Positions 1 through 62,482 of a stretch of 62,482 nucleotides of DNA are shown here, piece after piece. This DNA is from a virus. The notes beneath the pieces were generated by a model. That model was not told where the DNA came from. It was given only the letters and a program-made list of their open reading frames with translations, and did not search any database. A program made the translations under genes and the position numbers. The stretch is from positions 1-62,482 of the IMG/VR virus record IMGVR_UViG_3300044970_000783; one strand, given 5' to 3'. How positions within the stretch are numbered: the stretch's first letter is position 1; each line of letters opens with the position of its first letter.

Positions 1-1570
1 CTTTAACCCAGATAGCAGGCATTGTCTGACTCATGAATACACGGTAACCGTTGAACTGTCCAGAAGACTGGAATCCGTTCGTACGACCCATATAGTCCAT
101 AGTACCATTCTGATACCACCACTTCAACTGGTTGTCCCAGCTCAACTTCAACAAGAAGATGTTGTCGTTGGTGTTGTCAGTGATATCGAAAATGATAAAG
201 TTGTAAGAAGAAAGAGGGAAACCATCAATGATTGGGTTCTCGATATCGTTAGTGTGTACGTTATCAAACGCAGGGTTCAGTACAAACTTAACGTTAGCAA
301 GGAACGGAATCACGTAGCTAGTGTAAGCGAATCCAAAGTTCAGATCCATACCCTTACCAGTGATTGCACCAACCTCAGAAGCATTGATCACCAGACCACT
401 GTTGATTGCTTCTTTCTTGATAGCTTCGTTAACAAGACGCATACCACCCATACCAGTTTGTACAATCAATGAACGCTGAGGATCAGGTCCTTTGAACTCC
501 ACACGACCGTTGAAGAAGTTGAAGATCTCAGATTTAAACAGGTCAAGATTGAAACTAGCTTTGTTGTAAATACGCTTGTAAGAGTTGTCAAGCTGCTTCC
601 AAAGACCCACAGACAAACGTACATCATCTGGACCATCTTGCTTAACACGTCCACCATGTCCCCACATTAAGTAGGTCTCGATGTCAGTAGCAATCTTAGT
701 CAGGTGAGCTGCTTCAAGAGCAGTCAAGAATGTACGTGTAAGTGTACCACTTTGCATAGCACGCTTTACAGCATCTTTACCAAACTTGTTTGCAAGTCCT
801 TCCAAATTAGGAATAGAAGGATCTGTCAAATTTTTGTCGAAGTTACGCCAGATTTCCACTACAGGTACAGAACCATCGTTCTTCAAACCGCCTTTCAACA
901 TAAGATCAGCGCGAGAAGAAACAGAATAGTGTACGTGAGCTTCTGCACCACCTACGTAGTTGTAGAACTCACGGAAACCAGCACCATATGCTCCGATATC
1001 AGAGAAACGCTCACCGTATTCACCACGAGCAGAACCTTTACGGAAGAATTTAGTACCAGGTTTCAGATACTTTTGATCCAAATACCTTGTGTTGTCATTG
1101 TTAACAAGTTGAACTGTGTAGATTACACCATCCGCTACAGGAAGAACATCTTCTGTAGGAACAATGTACAATTCCACACCATTGTACTTGTCATAAGTGA
1201 TGATATCACCATGTCCGAAGATACGACGGTTCAATTTGATCTTGAAGGTAGTACCATCAATACCCAATTGAGCTTGAGAATCTTCAACATTCTCTACAAT
1301 GTAGGGAAGGTCTTGAGACACAGGAACTTGCCACTTATACTCTCCACGAGCATTGTTAACATCGATTACGTTCTTTCCACCAAAAGATGACATTTGGTAC
1401 AAAGGCATTTCTACCTTTTGTGCCATCGCCCACAGATCCACAGGACCAAGGTCCATAGGTTCTGCAGTCTTCATCATGTTCACCAGGTGGTAAGAATCTA
1501 CGTGTGAGCTTGCGCCCGAATAACTGGTATCACGTAGAAATATACCATTGTTTAAAACTGGAGTTGCCAT
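1..1570 (-). CDS. Major capsid protein, partial (3' end beyond window)
   Basis: The frame is open from an ATG at 1570 to the left edge, about 523 codons without a stop. The protein would form the icosahedral shell. Blocks seen by translation include GEYGERFSDIGAYGAGFREF and YVGGAEAHVHYSV, which I associate with crAss-like HK97-fold capsid proteins. That assignment rests on motif memory and position, not on a search. It lies directly downstream of a scaffold-like acidic gene, the usual scaffold-capsid order, with a 28-base gap. The C-terminus is outside the window, so length cannot be compared with the family. Confidence 0.85.
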   Translation of the reverse strand, partial: MATPVLNNGIFLRDTSYSGASSHVDSYHLVNMMKTAEPMDLGPVDLWAMAQKVEMPLYQMSSFGGKNVIDVNNARGEYKWQVPVSQDLPYIVENVEDSQAQLGIDGTTFKIKLNRRIFGHGDIITYDKYNGVELYIVPTEDVLPVADGVIYTVQLVNNDNTRYLDQKYLKPGTKFFRKGSARGEYGERFSDIGAYGAGFREFYNYVGGAEAHVHYSVSSRADLMLKGGLKNDGSVPVVEIWRNFDKNLTDPSIPNLEGLANKFGKDAVKRAMQSGTLTRTFLTALEAAHLTKIATDIETYLMWGHGGRVKQDGPDDVRLSVGLWKQLDNSYKRIYNKASFNLDLFKSEIFNFFNGRVEFKGPDPQRSLIVQTGMGGMRLVNEAIKKEAINSGLVINASEVGAITGKGMDLNFGFAYTSYVIPFLANVKFVLNPAFDNVHTNDIENPIIDGFPLSSYNFIIFDITDNTNDNIFLLKLSWDNQLKWWYQNGTMDYMGRTNGFQSSGQFNGYRVFMSQTMPAIWVK

Positions 1571-1598
1571 AGTAAATGTTTGTTTAGATTAATAATAT

Positions 1599-2861
1599 TT
1601 ACCTTTTAAATATATTTGTGTTACGAGGTATCTTGTTTTGTGAGGGTTTAGTTTCAGGTTGTTCTTGTACAGAACTTGCAATCTTTCTAGATTGTTCTGT
1701 CTTTAATTGTCTTACAGTTGTTTCAACTGCTTGATTCTTACCCTGTTTAACAAGATTTTGTCGATATGCTTCCGGATCAGATAGTAACCAAAGTGCTTCT
1801 GCAATCAGTGGATAGTTAGGTTCTACAAACTGATACTTCTCTAAAAGGTGTCCTAAAAGATTTGTAGGACGTCCGCTTATTGAAGGATACTGAGGTTGAA
1901 CCAACCCTGTATACAAAGTTGCTTGTGTTTTTCTATCTAGTTTTAAACCATTGATTTCTGCAGCTTTAAGAGTTTCATATACATTCTCTATATATGCTTC
2001 AGCAGCAGCTTGTTGCTGCACTTTCATTTGCTCTTGTTGTGCAAGTTGTTGTTGTACAACACTTTCTTGCATTGCATCCAATTTCGGTTTAAACTTAGTT
2101 GCTTGCTGTTCAAGTTTACCAAGATCTTTCCATGTACTGATTTCTTCTGAAATCTCATCATCATTTCCAAATCCTGTAGCTCGTAGATAACTTCTCACTA
2201 TAAACTCTTGATCATTAGGATCTTGTGGATTCATTTCACGAAACTCTTCCACTTGAGCTAAAGCTTGAAAAAGACCTTTAAGATCTTGTCCTCCATCTGC
2301 GACATATTTTGCAGCATATTGCAACTCTTCCGGTAACGACTCAAAGAACTCTTTAGGTGTTTCTTGTCTCACCTTTTTTTCCCTTTCTTGGAAGTTTGCT
2401 TCTAAAAGTTCCTTCCAATCTTTTACGGAGTATTCCTCCATCGGTTTCTCATCCTCAAAGGGAACAATGAGACCCTCTTCGATCAACTTACCAAAGGTTT
2501 CAACCATCCCAGATTTATCTAGTTTTGGTCTACCACCTTGTTTTTGATCATCTTCGACATCAGGTTTAAGAATATCATCCAACGTTTCACGTGAAACATC
2601 TTCAGTCTTCACCTCTTTTTTACTATTGTCTTCTTCAGGTTTCTCTTCTTCTTCAGTTTCGTTATCCTTACTAGGATCTAAAAAACTCAAGTCCATTTGT
2701 GGTTTTGTAAAAACACTTGGTTTCTTATCCTGCGCGGGCGTAGGTGCGAGCGCATCCGGAGTAACTACACTAGATGCATCGGGTGCACCTGAAAAAAGAC
2801 TATCAATGTCAAGATCTATTTGTTGCACATTTGTTTGTGCAGCAGCATTTTGTGTGCTCAT
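1599..2861 (-). CDS. Scaffold-like / capsid assembly protein, 420 aa
   Basis: The first 120 residues are acidic and low in complexity (runs of E, D, K, P). The middle is helical and rich in Q and A around residues 245-300, consistent with a coiled coil. The C-terminus is basic and N/R-rich, ending NIFKR. Composition and position between the portal side and the major capsid gene fit an internal scaffold that binds the shell through a basic tail. No enzyme motif is visible. It starts at ATG 2861, behind two inverted repeats that probably separate its transcription from the upstream genes. Confidence 0.6.
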   Translation of the reverse strand: MSTQNAAAQTNVQQIDLDIDSLFSGAPDASSVVTPDALAPTPAQDKKPSVFTKPQMDLSFLDPSKDNETEEEEKPEEDNSKKEVKTEDVSRETLDDILKPDVEDDQKQGGRPKLDKSGMVETFGKLIEEGLIVPFEDEKPMEEYSVKDWKELLEANFQEREKKVRQETPKEFFESLPEELQYAAKYVADGGQDLKGLFQALAQVEEFREMNPQDPNDQEFIVRSYLRATGFGNDDEISEEISTWKDLGKLEQQATKFKPKLDAMQESVVQQQLAQQEQMKVQQQAAAEAYIENVYETLKAAEINGLKLDRKTQATLYTGLVQPQYPSISGRPTNLLGHLLEKYQFVEPNYPLIAEALWLLSDPEAYRQNLVKQGKNQAVETTVRQLKTEQSRKIASSVQEQPETKPSQNKIPRNTNIFKR

Positions 2862-2869
2862 GTTGGTTG

Positions 2870-2932
2870 TTTTTAGTCTACAATAGAATATACAAAATAA
2901 TACTTGTAAATTTTAAAAATGTAGACTAAAAA
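2870..2932. promoter_or_regulatory. 13-bp perfect inverted repeat before scaffold and capsid genes
   Basis: TTTTTAGTCTACA at 2870-2882 is the exact reverse complement of TGTAGACTAAAAA at 2920-2932, with a very AT-rich 37-base interior. It sits 9 bases before the start of the 420-aa gene. It may be an operator around a promoter for the scaffold and capsid genes, or an mRNA leader hairpin. I could not find a clean promoter match in the interior. Confidence 0.5.
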
Positions 2933-2942
2933 AATGAAATAT

Positions 2943-2980
2943 GTGTAGTATACAGCTATAGATTTAACTGTATACTACAC
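2943..2980 (-). terminator. Terminator-like hairpin, 13-bp perfect stem
   Basis: GTGTAGTATACAG (2943-2955) pairs perfectly with CTGTATACTACAC (2968-2980) around a 12-base loop. Reading leftward it follows the stop of the 115-aa gene by about 8 bases. A T-rich stretch, including seven T, comes after a short gap. It probably ends or attenuates transcription before the scaffold and capsid unit. Confidence 0.6.
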
Positions 2981-2987
2981 TAAATTA

Positions 2988-3335
2988 TTAAACAAGAGTA
3001 AGGTTCAACTTTCCAGCTGCCCATACAAAAGCTGCTTCATTGATAGTACCAGCAGAAGACTCATCCCAATCAAGGTATTCTTGTCCAGTCATAGTTAAAT
3101 TACCTTGAGTTACTTGTATAATTTTCATTGGAGGACCTACAGATATAACTGCAGAGGGAGGTGTAGGACCTTCTCCAGTAGTAGTAGTAGTTGTAGGAAT
3201 TTCTTCTTCTACACATAAAGCATAATAAAACTGAGCAGTGTCTTTCAAATTGTCATTAGTAATATACAAGTTGAGACGGTTAGCTTGCATTTCTACACCG
3301 TTAAACCACACTTGTACAGGTTCAATTGGTCTCAT
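2988..3335 (-). CDS. Small putative virion surface protein, 115 aa, poly-Thr linker
   Basis: Two short segments are joined by a threonine and proline linker (TTTTTT around residues 49-54, then GEGPTPP). The N-terminal part is beta-rich. The C-terminal part, with WDESSAGTINEAAFVWAAG, could be a small trimerising or head-binding unit. Such Thr-rich hinges are common in phage decoration and fibre proteins. It lies among capsid genes and has no enzyme motif. The role is inferred from context only. Confidence 0.5.
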   Translation of the reverse strand: MRPIEPVQVWFNGVEMQANRLNLYITNDNLKDTAQFYYALCVEEEIPTTTTTTGEGPTPPSAVISVGPPMKIIQVTQGNLTMTGQEYLDWDESSAGTINEAAFVWAAGKLNLTLV

Positions 3336-3370
3336 GTTTTTTGTTTTTTATAAAGGGTGATTAATAATTA

Positions 3371-3547
3371 TTAGTGAACAACTTTTAAAAAGTCTCCTGT
3401 TCTATACACTTGACCTACGGTTAAACCTCCTGCTAAAGCTGCAGCATTATCTGCATACTCAGGAAGATTAGTATAATCTACTATGCAACAAAGCTTTTTC
3501 ACCTTGTTTGTTAACCAGTCTAATCTTTCGTATATACCTTGAATCAT
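3371..3547 (-). CDS. Small putative structural protein, 58 aa
   Basis: Translated by hand from ATG 3547 to TAA 3371. The N-terminal half (IYERLDWLTNKVKKL) looks like a short coiled coil. The C-terminal half ends LAGGLTVGQVYRTGDFLKVV, a motif I recognise from small domains in Bacteroidota phage structural proteins (GL-VG-LYRTG-VLKVV). It fills the gap between two structural genes on the same strand, with 16 bases to the upstream gene's stop and 35 bases to the downstream gene's start. Function unknown; probably a virion component. Confidence 0.65.
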   Translation of the reverse strand: MIQGIYERLDWLTNKVKKLCCIVDYTNLPEYADNAAALAGGLTVGQVYRTGDFLKVVH

Positions 3548-3563
3548 CTTATAATAGTTTATA

Positions 3564-4865
3564 TTATCTACTTACTTCTTCCCAGTCTATGGAAGCATAT
3601 GCACCTGAAAGTCCCCCCACTGCGTCTATAGCCATTTCCACTACAAACTCATAAGGAACACCTGCTAGTGCATTTCTCTCAAGCTGATTGGAAAAAAGAG
3701 CTTCTTTAAGAATGTTTATACTGGGTGATCCTTGATTAGAAGAGTTTACAAACCCACTAGCTAAAATTCTACCACCAGTAGCACCTGTTCCTGTAGTATT
3801 ATATTCTACAGCAGAATCGCCACCAGCACTGAACCAAGTTCCTCCTGAGATTGCTACATTACCATTCATTACTCTCCACTGATAGTTCTTTCCATTACCA
3901 AGTCCTATAAGAGAAATAGCTGTTGCTATTACGATAGCATCTAGTCTTGTAGTTTTAAGTCTTATACCTACAATTGGATAATATGTTCCTGCTACAGTAA
4001 ATATTCTTGGAGCAGTGATAGATGTACCAACAGATTGCTGTTTACCTCTTAATTCATACCCTCCTTCAGAAATGACAGTAGAACAAATTTGCTTCAAAGT
4101 AGAAGCTGAGTCTGTACCAGTATCATTAAATATCTCATAACGTAGCGGTAATGAAGCGGTTGTTATATATGTAGAAGCTATAATGTTAGCATGGTTGAAT
4201 GTATGACAAAGAATAAACTGTCCATTAATCACAAAACCCATTCTAACTGATCCTACTCCTAACCACTCAAGATCCATCCAATAAATCTGTGCTTTAGTTA
4301 GATCAAGTGTAAGTCCTGAAGGTCCAGTACCATCAAGTTTATCACCATTCCAATCTGCTTGAGGTACAGGTGTTTCTACTAAAGAACCTGTCACCATACT
4401 TCTTTTTACAAAAGCTATATCAGAATTTGCTTGCTCCAAATAAAACCCATTCTCATCCCCATAATATCCAACACGTTGTGTAAGTCCTGCTTTAGGAGCA
4501 TTCATCACAAATGTATTCATTACAAGAAGTGACTTACCTGGTTGATAAGCAAACACTTTAATTGTTTCTCTTAGCACTGAAGACCCGGATGCTGCTGTAA
4601 CATTTAAGTCTACAAGTCCCTGATTTGCATTAAATACAGCTGTCCCACTAGTAGATGTTTCTGTTGCCCAAAGGTCATTATCATCAAACCTATGACTAGA
4701 ATCAAATAATGTAAAAGGAGAAGATGTTCTTAGTCTACCAAAACTATCTTGTCCAGTGGAAGGTGCAAACACAATTGGTTGTGGTTCTCCAATACTAGTT
4801 GTAATACAACAAACTCTGTTATATATCTTAGATAGAATAGGTTCTATTTGTGATGAATATATCAT
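3564..4865 (-). CDS. Putative virion surface or head-fibre protein, 433 aa
   Basis: A beta-rich, Gly/Ser/Thr-rich protein without enzyme motifs. Blocks such as FGRLRTSSPFTLFDSSHRFD and LDGTGPSGLTLDL resemble a family I recall from large marine and Bacteroidota phages, annotated only as structural. The N-terminal helix (residues 1-20) may be the particle-binding part. It starts at ATG 4865 and overlaps the portal stop by four bases (ATGA), so it is probably translationally coupled to the portal gene. A receptor-binding or decoration role is an inference. Confidence 0.55.
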   Translation of the reverse strand: MIYSSQIEPILSKIYNRVCCITTSIGEPQPIVFAPSTGQDSFGRLRTSSPFTLFDSSHRFDDNDLWATETSTSGTAVFNANQGLVDLNVTAASGSSVLRETIKVFAYQPGKSLLVMNTFVMNAPKAGLTQRVGYYGDENGFYLEQANSDIAFVKRSMVTGSLVETPVPQADWNGDKLDGTGPSGLTLDLTKAQIYWMDLEWLGVGSVRMGFVINGQFILCHTFNHANIIASTYITTASLPLRYEIFNDTGTDSASTLKQICSTVISEGGYELRGKQQSVGTSITAPRIFTVAGTYYPIVGIRLKTTRLDAIVIATAISLIGLGNGKNYQWRVMNGNVAISGGTWFSAGGDSAVEYNTTGTGATGGRILASGFVNSSNQGSPSINILKEALFSNQLERNALAGVPYEFVVEMAIDAVGGLSGAYASIDWEEVSR

Positions 4866-7585
4866 TTTTTAGGTTTTTTTACATCGTATTTGTTCTTATT
4901 CATACGAGCAATCTCCACTTGTTTTTCTGCAATACGTTCTTTTGCTGAAATCTCTTGCTCTTTAATACGAAGTTGCTCACGTGCAGTGTTTGTCTTATTA
5001 ATCTCTTTGTCTCTTTCAAGACCCATCTGCTGCTGATAATTCTCTTGTTTTTGGATATTTTCTAGAGCATCTTGATAATCACTTTGTTGATTCTTATCAA
5101 TATCCATCATAGAACCATATCCAGCAGAACGTATTTCAGCTTGTAAAATGTTTGCTTGTCTATCTTTTTCATTCTCTTCAGCTTCAAACTGCATCTTCAT
5201 CATTTGTTCTTGCTGACGAGCTTCAATTTGTTGTTGTTGCAGAGCTTGTTCTTGTTGTCTCTGTTGTTCGAGATTTGCTTGTTGCTTCTCTTCAGCAGAC
5301 TTAAGAACATGAGAAAGCTCTGCAATCGATTCTGATTTAATGATATTACCAAGATCGTAAATAGATGCACCTGCTGTATTATTTGTAATAGCAAGTTGCT
5401 TAAGCTGCTCAAGAACAAACTTATGATTACTCTTGGTAGTAGCAAATATGTTTAGATCTCTGAGTAGAAGATCTGTACCGTTAATTTCAAAATTCACCTT
5501 CTCTTCTGCAGTTGTTACATACTGTAAGCGTAGAGAAGGGTTTTTAGACTGATAGTATTGTGCAAGATCAGTACGCATTTGATGTACGCGTGGCATCAAA
5601 AAGTCACTATGTTGCGTAAAATACTGTTCAGTTTGAGAATATGATGCTGCTACAGACTGTTGGATACCTGTTGCTGTTTCTTGACCAACAGGTGTTCCAA
5701 TACGCTGCCCAGTGATACCAATAGACTCAAATGCTTGCGTTTTAAAATAGTTAGATAACTGAATCCTAGAAAGCAAGCGTTGAGTCTGCTCCAGATTTAA
5801 CACTTGATAGTGTTGGAATGAAAGAGCATTCTCAGTGTTAGTGATAGTTGTATCTAACGGAAGCATTGAAAAGTTTTTCATTGCTACGTAAGCCTTTGCC
5901 AGATTATTTCGTCCCCAGTCTTCTCCTAAAGAGTGACGAGGTAGAGCATTCTGGTCTAGAAGGATTACGGTTCCCAACTCATCGACTAGTATATCTGCTA
6001 TCTGATTGTTTACAATATTGTATCCAATCTGATATGGTTTCATAAGATCCACCAGAGATACGGATCGCGTATTGCGATCAGAGAACACAGAACCCTCTAC
6101 AGGAAGTTTACATCCATAAAGTGTGTGGTCTCCTTTAAATTGGAATGGAAGTTTTTTAACATTAAGGTAGATAGGACTAAATCCTGTGGGATTTTCCATA
6201 CCCCAGAATGTAGGTCTATTTGGACCAATCTTAATGCCACCCCATGTTTCATTAATCCAAATCCAATCAATATGTTCTCCGTAAACTAGATTTTCTCTAG
6301 TCTTTTTTGTAGAAAGACGAGTGTCATAAATAGGTTTTTCTAACACCTTAAATGTCTCGTCTACAATATCCTGAATCATCTCTCCATCTTCTGTAATCTT
6401 AGTGAGATGCCCCACTTTACGCTGACTCTTCCAATAAATGGTAGCTACACGAAGCATAAAGTTGGGTCCATAATCGAAGAAATCTTCGCTCTCACTTAAA
6501 ATCCACTGTACAATGTCACCATTGTATGGCATATTCTCATATGCAGATAAGAACTGACGCATCGCTAAAGATGGTCCTTCAGTATTCCATTTATGAGATC
6601 TACTAGGATCATAAAAGCTACCATCGTTTTGTAATCCTCCCATAGGAAGACCCGCAGAACGAATAGGATAGATTGCCTCTAAAGATTCCAACTGCTCCTG
6701 TGTCATCATGTAGCCATACTTGTCAATAACATCAGCAACAGTTAGGATATCAAACTTACCCACCCAATTACCCTGAGATACATAACGTGCATCAGGACTC
6801 TTATGGTAGAAAGTTAAGACAGGGTTCCAAAGCTCCACTTCATAATCATCTTCCAGCATGCGGAAATGCCAAAACTCACGATCTGAGATGAGCATATCAC
6901 GAAATGCCATATTTTCTAATTCAAAGAGCTTAAATCTTTCCTCATCTACCTTCATCTGGTGAGTTGCCCATTCCTCCACCATAGAACGATAGTCTTTTTT
7001 AAAGAAAGACTCAATCTCAGGAAGCGATCGGATAGCTTCAGGAGAAAGTGCTTGCTGAGCTTCCTCAGAGTTTGGATCCATCCCCATATTCATCATCCTC
7101 ATTGTCATCTCGCGTTCAGCTTCTGTAATGAGGGTTTGTTCAATCATTGAACGTTTTTGTTCTAACATTTCATTGTAGGAAATGTCATCAACTGCACGAA
7201 ATATAACTTTAGAAGCTCTTTTTGAAAACTCCCCACTTAAAAGATTAATTACATTTGGAATAATGGGGTAAAACTTAAGTTCTAAAGCAGACTGATCTTC
7301 TTTGGTTAACGTCTCAATTAGATCTGCGTATTCATTATTTTCTTCTACTATATAGTCTGTACGGTCAATAATACCTTTAGCAAGCTTATAGTTTTTAAGA
7401 AGTTTACGAGCGTTTCTGCGTATTTGTTTAATACCCTGCCACTCCAACCAGTCCATGTTACTAGCTCTCCACTGCTCATCTTTAGCAGACAGGGGTAAAA
7501 ACTGAATAGGTTGGGTGAGTGTACCCAACTTGTTATACTCAGCTTTCTTGCCAGATTTAAGATCTAAAGCATTTAATATCTGCAT
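4862..7585 (-). CDS. Portal protein, 907 aa
   Basis: The portal is the dodecameric ring at one capsid vertex through which DNA enters and leaves. Assignment rests on size (crAss-like portals are large), position directly after the large terminase, and a helical C-terminal part from about residue 760 that is very rich in Q, E and K and predicted to form coiled coil. The N-terminal half holds aromatic-rich segments compatible with clip and stem regions. It starts at ATG 7585, two bases after the stop of a 31-codon gene. Confidence 0.75.
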   Translation of the reverse strand: MQILNALDLKSGKKAEYNKLGTLTQPIQFLPLSAKDEQWRASNMDWLEWQGIKQIRRNARKLLKNYKLAKGIIDRTDYIVEENNEYADLIETLTKEDQSALELKFYPIIPNVINLLSGEFSKRASKVIFRAVDDISYNEMLEQKRSMIEQTLITEAEREMTMRMMNMGMDPNSEEAQQALSPEAIRSLPEIESFFKKDYRSMVEEWATHQMKVDEERFKLFELENMAFRDMLISDREFWHFRMLEDDYEVELWNPVLTFYHKSPDARYVSQGNWVGKFDILTVADVIDKYGYMMTQEQLESLEAIYPIRSAGLPMGGLQNDGSFYDPSRSHKWNTEGPSLAMRQFLSAYENMPYNGDIVQWILSESEDFFDYGPNFMLRVATIYWKSQRKVGHLTKITEDGEMIQDIVDETFKVLEKPIYDTRLSTKKTRENLVYGEHIDWIWINETWGGIKIGPNRPTFWGMENPTGFSPIYLNVKKLPFQFKGDHTLYGCKLPVEGSVFSDRNTRSVSLVDLMKPYQIGYNIVNNQIADILVDELGTVILLDQNALPRHSLGEDWGRNNLAKAYVAMKNFSMLPLDTTITNTENALSFQHYQVLNLEQTQRLLSRIQLSNYFKTQAFESIGITGQRIGTPVGQETATGIQQSVAASYSQTEQYFTQHSDFLMPRVHQMRTDLAQYYQSKNPSLRLQYVTTAEEKVNFEINGTDLLLRDLNIFATTKSNHKFVLEQLKQLAITNNTAGASIYDLGNIIKSESIAELSHVLKSAEEKQQANLEQQRQQEQALQQQQIEARQQEQMMKMQFEAEENEKDRQANILQAEIRSAGYGSMMDIDKNQQSDYQDALENIQKQENYQQQMGLERDKEINKTNTAREQLRIKEQEISAKERIAEKQVEIARMNKNKYDVKKPKK

Positions 7586-7587
7586 GA

Positions 7588-7683
7588 TTATGAGTTACTT
7601 ATAAAAAAAATAGTGTCTCCAGCTGTGCTAGAAGAATAAGTGTAAACACTTGGTGTAGTGAAAGTACTTTCAAATACGTACAT
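7588..7683 (-). CDS. Putative small protein between terminase and portal, 31 aa
   Basis: Hand translation gives 31 codons from ATG 7683 to TAA 7588, rich in S, T and F. It abuts the terminase stop (7684) and ends two bases before the portal start, so it fills the gap exactly. Tight packing is the only support; there is no motif. It might be a translational linker rather than a functional peptide. Confidence 0.4.
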   Translation of the reverse strand: MYVFESTFTTPSVYTYSSSTAGDTIFFISNS

Positions 7684-9894
7684 CTACTTTAAGTTTTTAA
7701 ATGGTGAACGGGGTTTAGACATACCAGAACCAATTGATTGTGAACCTCCAATATGTCTAAAAGGGTTCAATTTTAATTTATAACTTTTTTCTGACTTTTC
7801 CAAATTTGAGTTTGCTTCTAAACGCTTATGTACCCCTCTGTTTGACTCCTGCACTTTTGCAAACGCTATAAGTGCACAGAATGCCACTAAACGGTCCACG
7901 TTTAAACCTTCATGGTATGCCTGCATCTCCTTTAAAAGCATGGGATCTGGAATACGCTCCACCCCAAACATCACTTTTGTTGTCTCTCCTTTTTCATTTA
8001 TCTCCTCGTCTATTTCTTCTGTAAGATATTGAATACCATAGGATAAGAGGTGTTGCTTAAAGAGTGTCCCAGTGTTTTTCCATCCGTATGTTTGATATAC
8101 AGTGGCATTAGATCCTAAATCTTTAAGGAATAAGATTTGGTCTTTTGGTACTAGATAGCGCTGTTTTTTTCTAGAAATCATATACTGGATGAATAGTGAG
8201 ATGTTATTTTCCACCACAGTCCAGGCATTATACCATTCAATTATTAGCTCTAAACGCTCATGTGTTTTATTGATGTCATCAAACCTCCCACACCAGCTAG
8301 CTACAATCTTATCATGTTCTACATATGTTTTACGGTCTCCATATCCGTCATCCTTTGTCACCTCCACCTTAGTTTTGTAAATGAAAATGGAACATAATGA
8401 ATCTGAGGTGGTCGTCTTACCTTCCCCTACAGGGTCAATAGATGCATAATACATTCCAAACCCAGGATTAGAAACAGGTTTTTCCCAAACAACAATACAT
8501 CCTTCTTTATCTTCTGCTGTCTTAGAAATAGGAAACTCGGAGATGGGAAGCTTTCTAGACTCTTGTGCAATAATCTTACCCTGTTCATTTTTGTAAAGAT
8601 CTAACAGCTCATAAGGATATTCTTTATCTTCTACACGTTGCATTTGTTTAGAAACTAGATGTTGAGGAAACTTAGACTCTTTTCTAAACGCAAAAGCTTC
8701 TTCAATATTTGTAGGTTTCTGGGATATACGGAGCTGATATTGTTCTGGATTTAACTCCTTCTTCCATTTTTCTCTTTCTTTTTTAATAGCTTCTAGAGCT
8801 TCTACCACCTTAGAATTACCATATTCATCTATAAATGGTGGCATTGACCACTGTTCTGGAATAAAAAGTCCGCTCTTACCTATTGTACCTTTAGCATCTA
8901 ATAATGATGTTGTTACTGCTAACATATCATAAACCTCCGGATTTAAGATGAAGTTCTTAAGAGGTTCGCATTGATCAAGATCACCCACAGACCCTGCAGC
9001 AATAAAAACTCCGGTAGTAATCATACCTGATTGCATAGCAGGACGCATATACTCATATGTTTCATCCATCTTAGAAGCAATACCAGCTTCTTCATGAAAA
9101 AAGTAGGTGACAGGGCCACCGACACCAGCTGTTGCGTCTTTCTCAAAAGATGTTCCTTGTAGCACTGAAAATAACCCCTTAAACGTATCCCTACCATTCA
9201 CTCTCACCTTAATACGCTGCTGCCATGCTAATACTTTATCGGGATCATTAGGACGATACCATGCAGTGTGCTCATTCAAAAAGTTTTTATACTCGTTGAG
9301 CATTCTCCATGTACCCTTTTCGTTGATATAATCCTTAAGACTAGCACCAATTTTAAGAATAGCACCAGACTCAAACCAATATTGATTAATAAGTTTACCA
9401 GCATGAAAATAGGAAGATGCTATCTGACGCTTTTTTAGAATAGGGCAATGTTTATACTCTAATTCTGCTAAACATTCATATAATGCCATGTGATATTGTG
9501 CGTCTCTCACCTTAGCAAAGTCAAATCTAGATTCTTCCTTGTCATAAATAGGAAGAAAATTTAACCACATGTAGTAGTCTCTACTTAGATACCAAGTGTT
9601 ATCCTTATTTTTAAAAATAACCCCTGATTTACACTTTGTCTTTTGATCGTCCCAGTAGTTTATATAATCTTTAGTTCTTACAGGAGCTGAACAATAATAT
9701 CCATCTTTTTGAAACTTTCTTGCTTGTTCATTAAAAAGAAAAGATGTTTCATCAAATTTATACCCCACATCAGGACCTTCTTCTATAAATATAGAACGCA
9801 CAAATTCTTTCCACTCATCTCTAGATGCAAATTCTGTAGTTTCCCACACACCATTATTCCACGTAGGAACTGTTTTATATACAGATAAATTCAC
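7684..9894 (-). CDS. terL: Terminase large subunit, 736 aa
   Basis: The packaging motor: an N-terminal ATPase and a C-terminal RNase H-like nuclease that cuts the concatemer. A Walker A-like segment KKRQIASSYFHAGKLI lies near residue 155. Walker B with the catalytic glutamate is TYFFHEEAG near 264-270. The first nuclease aspartate is in YASIDPVGEGKT near 488, and a late conserved Asp may be in NVDRLVAFCALIAF. Length is normal for the family. The start is GTG at 9894, overlapping the TGA of the upstream small gene (GTGA), which implies coupling. Confidence 0.85.
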   Translation of the reverse strand: MNLSVYKTVPTWNNGVWETTEFASRDEWKEFVRSIFIEEGPDVGYKFDETSFLFNEQARKFQKDGYYCSAPVRTKDYINYWDDQKTKCKSGVIFKNKDNTWYLSRDYYMWLNFLPIYDKEESRFDFAKVRDAQYHMALYECLAELEYKHCPILKKRQIASSYFHAGKLINQYWFESGAILKIGASLKDYINEKGTWRMLNEYKNFLNEHTAWYRPNDPDKVLAWQQRIKVRVNGRDTFKGLFSVLQGTSFEKDATAGVGGPVTYFFHEEAGIASKMDETYEYMRPAMQSGMITTGVFIAAGSVGDLDQCEPLKNFILNPEVYDMLAVTTSLLDAKGTIGKSGLFIPEQWSMPPFIDEYGNSKVVEALEAIKKEREKWKKELNPEQYQLRISQKPTNIEEAFAFRKESKFPQHLVSKQMQRVEDKEYPYELLDLYKNEQGKIIAQESRKLPISEFPISKTAEDKEGCIVVWEKPVSNPGFGMYYASIDPVGEGKTTTSDSLCSIFIYKTKVEVTKDDGYGDRKTYVEHDKIVASWCGRFDDINKTHERLELIIEWYNAWTVVENNISLFIQYMISRKKQRYLVPKDQILFLKDLGSNATVYQTYGWKNTGTLFKQHLLSYGIQYLTEEIDEEINEKGETTKVMFGVERIPDPMLLKEMQAYHEGLNVDRLVAFCALIAFAKVQESNRGVHKRLEANSNLEKSEKSYKLKLNPFRHIGGSQSIGSGMSKPRSPFKNLK

Positions 9895-9989
9895 TTGTCC
9901 TTAGTTTGATCCCATACATCTATTCCAGCAATAATAACCGCTATTATAGATAGTATAAAAATCCACACCGTAAATACATTTAATGCCAT
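9891..9989 (-). CDS. Single-span small membrane protein, 32 aa
   Basis: Hand translation from ATG 9989 gives a hydrophobic segment of about 20 residues (VFTVWIFILSIIAVIIAGI) followed by a charged tail. Its TGA overlaps the GTG start of the terminase by four bases. This overlap and the one-base gap to the upstream gene support it being real. Function unknown; a membrane anchor or a lysis-related peptide are both possible. Confidence 0.55.
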   Translation of the reverse strand: MALNVFTVWIFILSIIAVIIAGIDVWDQTKDK

Positions 9990-9990
9990 A

Positions 9991-10503
9991 CTACTGATCA
10001 TATGCTAGATTTTGACCTCCACGTACAGATGATTGTTGCTCTTCCATAAGATCTTTATACACTCCTTTATAACTCTGTCTAATAGCGTCAAAGTCTTTTG
10101 CTATACGTCCTATTTGAGCAATATTACCATCTCGTCCATCAGTAATTTGTGTACTAGACATATATCTTGCTATATTATCTAATGCTTTTTTAATACCATA
10201 GTATGCTCTAGATGTTTCTGTCTGATACATTTTTTCGCATAATTTCAATGCTCTAACTATCATATCTTCATCTGTAGAAAACTCTGCTCCTATTTCTTGT
10301 AATATTATTTCTTCTTTTTCTTCATCTGGAAAATGAAAAAAAGGATTAAGATCTGGATTTGGACAAGTCATATAAAAAAGATATGTATATATCTTATTAC
10401 AATCGTCAGGAAAATTGTCCATTATATCTTTTAAAAATGCTAATGTGTAACAATGTTCAGATGGTATCACCTGTCCATTTTGTATATCAAATAGTCTTAT
10501 CAT
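9991..10503 (-). CDS. Conserved-type protein upstream of terminase, 170 aa
   Basis: Mostly helical, with an acidic centre and a C-terminal segment KDFDAIRQSYKGVYKDLMEE. No catalytic motif is visible. In crAss-like phages a protein of this size often precedes the terminase. A small terminase or packaging-accessory role would fit the position but is not shown by the sequence. It overlaps the upstream gene by 17 bases and is probably coupled to it. Confidence 0.55.
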   Translation of the reverse strand: MIRLFDIQNGQVIPSEHCYTLAFLKDIMDNFPDDCNKIYTYLFYMTCPNPDLNPFFHFPDEEKEEIILQEIGAEFSTDEDMIVRALKLCEKMYQTETSRAYYGIKKALDNIARYMSSTQITDGRDGNIAQIGRIAKDFDAIRQSYKGVYKDLMEEQQSSVRGGQNLAYDQ

Positions 10504-10741
10504 CTTTTTTAACTTGATGGTGATTATTAACTACACCAGCAAATCCTTCTATATACTTTTGACCTGTTGGATAGTAAGCTTTAAAATTAGCTTGTATTCT
10601 AAGTTCATCAAGATGTATCCATTTATGAAGACCAAAAGATGCTTCATATTTAAATATCTTTTCTCCTTCTGGAAGTTTAGCTGCTAAATAAAGATCTATT
10701 AGATCATTGAGTTTGTAGATTACTGGTTGCTGGTTTTCCAT
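10487..10741 (-). CDS. Hypothetical protein, 84 aa
   Basis: A short mixed alpha/beta protein starting at ATG 10741, with overlaps at both ends. The C-terminus is basic and His-rich (NNHHQVKKDDK). I do not recognise a family. Its place between a nuclease gene and the pre-terminase gene suggests a packaging or recombination accessory role, without direct support. Confidence 0.55.
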   Translation of the reverse strand: MENQQPVIYKLNDLIDLYLAAKLPEGEKIFKYEASFGLHKWIHLDELRIQANFKAYYPTGQKYIEGFAGVVNNHHQVKKDDKTI

Positions 10742-11532
10742 TTTATTAATTCACTTATTTCTGATTTTAAATAGGGTACATCATATTGCACAACGTCTAG
10801 TACAATTGGATCTCCATTTGTATCTAACGCTGTAATTGGATTATCAAACTTATCTCTTCCTGCTTCTTCAAATAAAATGTGATGAAGAGTGAGGGTTCCT
10901 GCTTTTAGCTTTGGATTATGCTTTAGTATCATGTACATATACAAACTCAGTTGTAACGCATAATGGTTAAAGTTACAATCGTCAAGGTGCGCTACTGGAG
11001 GAGACATCTTTTGCGAGACACCTTCCCAATTTACATAGCTTTCAATCTTAATTTCTTTATTAGTTTTGTAGTCTGTAATGTTAACATGTCCATTTACTAC
11101 TTCTACTAAGTCAGACTGACCACAAAGACCAACAGATTTCAAATAGACCATGTGCTCAGGATAGATTCCATCCTTAAGTTTTTGATCTGGCGCATACTTG
11201 ATACCGTCTACTTCTACGGGTTTAAAAACAGGAACCGTCACTCCTTCTCGTTCTATTGTTTCTAAATGACAAAGATCAGCTTCTCTACAGTTATGATACC
11301 ATGTACCAAGGTCTGTAGCACGTTTTGCTTCAGACTTCCAAGCACTTTTAATATCATCTGCGCTCATTCCATACCATTTACTTTTTTTATTACGAGATGA
11401 TTTAAGAGCAATAGTATCCGCATCAAATGGTTGTTTAAAGTTAGAAATGAAACTAGTGACACTAGTCCAATCTACATTCTCTCCATTTAATGATACATAC
11501 TCGTGCTTTTCTGGTTTAAATATTAAACTCAT
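10720..11532 (-). CDS. PD-(D/E)XK nuclease (RecB/Cas4-like), 270 aa
   Basis: The motif series of RecB-type nucleases is visible: His in GTWYHNCREADL (about H80), Asp in GLCGQSDLVEVV (D141), DYKT with D154 and K156, and QLSLYMY (Q194, Y198). These residues bind metal and DNA. Position in the packaging block suggests trimming or resolving DNA for packaging or recombination. It overlaps the next gene at its start (ATGA). A second RecB-like gene lies at 43156-44217, so the phage has two, plus a domain in the giant protein. Confidence 0.8.
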   Translation of the reverse strand: MSLIFKPEKHEYVSLNGENVDWTSVTSFISNFKQPFDADTIALKSSRNKKSKWYGMSADDIKSAWKSEAKRATDLGTWYHNCREADLCHLETIEREGVTVPVFKPVEVDGIKYAPDQKLKDGIYPEHMVYLKSVGLCGQSDLVEVVNGHVNITDYKTNKEIKIESYVNWEGVSQKMSPPVAHLDDCNFNHYALQLSLYMYMILKHNPKLKAGTLTLHHILFEEAGRDKFDNPITALDTNGDPIVLDVVQYDVPYLKSEISELIKWKTSNQ

Positions 11533-11858
11533 AATCCTAATTTTTCATTCAGTTTATCCTCTTCTTCCTCTGAAAGAACAGCTTTCCAATATCCTAGTGG
11601 ACACTCAGAAGAAAGAGCTCTTGTTTTTAAGGATAGAGAACACCCACATCCACCCATACCCTCATTACAACAAGGTTGTGTACCTGGAACTGCACATCCC
11701 TTACCACTTTGATCATAGAGTGTGCATTCTTTACAAATACTTATTCTCTGCTCTGCAATCTCTTCTACATCTTCTCTTTTAAATATGGAATTGGTAATGC
11801 CCTCAATAATCTGACCCTTACTCTTCCATATCTGTATTATGTTCTTTTGTAGATTCAT
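11529..11858 (-). CDS. Cys-rich zinc-binding-type protein, 109 aa
   Basis: Residues 42-80 hold many cysteines in CxxC and CC arrangements (ICKECTLYDQ, then GCAVPGTQPCCNEGMGGCGC) and a later C before PLGYW, suggesting one or two zinc sites. I recall similar Cys-rich proteins from Bacteroidota phages and hosts but no function. It starts inside the 3' end of the IHF-like gene (41-base overlap) and overlaps the nuclease start by four bases. Confidence 0.6.
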   Translation of the reverse strand: MNLQKNIIQIWKSKGQIIEGITNSIFKREDVEEIAEQRISICKECTLYDQSGKGCAVPGTQPCCNEGMGGCGCSLSLKTRALSSECPLGYWKAVLSEEEEDKLNEKLGL

Positions 11859-12219
11859 TGTTAAAGCGTTTATTAATTATTTCGCGTCTTCTACCACGCT
11901 CTTCATTCAACTTCTCTTTCACCTTACGCATGGTTTCTATTTCTGTAACTAATGTTTTCTTAATTCCGTACTCTTTAAAACTAGTGTTATCTAATTTTTC
12001 TAATAAACGACCATATTGTTCAATAGTGGCATCTAGTGCTTTTTCTTTAATATAAAAATTCCCAAGGTTTTGGACATGCACCGTGGGATTTTCTAAAGAA
12101 GAAAGACGAGATCTTAACGTCTTATAGAAAAAGGACATCACAGCATCCACCTCCTCCACAGATTTATCCATCTCCATTGCAAAGGAGGGCAAAAGATTAC
12201 GAAGTTTATTGGGGTGCAA
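11818..12219 (-). CDS. IHF/HU-like DNA-binding protein, 133 aa
   Basis: Residues 1-62 follow the DNABII pattern: two helices, then a beta segment with the signature NLGNFYIKEK after a short PTVHVQ strand. Such proteins bend DNA; IHF-like subunits are known in crAss-like phages. The C-terminal half is a charged helix ending in a basic RRREIINKRF. The start is probably TTG at 12219, because a stop lies two codons upstream and the first ATG (12177) would remove helix 1. The start overlaps the preceding gene, so coupling is likely. Confidence 0.7.
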   Translation of the reverse strand: MHPNKLRNLLPSFAMEMDKSVEEVDAVMSFFYKTLRSRLSSLENPTVHVQNLGNFYIKEKALDATIEQYGRLLEKLDNTSFKEYGIKKTLVTEIETMRKVKEKLNEERGRRREIINKRFNNESTKEHNTDMEE

Positions 12220-12571
12220 TACTTAAAAATTTATAATCAAGAAAAACATTTCCTTCCACTTGTATGCGTAGATCTGGATTGATCCAAATCTTCTTCTTAC
12301 TCTTTCCTTCTTTCTTAATCAAATTGTTTTTCTCTGCTTTAATAATTGCATTACGCACAGATTGCGGACTCTTAAATATCCCCTTCTGATACACCTTAGT
12401 ACAAAAGGTGTTAAGCTCTGAATCTTTTTCCAGAGCTAACATTGTGAGACATTTAAGATCCGCACTGCTTAATGCAATATTCGAAAGAAAACAATGTGTA
12501 AGTATTTGATATTGCACCACCTGATCGAGAGACAGCTTTACGCGTTTCTCCACCTGATTGACAATAGCCAT
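12206..12571 (-). CDS. Winged-helix-like DNA-binding protein, 121 aa
   Basis: Residues 40-100 look like a helix-turn-helix followed by a wing: SSADLKCLTMLAL, then KSPQSVRNAIIKAEKNNLIK, then basic KEGKSKKKIWINP. This is the pattern of replication or transcription regulators that read DNA with a winged helix. I cannot assign a family. It is the fourth gene of the leftward block and may regulate it or act as the missing small terminase. Confidence 0.55.
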   Translation of the reverse strand: MAIVNQVEKRVKLSLDQVVQYQILTHCFLSNIALSSADLKCLTMLALEKDSELNTFCTKVYQKGIFKSPQSVRNAIIKAEKNNLIKKEGKSKKKIWINPDLRIQVEGNVFLDYKFLSIAPQ

Positions 12572-12574
12572 AGA

Positions 12575-12823
12575 TTAGTCTTTTTTAAGCTTTCTCTTTG
12601 GCAACTGCTCCTCAGATTCTTCTTCATCTAAATCAGCATCAGAACCTGATTGTGGGTTTGTCACTTGCGCAATAAACGCTAAAGCATTCAACTCTTCAGC
12701 TCTGTCTTTTGCAATCTGCGTGTTAAGAGCTTGTAGTTTAGCTCTCACTTCAGCAATTTGAATCTGTTCGTTTAAATGTGTTACGAACTCTTCAACGGTT
12801 GGGATCTTTTTTTCTTCTGACAT
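12575..12823 (-). CDS. Hypothetical helical protein, 82 aa
   Basis: A predicted coiled coil (residues 10-50) is followed by an acidic stretch (DADLDEEESEEQ) and a basic end (PKRKLKKD). No motif. It starts at ATG 12823, three bases before the next gene, in a tight leftward operon. Confidence 0.55.
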   Translation of the reverse strand: MSEEKKIPTVEEFVTHLNEQIQIAEVRAKLQALNTQIAKDRAEELNALAFIAQVTNPQSGSDADLDEEESEEQLPKRKLKKD

Positions 12824-12834
12824 GTTTGTTGGTT

Positions 12835-13140
12835 TTAAAGTTTAAAATTATCATCGTCTTCATCATCACCCTCATTTTCTTCAGAATAGGTGAGATAGTT
12901 TTTCCATATTTCTTGGAATGTCATATACGGGGTGTCAATAGTGTATGATTCACCTGCATCAGTGAATACAGTGGTACAATTAAACACTGGCTCTTCTTCA
13001 TCATCAGATGCCACCTTTATTGCAATAACAACATCTAATAAAAAAGCAAAGGGTAACCATTTACCATTATCGTTTACACCCATAATACCCATGTCTTCTA
13101 TGTTTATAGAATGACAATGTACATTACATGAATGCATCAT
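12835..13140 (-). CDS. Hypothetical acidic protein, 101 aa
   Basis: A beta-rich domain with conserved-looking aromatic residues, ending in an extremely acidic tail (EENEGDDEDDD). It starts at ATG 13140 and overlaps the upstream stop by four bases (ATGA). An alternative ATG lies six bases further in. Function unknown. Confidence 0.55.
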   Translation of the reverse strand: MMHSCNVHCHSINIEDMGIMGVNDNGKWLPFAFLLDVVIAIKVASDDEEEPVFNCTTVFTDAGESYTIDTPYMTFQEIWKNYLTYSEENEGDDEDDDNFKL

Positions 13141-13364
13141 ATATCAAATTGTTTTTTGTCTTGTTTTTGGGAAAAATGATACTGATTGTAGTTAATATAC
13201 CTACTACGATTTTGAGCTTTTATAATCTGCTCAGCTAAAGCACGTTCTGCTATTCCATCTCTAACATCAATAACAGGAATATACACTGCTTGCCCATATT
13301 TGTCTTCTGTTTGGATATAATAAGAAAGTTGCCCCTCGTTCTGAACAGTCTTTGGCTTATTCAT
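13137..13364 (-). CDS. Hypothetical protein, 75 aa, first gene of leftward operon
   Basis: A small basic protein starting at ATG 13364. Its upstream side faces the 745-base divergent gap, so the leftward promoter should lie just to the right. A weak TAAATTTG match, read leftward at 13419-13412, could be the -7 element of a Bacteroidota-type promoter, but I see no good -33 partner. No recognisable domain. Confidence 0.5.
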   Translation of the reverse strand: MNKPKTVQNEGQLSYYIQTEDKYGQAVYIPVIDVRDGIAERALAEQIIKAQNRSRYINYNQYHFSQKQDKKQFDI

Positions 13365-13404
13365 AATACACTTGGTTTATAATATAATATACTTAAAAAG
13401 TTTA

Positions 13405-13416
13405 AACTATACAAAT
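13405..13416 (+). promoter_or_regulatory. AACTATACAAAT, promoter-motif-like copy
   Basis: TTTAAACTATA here matches the motif found before genes at 14911 and 15495. In this copy no gene follows for 690 bases, so if active it would transcribe the structured region at 13563-13619. The match could also be chance in AT-rich DNA. Confidence 0.3.
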
Positions 13417-13447
13417 TTAATCTGTATAACTCTTTAAATAATATTAC

Positions 13448-13456
13448 TTATCCACA
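13448..13456 (+). promoter_or_regulatory. DnaA box TTATCCACA
   Basis: A perfect match to the bacterial DnaA box consensus, in the AT-rich divergent gap. It is the only one I noticed in this gap. It could attract host DnaA for initiation or regulation; a single 9-mer can also occur by chance. Confidence 0.4.
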
Positions 13457-13562
13457 CCTTGTGTATTGAACATAGAACTCCCCGTGTGATTTTTACATCA
13501 CTCACATACTTTAATAGTTCAAACAGTTTTGTACTGTACGTTAGCATAATGCCTACACCCAC

Positions 13563-13619
13563 GTGGAAACTAAAATCTCCGTGACCTCGGAACACATACC
13601 CTATGTGTAATGTTTCCAC
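13563..13619 (+). ncRNA. Three-way-junction fold, possible structured RNA
   Basis: GTGGAAAC (13563-13570) pairs with GTTTCCAC (13612-13619). Inside are two hairpins: TCCG/CGGA (13578-13581 with 13588-13591) and ACACATA/TATGTGT (13592-13598 with 13602-13608, 3-base loop). All three stems are perfect. The element could act as RNA from either strand or as extruded DNA. It is not a tRNA: no T loop is present. Confidence 0.45.
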
Positions 13620-13810
13620 CTACAAAACTATTTTAAAGAACTACCGTTTTCGTACCTATTGGAGAAAACCAGTTTCACATCACAAGCTGTGTGCTACTCC
13701 CATAACCCAACGTCTACCATTCTAACTATCTTTGGACCATCGAACAGGATCACCCGCGTCTACAGGTGGGTACACTATAATATACCACAAATCTATATAA
13801 AATCCAAATA

Positions 13811-13848
13811 CCCCCGGTTTGTAAACCCATATTCAACCCCCCACACCC
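13811..13848 (-). other. Four G-runs on minus strand, possible G-quadruplex
   Basis: C-runs at 13811-13815, 13826-13828, 13837-13842 and 13846-13848 give four G-runs on the minus strand with spacers of about 3, 8 and 10 bases. The palindrome GGTTT/AAACC at 13816-13827 overlaps. In an otherwise AT-rich genome this tract stands out. Quadruplex formation is only a possibility. Confidence 0.3.
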
Positions 13849-14059
13849 TTTATTTTCTTTACATCTTTACATTCCGACGATGCAAATGTATTGTGTGTGA
13901 GAGAGGTGGGGGTATTATATATTAAGACCCCAGCTAAAAAAACAAGCGGTACTACCCCCGTATGTGCAGACCTAATGTTTTGAAAATCAATGTACAAGGA
14001 GGGTGAGAGTATTGTTTTAGAATGTTTATGTATTTTTAGAAAGATGTAGAGAATTGTAT

Positions 14060-14072
14060 AACTGTATGAATG
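14060..14072 (+). promoter_or_regulatory. Early promoter-like motif AACTGTATGAATG
   Basis: One of four similar motifs placed 31-37 bases before consecutive early genes; this one precedes the gene at 14110 by 37 bases. Consensus by eye AACTATATGAATG. It could be recognised by the virion or host RNA polymerase. Confidence 0.4.
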
Positions 14073-14109
14073 TGAATGAGTTATCTTTTCTTAATCTAAA
14101 TTTATTCAA

Positions 14110-14301
14110 ATGACACAGTACAATTGGAATTGGTGGTTCGTACTTTCAGTTTTCTGGGTATTAATCCACCTGATGCTTGCTATGATGGATGAGAGTAAGC
14201 AGATTATTACGCATTGGTTCTTTGTATTTGGTATGATCTTATCTATGTTAAACCTGCTATTCTGCGTTTACATAGGTAATCATCCTGATACCAGGGATTG
14301 A
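14110..14301 (+). CDS. Small membrane protein, 63 aa, two spans
   Basis: Two hydrophobic segments (about residues 8-25 and 37-54) separated by a charged turn MMDESKQ. It is the first gene of the rightward early block, with its own motif upstream and a strong terminator directly after. Early phage membrane peptides often change host envelope functions or exclude other phages; here that is inference. Confidence 0.6.
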   Translation: MTQYNWNWWFVLSVFWVLIHLMLAMMDESKQIITHWFFVFGMILSMLNLLFCVYIGNHPDTRD

Positions 14302-14307
14302 TTGTAG

Positions 14308-14341
14308 AGAAAAGGGGATTTCCGCATTTCCCCTTTTCTTA
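14308..14341 (+). terminator. Rho-independent terminator
   Basis: AGAAAAGGGGA pairs with TCCCCTTTTCT, an 11-bp stem with a 10-base loop. The U-rich part is within the stem end. Confidence 0.75.
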
Positions 14342-14366
14342 ACTATGTTATCTAAATTCTAATCAT

Positions 14367-14558
14367 ATGAAAAAGTTTATCGGAATCGCGCTATTCAGCA
14401 TTTGGGTGATGCTGTTTATGCTTATGCTCGTAGAACCCTCAGATGACACATTTTATTGGAGTGATGAAAATCTAAACGGTGGATGGGTGGGGTATACGTA
14501 TGTTCTACTCGTACTCGGACTACCCTTCGTTTGGACCAGAGACTACTGGTGGAAGTAA
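14367..14558 (+). CDS. Small membrane protein, 63 aa, two spans
   Basis: Hydrophobic segments at about residues 4-22 and 42-57, with an acidic Trp/Tyr-rich loop between (EPSDDTFYWSDE). It starts 26 bases after the previous terminator behind a TTATCTAAATT leader. Unknown function; its organisation resembles the preceding two-span protein, though the sequences do not look homologous. Confidence 0.6.
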   Translation: MKKFIGIALFSIWVMLFMLMLVEPSDDTFYWSDENLNGGWVGYTYVLLVLGLPFVWTRDYWWK

Positions 14559-14570
14559 ACTATTTGAATG
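14558..14570 (+). promoter_or_regulatory. Early promoter-like motif AACTATTTGAATG
   Basis: Second copy of the repeated motif, starting at the stop codon of the previous gene and ending 31 bases before the ATG at 14602. Confidence 0.4.
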
Positions 14571-14601
14571 TAACAATTTTCCTTAACCTAAATCATTTGT
14601 T

Positions 14602-14817
14602 ATGTACACCTACTTTATTGTAGTGGAAATCATCACCGTAAACTTCTCTTCACCAGAAGAGATTGATGTAGAACAGGACACCTTCGATGTGGTAGCTTGC
14701 GACGAACAGAGTGCTATTGAAGCGCTCAAGGAGCAAATCAACTACCATACAGAATGGGGTGCTCGTGGTATCAATCAACTGCAAGTTTGCGGTCGTCTAG
14801 AAGACGAGACCTTTTAA
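14602..14817 (+). CDS. Hypothetical early protein, 71 aa
   Basis: A soluble acidic protein with a beta-alpha pattern (VVACDEQSAIEALKEQINYH), possibly a ferredoxin-like small fold. It has its own motif upstream, leader CCTTAACCTAAATC and a hairpin after it. I do not recognise a family; such single-gene early units often encode host-takeover proteins. Confidence 0.6.
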   Translation: MYTYFIVVEIITVNFSSPEEIDVEQDTFDVVACDEQSAIEALKEQINYHTEWGARGINQLQVCGRLEDETF

Positions 14818-14826
14818 TGGTTAGGA

Positions 14827-14856
14827 AACCCCGAAAGACGAAAGTCCGTAGGGGTT
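14827..14856 (+). terminator. Terminator-like hairpin with GAAA-capped inner helix
   Basis: AACCCC pairs with GGGGTT around an inner GAC-GAAA-GTC tetraloop hairpin. The following sequence is only moderately T-rich, so termination is likely but less certain. Confidence 0.6.
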
Positions 14857-14864
14857 CTTATTTA

Positions 14865-14876
14865 AACTATATGAAT
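14865..14876 (+). promoter_or_regulatory. Early promoter-like motif AACTATATGAAT
   Basis: Third copy, 34 bases before the ATG at 14911 and directly after the hairpin. It shares TTTAAACTATA with the copies at 13405 and, nearly, 15447. Confidence 0.45.
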
Positions 14877-14910
14877 TAGATATATATTTCCTTAACCTAA
14901 ATCCATCATT

Positions 14911-15330
14911 ATGGACAACAAAGTCATCATGCTTCCTTACGGGATTAGCTCCGTAAACATCGAGACATTCAAATTGTTCTACGCTAAAATCCGCGTGCGC
15001 GTAGACAAAGACACTCTTATGCCACCATTTGCTAACGCACAGGTTAGAACAGCAGATGCAGGTCAATGGTATTATGTACACATCCGTTGGATTACATCTG
15101 ACACTAATGTACATAGTGCTAACATCCGGGAACTAAATATGTTCCTCAAATCTGTAATGCAACGCAGACTCGACATCAAATACGGGTTTGCTACGCCAGC
15201 AGAAGAGTCATCTGCTATGGACCATTGGTTTGAGCAGATGAAACAGAAAGACGACTACGATAGATTTATGCAGGATTTAAAGAACGAAAAAGAATTAAAT
15301 GCATTAGAATCGCAGTCTTACGAATGTTAA
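14911..15330 (+). CDS. Hypothetical early protein, 139 aa
   Basis: An N-terminal beta-rich domain (residues 1-85) with an alternating charged pattern, then a helical charged C-terminus (FEQMKQKDDYDRFMQDLKN). Its leader CCTTAACCTAAATC is identical to that of the previous gene. No domain recognised. A strong terminator follows. Confidence 0.6.
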   Translation: MDNKVIMLPYGISSVNIETFKLFYAKIRVRVDKDTLMPPFANAQVRTADAGQWYYVHIRWITSDTNVHSANIRELNMFLKSVMQRRLDIKYGFATPAEESSAMDHWFEQMKQKDDYDRFMQDLKNEKELNALESQSYEC

Positions 15331-15333
15331 CAC

Positions 15334-15357
15334 AAAGGGGGTTATTCCCCCTTTTTT
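15334..15357 (+). terminator. Rho-independent terminator
   Basis: AAAGGGGG, loop TTATT, CCCCC and six T. Ends the unit of the 139-aa gene. Confidence 0.85.
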
Positions 15358-15446
15358 ACATCCCGCTTTATTTCACTCTGCTACGCAGGACACCTTTACT
15401 ATCGTGCATCTTGCGTTTATCACACAGTATCAAAGCTGTAATTTTA

Positions 15447-15459
15447 AACTATATAAATG
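15447..15459 (+). promoter_or_regulatory. Early promoter-like motif AACTATATAAATG
   Basis: Fourth copy, 35 bases before the ATG at 15495, after a terminator and about 90 bases with no other visible feature. Confidence 0.45.
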
Positions 15460-15494
15460 CGTAATCTTTTTTTTTAATTTTAAATTCAAATTGT

Positions 15495-16034
15495 ATGGCA
15501 AAGACGCTGACAATCGTAGGTCTCACCAATCCTACTCAATTATTTGGTGCTAATGCAACTGCGTACGCTATGTTTTCCGCAGTATGCGACGGTAACTCCC
15601 TCGAAATCGGTGTTACCCACAACTCTCTAACTCGTGCAGGTTATGACACTGCACCCGAAAGCTTATCTCGTTTGGTAGGTTGCTCTGTTAAGACGAAAGA
15701 CTTCGTTGACCGTGAGACAGGTGCAATCATCAACGGGGACGAGAGAGTGGAAATGGCGCTCGAAGGTAAACAGCGTTTAGTGCTGTTCAATTCCCTCAAT
15801 CACACGATTGAGCGTAGTGACATCTACAAGGAAGAGAACATCGAACTGCTCGCTCGCACCAACGCGCAAGTGAAGATTGCGAAAGAGCGTGAGATTATGA
15901 ACGCAAAGAAACTCGCTTTGCTCGCACGCATAGCATCCCGCCCTGCTGTTGCTGATGCTCCCGATACAGATGAAACACCATCTGCGGAGCAACCCGCTGA
16001 ACTGACGCTTGAAACAGAAAGCGCTCCGTTCTAA
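15495..16034 (+). CDS. Hypothetical early protein, 179 aa
   Basis: The N-terminal two-thirds are mixed alpha/beta with a basic helical segment (AQVKIAKEREIMNAKKLALLARIA). The C-terminus from about residue 150 is a flexible Ala/Pro/Glu tail. It is flanked by its own motif and a strong terminator, so it is monocistronic. Base composition is less AT-rich than nearby genes, suggesting strong expression or a different history. Family unknown. Confidence 0.6.
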   Translation: MAKTLTIVGLTNPTQLFGANATAYAMFSAVCDGNSLEIGVTHNSLTRAGYDTAPESLSRLVGCSVKTKDFVDRETGAIINGDERVEMALEGKQRLVLFNSLNHTIERSDIYKEENIELLARTNAQVKIAKEREIMNAKKLALLARIASRPAVADAPDTDETPSAEQPAELTLETESAPF

Positions 16035-16044
16035 TCAATAACAT

Positions 16045-16080
16045 AAGAACCCTCGCTCATATAGACGGGGGTTCTTTTTT
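16045..16080 (+). terminator. Rho-independent terminator
   Basis: AAGAACCC pairs with GGGTTCTT around a loop of about 16 bases, followed by a T run. Confidence 0.8.
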
Positions 16081-16381
16081 CTTTTTCACCACATCACCAC
16101 AGCACCTTGTATGGACAATATATGGACTGCACCTACACGTGTCGGGTGTCACAGTGCAAATGCATAGATTTACAGGATTAAACGACGTAATTCGTTGAAT
16201 GTGAAGGAGTTAGGGGGTGGGTGGACTCCTCAGTGGTATTTCTATGGGTGGGAGAAAGTGGTAGAAAGTGTAAATGTGTCATCGCCAGTAGATGGCTATA
16301 GATATATATGTATTAAGATCTGTTTCCTATGTGTCTATTATAGACATACAGAGATCTGTTATAATAAAACTGTTATAGTGT
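16081..16381 (+). other. Non-coding leader of lipoprotein gene with nested hairpins
   Basis: About 300 bases with no convincing gene; a 64-codon frame from TTG 16195 has poor composition. AACGA/TCGTT flank a short loop near 16180. Near the gene start AGATCT (16316-16321 and 16352-16357) flanks a hairpin TGTCTA-TTA-TAGACA (16332-16346). These folds could control expression of the following gene. No promoter is clear to me. Confidence 0.4.
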
Positions 16382-16591
16382 ATGTATAAGATGTTGTTTG
16401 TGTTATTAGGGGTGTTATTAGCCTCTTGTAGCACCCGTCAAGCACCCGCTGAATGTTGTAAATCCTGGCACTACCAAGTCACACTTGAAGATAGTGCTAT
16501 GGTGATATCTGACCACGGACGTCATGTAGCCACTGTCCCATATGAAAAGACAGGAGTGTTAGATAGCGTGTTTATGGCAGATAATGAATGA
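16382..16591 (+). CDS. Small phage lipoprotein, 69 aa
   Basis: A typical lipoprotein signal: MYKMLFVLLGVLLASC with a lipobox LASC, so Cys16 would be lipidated. The mature part of 54 residues has a CC pair and an acidic, beta-rich sequence. Phage lipoproteins made early often block receptors against superinfection; that role is inferred. Start at ATG 16382, with an alternative at 16391. Bacteroidota may display such proteins on the cell surface. Confidence 0.7.
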   Translation: MYKMLFVLLGVLLASCSTRQAPAECCKSWHYQVTLEDSAMVISDHGRHVATVPYEKTGVLDSVFMADNE

Positions 16592-16610
16592 TAGTATACC
16601 CACTGTGTCC

Positions 16611-16637
16611 GGAGACGCAAGTGCCTTCTCCTTTTTT
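16611..16637 (+). terminator. Weak terminator
   Basis: GGAGA pairs with TCTCC around an 11-base loop, followed by six T. Ends the lipoprotein unit. Confidence 0.55.
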
Positions 16638-16841
16638 AAGGACATAGTTAGGGGTGATACCAGACTACTGGTTTGTCTGTGAAGGTAGTATATCCTTTTA
16701 TAAGGAGATTCACAGAACTTTTAATGCGTCATAATCTGTTTCCCAAGGACAGACAGTGGTAATTAGGTCTGCATATATGGTGACATATGTGTGTTTAGCA
16801 TACCATTGAACGCAGAGGGGAAGTAATGTAAATTCTATCAT
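16638..16841 (+). other. Structured non-coding stretch before second lipoprotein
   Basis: No gene seen. TCTGTGAA (16676-16683) pairs perfectly with TTCACAGA (16709-16716) around an inner hairpin TCCTT-TTAT-AAGGA (16693-16706). Just before it CCAG-ACTA-CTGG forms another hairpin. It may be a leader RNA or a small RNA. Confidence 0.4.
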
Positions 16842-16979
16842 ATGAATAAGATCCCTGGAGCGTACATCCTTATGTACATCGCATTTCTACTCACTGTAGC
16901 ATCCTTGTTCTCCTCCTGTGCCACTAATGGATATGGATGTAAAGGACGCTCAAAGATTATTACTCGCGTAAAGCAGTAA
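16842..16979 (+). CDS. Small lipoprotein, 45 aa
   Basis: Hand translation from ATG 16842 to TAA 16979 gives MNKIPGAY, a hydrophobic stretch, and the lipobox-like LFSSC at residues 22-26, then a short basic tail with YGCKGRSK. The mature peptide is only about 20 residues. I recall similar tiny lipoproteins in Bacteroidota with a YGC motif, without function. A terminator follows. Confidence 0.6.
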   Translation: MNKIPGAYILMYIAFLLTVASLFSSCATNGYGCKGRSKIITRVKQ

Positions 16980-16999
16980 TAGGTAAGCATAAGCAATAC

Positions 17000-17029
17000 G
17001 GGGGGTGTCTCTACACTCCCCTTTTATTT
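17000..17029 (+). terminator. Rho-independent terminator
   Basis: A 9-bp G/C-rich stem (17000-17008 with 17013-17021, one G-T pair), CTCT loop, then TTTTATTT. Confidence 0.8.
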
Positions 17030-17065
17030 GTATTTTTTAATCCACCATAAAACCCGTTAAAAATC

Positions 17066-17407
17066 ATGGGAAGACGTAAAAAATATCAGTATTACACTGA
17101 TAGTCAGCTAAAAGAGTTAGCTACACTCTCTACCAGAAAAGAACTTAGATCCTTTTCTCGGACAACGAAGCACAGTTATGCCTCTGTATACGCTTATTGG
17201 CGTAAACTAACAGGTAAAAGATTAACAGACATAGATCCGACTGTTAAACTTGGTAAACCCCTAGGATCTAAAACTGTGAGAGCAAACGATGTGTACACCA
17301 CACCAACTGTTATTGAAACAGAAGGTAACACCATCTATGTTCCCATCAAAAGCATTTCTATTATGAACTACGCAGATGGAGTGCAGAGATTGGTGATCAC
17401 ATATTAA
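17066..17407 (+). CDS. Putative DNA-binding protein, 113 aa
   Basis: The N-terminus is basic (MGRRKKYQYYTDSQLKELA) and continues with a helix-turn-helix-like stretch (TRKELRSFSRTTKHSYASVY) reminiscent of Myb/SANT or homing-nuclease DNA-binding helices. The C-terminus is beta-rich. Its TAA stop is shared with the first two bases of tRNA-like element A. It begins a cluster of three regulator-like genes separated by tRNA-like elements. Confidence 0.6.
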   Translation: MGRRKKYQYYTDSQLKELATLSTRKELRSFSRTTKHSYASVYAYWRKLTGKRLTDIDPTVKLGKPLGSKTVRANDVYTTPTVIETEGNTIYVPIKSISIMNYADGVQRLVITY

Positions 17408-17449
17408 CCAGTATGGTAGCAAGGAGAGGTTCGATTCCTCTCCCTGGTT
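17406..17449 (+). ncRNA. Mini tRNA-like element A
   Basis: AACCAG (17406-17411) pairs with CTGGTT (17444-17449). It stacks on a perfect 7-bp T arm GGAGAGG-TTCGATT-CCTCTCC (17423-17443). The 11 bases between the strands (TATGGTAGCAA) replace the D and anticodon arms but keep ATGGT, like the D-loop GG that contacts the T loop. There is no anticodon and no encoded CCA. The stacked helix of 13 bp is close to the 12 bp of a tRNA acceptor-T domain, the minimal substrate of RNase P. Confidence 0.7.
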
Positions 17450-17486
17450 CTGAAACCCTTATTTTAAACCCTAAATTCATCTTTGT

Positions 17487-18383
17487 ATGAAAAACAAAAA
17501 AAAGAATGACAGTAACAAACTCACTGTCAAAAGAAAAGCTCTAGTAATAGAGAAAGGTAAAATGCGAGTCACACCTGATGAACCTCAAACCGAGAACCAA
17601 TCATCAAAAACAAAAGGTCAGCGTAACACCTACAGTAAAAAGATGCGCGATTTATTTAATGTAAAGATCCTTGAGAAAGTAGCGAAGATTGGTTTTAAGT
17701 TCTTAGAAGGTATCAACCGTGCCATTATTCCTGCTCAAGTGACGCTTCTTGCAACATCTATACAACTAATGGGGATCATCCGTCCTGTTGTAGTTGCATA
17801 TCTTGATTTTGCTGGTCTTAAAGGTTGGTACATTATTGATGGTCAACACCTCTATTTTGCTCTTCTTCGTCTAAATATGGATATTCCATATGTAGAGATA
17901 GAAATCAAAAACGAAGAAGAATTAGTAGAGAAAACAGCATTGTTAAACTCAAGTTCTAAGTCATGGCAGTTAAAAGACTATATCCAAATATGGTCATTTA
18001 TCCGTCCTGATTATAAGAAACTATCTCACTACTTTAATCAGTATGATCTTGAAGTGCAAACTATTGCTTCTATTCTTAGTGGTAGAAATGCTGGTAGTGG
18101 TGGAGTAAACTCGGTTATCAAGAAGGGTACATTTAAAGTGAAAAACGAAGATAGAGCAGTACAAATCTTAGATTTTGTAACTGATGTATTGAACATTGTA
18201 CCTCGTATGGACCGTATTTCTAATAAGTTCTTTGTAGGTGCTTATGTAGAATACGTAACCCAAAACTTTTCCACTTATAATCACACAAGATTTTGTAACT
18301 ATCTGAAAAAGAATAGTGAAAAACTCACATTTGTTAATGGAGATAAAGATAACATCTTTAACTTTTTTAACGAGTGTGCTTAA
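17487..18383 (+). CDS. ParB-like protein, 298 aa
   Basis: Residues 80-145 match the ParB/Srx fold: a strand leading to GWYIIDGQHLYFALLRLN and DIPYVEIEI, the IDGQHR-type signature of ParB-like proteins. The N-terminal 50 residues are strongly basic and probably disordered. The C-terminal half is helical. ParB-like domains bind CTP and DNA or act as nucleases; which applies here is open. It is preceded by element A and its stop codon overlaps element B. Confidence 0.7.
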   Translation: MKNKKKNDSNKLTVKRKALVIEKGKMRVTPDEPQTENQSSKTKGQRNTYSKKMRDLFNVKILEKVAKIGFKFLEGINRAIIPAQVTLLATSIQLMGIIRPVVVAYLDFAGLKGWYIIDGQHLYFALLRLNMDIPYVEIEIKNEEELVEKTALLNSSSKSWQLKDYIQIWSFIRPDYKKLSHYFNQYDLEVQTIASILSGRNAGSGGVNSVIKKGTFKVKNEDRAVQILDFVTDVLNIVPRMDRISNKFFVGAYVEYVTQNFSTYNHTRFCNYLKKNSEKLTFVNGDKDNIFNFFNECA

Positions 18384-18424
18384 CTAGAATGGTTCTAGAG
18401 GGGGTTCGATTCCCCCTCCTAGTT
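18382..18424 (+). ncRNA. Mini tRNA-like element B
   Basis: AACTAG (18382-18387) pairs with CTAGTT (18419-18424), stacked on T arm GAGGGGG-TTCGATT-CCCCCTC (18398-18418). The connecting 10 bases AATGGTTCTA again contain ATGGT. Compared with element A the stems differ but stay paired (CCAG/CTGG versus CTAG/CTAG), which is compensatory change. An alternative hairpin CTAGAA-TGG-TTCTAG could compete. The first two bases are the AA of the preceding TAA stop. Confidence 0.7.
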
Positions 18425-18439
18425 CTAAAACTTAAATCT

Positions 18440-18838
18440 ATGGATATTGAAACCCTAAAATCTGAATTAATTGAAAAATTAAAAGCTGAAGTACAAGCTA
18501 ATACATCAGAAAAAGAAATTCTTTACAAGCTTTTCTTTGACATGAAAAAAGATGTAACAGAATTAAAACGCATGTTTGTAAAAATACTACAGGATGAGCT
18601 AGAAAAAAAAGAGATAGACACTTTTAAATATGAACCATTAAAAGTACCTTCTGAAGAATATAAGAATAACCGATATGAAGACGATGAAGAAAATATTCTT
18701 CCTATGATAGTACTGGAAAAAGGATCTATAATTAATGCTTTAAGAAGACATAAAGGACATAGAGATAATGCTGCTGAAGCTCTTGGTATTAGTGCTCGTA
18801 CTTTATATCGTAAAATAAGAGAATACGATATTGAATAA
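18440..18838 (+). CDS. Fis-type helix-turn-helix protein, 132 aa
   Basis: Residues 91-132 match the Fis/NtrC C-terminal HTH: LEKGSIINALRRHKGHRDNA, then AAEALGISARTLYRKIREY. The N-terminal 60 residues form a charged coiled coil, suggesting a dimer or higher oligomer. I chose ATG 18440 because the longer frame from 18374 would run through element B. A DNA-bending or transcription-activator role is likely. Element C follows six bases after the stop. Confidence 0.75.
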   Translation: MDIETLKSELIEKLKAEVQANTSEKEILYKLFFDMKKDVTELKRMFVKILQDELEKKEIDTFKYEPLKVPSEEYKNNRYEDDEENILPMIVLEKGSIINALRRHKGHRDNAAEALGISARTLYRKIREYDIE

Positions 18839-18843
18839 TAATT

Positions 18844-18885
18844 TATCAGCATGGTGTTAAGGGTGGTTCGATTCCACCCCTGATG
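18844..18885 (+). ncRNA. Mini tRNA-like element C
   Basis: TATCAG (18844-18849) pairs with CTGATG (18880-18885; one T-G pair), stacked on T arm GGGTGG-TTCGATT-CCACCC (18861-18879). The connector CATGGTGTTAA carries the same ATGGT. Total helix 12 bp. Unlike A and B it does not overlap a stop codon and continues into a structured region ending at a terminator. Confidence 0.65.
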
Positions 18886-19042
18886 CAAAGATGTAAAACA
18901 CACATCCTAGAACGAAACGTAGAAAAACCGGAACCGTATTGGCGGTCACTCTGATTTAGCTTAGTACAGAATACTAGTTTCTGGAACGCGTCAGCTCATC
19001 CCGTATAGTCGCTCCTCTAATTTCTACTCAAGTAGTTCTAAC
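18886..19042 (+). ncRNA. Structured RNA candidate downstream of element C
   Basis: No gene. Hairpins include GATGT/ACATC (near 18890-18906), TAGTA-CAGAA-TACTA (near 18963-18977) and CTACT/AGTAG (near 19024-19035). TAGAAC (18908-18913) can pair with GTTCTA (19035-19040). Blocks AACCGTAT, TGGCGGTCAC, TTCTGGAAC-GTC and CTAACGCAG recur in the same order at 23360-23528. Together with element C and the terminator this looks like a discrete RNA of about 230 bases. Confidence 0.5.
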
Positions 19043-19076
19043 GCAGGAGGTAATGTAATTGTCTCCTGCTTTTTTT
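19043..19076 (+). terminator. Rho-independent terminator
   Basis: GCAGGAG pairs with CTCCTGC (19063-19069), followed by seven T. Confidence 0.85.
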
Positions 19077-19096
19077 GTAATTAATAACCTAAACAT

Positions 19097-19405
19097 ATGG
19101 AAACCCAACATCAATTCATTCAAAATGCACTATCTGATATGTTAGATAGTACAATCACTGGCACTATTGAAGTGCTAAAAAACATTAGTGATGCAAGAAT
19201 CCCAGCACCTGTTAGAGTGATGCTATTAGAGCGTCTATCTGATAGCTGGACTAAGTCACCTGTTACATTAAATGTACCAAAGTCTCTCAAGGACTTGTGC
19301 AAGTATGCACACAACAACGCTGACTTTTCTATAAAGTGCGGTGTAGTGACAAGCTTCTTACTCACTGTTAAAAATGGTGTATCCTATGGAAAAAACAACA
19401 ATTAG
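19097..19405 (+). CDS. Hypothetical protein, 102 aa
   Basis: A helical protein with DMLDSTITGTIEVLKNI and ARIPAPVRVMLLERLSDSW. It overlaps the start of the MoxR-like ATPase gene and is probably coupled to it, so it may belong to the same chaperone system. No motif recognised. Confidence 0.6.
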   Translation: METQHQFIQNALSDMLDSTITGTIEVLKNISDARIPAPVRVMLLERLSDSWTKSPVTLNVPKSLKDLCKYAHNNADFSIKCGVVTSFLLTVKNGVSYGKNNN

Positions 19406-20693
19406 AATAGAAAAGATTGCTTACGAGGATATAGAAGCAGGAGACACCATTGAGATATTACATACAGGTGGATATGCGTATGTTACAAAAGGTAGCACTT
19501 ATACAGTGAAAGCTAAATCAAGTAGCACCACTCATGATGGTATTTTTAATCTATTCTTTTATGGTGATAAAAATGAACCAATTAGATGGAGTTGTACCAA
19601 CACCTACTTTAATGTAATTAGAACAGTTAAAAAAGAACAGAGTATTCAAAAACCCCCTAAAATAGAAACGAAGATGAGTAACACTTCAACAACAACGGGA
19701 TTTCAAGTGATGATTCCCGAACAAGCAATTCAAGAACGTGTCGATAAACTTGTTATGTACAAGCTCAGACACGAAAAAATCCACGGTATATTGTCTGATG
19801 TCGTGGTATCAGAAAAAGACAAACTAACCAAACAGTTAAAGAAGGAGCTGTTGGAAGCACTTAAAGACGACTACTCTAGTAAGAAAGAAAAGATTATTGA
19901 GTCATTTTTAGAGAGCAAACGCACACAGATTCACTTAAAAGGTGAATTGAAAGCAGTAATTGACAATCCTTCTGCACACAAAGAACTTCCGAAGCTCATC
20001 AGTTATCTGCAACTGTTTAAGCAAGCTATGATTGTAGGACCTACAGGTTCTGGTAAATCAACGCTAGCAAAACAAGCTGCTGATTCTATGCAGCTTCGCT
20101 ATGCATCCTTCTCCTGTAATATGGAGGCATCTAAGTCAGAGTTGGTGGGATTTGCTAATCTCAACGGTTATGTTACATCACAGTTCCTAGACTTCTATGA
20201 GAACGGTGGTTTGTTTCTAATCGATGAGTATGATGCAATGTCACCATCTATTGCTGTAGTGCTTAACGCTGTATTTGACAGAAGCGGACAGATCTCTGTA
20301 CCTAATAGACAAGGTAATCCTATTGCTAAAAAGCATAAGGATTTCTTCTGTATTCTAGCAGGTAATACGTGGGGATCAGGTTCTGTTGAATATCAGGGTA
20401 GAGAGATGCAGGATATGGCATTCCTCGATCGTTTTAAACTGTGTCGTATATTCATCGACTATGATGAGAACATCGAGAAGAGCATTGCTGGTGATCATTA
20501 TGTATGGATGCAGGGCATCAGAGCATTTATGAACTCTCACGTAGAAAGCGAGAAGTTCTCAACGCGCTCTGTGTTTGATGCATCTACATTACTGTTCAAC
20601 AATTTCTGTAAGCAGGATATCCTAAATATGATTTCTAGTCATTGGGATGAAGAGCTTCAGAAAAAGCTAAAAAACACTGTTGGAGTGTCCTGA
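19374..20693 (+). CDS. MoxR/CobS-like AAA+ ATPase, 439 aa
   Basis: Walker A GPTGSGKST at residues 222-230, Walker B LFLIDEYDA at 280-288, sensor 1 in AGNTWG near 329-334 and a candidate arginine finger in DRFK near 352-355. The N-terminal 100 residues form a small beta domain with a flexible linker. MoxR-type ATPases remodel target proteins with a VWA partner; the next gene is a plausible partner. ATG 19386 is an alternative start. Confidence 0.8.
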   Translation: MVYPMEKTTIRIEKIAYEDIEAGDTIEILHTGGYAYVTKGSTYTVKAKSSSTTHDGIFNLFFYGDKNEPIRWSCTNTYFNVIRTVKKEQSIQKPPKIETKMSNTSTTTGFQVMIPEQAIQERVDKLVMYKLRHEKIHGILSDVVVSEKDKLTKQLKKELLEALKDDYSSKKEKIIESFLESKRTQIHLKGELKAVIDNPSAHKELPKLISYLQLFKQAMIVGPTGSGKSTLAKQAADSMQLRYASFSCNMEASKSELVGFANLNGYVTSQFLDFYENGGLFLIDEYDAMSPSIAVVLNAVFDRSGQISVPNRQGNPIAKKHKDFFCILAGNTWGSGSVEYQGREMQDMAFLDRFKLCRIFIDYDENIEKSIAGDHYVWMQGIRAFMNSHVESEKFSTRSVFDASTLLFNNFCKQDILNMISSHWDEELQKKLKNTVGVS

Positions 20694-20705
20694 TGGATGG
20701 GTTAT

Positions 20706-20740
20706 AGCAAGGGGGCGTAAAAACCCCTTTGCTTTTTTTT
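20706..20740 (+). terminator. Rho-independent terminator
   Basis: AGCAAGGGG pairs with CCCCTTTGCT (one bulged T), followed by eight T. Confidence 0.8.
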
Positions 20741-20758
20741 AACTTTAAAATAAATCAT

Positions 20759-21616
20759 ATGAAAAGATTTATAAAAGATGATACATATCATATTATGTAT
20801 GAATCTGTTGCAGATTTCTTTGCTAATACTGATATAGATAATCCTCCTGCCACTATGCACCCTAGAAATCAAGGTCAATTGGATAATATGACAGATGATT
20901 CAAGCTGGCGTTATGGTGACGAAAAAAGTAAAGATGGTTTTCACACTACGAGATTTGATCCTAAGAAGGGTAAAGATATGTGTCTAGCTGAGGTGAAGAA
21001 AACTATGGCTGATAAGAAGTATAAAGATCTTATTAGACAAGCACGCACCTACCGTAAACGCATAGAGTTTACTGATCACGGGTTCAGACTGAATGTTCCA
21101 AAAGCACTCAGTGGTGAGGATAGATATTTTGGTGTTTACAAAAACGCTAGAAAGCCTGTTGTAAAGATTGCTATTAATATCTGTGGTTCTGCGTGTGTAG
21201 ATCAAGAATCATTTCGTAAGGTGGCAGCAACAGCAATCCCTACCATCTATGCACTAGAACAAGCTGGTATTGCAACAGAAGTATGGTATTGTTCGTTTTC
21301 ATCAGATACATACAAAGACCCTAAATTAGCAGGTAAGTATTGTATTGTGCAAGCAAAGATTAAATCTGCACAAGAGCGTTTCAATTGGACTACCTTTGCT
21401 CCTGTATTTACATTAGGGTCTTTCCGTGAGTCTGTGTTTCTTGCTGAAATATTTAGTGAGTTCCATATTACCAGTGGTTTAGGTAGGCCAATGGATGATA
21501 GTGATATCAAAAAGAAAGATAACTTTGGATATACCGCTGTCATTGGTCTTAATGCTGTTGGTCCTGTTAAGCAGGTAAACTCTATTTTCGAACAACTTCA
21601 TAAAACTAAATCATGA
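20759..21616 (+). CDS. Possible VWA-type partner of the MoxR-like ATPase, 285 aa
   Basis: The C-terminal half has a Rossmann-like pattern: PVVKIAINICGSACVDQESF, then TIYALEQAGIATEVWYCSF, and later FRESVFLAEIFSEF. This looks like the VWA-like domain found beside phage MoxR genes, but the classic DxSxS metal site is replaced by NICGSA. I chose ATG 20759, since the longer frame starts inside the terminator. The N-terminal half is basic and unassigned. Confidence 0.55.
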   Translation: MKRFIKDDTYHIMYESVADFFANTDIDNPPATMHPRNQGQLDNMTDDSSWRYGDEKSKDGFHTTRFDPKKGKDMCLAEVKKTMADKKYKDLIRQARTYRKRIEFTDHGFRLNVPKALSGEDRYFGVYKNARKPVVKIAINICGSACVDQESFRKVAATAIPTIYALEQAGIATEVWYCSFSSDTYKDPKLAGKYCIVQAKIKSAQERFNWTTFAPVFTLGSFRESVFLAEIFSEFHITSGLGRPMDDSDIKKKDNFGYTAVIGLNAVGPVKQVNSIFEQLHKTKS

Positions 21617-21939
21617 ACTCCTATCTTTTAGATGAGAATAAGAATCCATATGTTGTGAGTTTTGATGAGTTCCGAAAAGGAATGACTGATGATATGAAAC
21701 GTGTTGCTATTGATTATATAGACAACATTAAAATATCAACAGTCTTCCTTGGATGGGATCATTCATTTATAGACGAATCAACACCCATATTATTTGAGAC
21801 AATGATATTTGGTGGACAGTATGACGAGTTTCAACGTCGATATAAAACGTATAACGAGTCACTGCAAGGTCACACTGAAGCAGTGAAAATGGTAAAACAA
21901 TCTTTAAACCCTAAAACTACCGACAATGGTAAAATTTGA
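21613..21939 (+). CDS. Conserved-type phage protein, 108 aa
   Basis: Starts with a four-base overlap (ATGA) to the previous gene. A recognisable block ISTVFLGWDHSF and LFETMIFGG is shared, from memory, with small proteins of many phages, with no known function. The pattern suggests a compact alpha/beta domain. Confidence 0.6.
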   Translation: MNSYLLDENKNPYVVSFDEFRKGMTDDMKRVAIDYIDNIKISTVFLGWDHSFIDESTPILFETMIFGGQYDEFQRRYKTYNESLQGHTEAVKMVKQSLNPKTTDNGKI

Positions 21940-22348
21940 TCACTCAGCAGGTAATGTCCAAGCTGCTTTGAGTATTCCAGATCACAGATCTGATGTATTG
22001 GACGCAAAGGTATTGTTCAACATTATTAATCAAGCAGTTATGGTTAATAAGTTATTTGATGATCCTGACGATGCACCTTCAAATCTTCGTACAAAAACAG
22101 GAGTTATTGAAAAAATTCTTGATGAAGCGAAGACAGATAATGAGCGTGTCTATCTTGTATGGGAGTATTCTCGTCTTGATTTAAGAATGGATACCGACAA
22201 GAAGTTACAGCACGTGCTTGCTGGTATGACTATGCTTTATAAAGCTGTAGATGGTGATGAGGATAAGTTCGTAGAAAAATTCATCAGCTACAAAAATGAA
22301 GCAAAAGCTCATAAGAGTAGACAAGCTGATGACGAGGATGATGATTGA
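21926..22348 (+). CDS. Hypothetical acidic protein, 140 aa
   Basis: Helical, with a strongly acidic C-terminus (ADDEDDD). It overlaps the previous gene by 14 bases, and a TTTAAACCCTAAAAC leader sequence lies inside that gene just before its start. No motif. It closes the unit with the ATPase partner, before a terminator. Confidence 0.6.
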   Translation: MVKFDHSAGNVQAALSIPDHRSDVLDAKVLFNIINQAVMVNKLFDDPDDAPSNLRTKTGVIEKILDEAKTDNERVYLVWEYSRLDLRMDTDKKLQHVLAGMTMLYKAVDGDEDKFVEKFISYKNEAKAHKSRQADDEDDD

Positions 22349-22354
22349 TAATAT

Positions 22355-22389
22355 AAGCTCCTGGGAAATTATTCCTGGGAGCTTTTTTA
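22355..22389 (+). terminator. Rho-independent terminator
   Basis: A 13-bp stem (AAGCTCCTGGGAA with TTCCTGGGAGCTT, two G-T pairs), loop ATTA, then six T. Confidence 0.85.
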
Positions 22390-22399
22390 AAACTCTTGT

Positions 22400-23185
22400 A
22401 TGAAAAGACTTAAAGTTAAATCAGAAGCACAGATTGATAAGTCGTTATGGTATATAGTTGTAGATGGTATTAAAATATTTCATGGTGATAAAATAAAAGT
22501 AAAGCTATTTAGAGGAGACCAAGATGATCCAGATGAAACAGTTGAAATTACAGATGCAATGCTTTGTATTAATAAGGTGAATCTTGAAGATAGAGCTTTT
22601 AGAGCATGGATATGTCACGATGATGATGATTGGAATGGTTGCACTGAAGCTAATGAAAAATTTGAGTATGAATATGGTTGGGTATTTGACGTAGATGAAG
22701 CTGGAATTATAACATCTGATGATACTGAGTGGATTTTACCATTATATGAAAGAAACTATGTCACCATTAATGATGTAGAATATCACGAGGGGTGTCTTGT
22801 ACAAGCAACTCTTGGTAATCCTAGCTCACCAAAAGATGTAGTAGTTGGTCGCGTTAACATTGTTAATATTACACCTGCTCACAGTGAGTTTGTTATATGT
22901 CAAGATATTCGTACAGGAAGTGATAAGTTTGTTATGCCTCGGATATCAGGTGTAAAGAATATGTATGGTTTTAAACATTCTTGGTCTGTAATGGTAAAGA
23001 ATAATAAGATCTGTACAAATGACACTAAAGATATTAAACTCATATACACTGCTGATTATCTAGCATTTATAAATGGTACTACTAATGATAACCCTGTTCC
23101 TGTAACAGTAGATTCCGATGTGGATGATGATCCAATGCCAGAAGGATGGACTCCATCTGAAAAAGATTTGATATTTTTGAAATAG
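22400..23185 (+). CDS. Hypothetical acidic beta-rich protein, 261 aa
   Basis: Rich in D, E and aromatic residues with short strands. Residues 15-100 and 125-210 show a loosely similar order (VDGIKIFHGDKIKVKLF against INDVEYHEGCLVQATLG), so an internal duplication is possible. No enzyme motif. It starts 11 bases after a terminator and is followed by the structured RNA region. Confidence 0.6.
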   Translation: MKRLKVKSEAQIDKSLWYIVVDGIKIFHGDKIKVKLFRGDQDDPDETVEITDAMLCINKVNLEDRAFRAWICHDDDDWNGCTEANEKFEYEYGWVFDVDEAGIITSDDTEWILPLYERNYVTINDVEYHEGCLVQATLGNPSSPKDVVVGRVNIVNITPAHSEFVICQDIRTGSDKFVMPRISGVKNMYGFKHSWSVMVKNNKICTNDTKDIKLIYTADYLAFINGTTNDNPVPVTVDSDVDDDPMPEGWTPSEKDLIFLK

Positions 23186-23188
23186 ACC

Positions 23189-23277
23189 GTGTTATGGAGG
23201 TCTATAATCTGACATAACAAACCCCTATATTACTTACTTATCAGATTGGGTTTTGGTCTAGGAATGAATATGGGGGT
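23189..23277 (+). ncRNA. Two hairpins with predicted kissing loop
   Basis: Hairpin 1: TGTTATG (23190-23196) with CATAACA (23213-23219). Hairpin 2: ACCCCTATATT (23221-23231) with AATATGGGGGT (23267-23277), 11 bp with one G-T. Loop 1 holds AATCTGA (23206-23212), the exact complement of TCAGATT (23241-23247) in loop 2. This is a 7-bp kissing interaction by eye. It directly precedes the tRNA-like domain and probably belongs to the same RNA. Confidence 0.5.
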
Positions 23278-23280
23278 ATA

Positions 23281-23359
23281 TAGTCAGGTGGCGGAATTGT
23301 TTTCTCAAGGATTGTTTTTCCGTGGTGGTACTTCATAGGTTCGAATCCTGTCCTGACTA
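23281..23359 (+). ncRNA. tRNA-like domain D (possible degenerate tRNA-Leu)
   Basis: TAGTCAGG (23281-23288) pairs with CCTGACTA (23352-23359). The T arm is ATAGG-TTCGAAT-CCTGT (23335-23351), giving the normal tRNA acceptor-T length. After position 8 comes GGCGGAATTG, as in tRNA-Leu D arms, but no proper D stem follows. CGGAA (23292-23296) instead pairs with TTCCG (23318-23322). No convincing anticodon loop is seen, so decoding function is doubtful. After A23359 the sequence is CAC, not CCA. Confidence 0.6.
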
Positions 23360-23528
23360 CACGTTCCAGGTTAATCACTGGATAGTATGCCTAATACGAT
23401 GAGAAACGGTATGATAACCGTATAGGTAAGTGGCGGTTACTTGGTAACAGCAGGTTGACTATACCTGATGATGAACTTCTGAACAGTCTATTCCTAACCT
23501 ACGCAGAATCACTGCAAGGGGACAGCCA
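23360..23528 (+). ncRNA. Structured RNA candidate downstream of tRNA-like domain D
   Basis: No gene. Hairpins: CCAG/CTGG, ACGGT/ACCGT and GTTAC-TTG-GTAAC. TAGGAAT in the loop at 23259-23265 is the complement of ATTCCTA (23490-23496), a long-range helix enclosing domain D. Blocks AACCGTAT, TGGCGGTTAC, TTCTGAAC-GTC and CTAACCTACGCAG recur, in order, after element C. The region looks like one large folded RNA with 23189-23359. Confidence 0.5.
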
Positions 23529-23578
23529 TGACACTTGTAAGTTGGATAGATAAGAGTGTTATTTTAAAACCCATTATT

Positions 23579-24268
23579 ATGAAAATTCTACACATTAGCG
23601 ACACGCACAGCTTCCATCATATGATACCTGACGAAAGGTTTGATGGTGTTGATGTGGTGGTACACAGCGGGGACTGCTCCAACTGGAGAGATCCATATAG
23701 AAACAGAGAAGAGGTACTCAACTTTGTAGAATGGTATCAGTCTGTACCTGTAAAGCATAAGATTTATGTAGCAGGTAACCACGATACATCTATCGAAAGG
23801 AACTTAGTTACCCTAGCACATTTTGCTCAAGCTGAAATCACCTATCTAGAAAATGCTACCGCCACTATTGATGGTGTAGTGTTTTATGGAACTCCTGTTA
23901 CACCAACGTTTGGTGACTGGGCATTTATGAAAGCTAGAGATAAAACTCACGCAGTGTGGCAGAAAATACCAGAGTATACTGATGTGCTTGTTGTACACGG
24001 TCCTCCCAAGGGTATCCGTGATCTAAGCTATGATAGACAGAATAACCTAGAGATGTGCGGTGACTTATCACTTATGAAGCGCTGTTATGCTCTAAAAGAT
24101 ACGCTTAAACTAGTGTGCTTTGGTCATATACACAACTATAAAGACCTTAATAATCAAGGAGTTAGTCACTTTTCTAATACACCCACTATGTTTTCTAACG
24201 CTGCGTGTGTAGAGGATGGTGAGTTTGAGAAGGGGTTAATATCCTTTGGTAATATCCTATCTCTATAA
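23579..24268 (+). CDS. Calcineurin-like metallophosphoesterase, 229 aa
   Basis: All metal-binding motifs are present: DTH in ISDTHSFHH (residues 7-9), HSGDCSNW (GD), GNHDT, VVHGPPKG and CFGHIHNYKD (GHxH). The family cleaves phosphodiesters in nucleotides, nucleic acids or signalling molecules; the substrate cannot be read. I chose ATG 23579, at the first residue of the domain and behind an ATTTTAAAACCC leader; a longer frame from 23528 adds no conserved residues. Confidence 0.85.
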   Translation: MKILHISDTHSFHHMIPDERFDGVDVVVHSGDCSNWRDPYRNREEVLNFVEWYQSVPVKHKIYVAGNHDTSIERNLVTLAHFAQAEITYLENATATIDGVVFYGTPVTPTFGDWAFMKARDKTHAVWQKIPEYTDVLVVHGPPKGIRDLSYDRQNNLEMCGDLSLMKRCYALKDTLKLVCFGHIHNYKDLNNQGVSHFSNTPTMFSNAACVEDGEFEKGLISFGNILSL

Positions 24269-24300
24269 TTATATGTAAAAGTGTATAATAATGCACCTTT

Positions 24301-24403
24301 ATTCGGAATTATACCGAATTAGGTATAGTTTTTTAACAATAAGTGCAATATAATGTCCCTTATAACGGACAAAAACCCCACATTTTGTGCATTATAACGC
24401 ACA
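24301..24403. promoter_or_regulatory. Three inverted repeats with shared TTATA core
   Basis: IR1 ATTCGG-AATTATA-CCGAAT (24301-24319), IR2 TGTCC-CTTATAAC-GGACA (24354-24371), IR3 TGTGC-ATTATAAC-GCACA (24386-24403). The centres keep TTATA while the arms differ yet remain complementary. Centre spacing is about 52.5 and 32 bases, close to five and three helical turns. They lie in the 156-base gap before the gene at 24425. Operators for a repressor or a series of small RNA hairpins are both possible. Confidence 0.5.
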
Positions 24404-24424
24404 TTAACGTTTAAAAAAAATAAT

Positions 24425-24655
24425 ATGAAGGAAAAAACAGGAGTAGAACTACTTATCAAAGAGATTCAAGATGAGCAACCCAAATCAAAAGCTATTTGGG
24501 ACATTACATATGAACAAGCACGCATAATGGAAAGAAGTCTTCTTAGACAGTTCTTTATTATGGGTGGACAGCAAGCTTGGAACGCTGGAAGAGGAAAAGA
24601 CTTCAAAACATTTGAAGAAGTTTACGAAGAAACATTTAATAATCCAAAAAAATAA
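24425..24655 (+). CDS. Hypothetical protein, 76 aa
   Basis: A helical, charged protein (VELLIKEIQDEQ, then ARIMERSLLRQFFIMGGQQAW). It is the first gene behind the three inverted repeats, so it is their most likely target. No domain recognised. Confidence 0.55.
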   Translation: MKEKTGVELLIKEIQDEQPKSKAIWDITYEQARIMERSLLRQFFIMGGQQAWNAGRGKDFKTFEEVYEETFNNPKK

Positions 24656-24657
24656 AA

Positions 24658-25116
24658 ATGGAAACACTACTAATGGGGTATGCTGCAGTGGACTCTGGTC
24701 AGCTCCTAATCTGCGATCCTTGCTATATAGATAGCGAGTGGCAAAAGGAAGACTTTGAAGACATCCGTATTTATCAGCACAAAAGTACAGGTGATAGATT
24801 ACAATATCGTGTAGATTTTGAAAACTACGAAAGCGTTATTCCTAAGTATGGAAAGACAATGAACGAGCTTAACTCCACTGGTGAGTGGGTGCTTATTGAA
24901 GAGCACGAACCAAAAGCCCCTTTTAGTTATAATGCTTGCGCTATGCATACATTATCTGAAGATGGATTTGGTGAACTAAAGTTTAAGATGGGACATACTG
25001 GTGCAGGTGTAGCATTTTCCACTGTGATAGGTGATGGAATGTATCCTGTATATGGTAACTTCACTAGTGATGGTTATCTTAAAAGCGTAGAAATTAAAAT
25101 CTTTGACGAAGAATAA
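24658..25116 (+). CDS. Conserved-type protein, 152 aa
   Basis: Begins with VDSGQLLICDPCYID, a signature I recall from a family of small bacterial and phage proteins of unknown function with a beta-sandwich character. The C-terminal half repeats glycine-rich strands (MGHTGAGVAFSTVIGDGMYP). It starts three bases after the previous stop, so it is in the same operon. Confidence 0.6.
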   Translation: METLLMGYAAVDSGQLLICDPCYIDSEWQKEDFEDIRIYQHKSTGDRLQYRVDFENYESVIPKYGKTMNELNSTGEWVLIEEHEPKAPFSYNACAMHTLSEDGFGELKFKMGHTGAGVAFSTVIGDGMYPVYGNFTSDGYLKSVEIKIFDEE

Positions 25117-25126
25117 AACCATTTAT

Positions 25127-25384
25127 ATGGAAGAGAATGTATACAATTATGTATTCCACTACAACTCAATGACTAAAAACTGGTCAGCTATTCCTAGAGA
25201 TAAATATCAAGAGTATTGGTCTAATCCAAATACTCCAGGTATACTCAAGTCTAGCAATATTAAAACACTAGTGGAACTTATAGGAAAAGGGGAAGACTTT
25301 GTAAAGTCCATCAAGTCAAAATCCCGTGCAAAAACACAAATGGACGATTTAGAAACGTATCGTAGAGGTAGAGGTAAATATTAA
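25127..25384 (+). CDS. Hypothetical basic protein, 85 aa
   Basis: Starts at ATG 25127 behind a short A/T-rich leader; the frame could be extended to a TTG inside the previous gene, which I reject. The C-terminus is basic (KSIKSKSRAKTQ, then RRGRGKY), suggesting nucleic-acid binding. Function unknown. Confidence 0.55.
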   Translation: MEENVYNYVFHYNSMTKNWSAIPRDKYQEYWSNPNTPGILKSSNIKTLVELIGKGEDFVKSIKSKSRAKTQMDDLETYRRGRGKY

Positions 25385-25387
25385 CAT

Positions 25388-25543
25388 ATGAGACTGCAAA
25401 TCAGTGAGTTACACAGTACATTCTATATTCTTCCTGCACTACGTATATGGCATGAAAGAACATACGAAGAAGAACTATGTAATCTTTCTATAGAAATTCT
25501 TTGGTTTAATCGTGGTCTTGAACTAATTTTAATTGACAAATGA
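25388..25543 (+). CDS. Hypothetical protein, 51 aa
   Basis: Hand translation from ATG 25388 to TGA 25543. Rich in leucine, tryptophan and acidic residues; partly hydrophobic but without a clear membrane span. The stop overlaps the next start (ATGA), and the leader is three bases from the preceding gene, supporting it as real. Confidence 0.55.
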   Translation: MRLQISELHSTFYILPALRIWHERTYEEELCNLSIEILWFNRGLELILIDK

Positions 25544-25749
25544 AACTAAAAGCATTACAGTATATCATTACGGATGAGTTTGTACATTTTACAGATGACG
25601 GTTCATACACCACATCTTTAATACCACAGCTCTATCCTATGACATTTACTAAACAAACTGCTAAAGATCTCTTACAAGATGAGAGTATGCCTTGGGATTT
25701 ATTTAAAGAAGTCACACTTGAAATAACTATATCAGATGACGAAGGCTAA
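25540..25749 (+). CDS. Hypothetical protein, 69 aa
   Basis: A small acidic alpha/beta protein in an operon of overlapping genes: ATGA overlap at its start and a 14-base overlap at its end. No recognised domain. Confidence 0.55.
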   Translation: MKLKALQYIITDEFVHFTDDGSYTTSLIPQLYPMTFTKQTAKDLLQDESMPWDLFKEVTLEITISDDEG

Positions 25750-25921
25750 ACTTATAAAGAACCTAAACATTAAGGTTCCAGTATATTACTACATTGATGA
25801 CGCGGATAATAAAAAACCACGTATTATACATGTAGATGAAGAAGAAATTGTCAGAGAGTTTAATGATCAGCTGGATAACATTATGGAAATGTTTGACGAG
25901 CAAGACGCTGATTCAGAATAA
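25736..25921 (+). CDS. Hypothetical protein, 61 aa
   Basis: A basic N-terminus (MTKAKLIKNLNIKVPVYYYI) and an acidic helical C-terminus. It is the last gene of this small operon; its stop lies five bases before the tmRNA, so one transcript may carry both. Confidence 0.55.
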   Translation: MTKAKLIKNLNIKVPVYYYIDDADNKKPRIIHVDEEEIVREFNDQLDNIMEMFDEQDADSE

Positions 25922-25926
25922 TTCTT

Positions 25927-26281
25927 GGGGGTGCATGGATTTGACAGCTATGCAGTCGGTATGTACACATGCAGTGGGATGGTTCTCCAACCACTTTAAT
26001 CTCGGAATCAACTAATAAACGCAATGACTCAGTCTGAGCGTGTAGCAGAAGGTGAAGCAATCCTTGCTTCTATCTTCGGTGAAGTAGCAGTAGCTGCCTA
26101 ACCTACGGGGTAGTCATACCTGGCAACAGAAACTGACAAGCAGTTTTCCTAGTAGTCATAAAACTAGGTGGTGGATGCGACCTCTTGGTTCCCTATACTG
26201 ATCAGCTTGCAGATCTAAGCATGTGAGACGTTGTATGTACAGGTTCTTAGTTGGACACGGGTTCGATTCCCGTCACCTCCA
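25927..26281 (+). ncRNA. ssrA: tmRNA (trans-translation rescue RNA)
   Basis: The 5' end GGGGGTGCATGGATTTGACA and the 3' end ACGGGTTCGATTCCCGTCACC fold into the tRNA-like domain: GGGGGTG pairs with CACCTCC, T arm ACGGG-TTCGATT-CCCGT. CTAAGCATGTGAGACG near the 3' end matches the conserved E. coli segment CTAAGCATGTAGTACCG. A tag frame from about GCA 26021 to TAA 26099-26101 ends in EVAVAA, a normal degradation signal. CCA is not encoded. The tag of about 26 residues is long; its resume codon is inferred. tmRNA frees stalled ribosomes with SmpB; no smpB is seen here. Confidence 0.92.
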
Positions 26282-26310
26282 CTGTTTTTTTTCATATGAC
26301 AAGCAATCAA

Positions 26311-26341
26311 CCCCGGTGTTTCTACACTGGGGACATTTTTT
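26311..26341 (+). terminator. Rho-independent terminator
   Basis: CCCCGGTGT pairs with ACACTGGGG (one G-T), loop TCT-like, then ACATTTTTT. An eight-T run at 26285-26292 just after the tmRNA may be a first stop or processing site. Confidence 0.7.
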
Positions 26342-26359
26342 AAATCTAAAAACTAAACT

Positions 26360-26515
26360 ATGTTAAAGTTTATTTACTACTGGGTAGGAGTGATGTTATC
26401 AATTCCTATTATTTTATGGGCAGCTATTACAAGTCTTCTTGTATGGAACGCTGACTACTTTGATGAAATGTGTGAAGGTGTATTCGGTAAACTTGATAAG
26501 ACCAGAGACTTATGA
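26360..26515 (+). CDS. Small membrane protein, 51 aa
   Basis: Hand translation from ATG 26360 gives one long hydrophobic segment (YYWVGVMLSIPIILWAAI and on, residues 6-29) and a charged C-terminus. It has a TTTAAATCTAAAAAC leader after the terminator and ends with a four-base overlap to the next gene. Function unknown. Confidence 0.6.
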   Translation: MLKFIYYWVGVMLSIPIILWAAITSLLVWNADYFDEMCEGVFGKLDKTRDL

Positions 26516-26838
26516 AAGTAAGAGTTTATGATACATACGGTGGTGATTGTGTCGAAGACTATACTATTATAGAAGCAGAGAATGAAAAAACAGGTAATCC
26601 TGTATATCATCTTATTAGATCTGGTATAGGATGGACTGATCACGCAAAAGCACAAACAGCAATATCTGCTGAAGATACCGGAAGCGGTTATAAAATAACT
26701 AATGTAAATTCCAAAGAAATGGGGTATGATGTTGTATCAGAACTATACATCCTACTATCATATTTAAATACATTAGGTACAGGACTCTATAAGGGACAAA
26801 TAGAGATTATTACTGATTACGAAACAGTACATATATGA
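26512..26838 (+). CDS. Hypothetical protein, 108 aa
   Basis: A beta-rich N-terminal half (VRVYDTYGGDCVEDYTII) and a helical C-terminal half. It overlaps both neighbours by four bases, so the three genes are coupled. No family recognised. Confidence 0.55.
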   Translation: MKVRVYDTYGGDCVEDYTIIEAENEKTGNPVYHLIRSGIGWTDHAKAQTAISAEDTGSGYKITNVNSKEMGYDVVSELYILLSYLNTLGTGLYKGQIEIITDYETVHI

Positions 26839-27365
26839 AATATGATCTAATTATACAAAACTATAAAGAAGAACTAATCGAAAATATCCGAAGAGAAATA
26901 AATAAAACAGGAAATATAAGTGCTTATATACAAATTATGGGAATAAAAGAAGATGTAGACCAACTTGCAATAGTTCATATTGAAACAGATTTTAAAGGAG
27001 AAGAAGATAAAGAGTTCTTTATGTCAGAAGGTATTCCAGTAATATGCAAAAAGATAAAAAAGCACAATATTAGTCCTATATGTATTTCTTTTGTAGCAGA
27101 AGCTTGGATGAGAATATTCAACAAAGAAAAACAACAAGAGAGTAAAGAGGAAGTTGTTATTATCAATATAAGTACTGAAGAAGGCGATGATGTAATTGTA
27201 TATAATATCACACGCCATCCATATGAGGTGGATGAGAATGGTGATCTTAAATCAACAGTAGAATTGACCGAATCAGATAGAGTTAAAGACAAAGGAGAAT
27301 CCCAAAAAACTGCTGGTAGATTTACAAATCTATATCACAAGTTTATAAATGGATTAATTGATTAA
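26835..27365 (+). CDS. Hypothetical protein, 176 aa
   Basis: Mixed alpha/beta, rich in I, E and K. A Rossmann-like sequence of strands and helices at residues 25-95 is possible, but no nucleotide motif is visible. It ends 15 bases before a small coiled-coil gene. Confidence 0.55.
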   Translation: MKYDLIIQNYKEELIENIRREINKTGNISAYIQIMGIKEDVDQLAIVHIETDFKGEEDKEFFMSEGIPVICKKIKKHNISPICISFVAEAWMRIFNKEKQQESKEEVVIINISTEEGDDVIVYNITRHPYEVDENGDLKSTVELTESDRVKDKGESQKTAGRFTNLYHKFINGLID

Positions 27366-27380
27366 TTAAAATAAGAGTAT

Positions 27381-27536
27381 ATGCTGAAGCTATTTAAGAA
27401 GCTGCTAGGAATTGATAGACTTGAACGCGAGAATGAAGAGCTTAAAAGAAAGCTTGAAGAGCGTCAGTTAGCTATTAACAAAACCAACGCTTACTGGAAA
27501 GGAGTGGTAAGAGACCTGAAAAAAAAGAAGGTATAG
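27381..27536 (+). CDS. Small coiled-coil protein, 51 aa
   Basis: Hand translation from ATG 27381 to TAG 27536. A hydrophobic start (MLKLFKKLLGI) is followed by heptads RLERENEELKRKLEERQLAI and a basic end RDLKKKKV. It resembles short membrane-associated or oligomerising phage peptides. TAG as stop argues against amber recoding. Confidence 0.6.
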   Translation: MLKLFKKLLGIDRLERENEELKRKLEERQLAINKTNAYWKGVVRDLKKKKV

Positions 27537-27615
27537 CTGTATACTGCTGAATTGTTAGCGTAAGCTATTGGAAATGTGACAGTTATCTATTAAATTCGTA
27601 TAGAAATTAATAGTA

Positions 27616-27867
27616 ATGCTGTACAGTCTACCAAATGGTAAGGTAATTGAAATATCTGTAGAGCAGTATCTTGAAATGGATGATGAGGAATTTGAGTTTT
27701 TGCTGTCCATCAATTATGGTGAACCTATTGAAGATCCATTCTTTGGATCTATATTAGAAGGTAAAGCTACCAGATTTGATTCAGAAGATAACTTTGTTCC
27801 TCCAGTGGATAAGATTGTAGAAGATGCTGTTAAACCTGATATTGATTACACACCTGACGAAGAATAA
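27616..27867 (+). CDS. Hypothetical acidic protein, 83 aa
   Basis: Very acidic, with VEQYLEMDDEEFEFLLSINYG; the C-terminus is flexible (PPVDK, then PDIDYTPDEE). Possibly a DNA mimic or an inhibitor, only by composition. An unassigned 79-base gap precedes it and a terminator follows. Confidence 0.55.
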   Translation: MLYSLPNGKVIEISVEQYLEMDDEEFEFLLSINYGEPIEDPFFGSILEGKATRFDSEDNFVPPVDKIVEDAVKPDIDYTPDEE

Positions 27868-27906
27868 TATATAGTAAATCAAGTATTTACACACCAACTC
27901 TAAAAA

Positions 27907-27936
27907 GAGGGGATAGGATTTCTATCCCCTTTTTTA
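27907..27936 (+). terminator. Rho-independent terminator
   Basis: AGGGGATAG pairs perfectly with CTATCCCCT around GATTT, followed by T residues. Confidence 0.85.
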
Positions 27937-27962
27937 TTTATAAACCCTTAAATCAATGTCAC

Positions 27963-28508
27963 ATGACAAGGAAGAAACCCAAAAAACCCTCTAACCAATT
28001 CAAAACAATTAGCGTTGAAGCTAACAAGATGTCTGTTGTTTATACAGACACAAACAAGCATTACGTTTATAAGCTTGAAAATCAAACACCTACAAAAGAA
28101 GTTGTTCTATTTGGCAAGGTGTACAAAGGACAAAGAGCTCTATCCAGTAAAGATGACTTTTTATCACCTACGCACAGGAGAATCCTTAATGACATTTTGT
28201 ATTCTAAACACAGATATACAGATAAGCAGATAAAGGAAATGCCTTTAATACGTCAGTATTATATTCTAGACGTAGCAAGAAAGGTGGAGAAAGTGCTATA
28301 TAACTGGAAGAAAGAAATCATTAGCACAAGACTAGACAACCTGCTGTTAAAACTATTCCCTCATTCAAAATTTATGAAGCAGTTTGTTGATGTCTGCAAA
28401 GAAAATCCAGTTGGAACTGATGTTAGTAGAACAGATATTCGTACCTTAGTGTCCGAACAGGAGATTGTAGAATATCTGCGTCTAAAAGGTCTGTTCCCCA
28501 AACAATGA
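27963..28508 (+). CDS. Hypothetical basic protein, 181 aa
   Basis: The N-terminus MTRKKPKKPSNQFKTI is basic. The rest is helical with many K and R. No catalytic motif. It starts a run of overlapping genes leading to the HNH and SNF2-like proteins, so DNA metabolism is likely. Confidence 0.55.
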   Translation: MTRKKPKKPSNQFKTISVEANKMSVVYTDTNKHYVYKLENQTPTKEVVLFGKVYKGQRALSSKDDFLSPTHRRILNDILYSKHRYTDKQIKEMPLIRQYYILDVARKVEKVLYNWKKEIISTRLDNLLLKLFPHSKFMKQFVDVCKENPVGTDVSRTDIRTLVSEQEIVEYLRLKGLFPKQ

Positions 28509-28813
28509 CTCAACTTAATTTAACTAATCAAGAGATCATCTTTTTATTCTTTACAGCAAAGACTATTAAAGAACAGTATGAAAGAGTGTATGAAGACCAT
28601 AAAGTGGATCAAAAAATACCCACTAAACACGGTATTATTAATGTAGAAACAGAAGTACCTGAAAAAGTACTTGATGAAATGCTACAGAGTAATCATTATC
28701 TATATATGAAATCCATACACGATAAACTAAAACCGGTTTACGAAATTATCAAAGATGTACAACCGGAACTTGCTGAAGAAGTGGAGATAATCTTTCCAAG
28801 CCACAATTACTAA
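28505..28813 (+). CDS. Hypothetical helical protein, 102 aa
   Basis: Overlaps the previous gene by four bases. An all-helical pattern (FFTAKTIKEQYERVYEDHK). No family recognised. Confidence 0.55.
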   Translation: MTQLNLTNQEIIFLFFTAKTIKEQYERVYEDHKVDQKIPTKHGIINVETEVPEKVLDEMLQSNHYLYMKSIHDKLKPVYEIIKDVQPELAEEVEIIFPSHNY

Positions 28814-28814
28814 A

Positions 28815-29090
28815 ATGGAAACAATTTTTGTTACAATCAATCAAGAAACAAAATTGGTATTACTACCACAAACAACAACAGAGAGAGCATTACTTGAAGA
28901 CCTTTTAAAAAGAGGAAGTGTAATTGCTAATATGATTAAAGGACCTGTAGATATTATGGGTAGACCCGCTATTGGCGGTATGTTAATAGAATCATCAATA
29001 GAATATGATCCAATCAAAACTCAAGAAATGCGCTCAATGCAATCAGATGAAATATATCTGGAAAAGCGAAGGGAAGCAGAAGTATTGTAA
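28815..29090 (+). CDS. Hypothetical protein, 91 aa, 3' end overlaps HNH gene
   Basis: An alpha/beta protein starting at ATG 28815. Its last 86 bases also encode, in another frame, the zinc-binding start of the next gene. Both readings look plausible; this one ends in charged residues KRREAEVL. Confidence 0.5.
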   Translation: METIFVTINQETKLVLLPQTTTERALLEDLLKRGSVIANMIKGPVDIMGRPAIGGMLIESSIEYDPIKTQEMRSMQSDEIYLEKRREAEVL

Positions 29091-29424
29091 AGAATGCTGG
29101 TATAGTATTAATCCTCCAGAAAAACCAAAACAACGCACACCTGTAAAAAAGGTGAGTGATAAAAGAAAGAAGGAAATGTCAGTCTACGATAAACGTAGAT
29201 TGGCATTTCTTGCTTTAAATAAGTTTTGTCAAGCTAATTTACCTAGTTGTACAAAGGTGGCAACTGAAGTACATCATAAGCGTGGTAGAGTGGGTGATGA
29301 TTATCTAAACATTTCAACCTGGTTAGCTGCTTGCAATAGTTGTCATAGATGGATAGAACTCCATCCTATTGAAGCAAAAGAACTAGGACTATCTGAATCA
29401 CGATTAAACATTAAAAATGAGTAA
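29005..29424 (+). CDS. HNH-type endonuclease, 139 aa
   Basis: A zinc knuckle CAQC ... YCKEC at residues 9-31 and a C-terminal HNH core: VATEVHHKRGRVGDD, then CNSCHRW, with the HH pair as catalytic motif. The N-terminal zinc knuckle requires translation from ATG 29005, inside the previous gene. Free HNH enzymes act in packaging, homing or host DNA degradation. Confidence 0.75.
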   Translation: MIQSKLKKCAQCNQMKYIWKSEGKQKYCKECWYSINPPEKPKQRTPVKKVSDKRKKEMSVYDKRRLAFLALNKFCQANLPSCTKVATEVHHKRGRVGDDYLNISTWLAACNSCHRWIELHPIEAKELGLSESRLNIKNE

Positions 29425-30538
29425 AAGAGATGAAGTACAAGCTGAAGCACTTGCAGAAGCACTTAAATATAAAAGATGTGGATTAGGGATATCTATGGGG
29501 GTTGGTAAAACTCTTATAGGTTTAAAATACCTTGAACACTATCATAAGATAACAGAGAAGATACATAAGATATTAGTGGTAGCACCAAAGTTGAGCATTT
29601 TTGAATCTTGGAAACAAGATGCAGAAAGATTTCATATTTCTAAATCACTAATGAAACGTATTGAATATACTACGTATGTATCTTTAAACAAAAAAGATCC
29701 AAAAGAGTATACATATATTGTATTGGATGAATGTCATAGCTTATTACATTCTCACGAAACCTTTTTAGAAGAATATAACGGATATATACTAGGACTTACT
29801 GGTACGCCTCCACGATGGAGAGATTCAGAGAAAGGACGTATGGTAAATAGATTCTGTCCTATTGTATATAAGTATATGACTGACTACGCTGTAGAGGATC
29901 AAATTCTTAATGACTATAAGATAGTAGTACACGAACTATATCTTGATGCTAGAAAAAATCTTAAGATTGAAAGTAAAGGTAAAAGTTGGTGGACATCAGA
30001 GTTTGATTCGTATGAGTATTGGACAAGAAGAATAGCTGGTGCTAAGACACAAAAAGCTAAGCAAATAACTAGTGTTCTTCGTATGAAGTCTATGATGGAT
30101 TATCTTAGTAAAGAGGTATATGCTAAAAAACTATTAGATAGTTCAGAAGAAAAATGTATTCTGTTTGCTAATACGATAGCTCAAGCTCGTAGGATATGTC
30201 CTATTACTTATGACTCTGCAAATCCTGATAGTGAAGAAAACCTACAAGCATTCTCTGCTGGTAGAATAACTAAGCTATCCTGTGTACTGCAGTTAAATGA
30301 GGGTGTAAATATAAAAGGACTAAAAGAAGGTATTATTATGCACGCTTACGGTAATGAACGCAAGAGTTCGCAAAGAATAGGACGACTACTACGTTTAAAT
30401 CCAGATGAGTGTGCTACTATTCACATCCTGTGCTATAAAGGTACAGTTGATGAGAAATGGATTACAGAAGCTCTCAAGGATTTTGATAGCTCTAAAATAA
30501 CCTGGGTTAAACAAGGTGAAAAAATTTTAAACTTATGA
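29417..30538 (+). CDS. SNF2/DEAH-like helicase, 373 aa
   Basis: A compact superfamily 2 enzyme: Walker A ISMGVGKTLI (about 25-34), Walker B VLDECHSLL (about 108-116), motif III LTGTPPRW and motif VI QRIGRLLRLNP near residue 317. ATP-driven DNA translocation or remodelling is expected. Shorter than cellular SNF2 proteins, as usual in phages. It overlaps the HNH gene by 8 bases and the next by four. Confidence 0.82.
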   Translation: MSKRDEVQAEALAEALKYKRCGLGISMGVGKTLIGLKYLEHYHKITEKIHKILVVAPKLSIFESWKQDAERFHISKSLMKRIEYTTYVSLNKKDPKEYTYIVLDECHSLLHSHETFLEEYNGYILGLTGTPPRWRDSEKGRMVNRFCPIVYKYMTDYAVEDQILNDYKIVVHELYLDARKNLKIESKGKSWWTSEFDSYEYWTRRIAGAKTQKAKQITSVLRMKSMMDYLSKEVYAKKLLDSSEEKCILFANTIAQARRICPITYDSANPDSEENLQAFSAGRITKLSCVLQLNEGVNIKGLKEGIIMHAYGNERKSSQRIGRLLRLNPDECATIHILCYKGTVDEKWITEALKDFDSSKITWVKQGEKILNL

Positions 30539-30933
30539 GAAAGAATACGTTAATGACCATATTAGAAAAAAAGAATGGTCAAATTGATTATGTAACAGCT
30601 GCTGATAAAATAAAGTATGAAGCTTTTATAAATAACCTACCTGAAGGTTATAAGCTAGAAGTTTATATGGAAGTTCAAAGCGATGATGGTAGTCTTGCAC
30701 AGCTTGCAAAGATTCACGCGATGATTAGAGAACTATCGCAACATATTGGAGAAACTTTTGAAGATATGAAACTGATAGTTAAACGCAGAGCTGGTATATG
30801 TATTGAAAAAGAAATAGAGGGAGAAACCTTTCTCTATTGTAAAAGCTTTGGTAAATGCAGTAAGGAAGAACTATCTCTTGTAATAGAGACTATTGTATCT
30901 ATAGGTCAAGCGATTGATTATCCTATAGGTTAG
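30535..30933 (+). CDS. Hypothetical protein, 132 aa, possibly recombination-related
   Basis: A block LAKIHAMIRELSQHIGETFE followed by DMKLIVKRRAG resembles a pattern I recall in NinB-like or DUF1367-like phage proteins. I cannot confirm it. It is coupled to the helicase by a four-base overlap. Its stop is TAG. Confidence 0.5.
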   Translation: MRKNTLMTILEKKNGQIDYVTAADKIKYEAFINNLPEGYKLEVYMEVQSDDGSLAQLAKIHAMIRELSQHIGETFEDMKLIVKRRAGICIEKEIEGETFLYCKSFGKCSKEELSLVIETIVSIGQAIDYPIG

Positions 30934-31240
30934 CAGGAGGAGCATCAGTGGTGGTAGGTGTAACTTCTATATCTACCATCTCTGTATGTCCTTGCTCTTT
31001 AGCTTTTGTTTCTATTTCAGAACACAAGATCATCATTGTTTCTACAACGGTCTCCCATTCTGAAAAATTCTCATCAGAAACTTCATCATTTAATTTATCG
31101 ATAAGATCTGTAAGAGAATCTTTATCTTCTACAGAAGCTATAAAGTTTAAAACGTGCTGGATTCTTTTATAAAAACTACCACTTAGTTTTATATCTATGA
31201 TTCCTTCATTCTTTATTCTTTCAATCTGTAACTTTTCCAT
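30923..31240 (-). CDS. Hypothetical acidic helical protein, 105 aa
   Basis: The only minus-strand gene inside the early region. Its 3' end overlaps the plus gene by 11 bases. It is helical and acidic with a Thr/Pro tail. Credible because the composition is gene-like and because it fills a gap otherwise empty on the plus strand. It diverges from the uracil-DNA glycosylase gene. Confidence 0.55.
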   Translation of the reverse strand: MEKLQIERIKNEGIIDIKLSGSFYKRIQHVLNFIASVEDKDSLTDLIDKLNDEVSDENFSEWETVVETMMILCSEIETKAKEQGHTEMVDIEVTPTTTDAPPANL

Positions 31241-31271
31241 ACAATATTTGTTACATCAAATATACAAACTT

Positions 31272-32000
31272 ATGACAACAACTGAAGAAAAAACAGGTAT
31301 TATACAAGATACCAAAACAAAACTTATAGCAAAACTACAAGAATCAGGATGGGGGGATGTATTAAAGCTATTCCTCAATAGCTCTGATTTTGAACAAGTT
31401 ATACAAAGATTGTATAACGAAGTTACAATGGATAGGAGATTCACTCCTGGGTTAAAATATGTGTTTAGAGCATTTGAACAGTGTGCTTGGAGTAAAACTA
31501 AGGTGGTAATGATAGGACAAGACCCCTATTTCACTCCTGGTGTAGCAGATGGTATTGCGTTTTCCTGTGGACTTACAGGTAAAGCACAACCCAGTTTAAA
31601 GTATATGTTTAATGCATTAGGATCACATGAACAAGATCCCGATCTTACACGTTGGGCTAATCAGGGTGTCTTACTCCTTAATTCAGCACTCACTGTGCAG
31701 ATGAATAAACCAGGTACACACTATGGAATTTGGAAAGATTTCCTGATATTTGTTATAGATCAGATAAGAGCAAAGAAAGATGATGTACTATTTGTTCTGT
31801 TAGGTAAACAAGCAGAAACATTCAGAGAGTATATAGAAAGTCCTATACTGGGAGCTTCTGCATATCAACATCCAATTATATCTGTATCACATCCTGCATC
31901 TGCAGCGTATAAAAAAGATAAAGACTGGGATGGTGGTCATGTATTTAATGATATTAATACATGGTTAGCATCTAAGAATCTTGGTGGTATATCTTGGTAG
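31272..32000 (+). CDS. ung: Uracil-DNA glycosylase, 242 aa
   Basis: Family 1 UDG removes uracil from DNA. Motif GQDPYFTPG (residues 82-90) has the catalytic D84, GIAFS follows, LLLNSALTV is at 134-142 and SHPASA has H207. All active-site elements are present. I chose ATG 31272; the longer frame from 31197 starts inside the divergent gene. It stands alone between a divergent gene and a terminator, which suggests its own promoter. Confidence 0.92.
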   Translation: MTTTEEKTGIIQDTKTKLIAKLQESGWGDVLKLFLNSSDFEQVIQRLYNEVTMDRRFTPGLKYVFRAFEQCAWSKTKVVMIGQDPYFTPGVADGIAFSCGLTGKAQPSLKYMFNALGSHEQDPDLTRWANQGVLLLNSALTVQMNKPGTHYGIWKDFLIFVIDQIRAKKDDVLFVLLGKQAETFREYIESPILGASAYQHPIISVSHPASAAYKKDKDWDGGHVFNDINTWLASKNLGGISW

Positions 32001-32008
32001 TAAAGGAA

Positions 32009-32038
32009 AAGGGTCCCGATTGTGGGACCCTTACTTTT
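32009..32038 (+). terminator. Rho-independent terminator
   Basis: AAGGGTCCC pairs with GGGACCCTT around GATTGT, then ACTTTT. Further on AGCTTAC (32047-32053) and GTAAGCT (32074-32080) form a second perfect stem in the convergent gap. Confidence 0.8.
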
Positions 32039-32095
32039 GCTTAGGCAGCTTACAGAAGATGTTGAGGGGGTATGTAAGCTTATGTAAATGTTAAC

Positions 32096-32317
32096 CTAAG
32101 ACGTACGTTCTTTATTTAAGTACTTGGACAACAAGATATAGGATGCAAAGAAGGAAGCGGAGATTCCATAGAAGATAAGATCTGCTACCCAGAATGAGCC
32201 AGTTACCTCCATTATCAGTTTGAAAAGGAAGTCGTACCCAAACGGTAGGAAGAACATCGCTAGCATTAGGGATGCGTCTCTTAAGGTTGTTAATTTCTTT
32301 CTTTGCTTTCTTAACAT
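32096..32317 (-). CDS. Small membrane protein, 73 aa
   Basis: After a basic start (MLRKQRKKLTTLRDASLM), two hydrophobic segments around MLAMFFLPFGYDFLFKLIM and ADLIFYGISASFF. I recall the MFFLPFGYD-type sequence from other Bacteroidota phage proteins. A GTG at 32323 is an alternative start. A second frame on the same strand (32112-32330) overlaps but has poorer composition. Last gene of the leftward fibre and lysis block. Confidence 0.6.
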   Translation of the reverse strand: MLRKQRKKLTTLRDASLMLAMFFLPFGYDFLFKLIMEVTGSFWVADLIFYGISASFFASYILLSKYLNKERTS

Positions 32318-32344
32318 GTTCACTTTCCATACATTTAGTATTCG

Positions 32345-32473
32345 TTAACGACCCTGTCCTCTATACTTAGAGACAGCTTTATCTTTAGGACCGCTAGACT
32401 TTCTAGCTTTCCCACCTTTACGTTTACCAAAGGTGATCTTACGAGATTCACCACCTGCTTTTCCTTTTGCCAT
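32345..32473 (-). CDS. Small very basic protein, 42 aa
   Basis: Hand translation from ATG 32473 to TAA 32345: MAKGKAGGESRKITFGKRKG and on, ending in SKYRGQGR. About 40 percent is K, R and G. I recall near-identical short proteins in many Bacteroidota phages, possibly virion-associated and DNA- or membrane-binding. It is below usual gene-finder cut-offs and easily missed. Confidence 0.7.
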   Translation of the reverse strand: MAKGKAGGESRKITFGKRKGGKARKSSGPKDKAVSKYRGQGR

Positions 32474-32483
32474 TTTTTAGGTA

Positions 32484-33200
32484 TTAAGGATAAATTACAA
32501 TTTCAAATTGCCAAACTGCTGGTGCTGTTATTTGGGATATATTAGCTGCTGAACCATCATTAGCAAATACATCAAATGTGCAACTGCTGTCATTGCTTCT
32601 TTGAAATATAGGTGTCAAAATTCCAAATGTGAAAGCGTTTGTGCTTCTAATTGCATTAGACGTACAAAATGTTTTATTTAATGTAAAAATATTGCTCGAT
32701 GATGTAACTGTTATAATGTTAGTACTACTAGTAATACTTATGGTTGCTCCTGTTGTATTTATTAATTGTGTAGTGCCAACTAAACCAGATGTTAGTGTAA
32801 CTGCAAAAGCTATTGTCGGATAACCAGCACTTACATTTGCCCATGAAGCTGTTGTACCATTTGTTGTTAAATACTTACCATTTTCCCCCGTTTGTGATGG
32901 TAACAAAGCGTTGATTGCGCTGCTTGCACTCGTTTGTCCAGTACCCCCATTTGCAATAGGTAAAGTTCCAGTAATATCCGCAGTGCTTATATTAACTGCG
33001 TCCCAACTTGCGGAAGTACCATTTGTTTGTAAATATTTATTTGCATTACCACTTTGTGAAGGAAGTTGTGCTGGTGCTAAATTTGCAACACTTTGTGCAC
33101 TCACTTTAACTGTCTGTCCTCCCTGTACAATAGGAAGGATTTCTGTTCCAGTTAAAGGAGTAGTTGCTGCGGTTAACTGACTAATTTTTTTGTCTGACAT
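32484..33200 (-). CDS. Tail or head fibre protein, 238 aa
   Basis: The start KKISQLTAATTPLTGTEILP is a common phage fibre N-terminus. It contains LPIANGGTGQTSASSAI, the GGTGQTS motif of trimeric fibres, and two direct repeats (LPSQSGNANKYLQTNGTSAS and LPSQTGENGKYLTTNGTTAS). The C-terminal 100 residues are beta-rich and probably the exposed tip. Start ATG 33200. Confidence 0.75.
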   Translation of the reverse strand: MSDKKISQLTAATTPLTGTEILPIVQGGQTVKVSAQSVANLAPAQLPSQSGNANKYLQTNGTSASWDAVNISTADITGTLPIANGGTGQTSASSAINALLPSQTGENGKYLTTNGTTASWANVSAGYPTIAFAVTLTSGLVGTTQLINTTGATISITSSTNIITVTSSSNIFTLNKTFCTSNAIRSTNAFTFGILTPIFQRSNDSSCTFDVFANDGSAANISQITAPAVWQFEIVIYP

Positions 33201-33220
33201 ATCGGTTATATTTAAAAGAT

Positions 33221-33598
33221 TTAAAGAATAATACGATCACTATCTTCTTGTAATAGGTAATTAGAATCTCCAGGAACGCTGTTTTCTAATAGTAAAAAGT
33301 CCCCTTCAGGACCAGGATCGCAACAAAGATTAATAGTGACATCTCTCCAGATTCCACCACCTTTTGGGTAAGACTTAGATAAAATTAATGATCCAGGTAC
33401 AATATTTCCTGATTTAGTATAACGAACAAATCCTTTTACTCTACTTGTAGTAGTAAAAGCAGGGTCATCACAGCACAAGTCTGTAGACACTTCAGCCCAT
33501 AAAGCAGGTCTATCAGGGTAAGAACCCTGAGTGACAATCATACTACCAGGTACTATTTTTCCACTTTTAGTATATCTTACAAATGCTCTTTGTTTCAT
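33221..33598 (-). CDS. Two-module repeat protein, 125 aa
   Basis: Two tandem copies of a domain of about 45 residues: FVRYTKSGKIVPGS with YP and W landmarks and a DLCC end (residues 5-47 and 56-96), then a short tail. The same pair of modules occurs in the gene at 34407. The modules look like small beta domains that bind particles or sugars. A fibre or surface role is inferred from neighbours. Confidence 0.6.
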   Translation of the reverse strand: MKQRAFVRYTKSGKIVPGSMIVTQGSYPDRPALWAEVSTDLCCDDPAFTTTSRVKGFVRYTKSGNIVPGSLILSKSYPKGGGIWRDVTINLCCDPGPEGDFLLLENSVPGDSNYLLQEDSDRIIL

Positions 33599-33599
33599 A

Positions 33600-33752
33600 T
33601 TAAGATTGTTTTCTTTGTGCTGCTACACTTTTGAGATATTCCAAATACTCTTTCTCAGCTTTTTTCTTTGCTTCTCTTTGCTCTTTAGTGAGCTCGGTGG
33701 TTCTTTCATCAGGACCGTTATAGAAGTCTTTAAATGATTTAAACTCTGACAT
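33600..33752 (-). CDS. Small charged coiled-coil protein, 50 aa
   Basis: Hand translation from ATG 33752 to TAA 33600. Helical and highly charged (ELTKEQREAKKKAEKEYLEY). It ends one base before the next start. Unknown; possibly a chaperone or structural peptide. Confidence 0.55.
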   Translation of the reverse strand: MSEFKSFKDFYNGPDERTTELTKEQREAKKKAEKEYLEYLKSVAAQRKQS

Positions 33753-33773
33753 AACTATTAGTTTTAAAGATTA

Positions 33774-34394
33774 TTAAATAGTTGTTGTTGTAGTGGTACT
33801 TGGAGGAGCATTGTAATAAATACTCCATCCCTTACCCTGAAGGTTAGCAAGACTCACCATTCCTGCAGGAGAAGGATAAGCATTTCCAGTATCACTAATA
33901 TCCAAATAACCACCTGTGTTACCTTGATCATCAAGTTCAGCAAGTATATGATCAACGGATTGCTGTGTTAAAGCACAGCTATCCAGGTAAAGTTCTACTA
34001 GACTGCTACATCCTGTAATGTCAATTGTTGTCATATTATCATTTCCCCAAGCGTCTACAAAAAATAAGTTGCTCAATCCAGATAGATTTAAGGAAGGTAG
34101 ATTACATTGATCTACATCAAGCCAATACAGATTTGTAAGTGCTGAGATATTAGGAAGTCCTGCAGAGAAATCACTATCATCAAGACGAATCTCTGTAATA
34201 CCTGTAGATCCTGAAAAGTTAACAGATGTTAAGCTAGAAATGCCTGTTCCAGGAAAGTCACAGTCACTAACATCTACATATGTTAAATTAGGAAGATTAG
34301 ACAGATTAACAGTTTGAAGACTGTTAAAGTCTGCGTTAAAATAATCTAGGTTCACAAGATTTTGTAAACCCGTTATTGATACTATTTGTGACAT
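33774..34394 (-). CDS. Leucine-rich repeat protein, 206 aa
   Basis: Successive LRR units with LxxLxxLxLxxN-like spacing: NLSNLPNLTYVDVSDCDF, NISALTNLYWLDVDQCNL, NLSGLSNLFFVDAWGNDN, and further. Such folds bind proteins or glycans. It ends in a poly-threonine tail PPSTTTTTTI. No signal peptide. Its place among fibre and repeat-module genes suggests a virion receptor-binding accessory. Unlike its neighbours it has no YTKSGKIVPGS module. Confidence 0.7.
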   Translation of the reverse strand: MSQIVSITGLQNLVNLDYFNADFNSLQTVNLSNLPNLTYVDVSDCDFPGTGISSLTSVNFSGSTGITEIRLDDSDFSAGLPNISALTNLYWLDVDQCNLPSLNLSGLSNLFFVDAWGNDNMTTIDITGCSSLVELYLDSCALTQQSVDHILAELDDQGNTGGYLDISDTGNAYPSPAGMVSLANLQGKGWSIYYNAPPSTTTTTTI

Positions 34395-34406
34395 AGTTAT
34401 TTAGTT

Positions 34407-34946
34407 TTAGTCGTTAGAAAAGTTAAGATCAGTGACACTGTTTATATCATCGAAGCACACTCTAACGGTATATTGAGTGTCATCTGCTGGGAAGGTGTGC
34501 TCTTCTAAATAGAATCCACCAGCTCCTGCATCAGGATGTACAGTACCATCACCCCAATCAACAGTGAAGTTGATAGGTCCTAAAGTGTTGAAGCTAAAAC
34601 TAAAGAATGTACCCTCTGTAGTGTCTACAACAAACTCAATACAGTTTGATGGTAAACCATCACAACATAGATCAATACTTACACGTTTCCATGTACCACC
34701 ACTACCTTTAGGGTAGCCATCGGTAATAATAAGACTTCCTGGTACAATTTTACCAGCTTTAGTATATCTAACCCAACCCATTTTTTTAGACGGTGTGGTT
34801 GGTCCAACCGGATTGTCACAGCATAGGTCGACAGTCACCTCAGCCCATGTTGCAGGACCGTTAGGATAGTCACCCTGCGTTATAATCATACTACCTGGGA
34901 CAATCTTTCCAGACTTAGTATAACGCACGAAGGCACGTTGTTTCAT
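34407..34946 (-). CDS. Repeat-module protein with extra beta domain, 179 aa
   Basis: Residues 5-48 and 58-101 are two copies of the YTKSGKIVPGS module also found at 33221. The C-terminal 75 residues (NFTVDWGDGTVHPDAG) look like a PKD-like or BspA-like beta domain with the WGDGT signature. So a shared base carries different tips. It is a paralogue of the 33221 gene; the nucleotide sequences have diverged at many third positions. Confidence 0.6.
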   Translation of the reverse strand: MKQRAFVRYTKSGKIVPGSMIITQGDYPNGPATWAEVTVDLCCDNPVGPTTPSKKMGWVRYTKAGKIVPGSLIITDGYPKGSGGTWKRVSIDLCCDGLPSNCIEFVVDTTEGTFFSFSFNTLGPINFTVDWGDGTVHPDAGAGGFYLEEHTFPADDTQYTVRVCFDDINSVTDLNFSND

Positions 34947-34962
34947 AAAACAAATTTTAAAA

Positions 34963-35607
34963 TTATAGAGATTTAAGCATTTCTATCATCTTGGGATGTG
35001 GGTAGATGTCTATCTTATCAGTGCGGACAGAATTGTGGGTGAAAACTCCTTTCTCTCCTCTTAATGCACGTTTTGAAACATCCCATATATCCTCATTGTA
35101 ATCTAATGGAATACCATAGCGGTTGTTCCATAGAAGTAGAAGATCTTTTACAGATTCAATCTGTTTATCAGTGTAGTTGTGGAAGTATTCATATCCTTTA
35201 TATGGGGTGTCTAATTGGATCACCTCATCTTCAGGAACCACTCTATTAACATAGTTAAAATACTTACCACCAACTTTTTTTAATTGACCCCAGTTACATA
35301 TCTCTATTCCTATAGATATTCTATCAAGACTTCTATAAGAAACTCCATGTTTCTGGAATGTACTTTCTTTTAATCCTAGATGGAATGCCCAGTACTTAGA
35401 ACTAAATCCTTGTACTATTTGTCCATCTACAGATCCTTTACCAGATATAGATACACAGGTGGCAATCCTTTCTTTATTAGCTTCCCAGTGTTTAAATACA
35501 TTAACACCATCAGAATTACCTGCAGTGTGATGTAAATATATCTGAGATTTAGGATGCTCTTCCTTAATGTATTGACTTTCAGGAAAAGGAGTCTGGATCA
35601 GATTCAT
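34963..35607 (-). CDS. N-acetylmuramoyl-L-alanine amidase (endolysin), 214 aa
   Basis: An Amidase_2 domain: IYLHHTAG with the zinc histidine near 26-27, AFHLG (H76), SIGIEICNWG (E102) and a C-terminal FTHNSVRTDK with DIYPHP supplying further ligands. It cuts the bond between MurNAc and the stem peptide during lysis. No signal peptide, so release depends on the holin. It overlaps the holin-like gene by four bases. Confidence 0.85.
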   Translation of the reverse strand: MNLIQTPFPESQYIKEEHPKSQIYLHHTAGNSDGVNVFKHWEANKERIATCVSISGKGSVDGQIVQGFSSKYWAFHLGLKESTFQKHGVSYRSLDRISIGIEICNWGQLKKVGGKYFNYVNRVVPEDEVIQLDTPYKGYEYFHNYTDKQIESVKDLLLLWNNRYGIPLDYNEDIWDVSKRALRGEKGVFTHNSVRTDKIDIYPHPKMIEMLKSL

Positions 35608-35828
35608 TTCTTTTTCTTTGAAGGTTTAACCTCGATAGTTTCTTCAGTGAAGAAGTTAGAAATGAACTTACCAAGCACTGCTACCACCATAATAATGGTT
35701 CCTGCTAAAGGATGTCCATTCATAATGACAATGCTAGCACCAAAAGTACCAGCTGCTGCAAGACTATCACCCATAACGCGCAAGCGCTTAGGAGTAGGAG
35801 CAAAGTAGTGTTTGAATCCGAACTTCAT
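35604..35828 (-). CDS. Holin-like membrane protein, 74 aa
   Basis: A hydrophobic centre (residues 20-60, probably two short spans around a NGHPLAG turn) and a very basic C-terminus KPSKKKK. Size, charge pattern and the four-base overlap with the amidase gene fit a holin, which opens the inner membrane at lysis. Confidence 0.7.
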   Translation of the reverse strand: MKFGFKHYFAPTPKRLRVMGDSLAAAGTFGASIVIMNGHPLAGTIIMVVAVLGKFISNFFTEETIEVKPSKKKK

Positions 35829-35829
35829 A

Positions 35830-36495
35830 TTATTTCAGTTTAATTTTCCAATAGGACTGTAAACCATAGGACACTTGTCCATTAGTATTTAGTCCTATTG
35901 TTACACCATATATTTGGTCTCTCTTGTTCTTCAAGAGCAAACCTGCGTTTATACCATTAATCAGTTCTGCAGAATTACCTGAGATCTGACCTCCAGCATA
36001 CACCTGTCTCGTCTTAGGAGCAGGTAAGGTGATTGTTTCCTTTATAATAGGATACTTTACATTCACCTGGGTGGATCTACCAACCACCATATTTTTCTGC
36101 ACTGTATCTGTAATTTTAACGTATCCGATTGAATCTACAGATATACTATCTCGTTGGATGTTCTTCGCAAGTAGTTCATTTACAACACTTTCGTATTGTT
36201 TTAATAGTGCATTATAGTTAGTATCGGGTAGATATTCTTTGATGATTGTTTCACGTGGAACATCTATAGGAATAGTTTTAATAATCTGCGGTCTAGAATA
36301 AATAGTAGAATCCTTTACCACCCATACTGTATCACGAACTACAGTGGGTGTACCAGGTGGTTTAGGATCATTACATCGTTGTAGTAGTACCAAAAGAATC
36401 AGTACAATCACTATTAGGTTATGGATATTACCCTTCAAGTGATTAAGAAGTGACTCTTTTAAGGTAGATTTTGAACTTTTTCTTTTTGCTGTCAT
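35830..36495 (-). CDS. Spanin-like or membrane-anchored lysis accessory, 221 aa
   Basis: A basic N-terminus, one membrane span (IHNLIVIVLILLVLLQRC, about 25-42), a long periplasmic region, and a C-terminal beta-rich segment with GINAGLLLKNKR and YGLQSYWKIK. Position between the holin-like and XhlA-like genes suggests a role in disrupting the outer membrane. The spanin label is tentative. Confidence 0.5.
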   Translation of the reverse strand: MTAKRKSSKSTLKESLLNHLKGNIHNLIVIVLILLVLLQRCNDPKPPGTPTVVRDTVWVVKDSTIYSRPQIIKTIPIDVPRETIIKEYLPDTNYNALLKQYESVVNELLAKNIQRDSISVDSIGYVKITDTVQKNMVVGRSTQVNVKYPIIKETITLPAPKTRQVYAGGQISGNSAELINGINAGLLLKNKRDQIYGVTIGLNTNGQVSYGLQSYWKIKLK

Positions 36496-36769
36496 TGATA
36501 ATCAAGTCTTTAGATGCGTAATATGAATTATTTTCTTTAGGTTCTTCTCCTAACGGGTTGGTTTCCAACAACATAGCTGTTTTATCGTTGTTATAAACCA
36601 TTCTTTCTAAATTATCAATTCTTGTCTTATCAACATTTGATTGTGCTAACAGTGATTTTATATCAGATTTCATTTCTGATACATCTCTCCATATAAGTGT
36701 CCCTAAGATCGTTACTAGGGACGGGAACAGCCATATTTTTAGTTTAGTAGCGATATCTTGCTGGGACAT
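36443..36769 (-). CDS. XhlA-like small membrane protein, 108 aa
   Basis: A short span near residues 11-28 (IWLFPSLVTILGTLIW), then a coiled coil (SDIKSLLAQSNVDKTRIDNL) and a basic end. This resembles hemolysin XhlA-type holin accessories. Its 3' end overlaps the spanin-like gene by 53 bases. It is the first gene of the lysis and fibre block. Confidence 0.55.
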   Translation of the reverse strand: MSQQDIATKLKIWLFPSLVTILGTLIWRDVSEMKSDIKSLLAQSNVDKTRIDNLERMVYNNDKTAMLLETNPLGEEPKENNSYYASKDLIINDSKKKKFKIYLKRVTS

Positions 36770-36886
36770 AATCCATGGGGTTTTAGCGCATTATGCGGTG
36801 AAACATTTAACCATAGACAGGACAGCAACCTCTAACCCACTTATATTCAACAGGTTATGGTTCTTTAAAAATATTTTGTGAATTAC

Positions 36887-36917
36887 TTGTAAATATTTCA
36901 TTGATTCTGTACCTTCG
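36887..36917 (+). promoter_or_regulatory. Bacteroidota-type promoter candidate
   Basis: TTG (36887-36889), 20 bases, then TACCTTCG (36910-36917), close to the -33 TTTG and -7 TAnnTTTG consensus of the Bacteroidota primary sigma factor. It faces right toward the replication block at 37019. The 249-base gap between divergent blocks holds no gene that I can see. Confidence 0.5.
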
Positions 36918-37018
36918 TCTATATAAATATACATAGTGTATGCAGAGCATACTCTACAGTATAATATAACGATTTTTTTGGAATCTTCAATGTATTAACC
37001 CCTAAACCTTCTGCATTT

Positions 37019-37483
37019 ATGATGCTTTCGACCAAAGAGTACCAACAAAGACTTGCTTATAAGATGAGCAAAGCTTTTATAGAGGAACTATTTGAAAAAA
37101 CTGGTATGCACGCAACTATCAAAATTGAGAATCTTAAGATGTCCTACTTGGAAAATGGACCAATCAATAAGATAATTAGTCTTGATATTTTAGAAAACAA
37201 TTTACTGAAAGTGGTCCCAATTCCTTTGGACAAAAACCCAATGAGAACCAACTCAAGAAAAGGAGAGTATGTAGAAGTGAGATGTGTATTTTGTCACATT
37301 GCTTGTAAAGTGTTGGGATTTAGTCTGGTTGCTGTAGCTAGACATATCAAACGTGATCACACAAGTATTCTTCATATGAACAAAAGAGCAGATCAACTGC
37401 TGGAGACTGATGAAAGATTCAGGAACTTTTACAAAATTATTTTTGACGCTTTAAATAAAGAACAACATGTTGATGCTGTTTGA
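37019..37483 (+). CDS. Zinc-finger protein, 154 aa
   Basis: One C2H2-like finger CVFCHIACKVLG ... ARHIKRDH in residues 85-116. The rest is helical. First gene of the replication block and overlapping the next by 17 bases, so a DNA-binding regulator or replication accessory is likely. Confidence 0.6.
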   Translation: MMLSTKEYQQRLAYKMSKAFIEELFEKTGMHATIKIENLKMSYLENGPINKIISLDILENNLLKVVPIPLDKNPMRTNSRKGEYVEVRCVFCHIACKVLGFSLVAVARHIKRDHTSILHMNKRADQLLETDERFRNFYKIIFDALNKEQHVDAV

Positions 37484-38051
37484 TTACATAACAAACCTAA
37501 ATCTGACACCTAATGAGTTTTATACACTCCTTTCTATCTACCACAAACAAATTCCAAAGATTCCCACTTTGCAGTATGAGCTAAAGAAGTTAGAGTCAAC
37601 AGGATATATACAAGACAGCAAGCTGACTAACAAAGCAGTTGAAGTGGTAGAAAAGTTTGAAGCAACGTTTAAGTCTTCTGCTGGGAAGGTTACACGTAAT
37701 GTGAAACTTTCAGATGATGAACTCGAAAGAGTAAAAGAATATAGAGAGGTATTTCCAAAAGGTATGTTACCTTCAGGATACCCATCAAGAGTCCCTGTAA
37801 AGGAGTTGGAAAAGAAGTTCTTGTGGTTTCATTTAAACTACGATTATGACTGGGATACTATTATCAAAGCTGCTAAAAAGTATGTATCAGAATATGAAGC
37901 TCAGTCTTATAAGTATATGAAGACATCTGGTTACTTTATAGCAAAAACAGAAAAGAACATAGTTATATCCACATTAGCATCTTATTGTGATATGATAAAA
38001 GAAGGTGATGATCATATACCAACAAGTGTAGAAACCCATAAAGTATTATAA
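37467..38051 (+). CDS. Possible helicase loader or replication protein, 194 aa
   Basis: The N-terminal 70 residues look like a winged helix (LTPNEFYTLLSIYHKQIP, then ELKKLESTGYI). The C-terminal part is helical with aromatic residues (FLWFHLNYDYDW). Position just before a DnaB-like helicase suggests an initiator or loader; no ATPase motif is present. Inferred. Confidence 0.5.
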   Translation: MLMLFDYITNLNLTPNEFYTLLSIYHKQIPKIPTLQYELKKLESTGYIQDSKLTNKAVEVVEKFEATFKSSAGKVTRNVKLSDDELERVKEYREVFPKGMLPSGYPSRVPVKELEKKFLWFHLNYDYDWDTIIKAAKKYVSEYEAQSYKYMKTSGYFIAKTEKNIVISTLASYCDMIKEGDDHIPTSVETHKVL

Positions 38052-38267
38052 ATGAGACTACCAGAGTGGATACACAGATTGATTATATCTATCCTTTTCT
38101 CAATTATAAACTGGAAACTTGTAGATTTTTTGATTATTGATATTGGATTTATCAAGTATATACTTATAGAAATATCGATACTTGGTATGTCACATTGCCT
38201 TATATTTGTATATAAATTAACAGGAATAGAACCAGACGAAAAAGATGAGCAAAAGGATACACATTAG
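38052..38267 (+). CDS. Small membrane protein, 71 aa
   Basis: Two hydrophobic segments (residues 8-27 and 33-54, including SILGMSHCLIFVYKL) and an acidic C-terminus. It abuts the previous stop and overlaps the helicase gene by 23 bases. A membrane protein inside a replication operon may anchor replication at the membrane, but this is speculation. Confidence 0.55.
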   Translation: MRLPEWIHRLIISILFSIINWKLVDFLIIDIGFIKYILIEISILGMSHCLIFVYKLTGIEPDEKDEQKDTH

Positions 38268-39189
38268 TGAAGCTTATAGTAGTGCAATTGATTACATTCA
38301 TAAGAGGAGAAGCGGTGAAGAAAAAAGCATCAAGACTCCTTGGGAAAAAATGAATCGTGCAACATTTAACGGATTAGAATGGAACAACATTATTGTAATA
38401 GGTGGTAGACCTGGGGGTGGTAAAACAATGCTTGCTAATCTTATAACAAGAGAAGCACATAAACTTAATCCAGATCAAGACTTTGCAGTGTTAGACTTTC
38501 AATTTGAAATGTTAGCAAAGCATACAGCAATGCGAGAGTTTTCTGCAAAAACAGGAGTACAGTCTACAAAACTTGCCAGCGTGTTTGATGAGGTGAGCGA
38601 TGCAGAAGTGCAAGCAGTACTTAGTTATGTAGAAAACAATAAGAATAAAGACATCTATATCATAGAACAACCCGGATCTGTAAAGCAGATACGTAAGGAT
38701 ATAGAACAAGCTTTAATAGACTTTAATAAACCCTTGATTGTCACTATAGATCACTCTATTTTGGTGAGAAAGGATGCATCAGAAAAGGATAGTTTTGAAA
38801 CTCTTCATAATTTATCCAAAATGATGACGGAACTTAAGAGATTTAAGGTTATCTTTATAGTCCTGACACAGCTCAATAGAGATTGTGAAAGTGTTGAAAG
38901 ATTAAAACCTGGAACTTTTGGTAACTACCTACTTGATTCAGATATATATGGAGGTGATGCATTGTTGCAACACGCAGATCTTGTTCTTGGAATTAACAAT
39001 CCATTCAAACACGGTCTTACACAATATGGTCCACTCAAGTATACAATAAGAGATAAATCAACTTTAGTAGTACACTATTTAAAAAATAGACACGGAGAAT
39101 CTAATCAGTTATCCTTTATGCGTGCAGAATTTGATCGTATGATGATATATGATATGGATGCTCCACCAACAGCAATAAGACCCAAATAA
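38245..39189 (+). CDS. DnaB-like replicative helicase, 314 aa
   Basis: A RecA-fold ATPase domain: Walker A GGRPGGGKT (53-61), Walker B LIVTIDHS (164-171) and VLTQLNRDCE (206-215). The N-terminal primase-binding domain of full DnaB is missing, since the family is normally about 450 residues. It unwinds the fork for the nearby family B polymerase. Start ATG 38245. Confidence 0.85.
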   Translation: MSKRIHISEAYSSAIDYIHKRRSGEEKSIKTPWEKMNRATFNGLEWNNIIVIGGRPGGGKTMLANLITREAHKLNPDQDFAVLDFQFEMLAKHTAMREFSAKTGVQSTKLASVFDEVSDAEVQAVLSYVENNKNKDIYIIEQPGSVKQIRKDIEQALIDFNKPLIVTIDHSILVRKDASEKDSFETLHNLSKMMTELKRFKVIFIVLTQLNRDCESVERLKPGTFGNYLLDSDIYGGDALLQHADLVLGINNPFKHGLTQYGPLKYTIRDKSTLVVHYLKNRHGESNQLSFMRAEFDRMMIYDMDAPPTAIRPK

Positions 39190-39197
39190 ACATCAAA

Positions 39198-39743
39198 ATG
39201 AAAACACAAAACAAAATGGAAAGAAAAGTAGCAGAGTCCATCCTTAGAGAAAGGAATATGGACAACTTTAAACGATTAGGATTTATGGAACCGCCATTCT
39301 TTAAGATTAAGATGGCGTACATCCCTACGGACAGAATAGTATCTGAACTGGTTGTAGGAATGTTTGACTCAGAATTAACAAAGACAGAAGGTGTGTACAT
39401 TGAGTTAACAGATGGTGATAACCTACCTCTGAACACTGAACCTACACTTTATTATCTTCCGTATAGAGCAGATTATAAACAAGCATATGTTAATCATTTA
39501 CAGAAGTCAGGAGCTGATCGCTATCTAGTTCCTCTTGATACTCTCATCCTTGTAGATGTACCAAAAGAATCTAAAAGTACAAGTAGTCAAAACATAGAAT
39601 TACCACAACCAACAGATGAAGAATATCCTGACTGTCACTATTCTGAGTTAACAGCAAGAGATAGAGCTTGTATTGACTTACGTGTTCCAGAGAGTAATAA
39701 GCAGTGGTTAAATGATCTCATCAAAAAATCAAATAAACAATAA
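39198..39743 (+). CDS. Hypothetical protein, 181 aa
   Basis: A beta-rich centre (MAYIPTDRIVSELVVGMFDS) and a charged helical C-terminus. No motif recognised. Its place between the helicase and a Sak4-like ATPase suggests a replication or recombination role. Confidence 0.55.
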   Translation: MKTQNKMERKVAESILRERNMDNFKRLGFMEPPFFKIKMAYIPTDRIVSELVVGMFDSELTKTEGVYIELTDGDNLPLNTEPTLYYLPYRADYKQAYVNHLQKSGADRYLVPLDTLILVDVPKESKSTSSQNIELPQPTDEEYPDCHYSELTARDRACIDLRVPESNKQWLNDLIKKSNKQ

Positions 39744-39745
39744 CA

Positions 39746-40429
39746 ATGGCACAAAGTATCCTCATCATCGCAGAGTCTGGATCGGGTAAGTCTACCTCGA
39801 TTGAGAATCTGAAACCAGAAGAAACATTTATCATCAACGTAGCAAACAAACCTCTTCCGTTTAAAGGATGGAAGAAAAAGTACACGCAATTTGACATTGC
39901 CACCAAGAAAGGTAATGTAGCAGCTGTATCAAAACCTGCTGATATTGAAGCAGTTCTGAAGATTATTAACAATGAGCGTAAAGAGATTAAGAACATTGTT
40001 ATTGATGACTTTCAGTATATGAGTGCATTTGAATATTTTGGAAGAGCTAGCGAGAAAGGTTATGAGAAGTTTACCCAGATGGGTGCTGCTCTAGCTCACA
40101 TTGCAAAGCTTCCTATTTTAATGCGTGACGATCTTATGGTATTCTATCTTACACACGCTGAAGAATCTACTGACCTAGAAGGTAAGCGTAGGGTGAAAGC
40201 AAAAACTATTGGAAAAATGGTTGACGAAAAGTTGACGTTGGAAGGATTATTTTCCATAGTTTTGTTCGGCAAAGTGAAGAAGAATAAAGAAGGAGAGTTA
40301 CGTTATGTATTTGAGACGCAGAATAATAGCGAGAACACCTGTAAAAGTCCAAAGGGTATGTTTACTACCTTCGAGATTCCAAACGATTTGCAATTTGTAA
40401 GAGAAGCAATCATTGCTTATGAGAATTAA
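39746..40429 (+). CDS. Sak4-like RecA-fold ATPase, 227 aa
   Basis: Walker A AESGSGKST at residues 9-17 and Walker B NIVIDDFQYM near 85. Phage proteins of this form act in single-strand annealing and recombination with an SSB partner, and the next gene fits an SSB. ATP-binding is clear; the Sak4 label rests on size, fold pattern and neighbours. Confidence 0.7.
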   Translation: MAQSILIIAESGSGKSTSIENLKPEETFIINVANKPLPFKGWKKKYTQFDIATKKGNVAAVSKPADIEAVLKIINNERKEIKNIVIDDFQYMSAFEYFGRASEKGYEKFTQMGAALAHIAKLPILMRDDLMVFYLTHAEESTDLEGKRRVKAKTIGKMVDEKLTLEGLFSIVLFGKVKKNKEGELRYVFETQNNSENTCKSPKGMFTTFEIPNDLQFVREAIIAYEN

Positions 40430-40450
40430 TAACTTTATAAACTATCAATC

Positions 40451-41146
40451 ATGTTAACAACAAAGGACATCCAAACACAGAAAAGTGGTGGTAAGACACC
40501 CAAAATTTTTAGACCTAGCAACATTAAAGCTAAAGTGAACAGCATATTTGTTCAGCAACAAAAGTCTAACCCCGATGCATTGTTTCTTATAATGAATCTA
40601 GAAGGAGAAGATCTAGGTCCAGAGTTTGAAGGGTTTTATTATAACTCAGAGAAACCTGAACTAGGTCGTGCAAAAGGTCAAGTGGCACGCGTTAAGTTCT
40701 CACAATACTCATATAAAGATATGGTAACTAAATCTGGTTACCCTGTTTCAAGAGACCGTCAGATTTTACGTGACATTGTTTCTTTAGCAGAAGCATTAGG
40801 TGTAAGAACTGAAATTGATAATATCGAATCTGAGAGCATTGAAGATTTTGTAGCAGCTGCATCAAAGTTTCTTAATAACGGAGTATTTCTAAACTGGTGC
40901 ATTGGTGGTTCTGCATATCTGAAAGATGATGGTAACAAAGATTATACCCTCTATCTGCCAAAATATGATAGATCAGTATCTACAGTTAATTTTGCACCAC
41001 TAGAAAAAGCAGATGCTGTAACAAAGTTTGCATATGAAAAACATGTGCAAGATGATACAAAGAAAGCAGATGAACCTGTATCAGGTTGGGATGCTCCAGC
41101 AGCTTCTAAATCAGAAAACTGGAAACCAACAGGATTCGAACTCTAA
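40451..41146 (+). CDS. Candidate single-stranded DNA-binding protein, 231 aa
   Basis: A beta-rich core with aromatic residues (residues 20-200), followed by an acidic and Ala/Pro-rich tail ending GFEL. That layout, OB-like core plus acidic tail, is typical of phage SSBs. It follows the Sak4-like gene and a terminator comes after it, suggesting strong expression. No decisive motif. Confidence 0.55.
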   Translation: MLTTKDIQTQKSGGKTPKIFRPSNIKAKVNSIFVQQQKSNPDALFLIMNLEGEDLGPEFEGFYYNSEKPELGRAKGQVARVKFSQYSYKDMVTKSGYPVSRDRQILRDIVSLAEALGVRTEIDNIESESIEDFVAAASKFLNNGVFLNWCIGGSAYLKDDGNKDYTLYLPKYDRSVSTVNFAPLEKADAVTKFAYEKHVQDDTKKADEPVSGWDAPAASKSENWKPTGFEL

Positions 41147-41167
41147 TACATTAACATTTAAAACAAA

Positions 41168-41195
41168 AGGGGTGGGAGTTTCTCACCCCTATTTT
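41168..41195 (+). terminator. Rho-independent terminator in the leader of the primase gene
   Basis: AGGGGTG pairs with CACCCCT (41184-41190), then ATTTTG. It ends only five bases before the ATG of the primase gene, so the stem lies inside any leader reading into that gene. Confidence 0.7.
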
Positions 41196-41199
41196 GTCT

Positions 41200-42186
41200 A
41201 TGCTATCCACGAAATATCTTTTACAAACATGTAAAAATGTTCCGGATACGTGGATGTTTGAACACTACTGTAAGCTTACAGAAAAACTTACAGGACAAAG
41301 CATTAAGATCAACTCGGTGTTTAATTCAAAAGATAAGACACCTAGTATGTGCATCTACGTATTTGAGAAGACTAATAAGTATGTATTTAAAGACTTCTCT
41401 ACAGGTAAGGGTGGTGGTCCAATAAAGCTTGTTCAAGAACTATTTTCTATAGACTACCACACAGCTAGAGAAAAGATTATAGAAGACTATAACAATTACA
41501 TTCTCCTAAATAATGGTGATGCTCATAAGATTACCGAATTTAAGGTGAGAAGTAGGTTTAAAGTTACTAGTCATAAAATAAGAAAATGGACCGCACGCGA
41601 TCAAAAATTCTGGTCTCAGTTTAATATCTCATCTTTATTACTTGAGCGATATAATATAAAACCCTTAGAAAGCTATACAATGTCTAAAGAAGAAGACGGT
41701 GAGCTTAAGAGTTTAGAAATTAAGGGATTACTATTATATGGTTACTTTACTGCTGAAGGTACTTTATACAAAATATATCAACCGAATGTAAAGGAGCATA
41801 AGTTTATAAAGATCAAAGATTATCTACAAGGATCTGACCAATTAGAAGAAGGACATTGTCTTATAATAGCATCTAGTCTTAAAGATACAATGGTAATGAA
41901 GTCATTAGGAATAAAATGCAGCTTTATAGTTCCTGACTCAGAGAATACAATAATCAAAGAGATTGTAATGGAAGAGTTTAAGAAAAAGTATAAAACAATC
42001 CTTAGTTTGTTTGATAACGATGAAGCAGGGATAGCAGCTATGAAAAAATACAAAGAACTTTATGATATTGACTATGTGTATTTTGATCTTGAGAAAGATG
42101 TGGCGGATGCTGTCAAAGCGCACGGACCAGATATAGTAAAGAAAAAACTTGTACCTTTAATAAACAAGAAGCTTAATAATTCATGA
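41200..42186 (+). CDS. TOPRIM primase, 328 aa
   Basis: A DnaG-type layout. The N-terminal 90 residues contain DKTPSMCIYVF and YVFKDFSTGKGGGPIKLVQ, as in zinc-binding primase domains, but the zinc cysteine pairs are missing. The TOPRIM part has IIASSLKDTMVMKSLG and SLFDNDEAGI (DxD). It lays RNA primers at the fork. I chose ATG 41200 over TTG 41194. Confidence 0.75.
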   Translation: MLSTKYLLQTCKNVPDTWMFEHYCKLTEKLTGQSIKINSVFNSKDKTPSMCIYVFEKTNKYVFKDFSTGKGGGPIKLVQELFSIDYHTAREKIIEDYNNYILLNNGDAHKITEFKVRSRFKVTSHKIRKWTARDQKFWSQFNISSLLLERYNIKPLESYTMSKEEDGELKSLEIKGLLLYGYFTAEGTLYKIYQPNVKEHKFIKIKDYLQGSDQLEEGHCLIIASSLKDTMVMKSLGIKCSFIVPDSENTIIKEIVMEEFKKKYKTILSLFDNDEAGIAAMKKYKELYDIDYVYFDLEKDVADAVKAHGPDIVKKKLVPLINKKLNNS

Positions 42187-42587
42187 CAAAGAGAAGGAAG
42201 ATAAAGAAACCACGAGTAGCTAAACCTCGTAATTCTGGTACTATGACGGAGTCTGCATTTTGGAGTTTTATCCGAAGTGCTCTCCGTCAAAAGTCTAGAT
42301 GGTGGAAACCTATTACACAGTGCAAACTAAAAGCTCGTCGTCCATATAAAGGACCTAACAAGCGTCAGAAGTTTGAATACCAGTGTAAGCAGTGTCAACA
42401 ATGGTTTCCTGATAAACATGTAAATGTTGATCACATTACCCCTGCAGGTACTCTACGCTGTGCTAATGATCTTCCCGGATTTGTAGAAAGATTATTCTGT
42501 GAGATTGATGGGTTACAAGTTTTATGTTCCAAATGTCACGATAAAAAAACAAAACAAGAAAAGGATGATAGTACAAAGCATCCATGA
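42183..42587 (+). CDS. HNH endonuclease, 134 aa
   Basis: A basic N-terminus (MTKRRKIKKPRVAKPR), then a zinc-stabilised HNH domain: CKQCQQWF, VNVDHITPAG with the DH catalytic pair, and LCSKCHDKKT. Four bases overlap with the primase. It could cut DNA in packaging or recombination, or be a former homing nuclease. Confidence 0.78.
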   Translation: MTKRRKIKKPRVAKPRNSGTMTESAFWSFIRSALRQKSRWWKPITQCKLKARRPYKGPNKRQKFEYQCKQCQQWFPDKHVNVDHITPAGTLRCANDLPGFVERLFCEIDGLQVLCSKCHDKKTKQEKDDSTKHP

Positions 42588-42792
42588 AATCCTCAATCCA
42601 TTTGATGTTGAGGTAAAAGGATTAGGATATGGAGTTGCTGTATTTATGATAGCAGGATCTATACATTCTAACCCACAATTTATAGTCAGAATATATAAGA
42701 CTGGAGAACTTCGCACAGTAGATCAAAATGATATACGTGTATATGGTAATCCATCAACAGGAGAAAATCTTAAACCACCACCTTTTAAATAA
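42565..42792 (+). CDS. Hypothetical beta-rich protein, 75 aa
   Basis: I chose ATG 42565, preceded by AAAAGG, giving MIVQSIHEILNPFDVEVKGL; the longer frame from 42499 lies fully in the HNH gene. A beta-rich domain with a Pro/Lys end. Function unknown. Confidence 0.5.
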   Translation: MIVQSIHEILNPFDVEVKGLGYGVAVFMIAGSIHSNPQFIVRIYKTGELRTVDQNDIRVYGNPSTGENLKPPPFK

Positions 42793-42798
42793 TCAAAC

Positions 42799-42981
42799 AT
42801 GATGAACAAAGAAAAACTTGAAAGAATCCTACTTAAGTTAAAAGACATAAGTAGGGAAATAGATGAGCTACATGATTTTTTAGCAATGACTGAAGCTCTC
42901 ACTACAGATAAAAATACAGCAGATCGCATCCGTACATTTTTAGAAAGAAAAGAAGTATGGAACAAAATTGAAAACTCATGA
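42799..42981 (+). CDS. Small helical protein, 60 aa
   Basis: Almost fully helical and charged (LERILLKLKDISREIDELHD). It overlaps the next start by four bases (ATGA). No family recognised. Confidence 0.5.
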   Translation: MMNKEKLERILLKLKDISREIDELHDFLAMTEALTTDKNTADRIRTFLERKEVWNKIENS

Positions 42982-43154
42982 CAGAGCAACTATTTTGGGA
43001 TAACATCAAAAAGTTTCTGGATGTTCCCTTTGATATTGAAAACGTAGTTAAAGTAGAATGTGACCCTACCGGGTGCATCTACCTTGACCTTATTGACGGA
43101 TCTACATTTTATTTAGCTTTTAACGAAGCAGAAAACATTGATGACTGGGATTAA
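42978..43154 (+). CDS. Hypothetical acidic protein, 58 aa
   Basis: Hand translation from ATG 42978 to TAA 43154; acidic with aromatic residues (FWDNIKKFLDVPFDIENV). The overlap with the previous gene and one-base gap to the next ATG support it. Confidence 0.55.
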   Translation: MTEQLFWDNIKKFLDVPFDIENVVKVECDPTGCIYLDLIDGSTFYLAFNEAENIDDWD

Positions 43155-43155
43155 T

Positions 43156-44217
43156 ATGAAAACAGGAACAATTACAACAGAACAATTTGTAGAAGGTTTT
43201 AATCCTTCTACAGTATTACAGGAGAATAGCTTCTACGAAAAGAAGTTCTATTTCTCGTATAGTAGTTTAAATAAGCTTCTCTATTGTCCAGAAGTATTCT
43301 ATAAAGAATATGTGCTAGGTGATAAAGAAGAGAAACTAGAGTCCTATCTTACAGAAGGTAAAGTGATACACGCTCTACTGTTAGAACCTGAAAAGTTTGA
43401 GGAGCAGTTTATACTATCCACTACTAAGCTTCCTAGCGATAATGCTAAAGCTGTGGTTGATAGAGTGTATGCACACAACAAAGAACTTGTTGCTAATGGT
43501 GCAGAAGATAAACCTAATCTAGCAGACCATGCAAATGCTATCATTGATGTCTTAAAAGATATCAATCTCTATCAAACTCTCAAGACTGATGAGCAGCGTA
43601 TAGAAAAAATGCTGACAGCAGAAACTGTAAACTATTGGAACTTCTTACGTAATAGCGAAGGAAAAACCTATGTTGATTTTGATACATACGAAAGATGCAA
43701 AGCAATAGTTGAAAGGATTAAAGAAAACAAAGAGATTTGTCAGTTGATTAACGCTAATAGTAAAGAAGAATGGTGGACAACTGTAGAGTCTTATAACGAG
43801 GTTAAGGTAGATATGGAACTTAAGAAGTTTGAATTTGGTCTTAAGGGTATGATTGATAATCTGGTTATTGATCCAGGTAATGGAGTGATCCGCATTAATG
43901 ATATCAAGACTACAAGTAAAACACTTAAAGATTTTCCTGAGTCTATTAAGTTCTATCGTTATGATCTTCAGGCAGCTATATATAATCTTCTTGTTGTTAG
44001 TAAGTACGAAGAGTTAATACGTAAGGGTTACAAAGTAGAGTTCAGATTTATTGTTATAGATAAAAATCTGCAGATGTATCCCTTTATTGTATCCTCAGCA
44101 ACAATGAAAAATTGGACATCTGAGTTACAATCTGTACTTTTGAAGGCAGATTATCATTACACTAACAAAGACTACACTCTGCCTTATGACTTTGTAAAAG
44201 GAGAGGTGGTCCTATAA
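43156..44217 (+). CDS. RecB-like PD-(D/E)XK exonuclease, 353 aa
   Basis: LTEGKVIHALLLEP gives the motif histidine; GLKGMIDNLVID and NDIKTTSKT give the Asp and D-x-K pair; RYDLQAAIYNLLV supplies the Q and Y motif. This is the pattern of YqaJ/RecE-like or Cas4-like exonucleases that prepare 3' ends for annealing. The Sak4-like and SSB-like genes would be partners. I chose ATG 43156, not the earlier TTG. Confidence 0.8.
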   Translation: MKTGTITTEQFVEGFNPSTVLQENSFYEKKFYFSYSSLNKLLYCPEVFYKEYVLGDKEEKLESYLTEGKVIHALLLEPEKFEEQFILSTTKLPSDNAKAVVDRVYAHNKELVANGAEDKPNLADHANAIIDVLKDINLYQTLKTDEQRIEKMLTAETVNYWNFLRNSEGKTYVDFDTYERCKAIVERIKENKEICQLINANSKEEWWTTVESYNEVKVDMELKKFEFGLKGMIDNLVIDPGNGVIRINDIKTTSKTLKDFPESIKFYRYDLQAAIYNLLVVSKYEELIRKGYKVEFRFIVIDKNLQMYPFIVSSATMKNWTSELQSVLLKADYHYTNKDYTLPYDFVKGEVVL

Positions 44218-44225
44218 ACACCACT

Positions 44226-44807
44226 ATGGAGAAGCGTAGTAAAATAAAAAACTTAAACAAGGGGTACTTTCAGAAATCCATGTTCTTTTTGTATCCCTTG
44301 CTTAAGATCTCCAAGAAACTACTACCAATTAGCACATATGTCTCTTGGAGCAATAGTCCTAATGAAGAGTATACTCTTGTTTGTAAATATAAAAAGTTTG
44401 TATCTCCTATAGATCAAGAACTTGAAAAGCAGTATCTTCTAAAACATCCTAGATTTATCAATTACTATGAGCTTGAAGATGGTACGTGCATTTACTTATT
44501 TACATTCAATGACGCAAAGTACAAGACCACATGGGATGACTTTATGAAAGGGTCTTATTCAAAGTTTCTTCCAACAATTAAAAACGAGATACTGTCTTTT
44601 TATAAGTCTGGAACTGTCACTTACGACTATATTACTTCCTATTTATATCCTTCTGAACATTATAACGACTACGCTGAGCTTTTAAATATATCAGTGGATA
44701 TTCTTAAGGATGGTAAAGAGCTAATAGACAAACCTGATTTAGAAAAAGAAACTTTGAAAACATCCCCAATTAACGTAGATTTGTCATCCCTAAATTTAAA
44801 CAAGTAA
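44226..44807 (+). CDS. Hypothetical protein, 193 aa
   Basis: A basic N-terminus (MEKRSKIKNLNKGYFQKSMF) and many aromatic residues; mixed alpha/beta, with a helical, acidic C-terminus. No motif recognised. In the replication operon directly after the exonuclease. Confidence 0.55.
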   Translation: MEKRSKIKNLNKGYFQKSMFFLYPLLKISKKLLPISTYVSWSNSPNEEYTLVCKYKKFVSPIDQELEKQYLLKHPRFINYYELEDGTCIYLFTFNDAKYKTTWDDFMKGSYSKFLPTIKNEILSFYKSGTVTYDYITSYLYPSEHYNDYAELLNISVDILKDGKELIDKPDLEKETLKTSPINVDLSSLNLNK

Positions 44808-44809
44808 AC

Positions 44810-45223
44810 ATGAGAGAAAAAAACATGATGCTGTACACTACAGCTACAAATGGTGAGAAAACTTTTGGATTAATGCCTGTTAATATGGATTGTCCATTTA
44901 ACGAAGCTATCTATATGCCAAAGTTAGAAGCTCTTGCAGTATTAAGCAAGAGTACACGAGATACATTTACAATGATGGAAAGACTTGATGAGAATGGAGA
45001 GGTGAGTGTAGTCGCTGTAAAAGATAAAGATAAGGGAGGACTAAAGCAGGTTACTAAACAACAACGTGTTCAAGTGTCAACTCCTTGGGAATATTTTATT
45101 CATGAGAAAGATGAGATCGTAAACTTTATTAAAACACACGCTGGTAATGCAGATTCTTTTGATTACTATAAGTTTATGACTAAATTAGAAACTGTAGAAG
45201 CACCAAAGATTATTACATCATAA
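44810..45223 (+). CDS. Hypothetical protein, 137 aa
   Basis: A beta-rich N-terminal half (MMLYTTATNGEKTFGLMPVN) and a helical C-terminus. It abuts the polymerase gene start without a gap, so it may be a polymerase-associated factor. An ATG at 44825 is an alternative start. Unknown family. Confidence 0.55.
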   Translation: MREKNMMLYTTATNGEKTFGLMPVNMDCPFNEAIYMPKLEALAVLSKSTRDTFTMMERLDENGEVSVVAVKDKDKGGLKQVTKQQRVQVSTPWEYFIHEKDEIVNFIKTHAGNADSFDYYKFMTKLETVEAPKIITS

Positions 45224-47158
45224 ATGAAAAGTCACTGGATCATGGACTACGAAACAATATGCAACTGTTTCGTAGCTGTGTTTGAACATTATAAGGAATC
45301 TAAAAGACGTGTATTCGTCGTAAATAAGCTAAGTTCCAGGTCTCAATTTGATGACCTGGTTTCTTTTCTTATGGAGAATGTAGAACGCGACGAGTGGCAT
45401 ATCTCCTTTAATGGTCTTCATTTTGACTCTCAAATCACTCAATACATTCTAACACATTATGAAGAATGGAAAGATCTATCTAATGATGAGATAGCTTCCC
45501 TTATTTATAATTATGCACAGAAGGTAATTAGTAGAGAAAGAGATCAACCTCCAGATTTTCCAGAGTGGAAGCTGTTCATTAAACAGATTGATTTATTTAA
45601 AATGAATCACTGGGATAATGCAGCTAAAAGATCTAGTCTAAAGTGGATACAATTCTCTATGGATTGGGATAATGTGGAAGATATGCCACATGCCCACTAT
45701 AAACTTGTAGATGATATACCCACATTAGAAAAGATCATTAAATATTGTATAAATGACGTTGCGTCTACAAAAGAAATCTTCAAGAGAAGTAGTGAACAGT
45801 TAGCTCTTCGCAAAAGTCTCACTGAAGAATACGGTATAAACTTGTTCTCAGCATCAGAAACAAAGATTGCAAGAGAACTATTTGCACACTTTCTTAGCAA
45901 ACAAACTGGTATCTCTAAATCAGATTTAAAACAACTTAGAACTTTTAGAACACATGTTGCATTAGAGGAATGTATACTTCCATACATAAACTTTGATGTT
46001 CCCTGTTTTAAAGAGTTACATAAGTTTTTTAGAGGTAAGGTGGTAACAGAAACGAAAGGTAGCTTAAACCATATGGTCAAGTATAAGAACATGGAAATAT
46101 ACTATGGACTGGGTGGTGTACATGCTGCTAGAGAATCTGGTATTTATGAAGCTAAAGATGGATATACAATTATGACATCGGATGTCACATCATTCTATCC
46201 TAATCTAGCTATTAGAAATAAGTTAGCACCAGCACATCTAGATCAAAACCAGTTTTGCAATCTGTATGAATGGTTCTTTGAGGAAAGAAAGAAATATCCT
46301 AAGTCTGATCCTAAAAACTATGTCTTTAAAATTATTCTTAATGCTACATACGGATTAAGTAATGATGAGAACAGTTTCCTGTATGATCCGCAACTCACTA
46401 TGAGTATTACTATCAACGGTCAGCTTCTTCTAACTAAACTATTAGAGATGCTTGTTGAAAGAATACCTGGTGCTATACCGATAATGGTGAATACAGATGG
46501 TCTCGAAGTTATGATTCCTAAGACTTTCAAGGATAAGTATAAGGAGATATGTGAAGAATGGGAAAGACTTACAAGTCTACAGCTAGAACACGATGAGTAT
46601 AAGAAAATTATATTGGCAGATGTAAATAACTACATTGCTATGTATGATAATCCTAAAAAAGAACCAAAGTGTAAAGGTAGATTTGAATGGAAAGACCAGA
46701 CAGAAAAGAAGGTGGCAATACTACATAAGAATAAATCTTTCCTTATTATTCCTAAAGCAATCTATCACTATTTTGTTTACGGAACAGATCCTAAAGATTA
46801 CCTAAAAAGTAATAGAGATATCTATGACTATTGCGGTGGTATAAAAGCAAAAGGTGACTGGTCTATAGTTGCTGTAGAAGTAGATAAGGGTGTGATGAAA
46901 GAAACAGAACTACAGAAAACCAATCGCTATTTTATATCTAATAAAGGTATTAAACTCTTTAGAAGAAATAAAGTGGACAAAAGAGAGATACAAGTTGACT
47001 CCGGTAGATGGACGCACACTATTTACAATCGAGCATCTGCTAAAAGCTTCGATGAACTGGATGTAAATGAAGATTATTATCTTGAACAGATACATAAGGA
47101 GATACACAACATCGATAAACAAATCAAAAGAAAATTTACTCAACTAGAATTATTTTAA
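45224..47158 (+). CDS. Family B DNA polymerase, 644 aa
   Basis: Exonuclease motifs: MDYET (D8, E10), SFNGLHFD (N63, D68) and YCINDV (D178). YYGLGGVH resembles the YxGG motif. Polymerase motif A SDVTSFYPN (D320), motif B KIILNATYG (K369, N373, Y376), motif C VNTDGLEV, where the usual first Asp is Asn but the catalytic second Asp (D425) is kept. The length is short but complete. The C-terminal region is basic. Proofreading replicase of the phage. Confidence 0.88.
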   Translation: MKSHWIMDYETICNCFVAVFEHYKESKRRVFVVNKLSSRSQFDDLVSFLMENVERDEWHISFNGLHFDSQITQYILTHYEEWKDLSNDEIASLIYNYAQKVISRERDQPPDFPEWKLFIKQIDLFKMNHWDNAAKRSSLKWIQFSMDWDNVEDMPHAHYKLVDDIPTLEKIIKYCINDVASTKEIFKRSSEQLALRKSLTEEYGINLFSASETKIARELFAHFLSKQTGISKSDLKQLRTFRTHVALEECILPYINFDVPCFKELHKFFRGKVVTETKGSLNHMVKYKNMEIYYGLGGVHAARESGIYEAKDGYTIMTSDVTSFYPNLAIRNKLAPAHLDQNQFCNLYEWFFEERKKYPKSDPKNYVFKIILNATYGLSNDENSFLYDPQLTMSITINGQLLLTKLLEMLVERIPGAIPIMVNTDGLEVMIPKTFKDKYKEICEEWERLTSLQLEHDEYKKIILADVNNYIAMYDNPKKEPKCKGRFEWKDQTEKKVAILHKNKSFLIIPKAIYHYFVYGTDPKDYLKSNRDIYDYCGGIKAKGDWSIVAVEVDKGVMKETELQKTNRYFISNKGIKLFRRNKVDKREIQVDSGRWTHTIYNRASAKSFDELDVNEDYYLEQIHKEIHNIDKQIKRKFTQLELF

Positions 47159-47159
47159 A

Positions 47160-48047
47160 ATGTCACAACTTAAGTTAGATCTTAGCGCAGATATGCAAGA
47201 TTCAGCGTTGTATAAGCTTTTAAATGCACCTATCCCTGAAAAAACGGATAGTTATACACCAATCTCGCATAAAGTTATAATTGAACATACATTAGGTGTT
47301 CTTGAAAAACAAAACTTTACTATTAAAAAACACAACTATCGTAGCTCTATGGATGGACTCATCGGATCTGGTGAGTACCATCTTGAGTTTGGTGGTGATT
47401 CAGAGATGGGACTGATGCTCGCATGGCAAAATAGCTACAATAAACAAGTGAGTTTTAAATACGCTATTGGTGCTCATGTATTTGTATGTGCAAATGGTAT
47501 GGTGGCAGGTGATCTTGCTGCTTATCGTCGTAAGCATACAGGTACAGCAGACGAAGATGCATTGAGTCATATTGTAGACTATATTAAATCAGCATCTTCC
47601 ATTTTTACAAAACTTGTAGAGGATAGAGATAAGTTAAAGACTCACGATCTTACTCTTAAACAAGTTTCTGAGATGATTGGTAGAATGTATTTGTATGATC
47701 AGATTATTACATCAACACAGCTTAATATTATGAAGCGTGAGATGGATAAATCTACATTCGATTATGGTGTTAGTCCTATGAATGCATGGGCTGTATATAA
47801 CTATGCTACTCATGCTTTCAAAGAAGACTCTCCACGTAACTGGATTAAAAGACATACTGACCTACATAAGTTTTTTGCAAATGAGTTTGGTATGAGTGGT
47901 GGTTCAGGTATATTGGTACCTGTAGATCCAATAGATGAGGGTCCAGAATGTGATAGTGCTGGTTTCTCTGTAGATGATAGAGGACAACTTGAGGTTAAAG
48001 AACCTGATACAAGTCCTACAGAAGCAGATATACTAGATTTATTCTAA
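47160..48047 (+). CDS. DUF932-like phage protein, 295 aa
   Basis: The block HVFVCANGMVAGD followed by a histidine-rich stretch is the pattern I know from DUF932 (phage/plasmid-like) proteins, of unknown function but often near replication genes. The C-terminus is acidic (DTSPTEADILDLF). It abuts the polymerase stop. Confidence 0.65.
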   Translation: MSQLKLDLSADMQDSALYKLLNAPIPEKTDSYTPISHKVIIEHTLGVLEKQNFTIKKHNYRSSMDGLIGSGEYHLEFGGDSEMGLMLAWQNSYNKQVSFKYAIGAHVFVCANGMVAGDLAAYRRKHTGTADEDALSHIVDYIKSASSIFTKLVEDRDKLKTHDLTLKQVSEMIGRMYLYDQIITSTQLNIMKREMDKSTFDYGVSPMNAWAVYNYATHAFKEDSPRNWIKRHTDLHKFFANEFGMSGGSGILVPVDPIDEGPECDSAGFSVDDRGQLEVKEPDTSPTEADILDLF

Positions 48048-48049
48048 AC

Positions 48050-48083
48050 AAAAAAGGGGGAAAACAAAAATTCCCCCTTTTTT
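48050..48083 (+). terminator. Rho-independent terminator
   Basis: AAAAAGGGGGAA pairs with TTCCCCCTTTTTT around a 10-base loop. It ends 13 bases before the next ATG. Confidence 0.85.
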
Positions 48084-48096
48084 AATTTTATAAGCT

Positions 48097-48420
48097 ATGA
48101 TTAACAATCCTTTTAAATGTAGTGCCACTGGAAAATGTCGGTATCCAACTCCCGGTGATGCTAAAAAAACACTAATAAGTAAATTATCGCACAACAAATC
48201 AAAGAACAGAAGTAAAAAAGCATGTGGTAAATCAACTCTAAAAAGATATTATAGATGCCAGCATTGTAATGGTTATCACTTAACAAGCTCAGACTATATG
48301 TCAAAAGAAGCTTTTAGTAAGGTGCATAGAGAATATCAGAAAAGAGTTAAGGGTTTAATAATTACCCCACAAGAAGCTTTGAACTGGAAAAAAGATTCAT
48401 TACCTTTCCCTAAAATTTAA
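48097..48420 (+). CDS. Small zinc-ribbon-like protein, 107 aa
   Basis: Two possible zinc pairs: CSATGKCRYP in the N-terminus and YRCQHCNGYHLTS in the centre, all in a strongly basic context (KKTLISKLSHNKSKNRSKKA). Probably nucleic-acid binding. No family recognised. Confidence 0.6.
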   Translation: MINNPFKCSATGKCRYPTPGDAKKTLISKLSHNKSKNRSKKACGKSTLKRYYRCQHCNGYHLTSSDYMSKEAFSKVHREYQKRVKGLIITPQEALNWKKDSLPFPKI

Positions 48421-48425
48421 ATTAT

Positions 48426-49094
48426 ATGATAATAGGAATAAATGGATATGCCCAATCTGGTAAAGATACAGTTGGTAAGATTATCCAGTATTTAAACTGT
48501 CCTAATGTTGGAGATGTGACAGTAAAAGAAATCACTAGAACGGATGTTCATGATTGGTGGTTAGAAGATCAGTCTGGATGGGAGATTAAGAAGTTTGCTG
48601 GAAAGCTAAAGATTATTGCTAGTCTACTTACAGGTATCCCTACAGAAAAGTTTGAAGATCAAGAGTTCAAAAAAACTCAACTAGGACCAGAGTGGAGTGA
48701 TCGTGGTATACCAATCACTGTAAGAGATCTTCTACAACGCCTAGGTACAGATGCTCTACGACATGGATTACACTATAATACCTGGGTTAATGCTCTTATG
48801 TCTGACTATAAAAAAGAGTTGTCAGAATGTGGTACAAGTAAAAAAGGAACTGTTGTTAAATGTTCTAAATACCCTAACTGGATTATTACAGACACACGTT
48901 TTCCTAATGAAGCAGCTGCTATTAAAAAAGCTGGAGGAATAATGGTACGTATTAATAGACCAGGTATTAAACCTATTAACGATCATCCTTCAGAAATATC
49001 TTTAGATGGATATAAATTTGACCATGTAATAAATAACGATGGCGATCTTACATTTTTAACAGAACAAGTAAAACAGCTATTATGCCAGATATAA
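48426..49094 (+). CDS. Deoxynucleoside monophosphate kinase, 222 aa
   Basis: P-loop GINGYAQSGKDTVG (4-17). Then RDLLQRLGTDALR and TDTRFPNEAAAIKK, a layout typical of phage dNMP kinases (T4 gp1-like), which phosphorylate dNMPs for DNA synthesis. Length fits the family. It overlaps the next gene by 13 bases. Confidence 0.78.
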   Translation: MIIGINGYAQSGKDTVGKIIQYLNCPNVGDVTVKEITRTDVHDWWLEDQSGWEIKKFAGKLKIIASLLTGIPTEKFEDQEFKKTQLGPEWSDRGIPITVRDLLQRLGTDALRHGLHYNTWVNALMSDYKKELSECGTSKKGTVVKCSKYPNWIITDTRFPNEAAAIKKAGGIMVRINRPGIKPINDHPSEISLDGYKFDHVINNDGDLTFLTEQVKQLLCQI

Positions 49095-49273
49095 CTATGT
49101 GTAATGGTATTGACTTCAATACCCATGCAGAGTGTCCTTATAGGAACACCTGTTATAGATTTTTAGTAGAACCTGATGATCTTCATCAGAGTTATTTTGT
49201 ATCCGCTCCTTACGAAGAAGGACGTGGTTGTGATTATTATTGGGAAACATCTCCTGAAGAACATAAAAAATAA
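49082..49273 (+). CDS. Small Cys-containing protein, 63 aa
   Basis: Four to five cysteines (MCNGIDFNTHAECPYRNTCY) may bind metal. It starts inside the kinase gene. Unknown function; similar Cys-rich mini-proteins occur in many Bacteroidota phages. Confidence 0.55.
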   Translation: MPDITMCNGIDFNTHAECPYRNTCYRFLVEPDDLHQSYFVSAPYEEGRGCDYYWETSPEEHKK

Positions 49274-49277
49274 AACT

Positions 49278-49511
49278 ATGGCAAAAGACAATTGTATTAT
49301 GTGTGGTGTAGAGACACCATATGAGTTTGAAACGCATATTGATATGCGTGTTGGTTATATAGAAGGAGCTGGACAGCTCTGTTCTAAATGTTATAGCAGA
49401 GGAAGTGACCGTGAACATATGTTAATCCCTGCGCACATGATTTATAATACTCCTAACGATGCAGAACTAGGAGCAAAAGTTAGAGAGATTTATTGGTTAT
49501 CAAAAGACTAA
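49278..49511 (+). CDS. Small zinc-knuckle protein, 77 aa
   Basis: Two CxxC pairs (CIMCG at residues 6-10 and LCSKCY near 37-42) fit a treble-clef or zinc knuckle. I chose ATG 49278; the longer frame overlaps the previous gene with non-coding-like sequence. Function unknown. Confidence 0.6.
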   Translation: MAKDNCIMCGVETPYEFETHIDMRVGYIEGAGQLCSKCYSRGSDREHMLIPAHMIYNTPNDAELGAKVREIYWLSKD

Positions 49512-49514
49512 ATT

Positions 49515-49904
49515 ATGTCACATCCCTATCATCATTCCATTTCCTCCGCGCGCAAGTTCGGAGGTAAATGGGAAGACTATATAAAGATTCACAGTTGGTT
49601 TGATGAGACCAAAGCACATTATCCAGACATGCGTCATCGCGCTCTTAGACATCATTCAGAAGGTATCTTCTGGTGTGAGCAACAATTTGGATATGTTATT
49701 ACAAACTCAGATGGTAAAAATGTACCTGTAAGAACTATTGGTGAACAACATCTTATGGAAGACATTGGGTTTATTCCAACTATCAAAGACTACTTAGATA
49801 ATATGGAACAAGCTGGATGGATGTTTAAACCAGGTGAAGGTAGAAAAGTATTAAAAGAAATTAACGAACAAAAACTAGACTATGTCAAAGAAGAAACAAT
49901 CTAA
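49515..49904 (+). CDS. DUF6915-like protein, 129 aa
   Basis: The start SHPYHHSISSARKFGG, then IHSWFDETKAHYPDMRHRAL and RHHSEGIFWCEQ, is a signature I associate with DUF6915, found in phages and bacteria with unknown function. Conserved His residues suggest metal binding or catalysis. It overlaps the next gene by 23 bases. Confidence 0.65.
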   Translation: MSHPYHHSISSARKFGGKWEDYIKIHSWFDETKAHYPDMRHRALRHHSEGIFWCEQQFGYVITNSDGKNVPVRTIGEQHLMEDIGFIPTIKDYLDNMEQAGWMFKPGEGRKVLKEINEQKLDYVKEETI

Positions 49905-50583
49905 AGAAGAAAAACAATTAAGCATCTTAGAATGGTGCGACGCTATGGTAGCTAAAGGACACGAGCTATCTCTTACATGGGATGGTGGTAATGACTCTGG
50001 ATGGGTAGAGTTTAAAATAGATGGGGAAAACCCAGAAGAAGAAAACCAATATACAGAAGCTCTTATAAACTATTGTTATGATACACTAGACTATGGATCA
50101 TGGGCTGGTGATTTTAGTGCTTCAGGTGAAGCAATCTACGACCCTAAAGAAAAAGCGTTTATAGGACTAGACAATTATAGTACAGAGGAAGTTGTTAACG
50201 AAGACATCAAAGTATTCTTACGCGTTCCTAAAGATGTATGGTTTGATGGATTATCTATTCAAGTGGAAGAGTCACAAGGTAGTGTATATAAAGAAGGAGT
50301 GGAAGTAGAACTATTAGTTCAAAATGGTTTCACTACAGATAGGCACGCGAAAGTTGCATCTGAAATTGCAACTGCAGTGATAGAAGCGTTTGATAGAGAA
50401 CTAGACGAAGATGATGAATGTAACATGTTTGCAGACCACACCTACAGATCTACAGACTTTGAAAAAGATCCAGAGACAGGAGATATGGTGGCGTGGATGC
50501 AACCTGTTAGCAAACGTGTTTCCGAAGTAGATGAAAAAGACATATATATTTCAGTAGAAGATTTAGAACTTAATTTAGACTAA
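49882..50583 (+). CDS. Hypothetical acidic protein, 233 aa
   Basis: Starts at ATG 49882 with a basic MSKKKQSKEEKQLSILEW. The rest is strongly acidic, with a WDGGNDSGWVEFKIDG segment that suggests a beta domain and a later FADHTYRSTDFEKD. No catalytic motif is clear. Confidence 0.55.
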   Translation: MSKKKQSKEEKQLSILEWCDAMVAKGHELSLTWDGGNDSGWVEFKIDGENPEEENQYTEALINYCYDTLDYGSWAGDFSASGEAIYDPKEKAFIGLDNYSTEEVVNEDIKVFLRVPKDVWFDGLSIQVEESQGSVYKEGVEVELLVQNGFTTDRHAKVASEIATAVIEAFDRELDEDDECNMFADHTYRSTDFEKDPETGDMVAWMQPVSKRVSEVDEKDIYISVEDLELNLD

Positions 50584-50584
50584 C

Positions 50585-51319
50585 ATGAAAAATCAGTTTG
50601 AAAAACTAACGTACAATGTAAGTGGTAGAGAGGGATATTCCCTTTCTACTGCTTTACGCTTATGGAAAACTAAGTATACAGATTTAAAGCAGTTTAAGTC
50701 TGAAGTGTGTAAAAATGAAGCTCTTGAGGAGTTCTATAACTTCGTAGCGGAGATGTGGGATGACATCAAAGAAGTCACTGTAAAAGAAGCTCTACAGCTT
50801 AAAAATACAGAAGATAGACGTACCTACTTTGACTGTATCGGTCCTAAAAGAATGTTTGAGCAAGTAAAAACAAAACAACTTGATAGACAAGTGGTTAAGA
50901 AAAAACGTGCTCGTTGGGATGACAAGAATAAAGAGTACGAGTATGAGTTTGAAGATGTATACGAGCTATATAAAATTCCTTATACCGAGTTGTTTGAGAA
51001 ACCAGCAGAAAAATGGATGCGTCAAGACGACATCTTTGTTGTAAGATGCTGGTGTACCACTACAGGACGTGAGTATTGGTTATTTGTACCAGAAAATGGA
51101 TGTTCAGAAACAAACTATACTGAGAAAGGATCTAAAATAACTTACGATGCTATTAAAGCTATCGCTTGGACTATTAGAACTAACATCACTAGACCAGAAC
51201 GCATCTATCGTCAAGGTGACATCATCGTAGTAAAAGCAAGCAAAGACAGCGTAGCATCAGGATGGACAAGACATCTATCTAAAGATGACTATCTCAGCTT
51301 GATGTACTCTGAAACATAG
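50585..51319 (+). CDS. Hypothetical protein, 244 aa
   Basis: A helical N-terminal half with K/E clusters and a C-terminal half rich in aromatic residues and strands (DIFVVRCWCTTTGREYWLFV). No known motif. It starts one base after the previous gene. Confidence 0.55.
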   Translation: MKNQFEKLTYNVSGREGYSLSTALRLWKTKYTDLKQFKSEVCKNEALEEFYNFVAEMWDDIKEVTVKEALQLKNTEDRRTYFDCIGPKRMFEQVKTKQLDRQVVKKKRARWDDKNKEYEYEFEDVYELYKIPYTELFEKPAEKWMRQDDIFVVRCWCTTTGREYWLFVPENGCSETNYTEKGSKITYDAIKAIAWTIRTNITRPERIYRQGDIIVVKASKDSVASGWTRHLSKDDYLSLMYSET

Positions 51320-51378
51320 TGGAAATCTTGTGTATATCTTTTAGGCATTATTCAAAACTTAGTATTAAATTTACAATC

Positions 51379-51633
51379 ATGAACAACAAACAGACTACTA
51401 AAAGACTTGTCCTCGGTGAAGGAGAAGTTGTTGGACACAAGCACGTCCTAGAATCTAAGAGTGACATCACGTATGAGCGCACTCAAGACCACATTAAGTT
51501 TATGCTTAGTGGCATGGGTATTCTTACACACGATGAGCACGATCGTATGGTGTTTGATAAGGGTACATACTACAGCTTCAACCAAGTAGAGTTTAACCCC
51601 TTCTCAAAAACCATTGAGCGCGTATTTGATTAA
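51379..51633 (+). CDS. Hypothetical His-containing protein, 84 aa
   Basis: GEGEVVGHKHVLESKSD and GILTHDEHDRMVF hold four histidines in a cupin-like spacing. Such small proteins are frequent in phages and plasmids; I know no function. I chose ATG 51379; the frame from 51319 adds an unlikely extension. Confidence 0.55.
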   Translation: MNNKQTTKRLVLGEGEVVGHKHVLESKSDITYERTQDHIKFMLSGMGILTHDEHDRMVFDKGTYYSFNQVEFNPFSKTIERVFD

Positions 51634-51650
51634 CCCTTAAATATAAGACC

Positions 51651-51824
51651 ATGTCTACCACCAACAAAAGGTACACCACTACCACCTACAAAAGAGTGGC
51701 AAACAACATCTGTAAAGAAAACAACAGCTACCGTGTTCGTTTTAAAAAGAACGGAAAGTTAGTTAGTCGTAACTTTGCAACGCGTAAAGAAGCTATTGCG
51801 TTTAGAGATAAGAATATAGCTTAA
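51651..51824 (+). CDS. AP2-like DNA-binding protein, 57 aa
   Basis: Hand translation from ATG 51651: NNSYRVRFKKNGKLVSRNFA followed by TRKEAIAFRD, the three-strand plus helix pattern of AP2/ERF or integrase Arm-type DNA-binding domains. Likely a sequence-specific DNA-binding protein. Base composition is less AT-rich than in its neighbours. Confidence 0.65.
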   Translation: MSTTNKRYTTTTYKRVANNICKENNSYRVRFKKNGKLVSRNFATRKEAIAFRDKNIA

Positions 51825-51845
51825 TCCAGGAAAACCAACAAACAA

Positions 51846-51880
51846 AGGGGGGGGAAGATTTTTCTCTCCCCTATTTTTTT
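51846..51880 (+). terminator. Rho-independent terminator
   Basis: An eight-G run with flanking A pairs with TCTCTCCCCT (two G-T pairs), followed by ATTTTTTT. Confidence 0.75.
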
Positions 51881-51894
51881 ACTTAATTTGCTGC

Positions 51895-52122
51895 ATGAGT
51901 ATTGATATTGATCAGTTTGGATACAAGGACCTCGAAGTTAGAGTGTACGATCCTGAGACAAAGACAGTGATACAAAAATACAACACATTAGGTAGAGCAT
52001 CCGCTTGTTTAGGAGTTACTAATGCAGTACTTAGAAACAGATGCACTAATAAAAAAAGGTTGTATTCGCCCACTCTCGATAAGGAAGTGGCAGTAAGATT
52101 AGTTAATAAAGATAAACCATGA
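51895..52122 (+). CDS. Small NUMOD-like protein, 75 aa
   Basis: VYDPETKTVIQKYNTLGRAS followed by ACLGVTNAVLRNRCTNKKR resembles NUMOD helix-turn-helix modules of homing nucleases: a strand pair then a helix-turn-helix. DNA binding is likely. It overlaps the next start by four bases. Confidence 0.6.
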   Translation: MSIDIDQFGYKDLEVRVYDPETKTVIQKYNTLGRASACLGVTNAVLRNRCTNKKRLYSPTLDKEVAVRLVNKDKP

Positions 52123-52550
52123 AAAGAGCATTATACTTAGATGACCAACGTACCCCTACAACAACAATCCCAGGTTATCATCCCTGGGAGGTAGTGAGAA
52201 ACTACGATGAGTTTGTAAGTTGGATAGAGAAAAATGGTGTTCCGGATCTTGTGTCATTTGACCACGATCTCGCTAAAGAACACATAGATGATTATTTTAA
52301 TCAGAAGCTAAACATAGGTTGGCAACAACCTAGTTATGATACGTATAAAGAAAAGACAGGACTAGATTGTGCTAGATGGTTATGTGAGTATGTACAAAAG
52401 AATAACCTGAAGCTAAACCGCTGTTCTGTACATTCACATAATCCCATTGGTGCTGCAAATATCCAGAGTTATATTAATGGATTCAAAAAGCATATGGATT
52501 GGGATCAAGACTGCTATATAGGAAAGCACGAGTTTATAGTGGAGAAATAA
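52119..52550 (+). CDS. Cyclic-phosphate-processing receiver-like protein, 143 aa
   Basis: YLDDQRTP at residues 6-13, VSFDHDLA near 45-52, DCARWLCEYVQKNN and VHSHNPIGAANI match the receiver-like cREC family proposed to process cyclic phosphates at RNA ends. Aspartates D8/D9 and the DHD set would bind metal. In a phage with tmRNA and tRNA-like elements, RNA-end metabolism is an attractive but unproven role. Confidence 0.65.
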   Translation: MKRALYLDDQRTPTTTIPGYHPWEVVRNYDEFVSWIEKNGVPDLVSFDHDLAKEHIDDYFNQKLNIGWQQPSYDTYKEKTGLDCARWLCEYVQKNNLKLNRCSVHSHNPIGAANIQSYINGFKKHMDWDQDCYIGKHEFIVEK

Positions 52551-52578
52551 AAAAGGGGAAATTTAACTTTCCCCTTTT
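52551..52578. terminator. Bidirectional terminator between convergent genes
   Basis: AAAAGGGGAAA pairs with TTTCCCCTTTT (52568-52578); A runs and T runs flank both sides. It serves the plus gene ending at 52550 and the giant minus gene ending at 52581. Confidence 0.8.
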
Positions 52579-52580
52579 CT

Positions 52581-55500
52581 TTATTTCAATCTCTGAGAGA
52601 ACTCAAATCCTTTCACCGCATCGACAGGATTAAACGTCTTACCTGTATATCCTGTAAAGGTTCTAATAAACTCTGCTACAAACTTACTATCTCCTTCTTC
52701 TTTAAGCCATGATTCACCACTGTCTTTCTGATAGTATAGAGACTTATCATAATCAAAGAATGGTGTTAAGTTTCCTATATGCATCAGTGTCATCTTAGAA
52801 AGACTAATATAACTAGTCACTTGGTTCCAAAGAAGAGACGGATTACTGTATATACGGTTTAATTCCTCTGCACCTGCAACTGGTAAGAACTGACCAGTTT
52901 CAGAGTTTACTTTTAGTAGTACAAACAGCATAGACTGCGTTCCCCATGATTGCTGACGAAGTTTTGCAAAACGATCTTCATCATCGTCATCATATCCAAA
53001 TAGAACAGTATACATTGCAAACACAGAAAGAATAATACCAAGTTCTGCAAGTGTCTTTTGTATTGCTCTCTTTTCTTGAGGGCTGTATGACTGCCAGTTC
53101 TTAGCAATGTTAAATCTAAATTTAAGAAGATCTTTTACAAATGTCTGATAGAATGTAAGATAAAACCCTTGCTCTACACCCATCCCTTCAAAATCTGGTC
53201 TACGTGTACCCCAACGATTCATTGCAAGCTGTAAGAAATATCTACGGAAGAAGAATAGCATACGACCAAGTGATGTCTTCTGTACATACGCTTTATCAAA
53301 CTCAGCATACGATCCGTTTATCTTTTTCTGCATAAAATGCAGCTTAGCAACGATATCGGAAAACTCTTGACTACCAATTTTAAAAGCATCTTGGTACTCA
53401 GCTTTAATTCTAAGTTTACCATTTACATCTAACTCATGTGCGTCTAACAGATTAACCTTTAACCCATCCCACTCCTTCAAAGCTTCTAAACGCTGTGTTG
53501 TATAGTCTTTCATGGTCATTCCAGAAAACTCAGATCCTAACTTCATTGTTAGGAATGTTTCTCTATCTACGAACTTACCATTATAAAGACGCACGTTTTT
53601 CATAAACGCTACCCATGAAGATGTCTGAATCTCCCACTCACCCCAGATCTTACCAGAAAAAGCACCCAAACTTAAAATGTTCTTAACGCTATTATAGTTT
53701 GTTTTTCTTCCGTACTCATTTTCAAACTCTCCCTGAATAGGATCATATACCTCCATCATTTGACCCCAGAAAGATCTATTACCAACCTTTCCAAAGTCTG
53801 CCATCATATCTTTCATAATAGATCCATACTCACCTCCTACAACACTATCAGCATAAATGATCTTTTTAGCAGAAAGAAAATCTCTATACCCATACATCTT
53901 TCCTGCAACAGCTTCAATCGTAGCTTGTACATTACCAGAAAGAGCATTCACCGTCCAGTTAAAAGGAGCAAATCCAAGTAGTGTAAAGCTACTTAAACTC
54001 ATAAGTCTACTAATAGTCTTCTGCGTATTTACACCTAGTACATCATATCCTTCAAAGTACTCCTCATTATATAGCACACTATTTACAAAACTCTTTATAA
54101 CCTCAGCACGATTATTACTTCCTAAGTTGATTCTTTTAGCAATGTCCTCATCTTTAAATACCTTTTTAAAGATGTTACTAAGTATAAGATTCTTTGTCTC
54201 ACTCTTAGGTTGATTCATCTTGTCTCCAATAACTTCTTCTACAGCATTTACAAACGCAAGTTCCTTTTCAAGTTCTTTCTTGCGATTGATTGAGGATACA
54301 TAGTTAAGCATAGCACCCCATACATCGTATGAAGCATTATCTGCGTCACTTCTACTTGCAAAACGAACTGGTATAAATTTAACCTCTTCGTTATCCATCG
54401 TAGCAATACGAGCTGCAGAGGAGGTAGAATCTGGGACACCTTCATTCAAGTCTGCTTCTGTACGTACAAATCCACGCTTAATGGTATTAACTGTATTACG
54501 TGCAGCTTCTTTAAGATTTTGACCTTTAGCTTCAACAGTTCTTTGAAGTAGGTTTTTTTCCATAAATGGAACACCAAAACCTAAACGATATCGATATTCT
54601 ATATCCTGCTGAGCATCAATCAGTTCTTTATGAATGTAGATAAGGTTCTCATAGTCAACACGTTCTTTTTCAGAAGCAGTGTTGTTCTCATATTTTGTTT
54701 TGAGATCTTTATATCTTTCATTTAAGTATGGATGATCTGCACCATATTTTGCTTTGTAAACAGTATTAGCTTTAGGTTTAGGTCTTCCCTGTATATCCTT
54801 ATTATCTTTATTTATAAGCTGTACAGTCTTACCATTATCATCAACAAATGATTCACGAAGTACATACTTATAAAAATGACTAGCTGGTTTTTCTTCTATA
54901 TACTCTTCTACTGGAGTATTACGCCTCCAGATGTATATAGGTTCCCAAGACTCAGATTGAAGATTATCTCCAAGATTCTCATCAAATACATTTCTAACTT
55001 TATGCGTGTGATTTGTCTGGAACCATTCAGATTCACGGAACTGAGAATATAATCTATTATCTTTCTTAAGCTCTTCATAAGAAATCCCTGCAGCGTCTGC
55101 ATATAAACGTTCTTGATTTTCTAATTCCTGATAGTAATACTTTGTGTTCTCAGTTTTGCGCATTGCAAACAATTGCTTTCTAAGAACATCAATACGCTTG
55201 ATTCTTTCTTCAAGATTCTTATCTGCTTTAAGACGAGCTTCCCTTGCTTTCTTTATATCATCTACAGCAAAAGGATTAAAGTCTCCATAGTTAGGATGAT
55301 TTGGATCAGTGATAGAACTCAAGAATCTTTGACGCTTTAATTCTGCTGCTTCCTCCTTTGTATATCCTAAAGATGTATAGTCGTTTGTAAGACTATTCAA
55401 CAGATCAATTTCTCTTTGTACGTTCTTTATTCTCTCAATTCTTTGATTATCAATTAGTTCACCTTTAATATATCCGTCTTTATCTTTAAATGGAGACACT

Positions 55501-58500
55501 AATGTGCGCAACTCAGCGTATAATTCTTTCTTTCTATCTCCATAAGGATCTTGTGTGAGATCTGCAAGCTCGGTCATAATAGACTCCATCTCTTCATAAT
55601 AACGATCTGATATTACAAGACGTGTATTATTTGCCATCCAGCGTTTATACTCCTCACTATTTTCACCATAAGCGAGTTTTACACGCTCTCTTTTTCTTTC
55701 AAATAACCCACCCATCTCGACATTCTCATACATCTTTTTGCTATTAGCACTATAACGTTGAAGAATATCTGCTATACGAAGAGCATCTCCAGTCTTTTTA
55801 CTACCATCAGGATTTGTTTTCTCCTGTAACTCTGTCAATTGCTCTCTATACATTTGAAGTTCTTGTAAATCTGCTTCACTTACAGCACCTTCTGCTATGT
55901 CATCTCGGTGATATTTTCTTTGAATAGCACGCATACCATCTATAATACCATCTCTTATTTCTCTGACAGTCTGTTTTCTACCTTTATAAGTTACAGTGGT
56001 ATCAAGGATAGAGCTCATCTGATAATACTCATCTGTATATTGAGACTCAAGGTATTTTAATTCAAACTCCTTGAGATTCTTTTTTGCTTCTCTCAACTCA
56101 GCTTCAGTAGCTTCTCCATTGCTAAACTTTTCTCTTACTTGCTCAAGCTCATAGCGTAGCTTATCATAATCATAATAAAGTTTCTCATCAAATTCAGATA
56201 AGAAAAACAACTGGTTCATCTCCTCACCGCTTCTAGATATTGTTTTTTGCGTATAAACAAGAGACTGATTGATTGCTTTAACATCAAGACCTCTACCATA
56301 TACAGCAGCACGTTTTGTAAATTCTACATCTAAACGATCTCTAAAGTCTTTATTTATAAGACGCACCTTATCTAAAACTGCTTTAAGACGTTTAGCAAGA
56401 CCTGCTATAATAATATCAGGATTTGATATTGCTGGTAGAAACTTTGAGAAAAACCAACCTACATCACCCTTATTACCACTCAAAAGTTCTGCAATCATAC
56501 GCTCAGATGGCAACTCATCAAGCTCTTTTCTAAGTTGTTCCGCTCTTTGTTTATCACCGCGTTCCTCTGCAGATTTAATCATCTCATTATACTCACGCTT
56601 CATATTCTCAACCTCTTGAGGACTAAATACATCCTTTAAAATCTTAATAGTCTCAGGAGTAATGCCATGAATATAGTCAACTCTTATACCTGCTATAATC
56701 CCTTGCATTTCATTAATACGACTAACTAATGGGTTATTTTCAGTCTTGTCAAGATATTGAGACATCTCATCAAACATATTCTGATAACCTACAATAAAGT
56801 CTCTAATCTTTTTCATTTCAGAAAGCTTAGCACTTGCTGCTTTTGTATCTGCAGGTGTTAAAGCTCTAAGCTCTTGGAATCTCTTACTTAAGATATTCAG
56901 TATCGGACCAGCAGAATCTATAATCTCCACAAAAGTTTTTTGTGCAGAAAGCATATCGTTAAAACTATCAAAATTCTCAATTACATCAGTAACAAGATCT
57001 CTTTGTAATTTAACCCTATTACTTTTTGTAGCTTCATCGTTTAACATTTCATATACAACACGTCCTTCTCTATTTCTTGAAAAGTAGTTATAGATTTGAG
57101 TTAAACGAGCTTGCATATTAGCAAACGTCTCCTTAAGCTTTTCTTTTGATATACTTTCTAATGCTTTCACTCTATCATCCTCAATCTTCTTAACCTCTTT
57201 TGTAGCATTAGCATCCATTGTAGGATCAAGATTTGGGAAATAAGAGTTTGCAATACGATCATTAAACCCTATGTTTTTTACAACAAATGGTTTAATATCA
57301 TCCACCTTGTTAGTATTAGTGTTTAGCGTATATGGTACACCAATAATATTAATGTCTCCAACCTTAACCCCAGACTGCATTAGTAGCTTCTTATAAATAG
57401 ATTGCTGCTGACCATATTTTTCCATCTGGGATCTGCGCTTACCAACTAATTCTGGTAGAGTTTGCTCCTCATCTTTAATACCCCCTTTACTAAGAAGAGA
57501 AGTTACATAGTTGAAGTAGTCTTCTAGTGTATTAAACTTCTTAGCTGTTTTCTCAGGATTTATAAACTTTGTTTTAAAGTCGTAGATGTGTGCCACTCCT
57601 TTCTTATCGATTGCAATTATATCTATGATACCACCAATCTCTCCATTACCTACAGCAACCTCAGTCATAATAACATGACCACTATTTTTAAGATCTCTGA
57701 TTATCCCTATAATTCCAGGTTCAGATGCAGTACCATATACTAAACGCTCAATCGTTTTACGATCCATAATATTGTAGATAATTGGATCTAAAGCATCTAA
57801 GTCTATAGGTTTATTAAGAATAGCAGCTTCTGCAATACTATGCACTGCAGTACCAAATAAGGTTTTTCTCTTACTCTCTGCTGCTTGAAACAATAGTTCT
57901 TTAATACGATCACCCAAACGCTGCTGTATCTCTTCCTCTTCTACTTTATTCTGTACAATTAGATTTACAAGATAGTCAGTGAGCTTTTTACCAGTCACTT
58001 GAGCATCGTCCCCAAGTGTAATACCAGCTTGCGCACCCATCTCTAATGAGTAGTTTGTAGTGATAGCAAGAATAACATCCAGAGAATCAAGTTCAGTTAT
58101 ATAGTCAGACCCTAAAATAGATGTTGTAGACTTCATTATATGATCTGTACCTGTTGCATCACGCATCGTAAGTTTGTGATTTTCAGGTTCAAACATAATA
58201 GGAGCAGTAGCTTGAAACACTGCAGCTACTGTTTGTCTCTGCTCTTCCGTAGAAACTTGAGACTCATAGAAGTTTTTATACTCATCAGAAAGCTGATTGT
58301 AGATTTCTGAAGAATTAAAATTAGATTGGAGAGCATCAATCCTACCTTTTAAGAAAAGCAACTGAAGCTTTTCCATAGGATCTTTATTGAATGTAAGATT
58401 CTTAATTGCAGATACAATATAGTCCCATAGATTTTTTAACCACCCACGCATTTCCTTTTCCTTAAGTTTTTGTGCAAGGTGTTTAGCTAATGCTTCTTTT

Positions 58501-59249
58501 TTAATCTTTTCAAAACGAATCTTACCATCAGGAGTCTGATAGTTCTTATTGTTTTTGTACTGCTCTAATGTAGACTTATAGATAGGAAGCTCGCGTATCT
58601 TATCTAACGCTTCCATAAGTTCAGGAGTGGATTGATCAATCATATCCAAAAAGAAGTGCAATGCTTCTTCTGGTAAAGCTTCATCTTCAAATCCTTCCTG
58701 AATACGAACCATTCTAGCTGCAAAGTCAGCAACACCATTAGATCCATATTTTGCTAATACATCATTCTGAGTTTGAATACCAACACCAATAGAAGAAAGA
58801 AAAGACTTAGATATCTCTGTAAGAGTTCTATTGTCAAAGTTTACAGTGCCAGCAAAAGAGTTAAACTGTTCCATGCCAGATTCTGTAGGACGTACATAAT
58901 CCCCACGATAATCTAATATCATTCCGTACTGATCGGTAAAATCTCCAAGACGCTGACCAATATTTGGACCACTCTTATCTATTCTATAATAAGTGTTTCC
59001 ATCAATTCTGGTAGTCTCATCTGTAATTAAACCCCTAGATTTTAAAATACCATTCACTAATTCTGTAGTGAGTAGTGGCATCTTTTCAAAAGACTCTAGC
59101 AATCCTCTATCTGTTATAAGCTCACGAGCTTTTTCTACAGAAGGGATAGCTTCATTATTACGAATAAATGCCAGCATAGCACGATCTTCACCGATTGCAC
59201 TAGACAATGTTTTCCACTCTTGAGACTTTAGATTAGGACAAGCACTCAT
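52581..59249 (-). CDS. Giant putative virion cargo protein with PD-(D/E)XK domain, 2222 aa
   Basis: Known crAss-like phages package giant proteins that enter the cell with the DNA; this gene has the size and place of one. Residues about 460-690 hold a RecB-like nuclease: FGTAVHSIAEA (H near 468), GGIIDIIAIDKKG, then IYDFKTKF (D and K near 556) and YGQQQSIYKKLL. Residues about 690-1450 are long charged coiled coils. Near 1980-2100 are aromatic and hydrophobic stretches (MLFFFRRYFLQLA, LGIILSVFAMYTVLFGYDDD) that may enter a membrane. It overlaps no neighbour and ends at the bidirectional terminator. Confidence 0.65.
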   Translation of the reverse strand: MSACPNLKSQEWKTLSSAIGEDRAMLAFIRNNEAIPSVEKARELITDRGLLESFEKMPLLTTELVNGILKSRGLITDETTRIDGNTYYRIDKSGPNIGQRLGDFTDQYGMILDYRGDYVRPTESGMEQFNSFAGTVNFDNRTLTEISKSFLSSIGVGIQTQNDVLAKYGSNGVADFAARMVRIQEGFEDEALPEEALHFFLDMIDQSTPELMEALDKIRELPIYKSTLEQYKNNKNYQTPDGKIRFEKIKKEALAKHLAQKLKEKEMRGWLKNLWDYIVSAIKNLTFNKDPMEKLQLLFLKGRIDALQSNFNSSEIYNQLSDEYKNFYESQVSTEEQRQTVAAVFQATAPIMFEPENHKLTMRDATGTDHIMKSTTSILGSDYITELDSLDVILAITTNYSLEMGAQAGITLGDDAQVTGKKLTDYLVNLIVQNKVEEEEIQQRLGDRIKELLFQAAESKRKTLFGTAVHSIAEAAILNKPIDLDALDPIIYNIMDRKTIERLVYGTASEPGIIGIIRDLKNSGHVIMTEVAVGNGEIGGIIDIIAIDKKGVAHIYDFKTKFINPEKTAKKFNTLEDYFNYVTSLLSKGGIKDEEQTLPELVGKRRSQMEKYGQQQSIYKKLLMQSGVKVGDINIIGVPYTLNTNTNKVDDIKPFVVKNIGFNDRIANSYFPNLDPTMDANATKEVKKIEDDRVKALESISKEKLKETFANMQARLTQIYNYFSRNREGRVVYEMLNDEATKSNRVKLQRDLVTDVIENFDSFNDMLSAQKTFVEIIDSAGPILNILSKRFQELRALTPADTKAASAKLSEMKKIRDFIVGYQNMFDEMSQYLDKTENNPLVSRINEMQGIIAGIRVDYIHGITPETIKILKDVFSPQEVENMKREYNEMIKSAEERGDKQRAEQLRKELDELPSERMIAELLSGNKGDVGWFFSKFLPAISNPDIIIAGLAKRLKAVLDKVRLINKDFRDRLDVEFTKRAAVYGRGLDVKAINQSLVYTQKTISRSGEEMNQLFFLSEFDEKLYYDYDKLRYELEQVREKFSNGEATEAELREAKKNLKEFELKYLESQYTDEYYQMSSILDTTVTYKGRKQTVREIRDGIIDGMRAIQRKYHRDDIAEGAVSEADLQELQMYREQLTELQEKTNPDGSKKTGDALRIADILQRYSANSKKMYENVEMGGLFERKRERVKLAYGENSEEYKRWMANNTRLVISDRYYEEMESIMTELADLTQDPYGDRKKELYAELRTLVSPFKDKDGYIKGELIDNQRIERIKNVQREIDLLNSLTNDYTSLGYTKEEAAELKRQRFLSSITDPNHPNYGDFNPFAVDDIKKAREARLKADKNLEERIKRIDVLRKQLFAMRKTENTKYYYQELENQERLYADAAGISYEELKKDNRLYSQFRESEWFQTNHTHKVRNVFDENLGDNLQSESWEPIYIWRRNTPVEEYIEEKPASHFYKYVLRESFVDDNGKTVQLINKDNKDIQGRPKPKANTVYKAKYGADHPYLNERYKDLKTKYENNTASEKERVDYENLIYIHKELIDAQQDIEYRYRLGFGVPFMEKNLLQRTVEAKGQNLKEAARNTVNTIKRGFVRTEADLNEGVPDSTSSAARIATMDNEEVKFIPVRFASRSDADNASYDVWGAMLNYVSSINRKKELEKELAFVNAVEEVIGDKMNQPKSETKNLILSNIFKKVFKDEDIAKRINLGSNNRAEVIKSFVNSVLYNEEYFEGYDVLGVNTQKTISRLMSLSSFTLLGFAPFNWTVNALSGNVQATIEAVAGKMYGYRDFLSAKKIIYADSVVGGEYGSIMKDMMADFGKVGNRSFWGQMMEVYDPIQGEFENEYGRKTNYNSVKNILSLGAFSGKIWGEWEIQTSSWVAFMKNVRLYNGKFVDRETFLTMKLGSEFSGMTMKDYTTQRLEALKEWDGLKVNLLDAHELDVNGKLRIKAEYQDAFKIGSQEFSDIVAKLHFMQKKINGSYAEFDKAYVQKTSLGRMLFFFRRYFLQLAMNRWGTRRPDFEGMGVEQGFYLTFYQTFVKDLLKFRFNIAKNWQSYSPQEKRAIQKTLAELGIILSVFAMYTVLFGYDDDDEDRFAKLRQQSWGTQSMLFVLLKVNSETGQFLPVAGAEELNRIYSNPSLLWNQVTSYISLSKMTLMHIGNLTPFFDYDKSLYYQKDSGESWLKEEGDSKFVAEFIRTFTGYTGKTFNPVDAVKGFEFSQRLK

Positions 59250-59258
59250 ATTGATTTA

Positions 59259-62200
59259 TTATTTTAGTTTACCAAGACATGACATCCTGTGTAAAAATTC
59301 TTCAATTGTTTCACCTGTAAGTTTCTCGTTCTCGTACATTTTAGCAATCTTATCAGAAGGTGTTTCAATACTCCAGGGAAGCTCACTAGAAATCCATGCA
59401 TCTATCTTAGAAGTTAAATCTGTAGGTTTTTGCAAAGGTTCTGCAGAACTTGCTGGTTTCCTAACCACCTCAAACTCTATAGCATAAGGGTATTTACCTA
59501 CAAGACTATCTGTAACTTCCTTAGTCCAACCCTCTTTCATCCATGTCTTATCTTGATATTGTTGTGTAAATTCATTTACACTAGTAATCTTTGTGTATAC
59601 CACTCTTCCTTGTTGATCAGTCATTCTGATAACCTTACCCACAAGTTCTGATATTTTAGATAGATTGTAATCTTTTAACATTCTAGATATATCTGTCTTA
59701 GCTCTAGTACTTCTAGTTCTATCTCCAGATATAATAAGATCCATAGTTGACTTTCCAGCAAACTCAGGTCGCATTCTTCTAGTAGCGCTATCAGCAAAAT
59801 TTTGTTGTATAGGTGCTAAACTATCAGCAAGTAAAAACTCATTTGCTTGATCTGACTTTTTAGGAAACCATCTAGAATATCCTTCAAACTTCTGTTCAAC
59901 ATATCCATTTTTACGAAGATGATCAGCAACTAAGAAATCTCCTAAGTTACCTTTATCGTATTGATTACCCACTCTAAAACTAACACCTGCTTCCATAGCT
60001 TTATTTAAGATGGGTATATATTTAGACTCAAAAGTTTTAATTACTTCTTCTCTAGTTACTCCTCTAAATACGCCACTTGCAGACACCATTACAACATCTG
60101 AAGAGGTATACTTGCCTGTATTAGCTTTATCACCCCAAGCAAGTCTATACTTATCAGTAGATGATATTGCAGCGCTTCCAGATTTAAACCCAATAAATTG
60201 TGTAGACTCACTTGCCATCACCACATCTTTAGCAGCATTACCGTTCATATCAGTTGGTTTAACACCAGCGTCAATCAACGGATTACCTACTTTCGGAACA
60301 TTTTTGGTAAAGTCTAAGTTCACTCCACTAACATACCACTTACCTTGTTTAGAAAGTTCCCCGGTCATAGGGTTTATACTAGACCTTTCAGCATAAAACA
60401 CTGGGTTATTCTTCCTAAACATATCCTTAAAATCTCTATAGGAAACATTTTTCTGTTCAGATGATGCTCTATTAAACTCTTGAACAGCTTCACCATACAG
60501 CTTGTTAATCAGATTAATAGGTGTCACTGCAATATACGAAAACTCTCCGTAATTATATCCTGACTGGAATGTAGAATATAGTGCAAGATTTCTAAGGAAC
60601 ATTCTTACATCTTTGCTTTCTTCCCCAGTCAGATTGATTGCATCTTCAAACTGAGCAATAACACTTTCCTTATCCACTGTATGAGAACTATTCTCAACAA
60701 GTTTAAAACCAACAAGTTGTGTATTTTTCTCCCCACTCTTTGGTACAATGTTCTGTATGAATGGGTACATCTTAATTAACTCCTGGTAGTCTTCAACAGA
60801 AAGGTCATCTTTCACTTTATTAAATAGATCCAACAGCTTAGGAGTTTCAACAAGTTCCTTCATATATTCTACAAAGGTCTTATCTGTATTAAACTCTTTC
60901 TTAAAGAACTCTCTACCAGCTTCTGACTTATCCAGATAGTTATACAGAATATAACTCATAAAGTCATTCTTAAAAGTGCGAGCAAGAGTGTTCATATCAT
61001 CTTCAGTGCGAACATTGATGATGTTTGGATCTTGACGAGCTGCTAACGCTGCCTCTAAAACCTCTGCATTTATCTTTCTATTATTTCGAATAGGGAACGC
61101 AGACTCAAGAATTGATACTATTTCTTTTCCTATATTTAAAGGAGCGATTGGACTTAAGTCTTTAATCGTATTGATTGTATCAATAGAAAGTATAGAACCA
61201 CCAGCTTTCGCTTTCATATACTTACTGTTTCTAAGATATGCATCAAAGCTACTAGCGTGAGGTTTAGTATCAAAGTTTAAGAAGGACTCTGTTTCTGTCA
61301 TGCTATCAGATATAATCTTTTGATTTTCAAGTTCAAAGAGCATAGCAAGCTGCGATAGCTTCTGATCTTGAGAAAGCATAGAAACATCAAACTCATCAGG
61401 TTTTATACTATCCATTAAAGATTCCTGCGTAAATGCACCACTATAAGATGATAGCTTCTTATTGTTCTTAGTTAAGAAATTAAACATTGACTTCCTGTAC
61501 GGTTTGATATCTCCAAACCCTAGATTCTTCAATGTTTCTGATAATGCTTTCCTTCTTGCAGAGTATTTAAGCTTTTCAAGTCTTGCTTGAAACACCTTAA
61601 TTTGTTCGTTTTCTTCAATGTCAGCAGGTGATGATGTATCTATAATCTTTGCTATTCTTTTCTTTTCAGATTCTAAATACGTATCAACAATCATGCTATT
61701 ATACTTAGCAAGGTTCTTAGTAAAATCTCTTATAGCAGGTTGATTTATAAATGCTAAAATACTTTCTGTTGAGTAGCCCTGGAACTTCATGCTAAAGATC
61801 AAAGGACTAAGTTCTGTAACAACGTTTATTGCAAACACGTAGTCATCTTTAGCAACGTCCACAAAAGCACTAATAAACTCAGCAAAGAACTCGCTCTTAT
61901 ACATCCCATCCTGATCATATATATTCCCAAACTTAATCTCTAAAACTTTATCCGTCTCCCTATCTTTTATTACAGAAGGACTTTTGAGTAAAGTTCTAAT
62001 TTCATTAGTCTCTAAAAACTGACTGCTAGATACTGCATTTGACAATTGAAATAACACATTGAAGGTGTTAGCAATTGCTGCAATACCAAGATCATTCTTA
62101 CCAGTTAGTAGGGATTTGAACTTGCGAATGTTATAATCTCTATCTATTAATTGAGTGTCTTTGTAGTCTGTCTGCTCTCTCTCCTTACCATAAAGTTTCT

Positions 62201-62482
62201 TATATATCTTATTTACAGTTGGCATTATATGGAAGCTTGTACTAGGTGTAACAAGCTGCATATAGTTAGATGGATGGAGAATCAACTCTTGCATTGTTGC
62301 AAATAGTTCATTCTCAATGCTTTGTTTACTTCCATCTTTTACAACTGTTCCAGAATTTTCTCCCTCTGTTACAAGATTTGGGTAGAATACAAACATCTTA
62401 TCGATGTCAAAGTCAGATCCTGTTTTAATTACAATCTCAGAAGGTAGAATAATAGCATCTCCAAATGCTGCTGGTAAGAACT
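59259..62482 (-). CDS. crAss-like virion RNA polymerase, C-terminal part (N-terminus beyond window)
   Basis: The frame is open from the right edge to TAA at 59259, about 1074 codons. Near the edge (62398-62412) it reads KTGSDFDIDKMFVFY. DFDID is the metal-binding catalytic loop of crAss-like RNA polymerases, which resemble eukaryotic RNA-dependent and multisubunit polymerases. The enzyme is packed in the virion and transcribes early genes. The downstream 1000 residues are largely helical. The first ATG, at 62396, is only internal; the real start lies outside. Confidence 0.75.
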   Translation of the reverse strand, partial: FLPAAFGDAIILPSEIVIKTGSDFDIDKMFVFYPNLVTEGENSGTVVKDGSKQSIENELFATMQELILHPSNYMQLVTPSTSFHIMPTVNKIYKKLYGKEREQTDYKDTQLIDRDYNIRKFKSLLTGKNDLGIAAIANTFNVLFQLSNAVSSSQFLETNEIRTLLKSPSVIKDRETDKVLEIKFGNIYDQDGMYKSEFFAEFISAFVDVAKDDYVFAINVVTELSPLIFSMKFQGYSTESILAFINQPAIRDFTKNLAKYNSMIVDTYLESEKKRIAKIIDTSSPADIEENEQIKVFQARLEKLKYSARRKALSETLKNLGFGDIKPYRKSMFNFLTKNNKKLSSYSGAFTQESLMDSIKPDEFDVSMLSQDQKLSQLAMLFELENQKIISDSMTETESFLNFDTKPHASSFDAYLRNSKYMKAKAGGSILSIDTINTIKDLSPIAPLNIGKEIVSILESAFPIRNNRKINAEVLEAALAARQDPNIINVRTEDDMNTLARTFKNDFMSYILYNYLDKSEAGREFFKKEFNTDKTFVEYMKELVETPKLLDLFNKVKDDLSVEDYQELIKMYPFIQNIVPKSGEKNTQLVGFKLVENSSHTVDKESVIAQFEDAINLTGEESKDVRMFLRNLALYSTFQSGYNYGEFSYIAVTPINLINKLYGEAVQEFNRASSEQKNVSYRDFKDMFRKNNPVFYAERSSINPMTGELSKQGKWYVSGVNLDFTKNVPKVGNPLIDAGVKPTDMNGNAAKDVVMASESTQFIGFKSGSAAISSTDKYRLAWGDKANTGKYTSSDVVMVSASGVFRGVTREEVIKTFESKYIPILNKAMEAGVSFRVGNQYDKGNLGDFLVADHLRKNGYVEQKFEGYSRWFPKKSDQANEFLLADSLAPIQQNFADSATRRMRPEFAGKSTMDLIISGDRTRSTRAKTDISRMLKDYNLSKISELVGKVIRMTDQQGRVVYTKITSVNEFTQQYQDKTWMKEGWTKEVTDSLVGKYPYAIEFEVVRKPASSAEPLQKPTDLTSKIDAWISSELPWSIETPSDKIAKMYENEKLTGETIEEFLHRMSCLGKLK

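Follow-up and report, generated by a model that had tools for sequence, protein, structure and literature searches.

Within the window, the 62,482-nucleotide stretch of viral DNA analysed here (IMG/VR record IMGVR_UViG_3300044970_000783), three short sequences resembling part of a tRNA are found beside regulator genes. Each combines an acceptor-like stem with a T arm and lacks an anticodon arm. The locus raises the question of what such a structure does between the genes of a phage.

Structure of the three elements in the window

The elements E1, E2 and E3 (Table 1) are 42–44 nt long. In each, an acceptor stem adjoins a T arm, and the two stems, which presumably stack, provide a helix of 12–13 bp. 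The T loop TTCGATT conforms to the pattern TTCGANT, and the connector contains ATGGT with the GG of a D loop. A first-pass annotation of this DNA had reported these features and positions, and all were upheld on rereading. No 3′ CCA is encoded in E1–E3. The core GGTTCGATTCC has four exact matches in the window: one in each of E1, E2 and E3 and one in the T arm of the phage tmRNA. Allowing one mismatch raises the number to six, compared with a shuffle mean of 0.40.

A covariance model, R1, was trained on 12 elements, all taken from contigs other than the window, and was searched with filters off. R1 recovers the three window copies with E values from 8e-10 to 1.8e-7, and its best other match in the 62 kb is the tmRNA T arm (E 0.046). 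Homologues whose stems differ yet remain paired, which the reading of the first-pass annotation requires in related phages, are present in other phages. Folded alone, E1, E2 and E3 have z scores of −2.05, −2.36 and −1.90, and so exceed shuffles in stability by only about 2 sd. In its minimum-free-energy fold, E1 forms the acceptor stem. In the corresponding folds of E2 and E3, the 3′ acceptor strand pairs with the connector and not with the 5′ strand, so that the acceptor stem of these two elements rests on comparative evidence, not on energy.

Misread real tRNAs were ruled out, as ARAGORN and cmscan (RF00005 included, E up to 1) report no tRNA at E1–E3; in a strict scan, one of 65 candidates overlapped an ARAGORN tRNA and was removed before counting. 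An Rfam 15 scan of positions 16500–19150 (E up to 1) matched no family to the elements. The single match in that scan, to a microRNA model (E 0.4), lies on the opposite strand, within the ParB-like gene. As the first-pass annotation had supposed, no described family of this kind was found in Rfam or in the literature searched.

Table 1. Positions of the elements, genes and terminator-like hairpins in the window
Feature	Position	Strand	Details
Intrinsic-terminator-like hairpin	17000..17021	+	would close the preceding transcript
Gene A, 113 aa	17066..17407	+	TAA stop 17405-17407 overlaps E1
Element E1	17406..17449	+	acceptor 17406-17411/17444-17449; mini D arm 17412-17418; AACCAG-tatggtagcaa-GGAGAGG-TTCGATT-CCTCTCC-CTGGTT
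E1 T arm	T stem 17423-17429/17437-17443; T loop 17430-17436	+	R1 E 1.8e-7
Gene B, 298 aa, ParB-like	17487..18383	+	PHROG 12305, E 1.6e-16; TAA stop 18381-18383 overlaps E2
Element E2	18382..18424	+	acceptor 18382-18387/18419-18424; mini D arm 18388-18394; AACTAG-aatggttcta-GAGGGGG-TTCGATT-CCCCCTC-CTAGTT
E2 T arm	T stem 18398-18404/18412-18418; T loop 18405-18411	+	R1 E 8e-10
Gene C, 132 aa	18440..18838	+	C-terminal Fis-type HTH, Pfam HTH_8, E 4e-13
Element E3	18844..18885	+	acceptor 18844-18849/18880-18885; mini D arm 18850-18856; TATCAG-catggtgttaa-GGGTGG-TTCGATT-CCACCC-CTGATG; outermost pair U-G
E3 T arm	T stem 18861-18866/18874-18879; T loop 18867-18873	+	R1 E 1.3e-9
Non-coding 3′ tail or small RNA	18886..19069	+	ends in intrinsic-terminator-like hairpin 19043-19069
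tmRNA of the window phage	25927-26284		T loop identical to that of the elements

Organization of the window locus

Seven terminator-like sites are found on the two strands of positions 16400–19300, compared with a shuffle mean of 1.6. Because the promoter scan gave six sites, below the 9.3 of its own shuffles, a single transcription unit is predicted from the terminators only. The predicted unit runs in the order gene A, E1, ParB-like gene, E2, Fis-HTH gene, E3 and non-coding tail, and E1–E3 fill all three of its junctions. The helices of E1 and E2 start within the upstream stop codon. E3 folded together with the tail has a z score of −2.36. Gene A has no match in Pfam or PHROG.

Pairing and covariation of the family in other phages

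In the scan of viral contigs, the flanking N/N′ bases and all stem positions beyond GG/CC were unconstrained. Conservation of part of the T arm and of ATGGT is not evidence, because pattern selection fixes them. Among the 129 distinct exact pattern matches listed, 47 have 11 or 12 Watson–Crick pairs out of 12, whereas 2.1 are expected with shuffled 5′ strands and 0.6 with shuffled 3′ strands; these counts are not abundance estimates. Chance hairpins were ruled out by these shuffled-strand controls. In a set of 12 elements that had been picked for pairing, 96.4% of the cells are paired compared with 58.7% after shuffling (score 0.956 versus 0.179). A plainer count on the same elements gives 11 pairs changed on both sides, a number reached by 34 of 500 shuffles. 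The wider family thereby agrees with the earlier observation that the stems differ between copies yet stay paired. The acceptor and T-arm structure of the elements is nearly certain to be real.

The bases flanking the connector are Watson–Crick paired in 48 of the 61 elements listed, with four pair types, and the shuffle mean is 21.7. None of 10,000 shuffles reaches 48, which is not a strict probability because array copies are related. The element set for this test was pre-filtered by pairing (score ≥11), a filter that determines the minimum helix length, and the GTDB set, chosen for AATGGTT, was left out. By comparison of the sequences, the connector is a mini D arm, N-A-Y-G-G-T-N′, whose flanking bases covary. 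The likeness to the guanines of a D loop that had been proposed for the connector holds for ATGGT; the idea of a mere guanine linker does not, since the flanking bases pair.

Across the family, an acceptor stem of 5–8 bp lies on a T stem of 4–7 bp, mostly with 11–13 bp in total, and the elements are 41–44 bases long. Among the GTDB loci listed, 27 of 118 pass the strict structure test, a count that is likewise no estimate of abundance. Directly 3′ of the helix, [N]C[ATG]A is found in 24 of 47 cases, versus 4 of 47 at a control position, and [N]CCA in one of 47; eight of the 47 helices had been walked to short lengths (4–7 bp) and are kept in these counts. G-U wobbles and A-C mismatches number 8 and 7 at ≥11 pairs, 15 and 10 at ≥10 pairs, and 40 and 19 at ≥9 pairs, where the set is diluted by chance matches. 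The wobble comparison gives no firm sign of the RNA strand.

Placement, arrays and distribution

Gene context was taken from our own ORF calls, made with no gene finder. A same-strand ORF stop lies −8 to +20 nt from the helix start in 29 of the 57 elements listed (≥10 pairs); the opposite strand gives 2 of 57, and random positions give 6.9%. When the range is extended to −8 to +60 nt, the values are 34 of 57, 11 of 57 and 15.3%, respectively. The other 28 elements have no called stop within −8 to +20 nt, and by the 5′-strand shuffle approximately 12 of the 57 could be chance matches.

Gene-element-gene arrays are observed in contigs L074 (six copies), L094 (four), L015 and L060. L083 contains five or six near-identical copies, which lie in repetitive non-coding DNA and not at gene junctions. 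The stems of neighbouring copies mostly differ, as in L094, L135 and L015, and are repeated in L009, L068 and L083. Among the 42 records searched, many of them fragments, nine hold 3–6 copies and 32 hold one or two. In a separate per-genome scan, which scored only 150 first-look candidates per genome, copy numbers are lower bounds.

Elements of this family are not confined to crAss-like phages, in whose genomes the first-pass annotation had proposed to look for them. Among the 50 records searched from relatives of the window phage, which were taken from 96 collected loci and include many fragments, four carry an element, and two of these are near-identical to the window. In 16 loci around ParB-like relatives, the covariance model finds copies only in those of the two near-identical contigs. 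A search of the phage collection for DNA-level relatives of the window stretch, L015, L060 and L068 gave no match, and no protein cluster extends across more than five loci as a common neighbouring gene. Neighbour contexts vary and include capsid genes, a putative psbA-like gene and putative tail-like prophage genes.

The capsid-leader slot of cyanopodophages

The cyanopodophage records used are classed as Autographiviridae. Directly 5′ of the TTGG leader of the capsid gene, a slot contains a T arm and a paired acceptor in 13 of 21 sequences, with 10 different acceptors, in a comparison that required pairing and was run without a shuffle control; three of the 13 (L095, L026 and L228) entered the set because they carry elements, and the named records alone give 10 of 18. 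The slot is occupied by a full tRNA-Gly (NATL1A-7), by tRNA-like forms, by mini elements or, in 8 of the 21 sequences, by a different, non-tRNA hairpin. P-SSP7, P-SSP2 and P-SSP3 have one form in common. The S-RIP1 slot contains an extra anticodon-arm-like hairpin and lies near the other end of the linear record, where its closeness to the capsid gene is not established. In L228, only TTGG is seen of the leader. Nothing on the transcript ends of P-SSP7 was found in the literature searched.

Discussion

The elements are paired and covary, recur across phages, lie on the sense strand and alternate with a tRNA in an orthologous slot. They probably serve as mRNA punctuation, by which host tRNA-maturation enzymes would cut polycistronic phage mRNA into separate mRNAs. 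Each element represents the top half of a tRNA without the anticodon arm and sits, in sense orientation, between genes that putatively share a transcript. The two guanines of the mini D arm would dock on the T loop to generate a tRNA elbow, and the host enzymes would mistake the element for a pre-tRNA. The 5′ cut would be made by RNase P and the 3′ cut by RNase Z or 3′ exonucleases. In the window, genes A, B and C would each end up on an mRNA of their own and the non-coding tail would be released, and the benefit may be fixed mRNA ends and separate stability for each gene. The first-pass annotation had proposed processing sites in a polycistronic mRNA; the sense-strand placement after stops in about half of the elements and the tRNA in the cyanopodophage slot fit this proposal, and the cleavage we infer. 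It had also offered 5′ caps or protein-binding handles as candidate roles. Such tRNA-like signals lie at successive junctions in the predicted unit of the window and in L074, L094, L015 and L060. Several observations weigh against punctuation: 28 of the 57 elements lie away from a called stop, the L083 copies are outside gene junctions, 46 of the 50 related records lack an element, eight cyanophage slots hold a different hairpin, the wobble counts give no firm strand sign, and the acceptor stems of E2 and E3 are absent from the energy-based folds.

According to PMC4810234, the elbow is recognised by RNase P, RNase Z and the CCA-adding enzyme, and CCA-less pre-tRNAs are RNase Z substrates. Model substrates of acceptor, T stem and T loop are cleaved by RNase P according to the review PMC11143913, in agreement with what had been stated for minimal acceptor-T helices, and the predicted fold of the elements has the structure that RNase P substrates require. 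The same review describes phage T4 CCA-less tRNA precursors that RNase P cuts better once CCA is given. The elements lack CCA, unlike those better-cut precursors, which runs contrary to an RNase P reading.

An element that stays uncut could, as a compact fold resistant to nucleases, stabilise the ends of mRNAs or insulate the translation of neighbouring genes, perhaps via a tRNA-binding host protein. Intercistronic placement on the sense strand and the non-tRNA hairpin in the cyanophage slot agree with this explanation, as do flanks that are often structured (60-mers with z < −2 in 12 of 47 cases downstream and 10 of 47 upstream, versus 1 of 44 at 200–260 nt downstream). It is nevertheless unlikely: a plain stable hairpin needs neither elbow nucleotides nor a covarying mini D arm, nor does it need to interchange with a real tRNA gene, which must be processed.

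It is quite improbable that the released 41–44-nt RNA is itself the product, a sponge or decoy that engages either tRNA enzymes (EF-Tu, TruB, RNase P, RNase Z and the CCA-adding enzyme) or tRNA-sensing defences. The elbow is closely mimicked, nine records hold several copies, and the L083 array is what a decoy would show. However, most records, many of them fragments, hold only one or two copies, and a decoy has no need of placement after stop codons. The window copies sit at the three junctions of one predicted unit, and the best other match in the 62 kb is the tmRNA T arm (E 0.046).

A DNA-level role, whether in recombination or integration at sites modelled on the 3′ ends of tRNAs or in an integron-like joining of cassettes, is highly improbable. 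The core GGTTCGATTCC presumably resembles tRNA-gene attachment sites, array copies lie between successive genes, and the elements are patchy among relatives. Orientation nevertheless follows the genes, covariation is seen in the mini D arm, which is a feature of RNA, and neighbouring copies mostly differ in their stems, the repeats in L009, L068 and L083 notwithstanding. Functionless, decaying remnants of tRNA genes are the least probable explanation: a tRNA origin is possible in the cyanophage slot because a full tRNA-Gly and smaller forms occur there, but this reading is contradicted by stems that covary across contigs, and one decaying gene would not be expected to leave arrays whose copies share a geometry but differ in their stems.

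The mRNA punctuation favoured here has parallels elsewhere. In mitochondria, RNase P and RNase Z excise the tRNAs that lie between mRNAs. This punctuation model is outlined in PMC8601606. The phage elements would similarly be tRNA-shaped sense-strand signals between genes, with cuts expected on both sides. The start of the E1 and E2 helices within a stop codon recalls mitochondrial mRNAs, in which the stop codon can be incomplete. Unlike mitochondrial tRNAs, they have no anticodon arm and cannot be translating tRNAs, and they reside in phage DNA, where cleavage would be the counterpart of the mitochondrial excision. Plant mitochondrial t-elements are tRNA-like structures near mRNA ends that serve as processing signals. 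They differ from the phage elements in their hosts, and we know of none that has the mini D arm and TTCGATT form or is used between successive genes. MALAT1 mascRNA, which is eukaryotic and single copy and keeps a small anticodon-side stem, recruits end-processing enzymes by tRNA mimicry. That tRNA-like RNAs are cut by RNase P is stated generally for long non-coding RNAs in PMC4810234. The phage elements likewise mimic tRNA and may recruit such enzymes. They share acceptor, T arm and lack of an anticodon arm with the tRNA-like domain of tmRNA, but at 42–44 nt are without its tag-coding and pseudoknot part. RNase III sites of phage T7 are intercistronic stem-loops between early genes that set phage mRNA ends; the elements differ from these in fold and, presumably, in enzyme.

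A broader version, in which phages of very different hosts independently evolved tRNA punctuation through a widespread family of anticodon-less mini-tRNAs cut by host RNase P and RNase Z into single-gene mRNAs, is decidedly unlikely. It would have E1 and E2 cut inside the stop codon (UA/A), and the mRNAs would depend either on A residues added at their 3′ end, as happens in mitochondria, or on rescue by the phage's own tmRNA.

If the elements are mRNA punctuation, phages of several host groups would hijack essential tRNA-maturation enzymes for their own mRNA processing, a solution known from mitochondria and, in the literature searched, found for no phage. Punctuation would account for how mRNA ends could be fixed individually for each gene in such phages and would provide a compact natural 41-nt processing tag. 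P-SSP7, S-TIP37, NATL1A-7 and their relatives are cultured phages suited to testing this. In the capsid-leader slot, a tRNA gene and smaller tRNA-like forms occupy one orthologous place, which may hint at the way in which tRNA mimics arise.

Structure of the mini tRNA-like elements

Direct reading and alignment confirmed the three elements (E1–E3) described in the first-pass annotation. The parts of each are an acceptor-like stem, a connector whose core reads N-A-T-G-G-T-N', the T stem and its TTCGATT loop. The total helix measures 13, 13 and 12 bp in E1, E2 and E3, respectively, as previously claimed, and the outermost pair of E3 is U-G. A scan of viral contigs with the pattern ATGGTN{2,12}GGTTCGATTCC returned at least 120 stretches. 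The pairing of the hits was scored in a geometry that was fixed except for where the acceptor gives way to the T stem and whether the base before ATGGT is present. Among the matches listed, 47 of 129 distinct hits form 11–12 of 12 Watson–Crick pairs, compared with 2.1 and 0.6 expected after shuffling of the 5' and 3' strands among hits, respectively, and 57 hits at 51 loci form at least 10 pairs (12.1 and 1.3 shuffled). The earlier observation that the stems differ but stay paired thus extends beyond the window. A scan that required pairing gave 64 non-tRNA elements, including the three in the window, with helices of 10–14 bp (11–13 bp in 62, the lower bound being set by the score cut-off), connectors of 10–11 nt in 44, and an acceptor/T-stem break that shifts between 6+6, 7+5, 5+7 and other divisions.

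In 12 ungapped members preselected for pairing, 96.4% of cells are paired, versus 58.7% after shuffling. The covariation score of these preselected members is 0.956. Shuffles give 0.179, and shifting the partners by 1–3 columns gives no more than 0.213. Both sides have changed in 11 of 14 pairs, a count matched by 34 of 500 shuffles. For E2 and E3, energy folding alone failed to recover the acceptor, and no firm strand preference was found among wobble mismatches. The element is almost certainly a conserved RNA structure.

ATGGT was fixed in the scan pattern, but its two immediate neighbours were not constrained. Across 61 elements, the neighbouring bases are A-T (29), T-A (11), C-G (6), G-C (2) or other (13). 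They are therefore Watson–Crick in 48 of 61, versus 21.7 in shuffles, and none of 10,000 shuffles reaches 48, with the qualification that array copies are related. The connector reads as a very small hairpin whose tip is Y-G-G, a counterpart of the D loop. The proposed likeness to D-loop guanines gains a paired mini D arm from these data, and the Y-G-G guanines would dock on the T loop as those of the D loop do.

Arrangement of the elements relative to genes

In the window, E1–E3 occupy each of the three junctions of a predicted unit that is bordered by terminator-like hairpins. A promoter scan of the region found nothing above chance (6 sites versus 9.3 in shuffles), and the genes are therefore only presumed to form a single transcription unit. 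A covariance model built from 12 elements of other contigs (R1), run with filters off, detected no fourth copy in the window; its next match was the T arm of the tmRNA (E 0.046).

Features of the window around E1–E3 and other RNA features
Feature	Position	Remark
44-nt non-coding block	16720-16763	91% identity to L277 680-723, in a distant relative
Terminator-like hairpin	ends at 17021	upstream border of predicted unit
Gene A	17066-17407	stop codon 17405-17407; E1 next
E1	17406-17449 (+)	
ParB-like gene (B)	17487-18383	stop codon 18381-18383; between E1 and E2
E2	18382-18424 (+)	
Fis-type HTH gene (C)	18440-18838	between E2 and E3
E3	18844-18885 (+)	
Non-coding tail	after E3	runs to second terminator-like hairpin
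Second terminator-like hairpin	19043-19069	downstream border of predicted unit
tRNA-like gene	23282-23359	within a gap of ~340 nt between called ORFs
Phage-encoded tmRNA	25927-26284	Rfam, 87.5 bits; tag AMTQSERVAEGEAILASIFGEVAVAA

The helices of E1 and E2 begin inside the stop codons of genes A and B, respectively, and the gene C stop codon lies 5 nt upstream of E3. In three other loci (L095, L026 and L084), the upstream called ORF reaches 6 nt into the element helix. The expected 5' cut would consequently fall inside the stop codon at E1 and E2 and before the stop in L095, L026 and L084.

Among the matches listed, 29 of the 57 elements forming 10 or more pairs start between -8 and +20 nt from the stop of a same-strand ORF, versus 2 of 57 on the opposite strand and 6.9% of random positions. 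With the range widened to -8 to +60 nt, the values are 34 of 57, 11 of 57 and 15.3%, respectively. About half of the copies have no called stop adjoining. The contig L074 carries six copies between successive genes; downstream of the element come another small hairpin sequence of repeat-like character, a purine-rich RBS-like stretch and the start codon. A similar order was recognized by eye in L094, L060, L009 and L015. No such leader hairpin is visible after E1 and E2 in the window. The contig L083 is an exception in that its copies lie within non-coding repeats rather than between genes: at about 940–1780 on the minus strand, 5–6 near-identical mini elements are spaced ~120–200 bp apart in low-complexity non-coding DNA.

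Distribution of the element and relatives of the window phage

The first-pass annotation proposed a homologue search with a covariance model. R1 was run on 42 virus records, almost all preselected for the element, and detected 1–6 copies in each of 41; the L100 record gave no copy. Relatives of the window phage were picked through their DNA polymerase, ParB-like or HTH protein; of 50 records, only 4 contain the element at E 0.001 or better, and the element is patchy among these relatives. A stricter pattern matched at least 118 stretches in GTDB genomes, with strict elements at 27 loci among the matches listed. The carriers include Dysgonomonas, Chryseobacterium, Epilithonimonas, Roseburia, Amycolatopsis, Corynebacterium, a Treponema MAG, a Nitrosomonas MAG and a Bathyarchaeota MAG contig with four copies. 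Eight whole genomes, with 150 first-look candidates scored per genome, contain at least 1–2 copies each. Where there are two copies, they lie 5–6 kb apart, a spacing that would fit prophages.

The window phage looks mosaic (window 3564-4865 and 45224-47158). The terminase shows similarity to that of phages of Bacteroides, Flavobacterium and Cellulophaga and of uncultured 'cr' phages, which we take to be crAss-like (best identity 25.7%). A 433-aa structural protein shares 61% identity with proteins encoded by T4-like cyanophages and by phage HMO-2011; for the DNA polymerase, Vibrio phages are nearest (37%). The window, an entire 62,482-base virus record, may be a fragment of a longer genome because the 3.2-kb window stretch searched is present at 100% identity in a 127-kb contig (L272). 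The tRNA-like gene of the window scores 27.2 bits against an Rfam gathering score of 29 and is missed by ARAGORN. The 44-nt block is possibly another conserved RNA.

The capsid-leader slot of marine T7-like phages

Some elements precede the major capsid gene of marine T7-like phages, and one precedes a gene that reads as psbA-like. The slot, defined as the stretch before the capsid-gene leader beginning TTGG, was compared in 21 sequences, of which L095, L026 and L228 entered the set because they carry the element. A T arm with a paired acceptor lies directly before TTGG in 13 of the 21 sequences (10 of 18 among named records), and the other 8 have a hairpin with the core CACCTCAGAGTCGGA instead. 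The NATL1A-7 slot holds an annotated tRNA-Gly, which ARAGORN and Rfam also identify. In the S-RIP1 slot, the T arm is preceded by a D-like loop and an additional hairpin. Mini elements with TTCGATT occupy the slot in S-TIP37, L095, L026 and L228, and the T-arm loop begins with TGC in P-SSP7, P-SSP2, P-SSP3, P-GSP1, S-CBP3, S-SBP1 and MedDCM-S45-C4. By eye, a small hairpin replaces the D arm in six of these seven. Ten acceptors occur in the slot (GAGTA, AACTGA, ACTGAT, GCGGGTA, GCTAAG, GTGAA, AAGTAA, GCTTG, GACTG and TGCCC), each paired with its own 3' strand, a pairing that the script required and that has no shuffle baseline.

Over nine whole records, R1 matched the slot of S-TIP37 (1.8e-5) and the T arm alone of S-RIP1 (7.2e-4), and reached only 0.02 in the slots of P-SSP7 and P-SSP2. 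It gave no match in S-SBP1, 9515-10a, S-CBP1 and NATL1A-7. Because R1 is weak or silent there, the TGC-loop forms rest on the slot comparison. Outside the slot, R1 matched weakly before other genes in P-SSP7 and P-SSP2 and once in S-RIP2 (7.7e-4).

Two further structures were observed at these capsid genes. An unannotated RNA motif, a hairpin that contains GGCACCTCAGAGTCGGACC between paired flanks of variable sequence, lies before the cyanopodophage capsid-gene leader (L379, L380, L381, L400, L401, L402, L403 and L406), with at least 115 usable copies in viral contigs. Among the matches listed, a mean of 7.0 of 9 flank positions are paired with wobble allowed, versus 5.2 shuffled. A structured leader, TTGGC..GGCC..GGATACC..GCCGTC-GACGGTGGGA-AGACCACA, lies 3' of the tRNA-like slot in many cyanopodophages, before the major capsid gene (L376–L384 and L399–L407). 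Rfam returned no match to the hairpin in L379–L381 or to the leader in L376–L384.

Predicted cleavage by tRNA-processing enzymes

For a tRNA gene within an mRNA leader to yield a tRNA, it must be excised. The best explanation of a reduced tRNA-like form that occupies this slot and keeps the acceptor, T arm and elbow is that it directs the same cuts. The anticodon-less form would present these parts to RNase P and RNase Z and be cut as a tRNA is. In line with the earlier statement that RNase P cleaves minimal acceptor–T helices, passages of PMC11143913 describe the cleavage of synthetic acceptor/T-stem/T-loop substrates by RNase P. Passages of PMC4810234 name the elbow as a binding site for RNase P, RNase Z and the CCA-adding enzyme, and CCA-less pre-tRNAs as RNase Z substrates.

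The 3' flank reads [N]C[ATG]A in 24 of 47 elements, versus 4 of 47 at a control position, and [N]CCA in one of 47. RNase Z is blocked by CCA. The absence of CCA would leave RNase Z unblocked, and RNase P RNA could still form a pair with the single C of the 3' flank. A reference title in PMC11143913 states that C74 and C75 pair with E. coli RNase P RNA, and a passage of the same article reports less good RNase P cleavage of CCA-less T4 precursors. Cleavage of the elements by host tRNA-processing enzymes is predicted with moderate confidence, held at that level by the folding of E2 and E3, the lack of a firm strand preference among wobble mismatches, the roughly half of copies away from stops, the CCA-less T4 precursors and the other hairpin in 8 of 21 slots.

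The earlier claim that no such family had been described held in Rfam, which has no match to the elements, and in the literature searched with several sets of terms, a body of papers that includes few subscription titles and no preprints. The mode of working proposed for the mini elements is like that of tRNA punctuation and t-elements, from which they differ in their anticodon-less form and their occurrence in phages.
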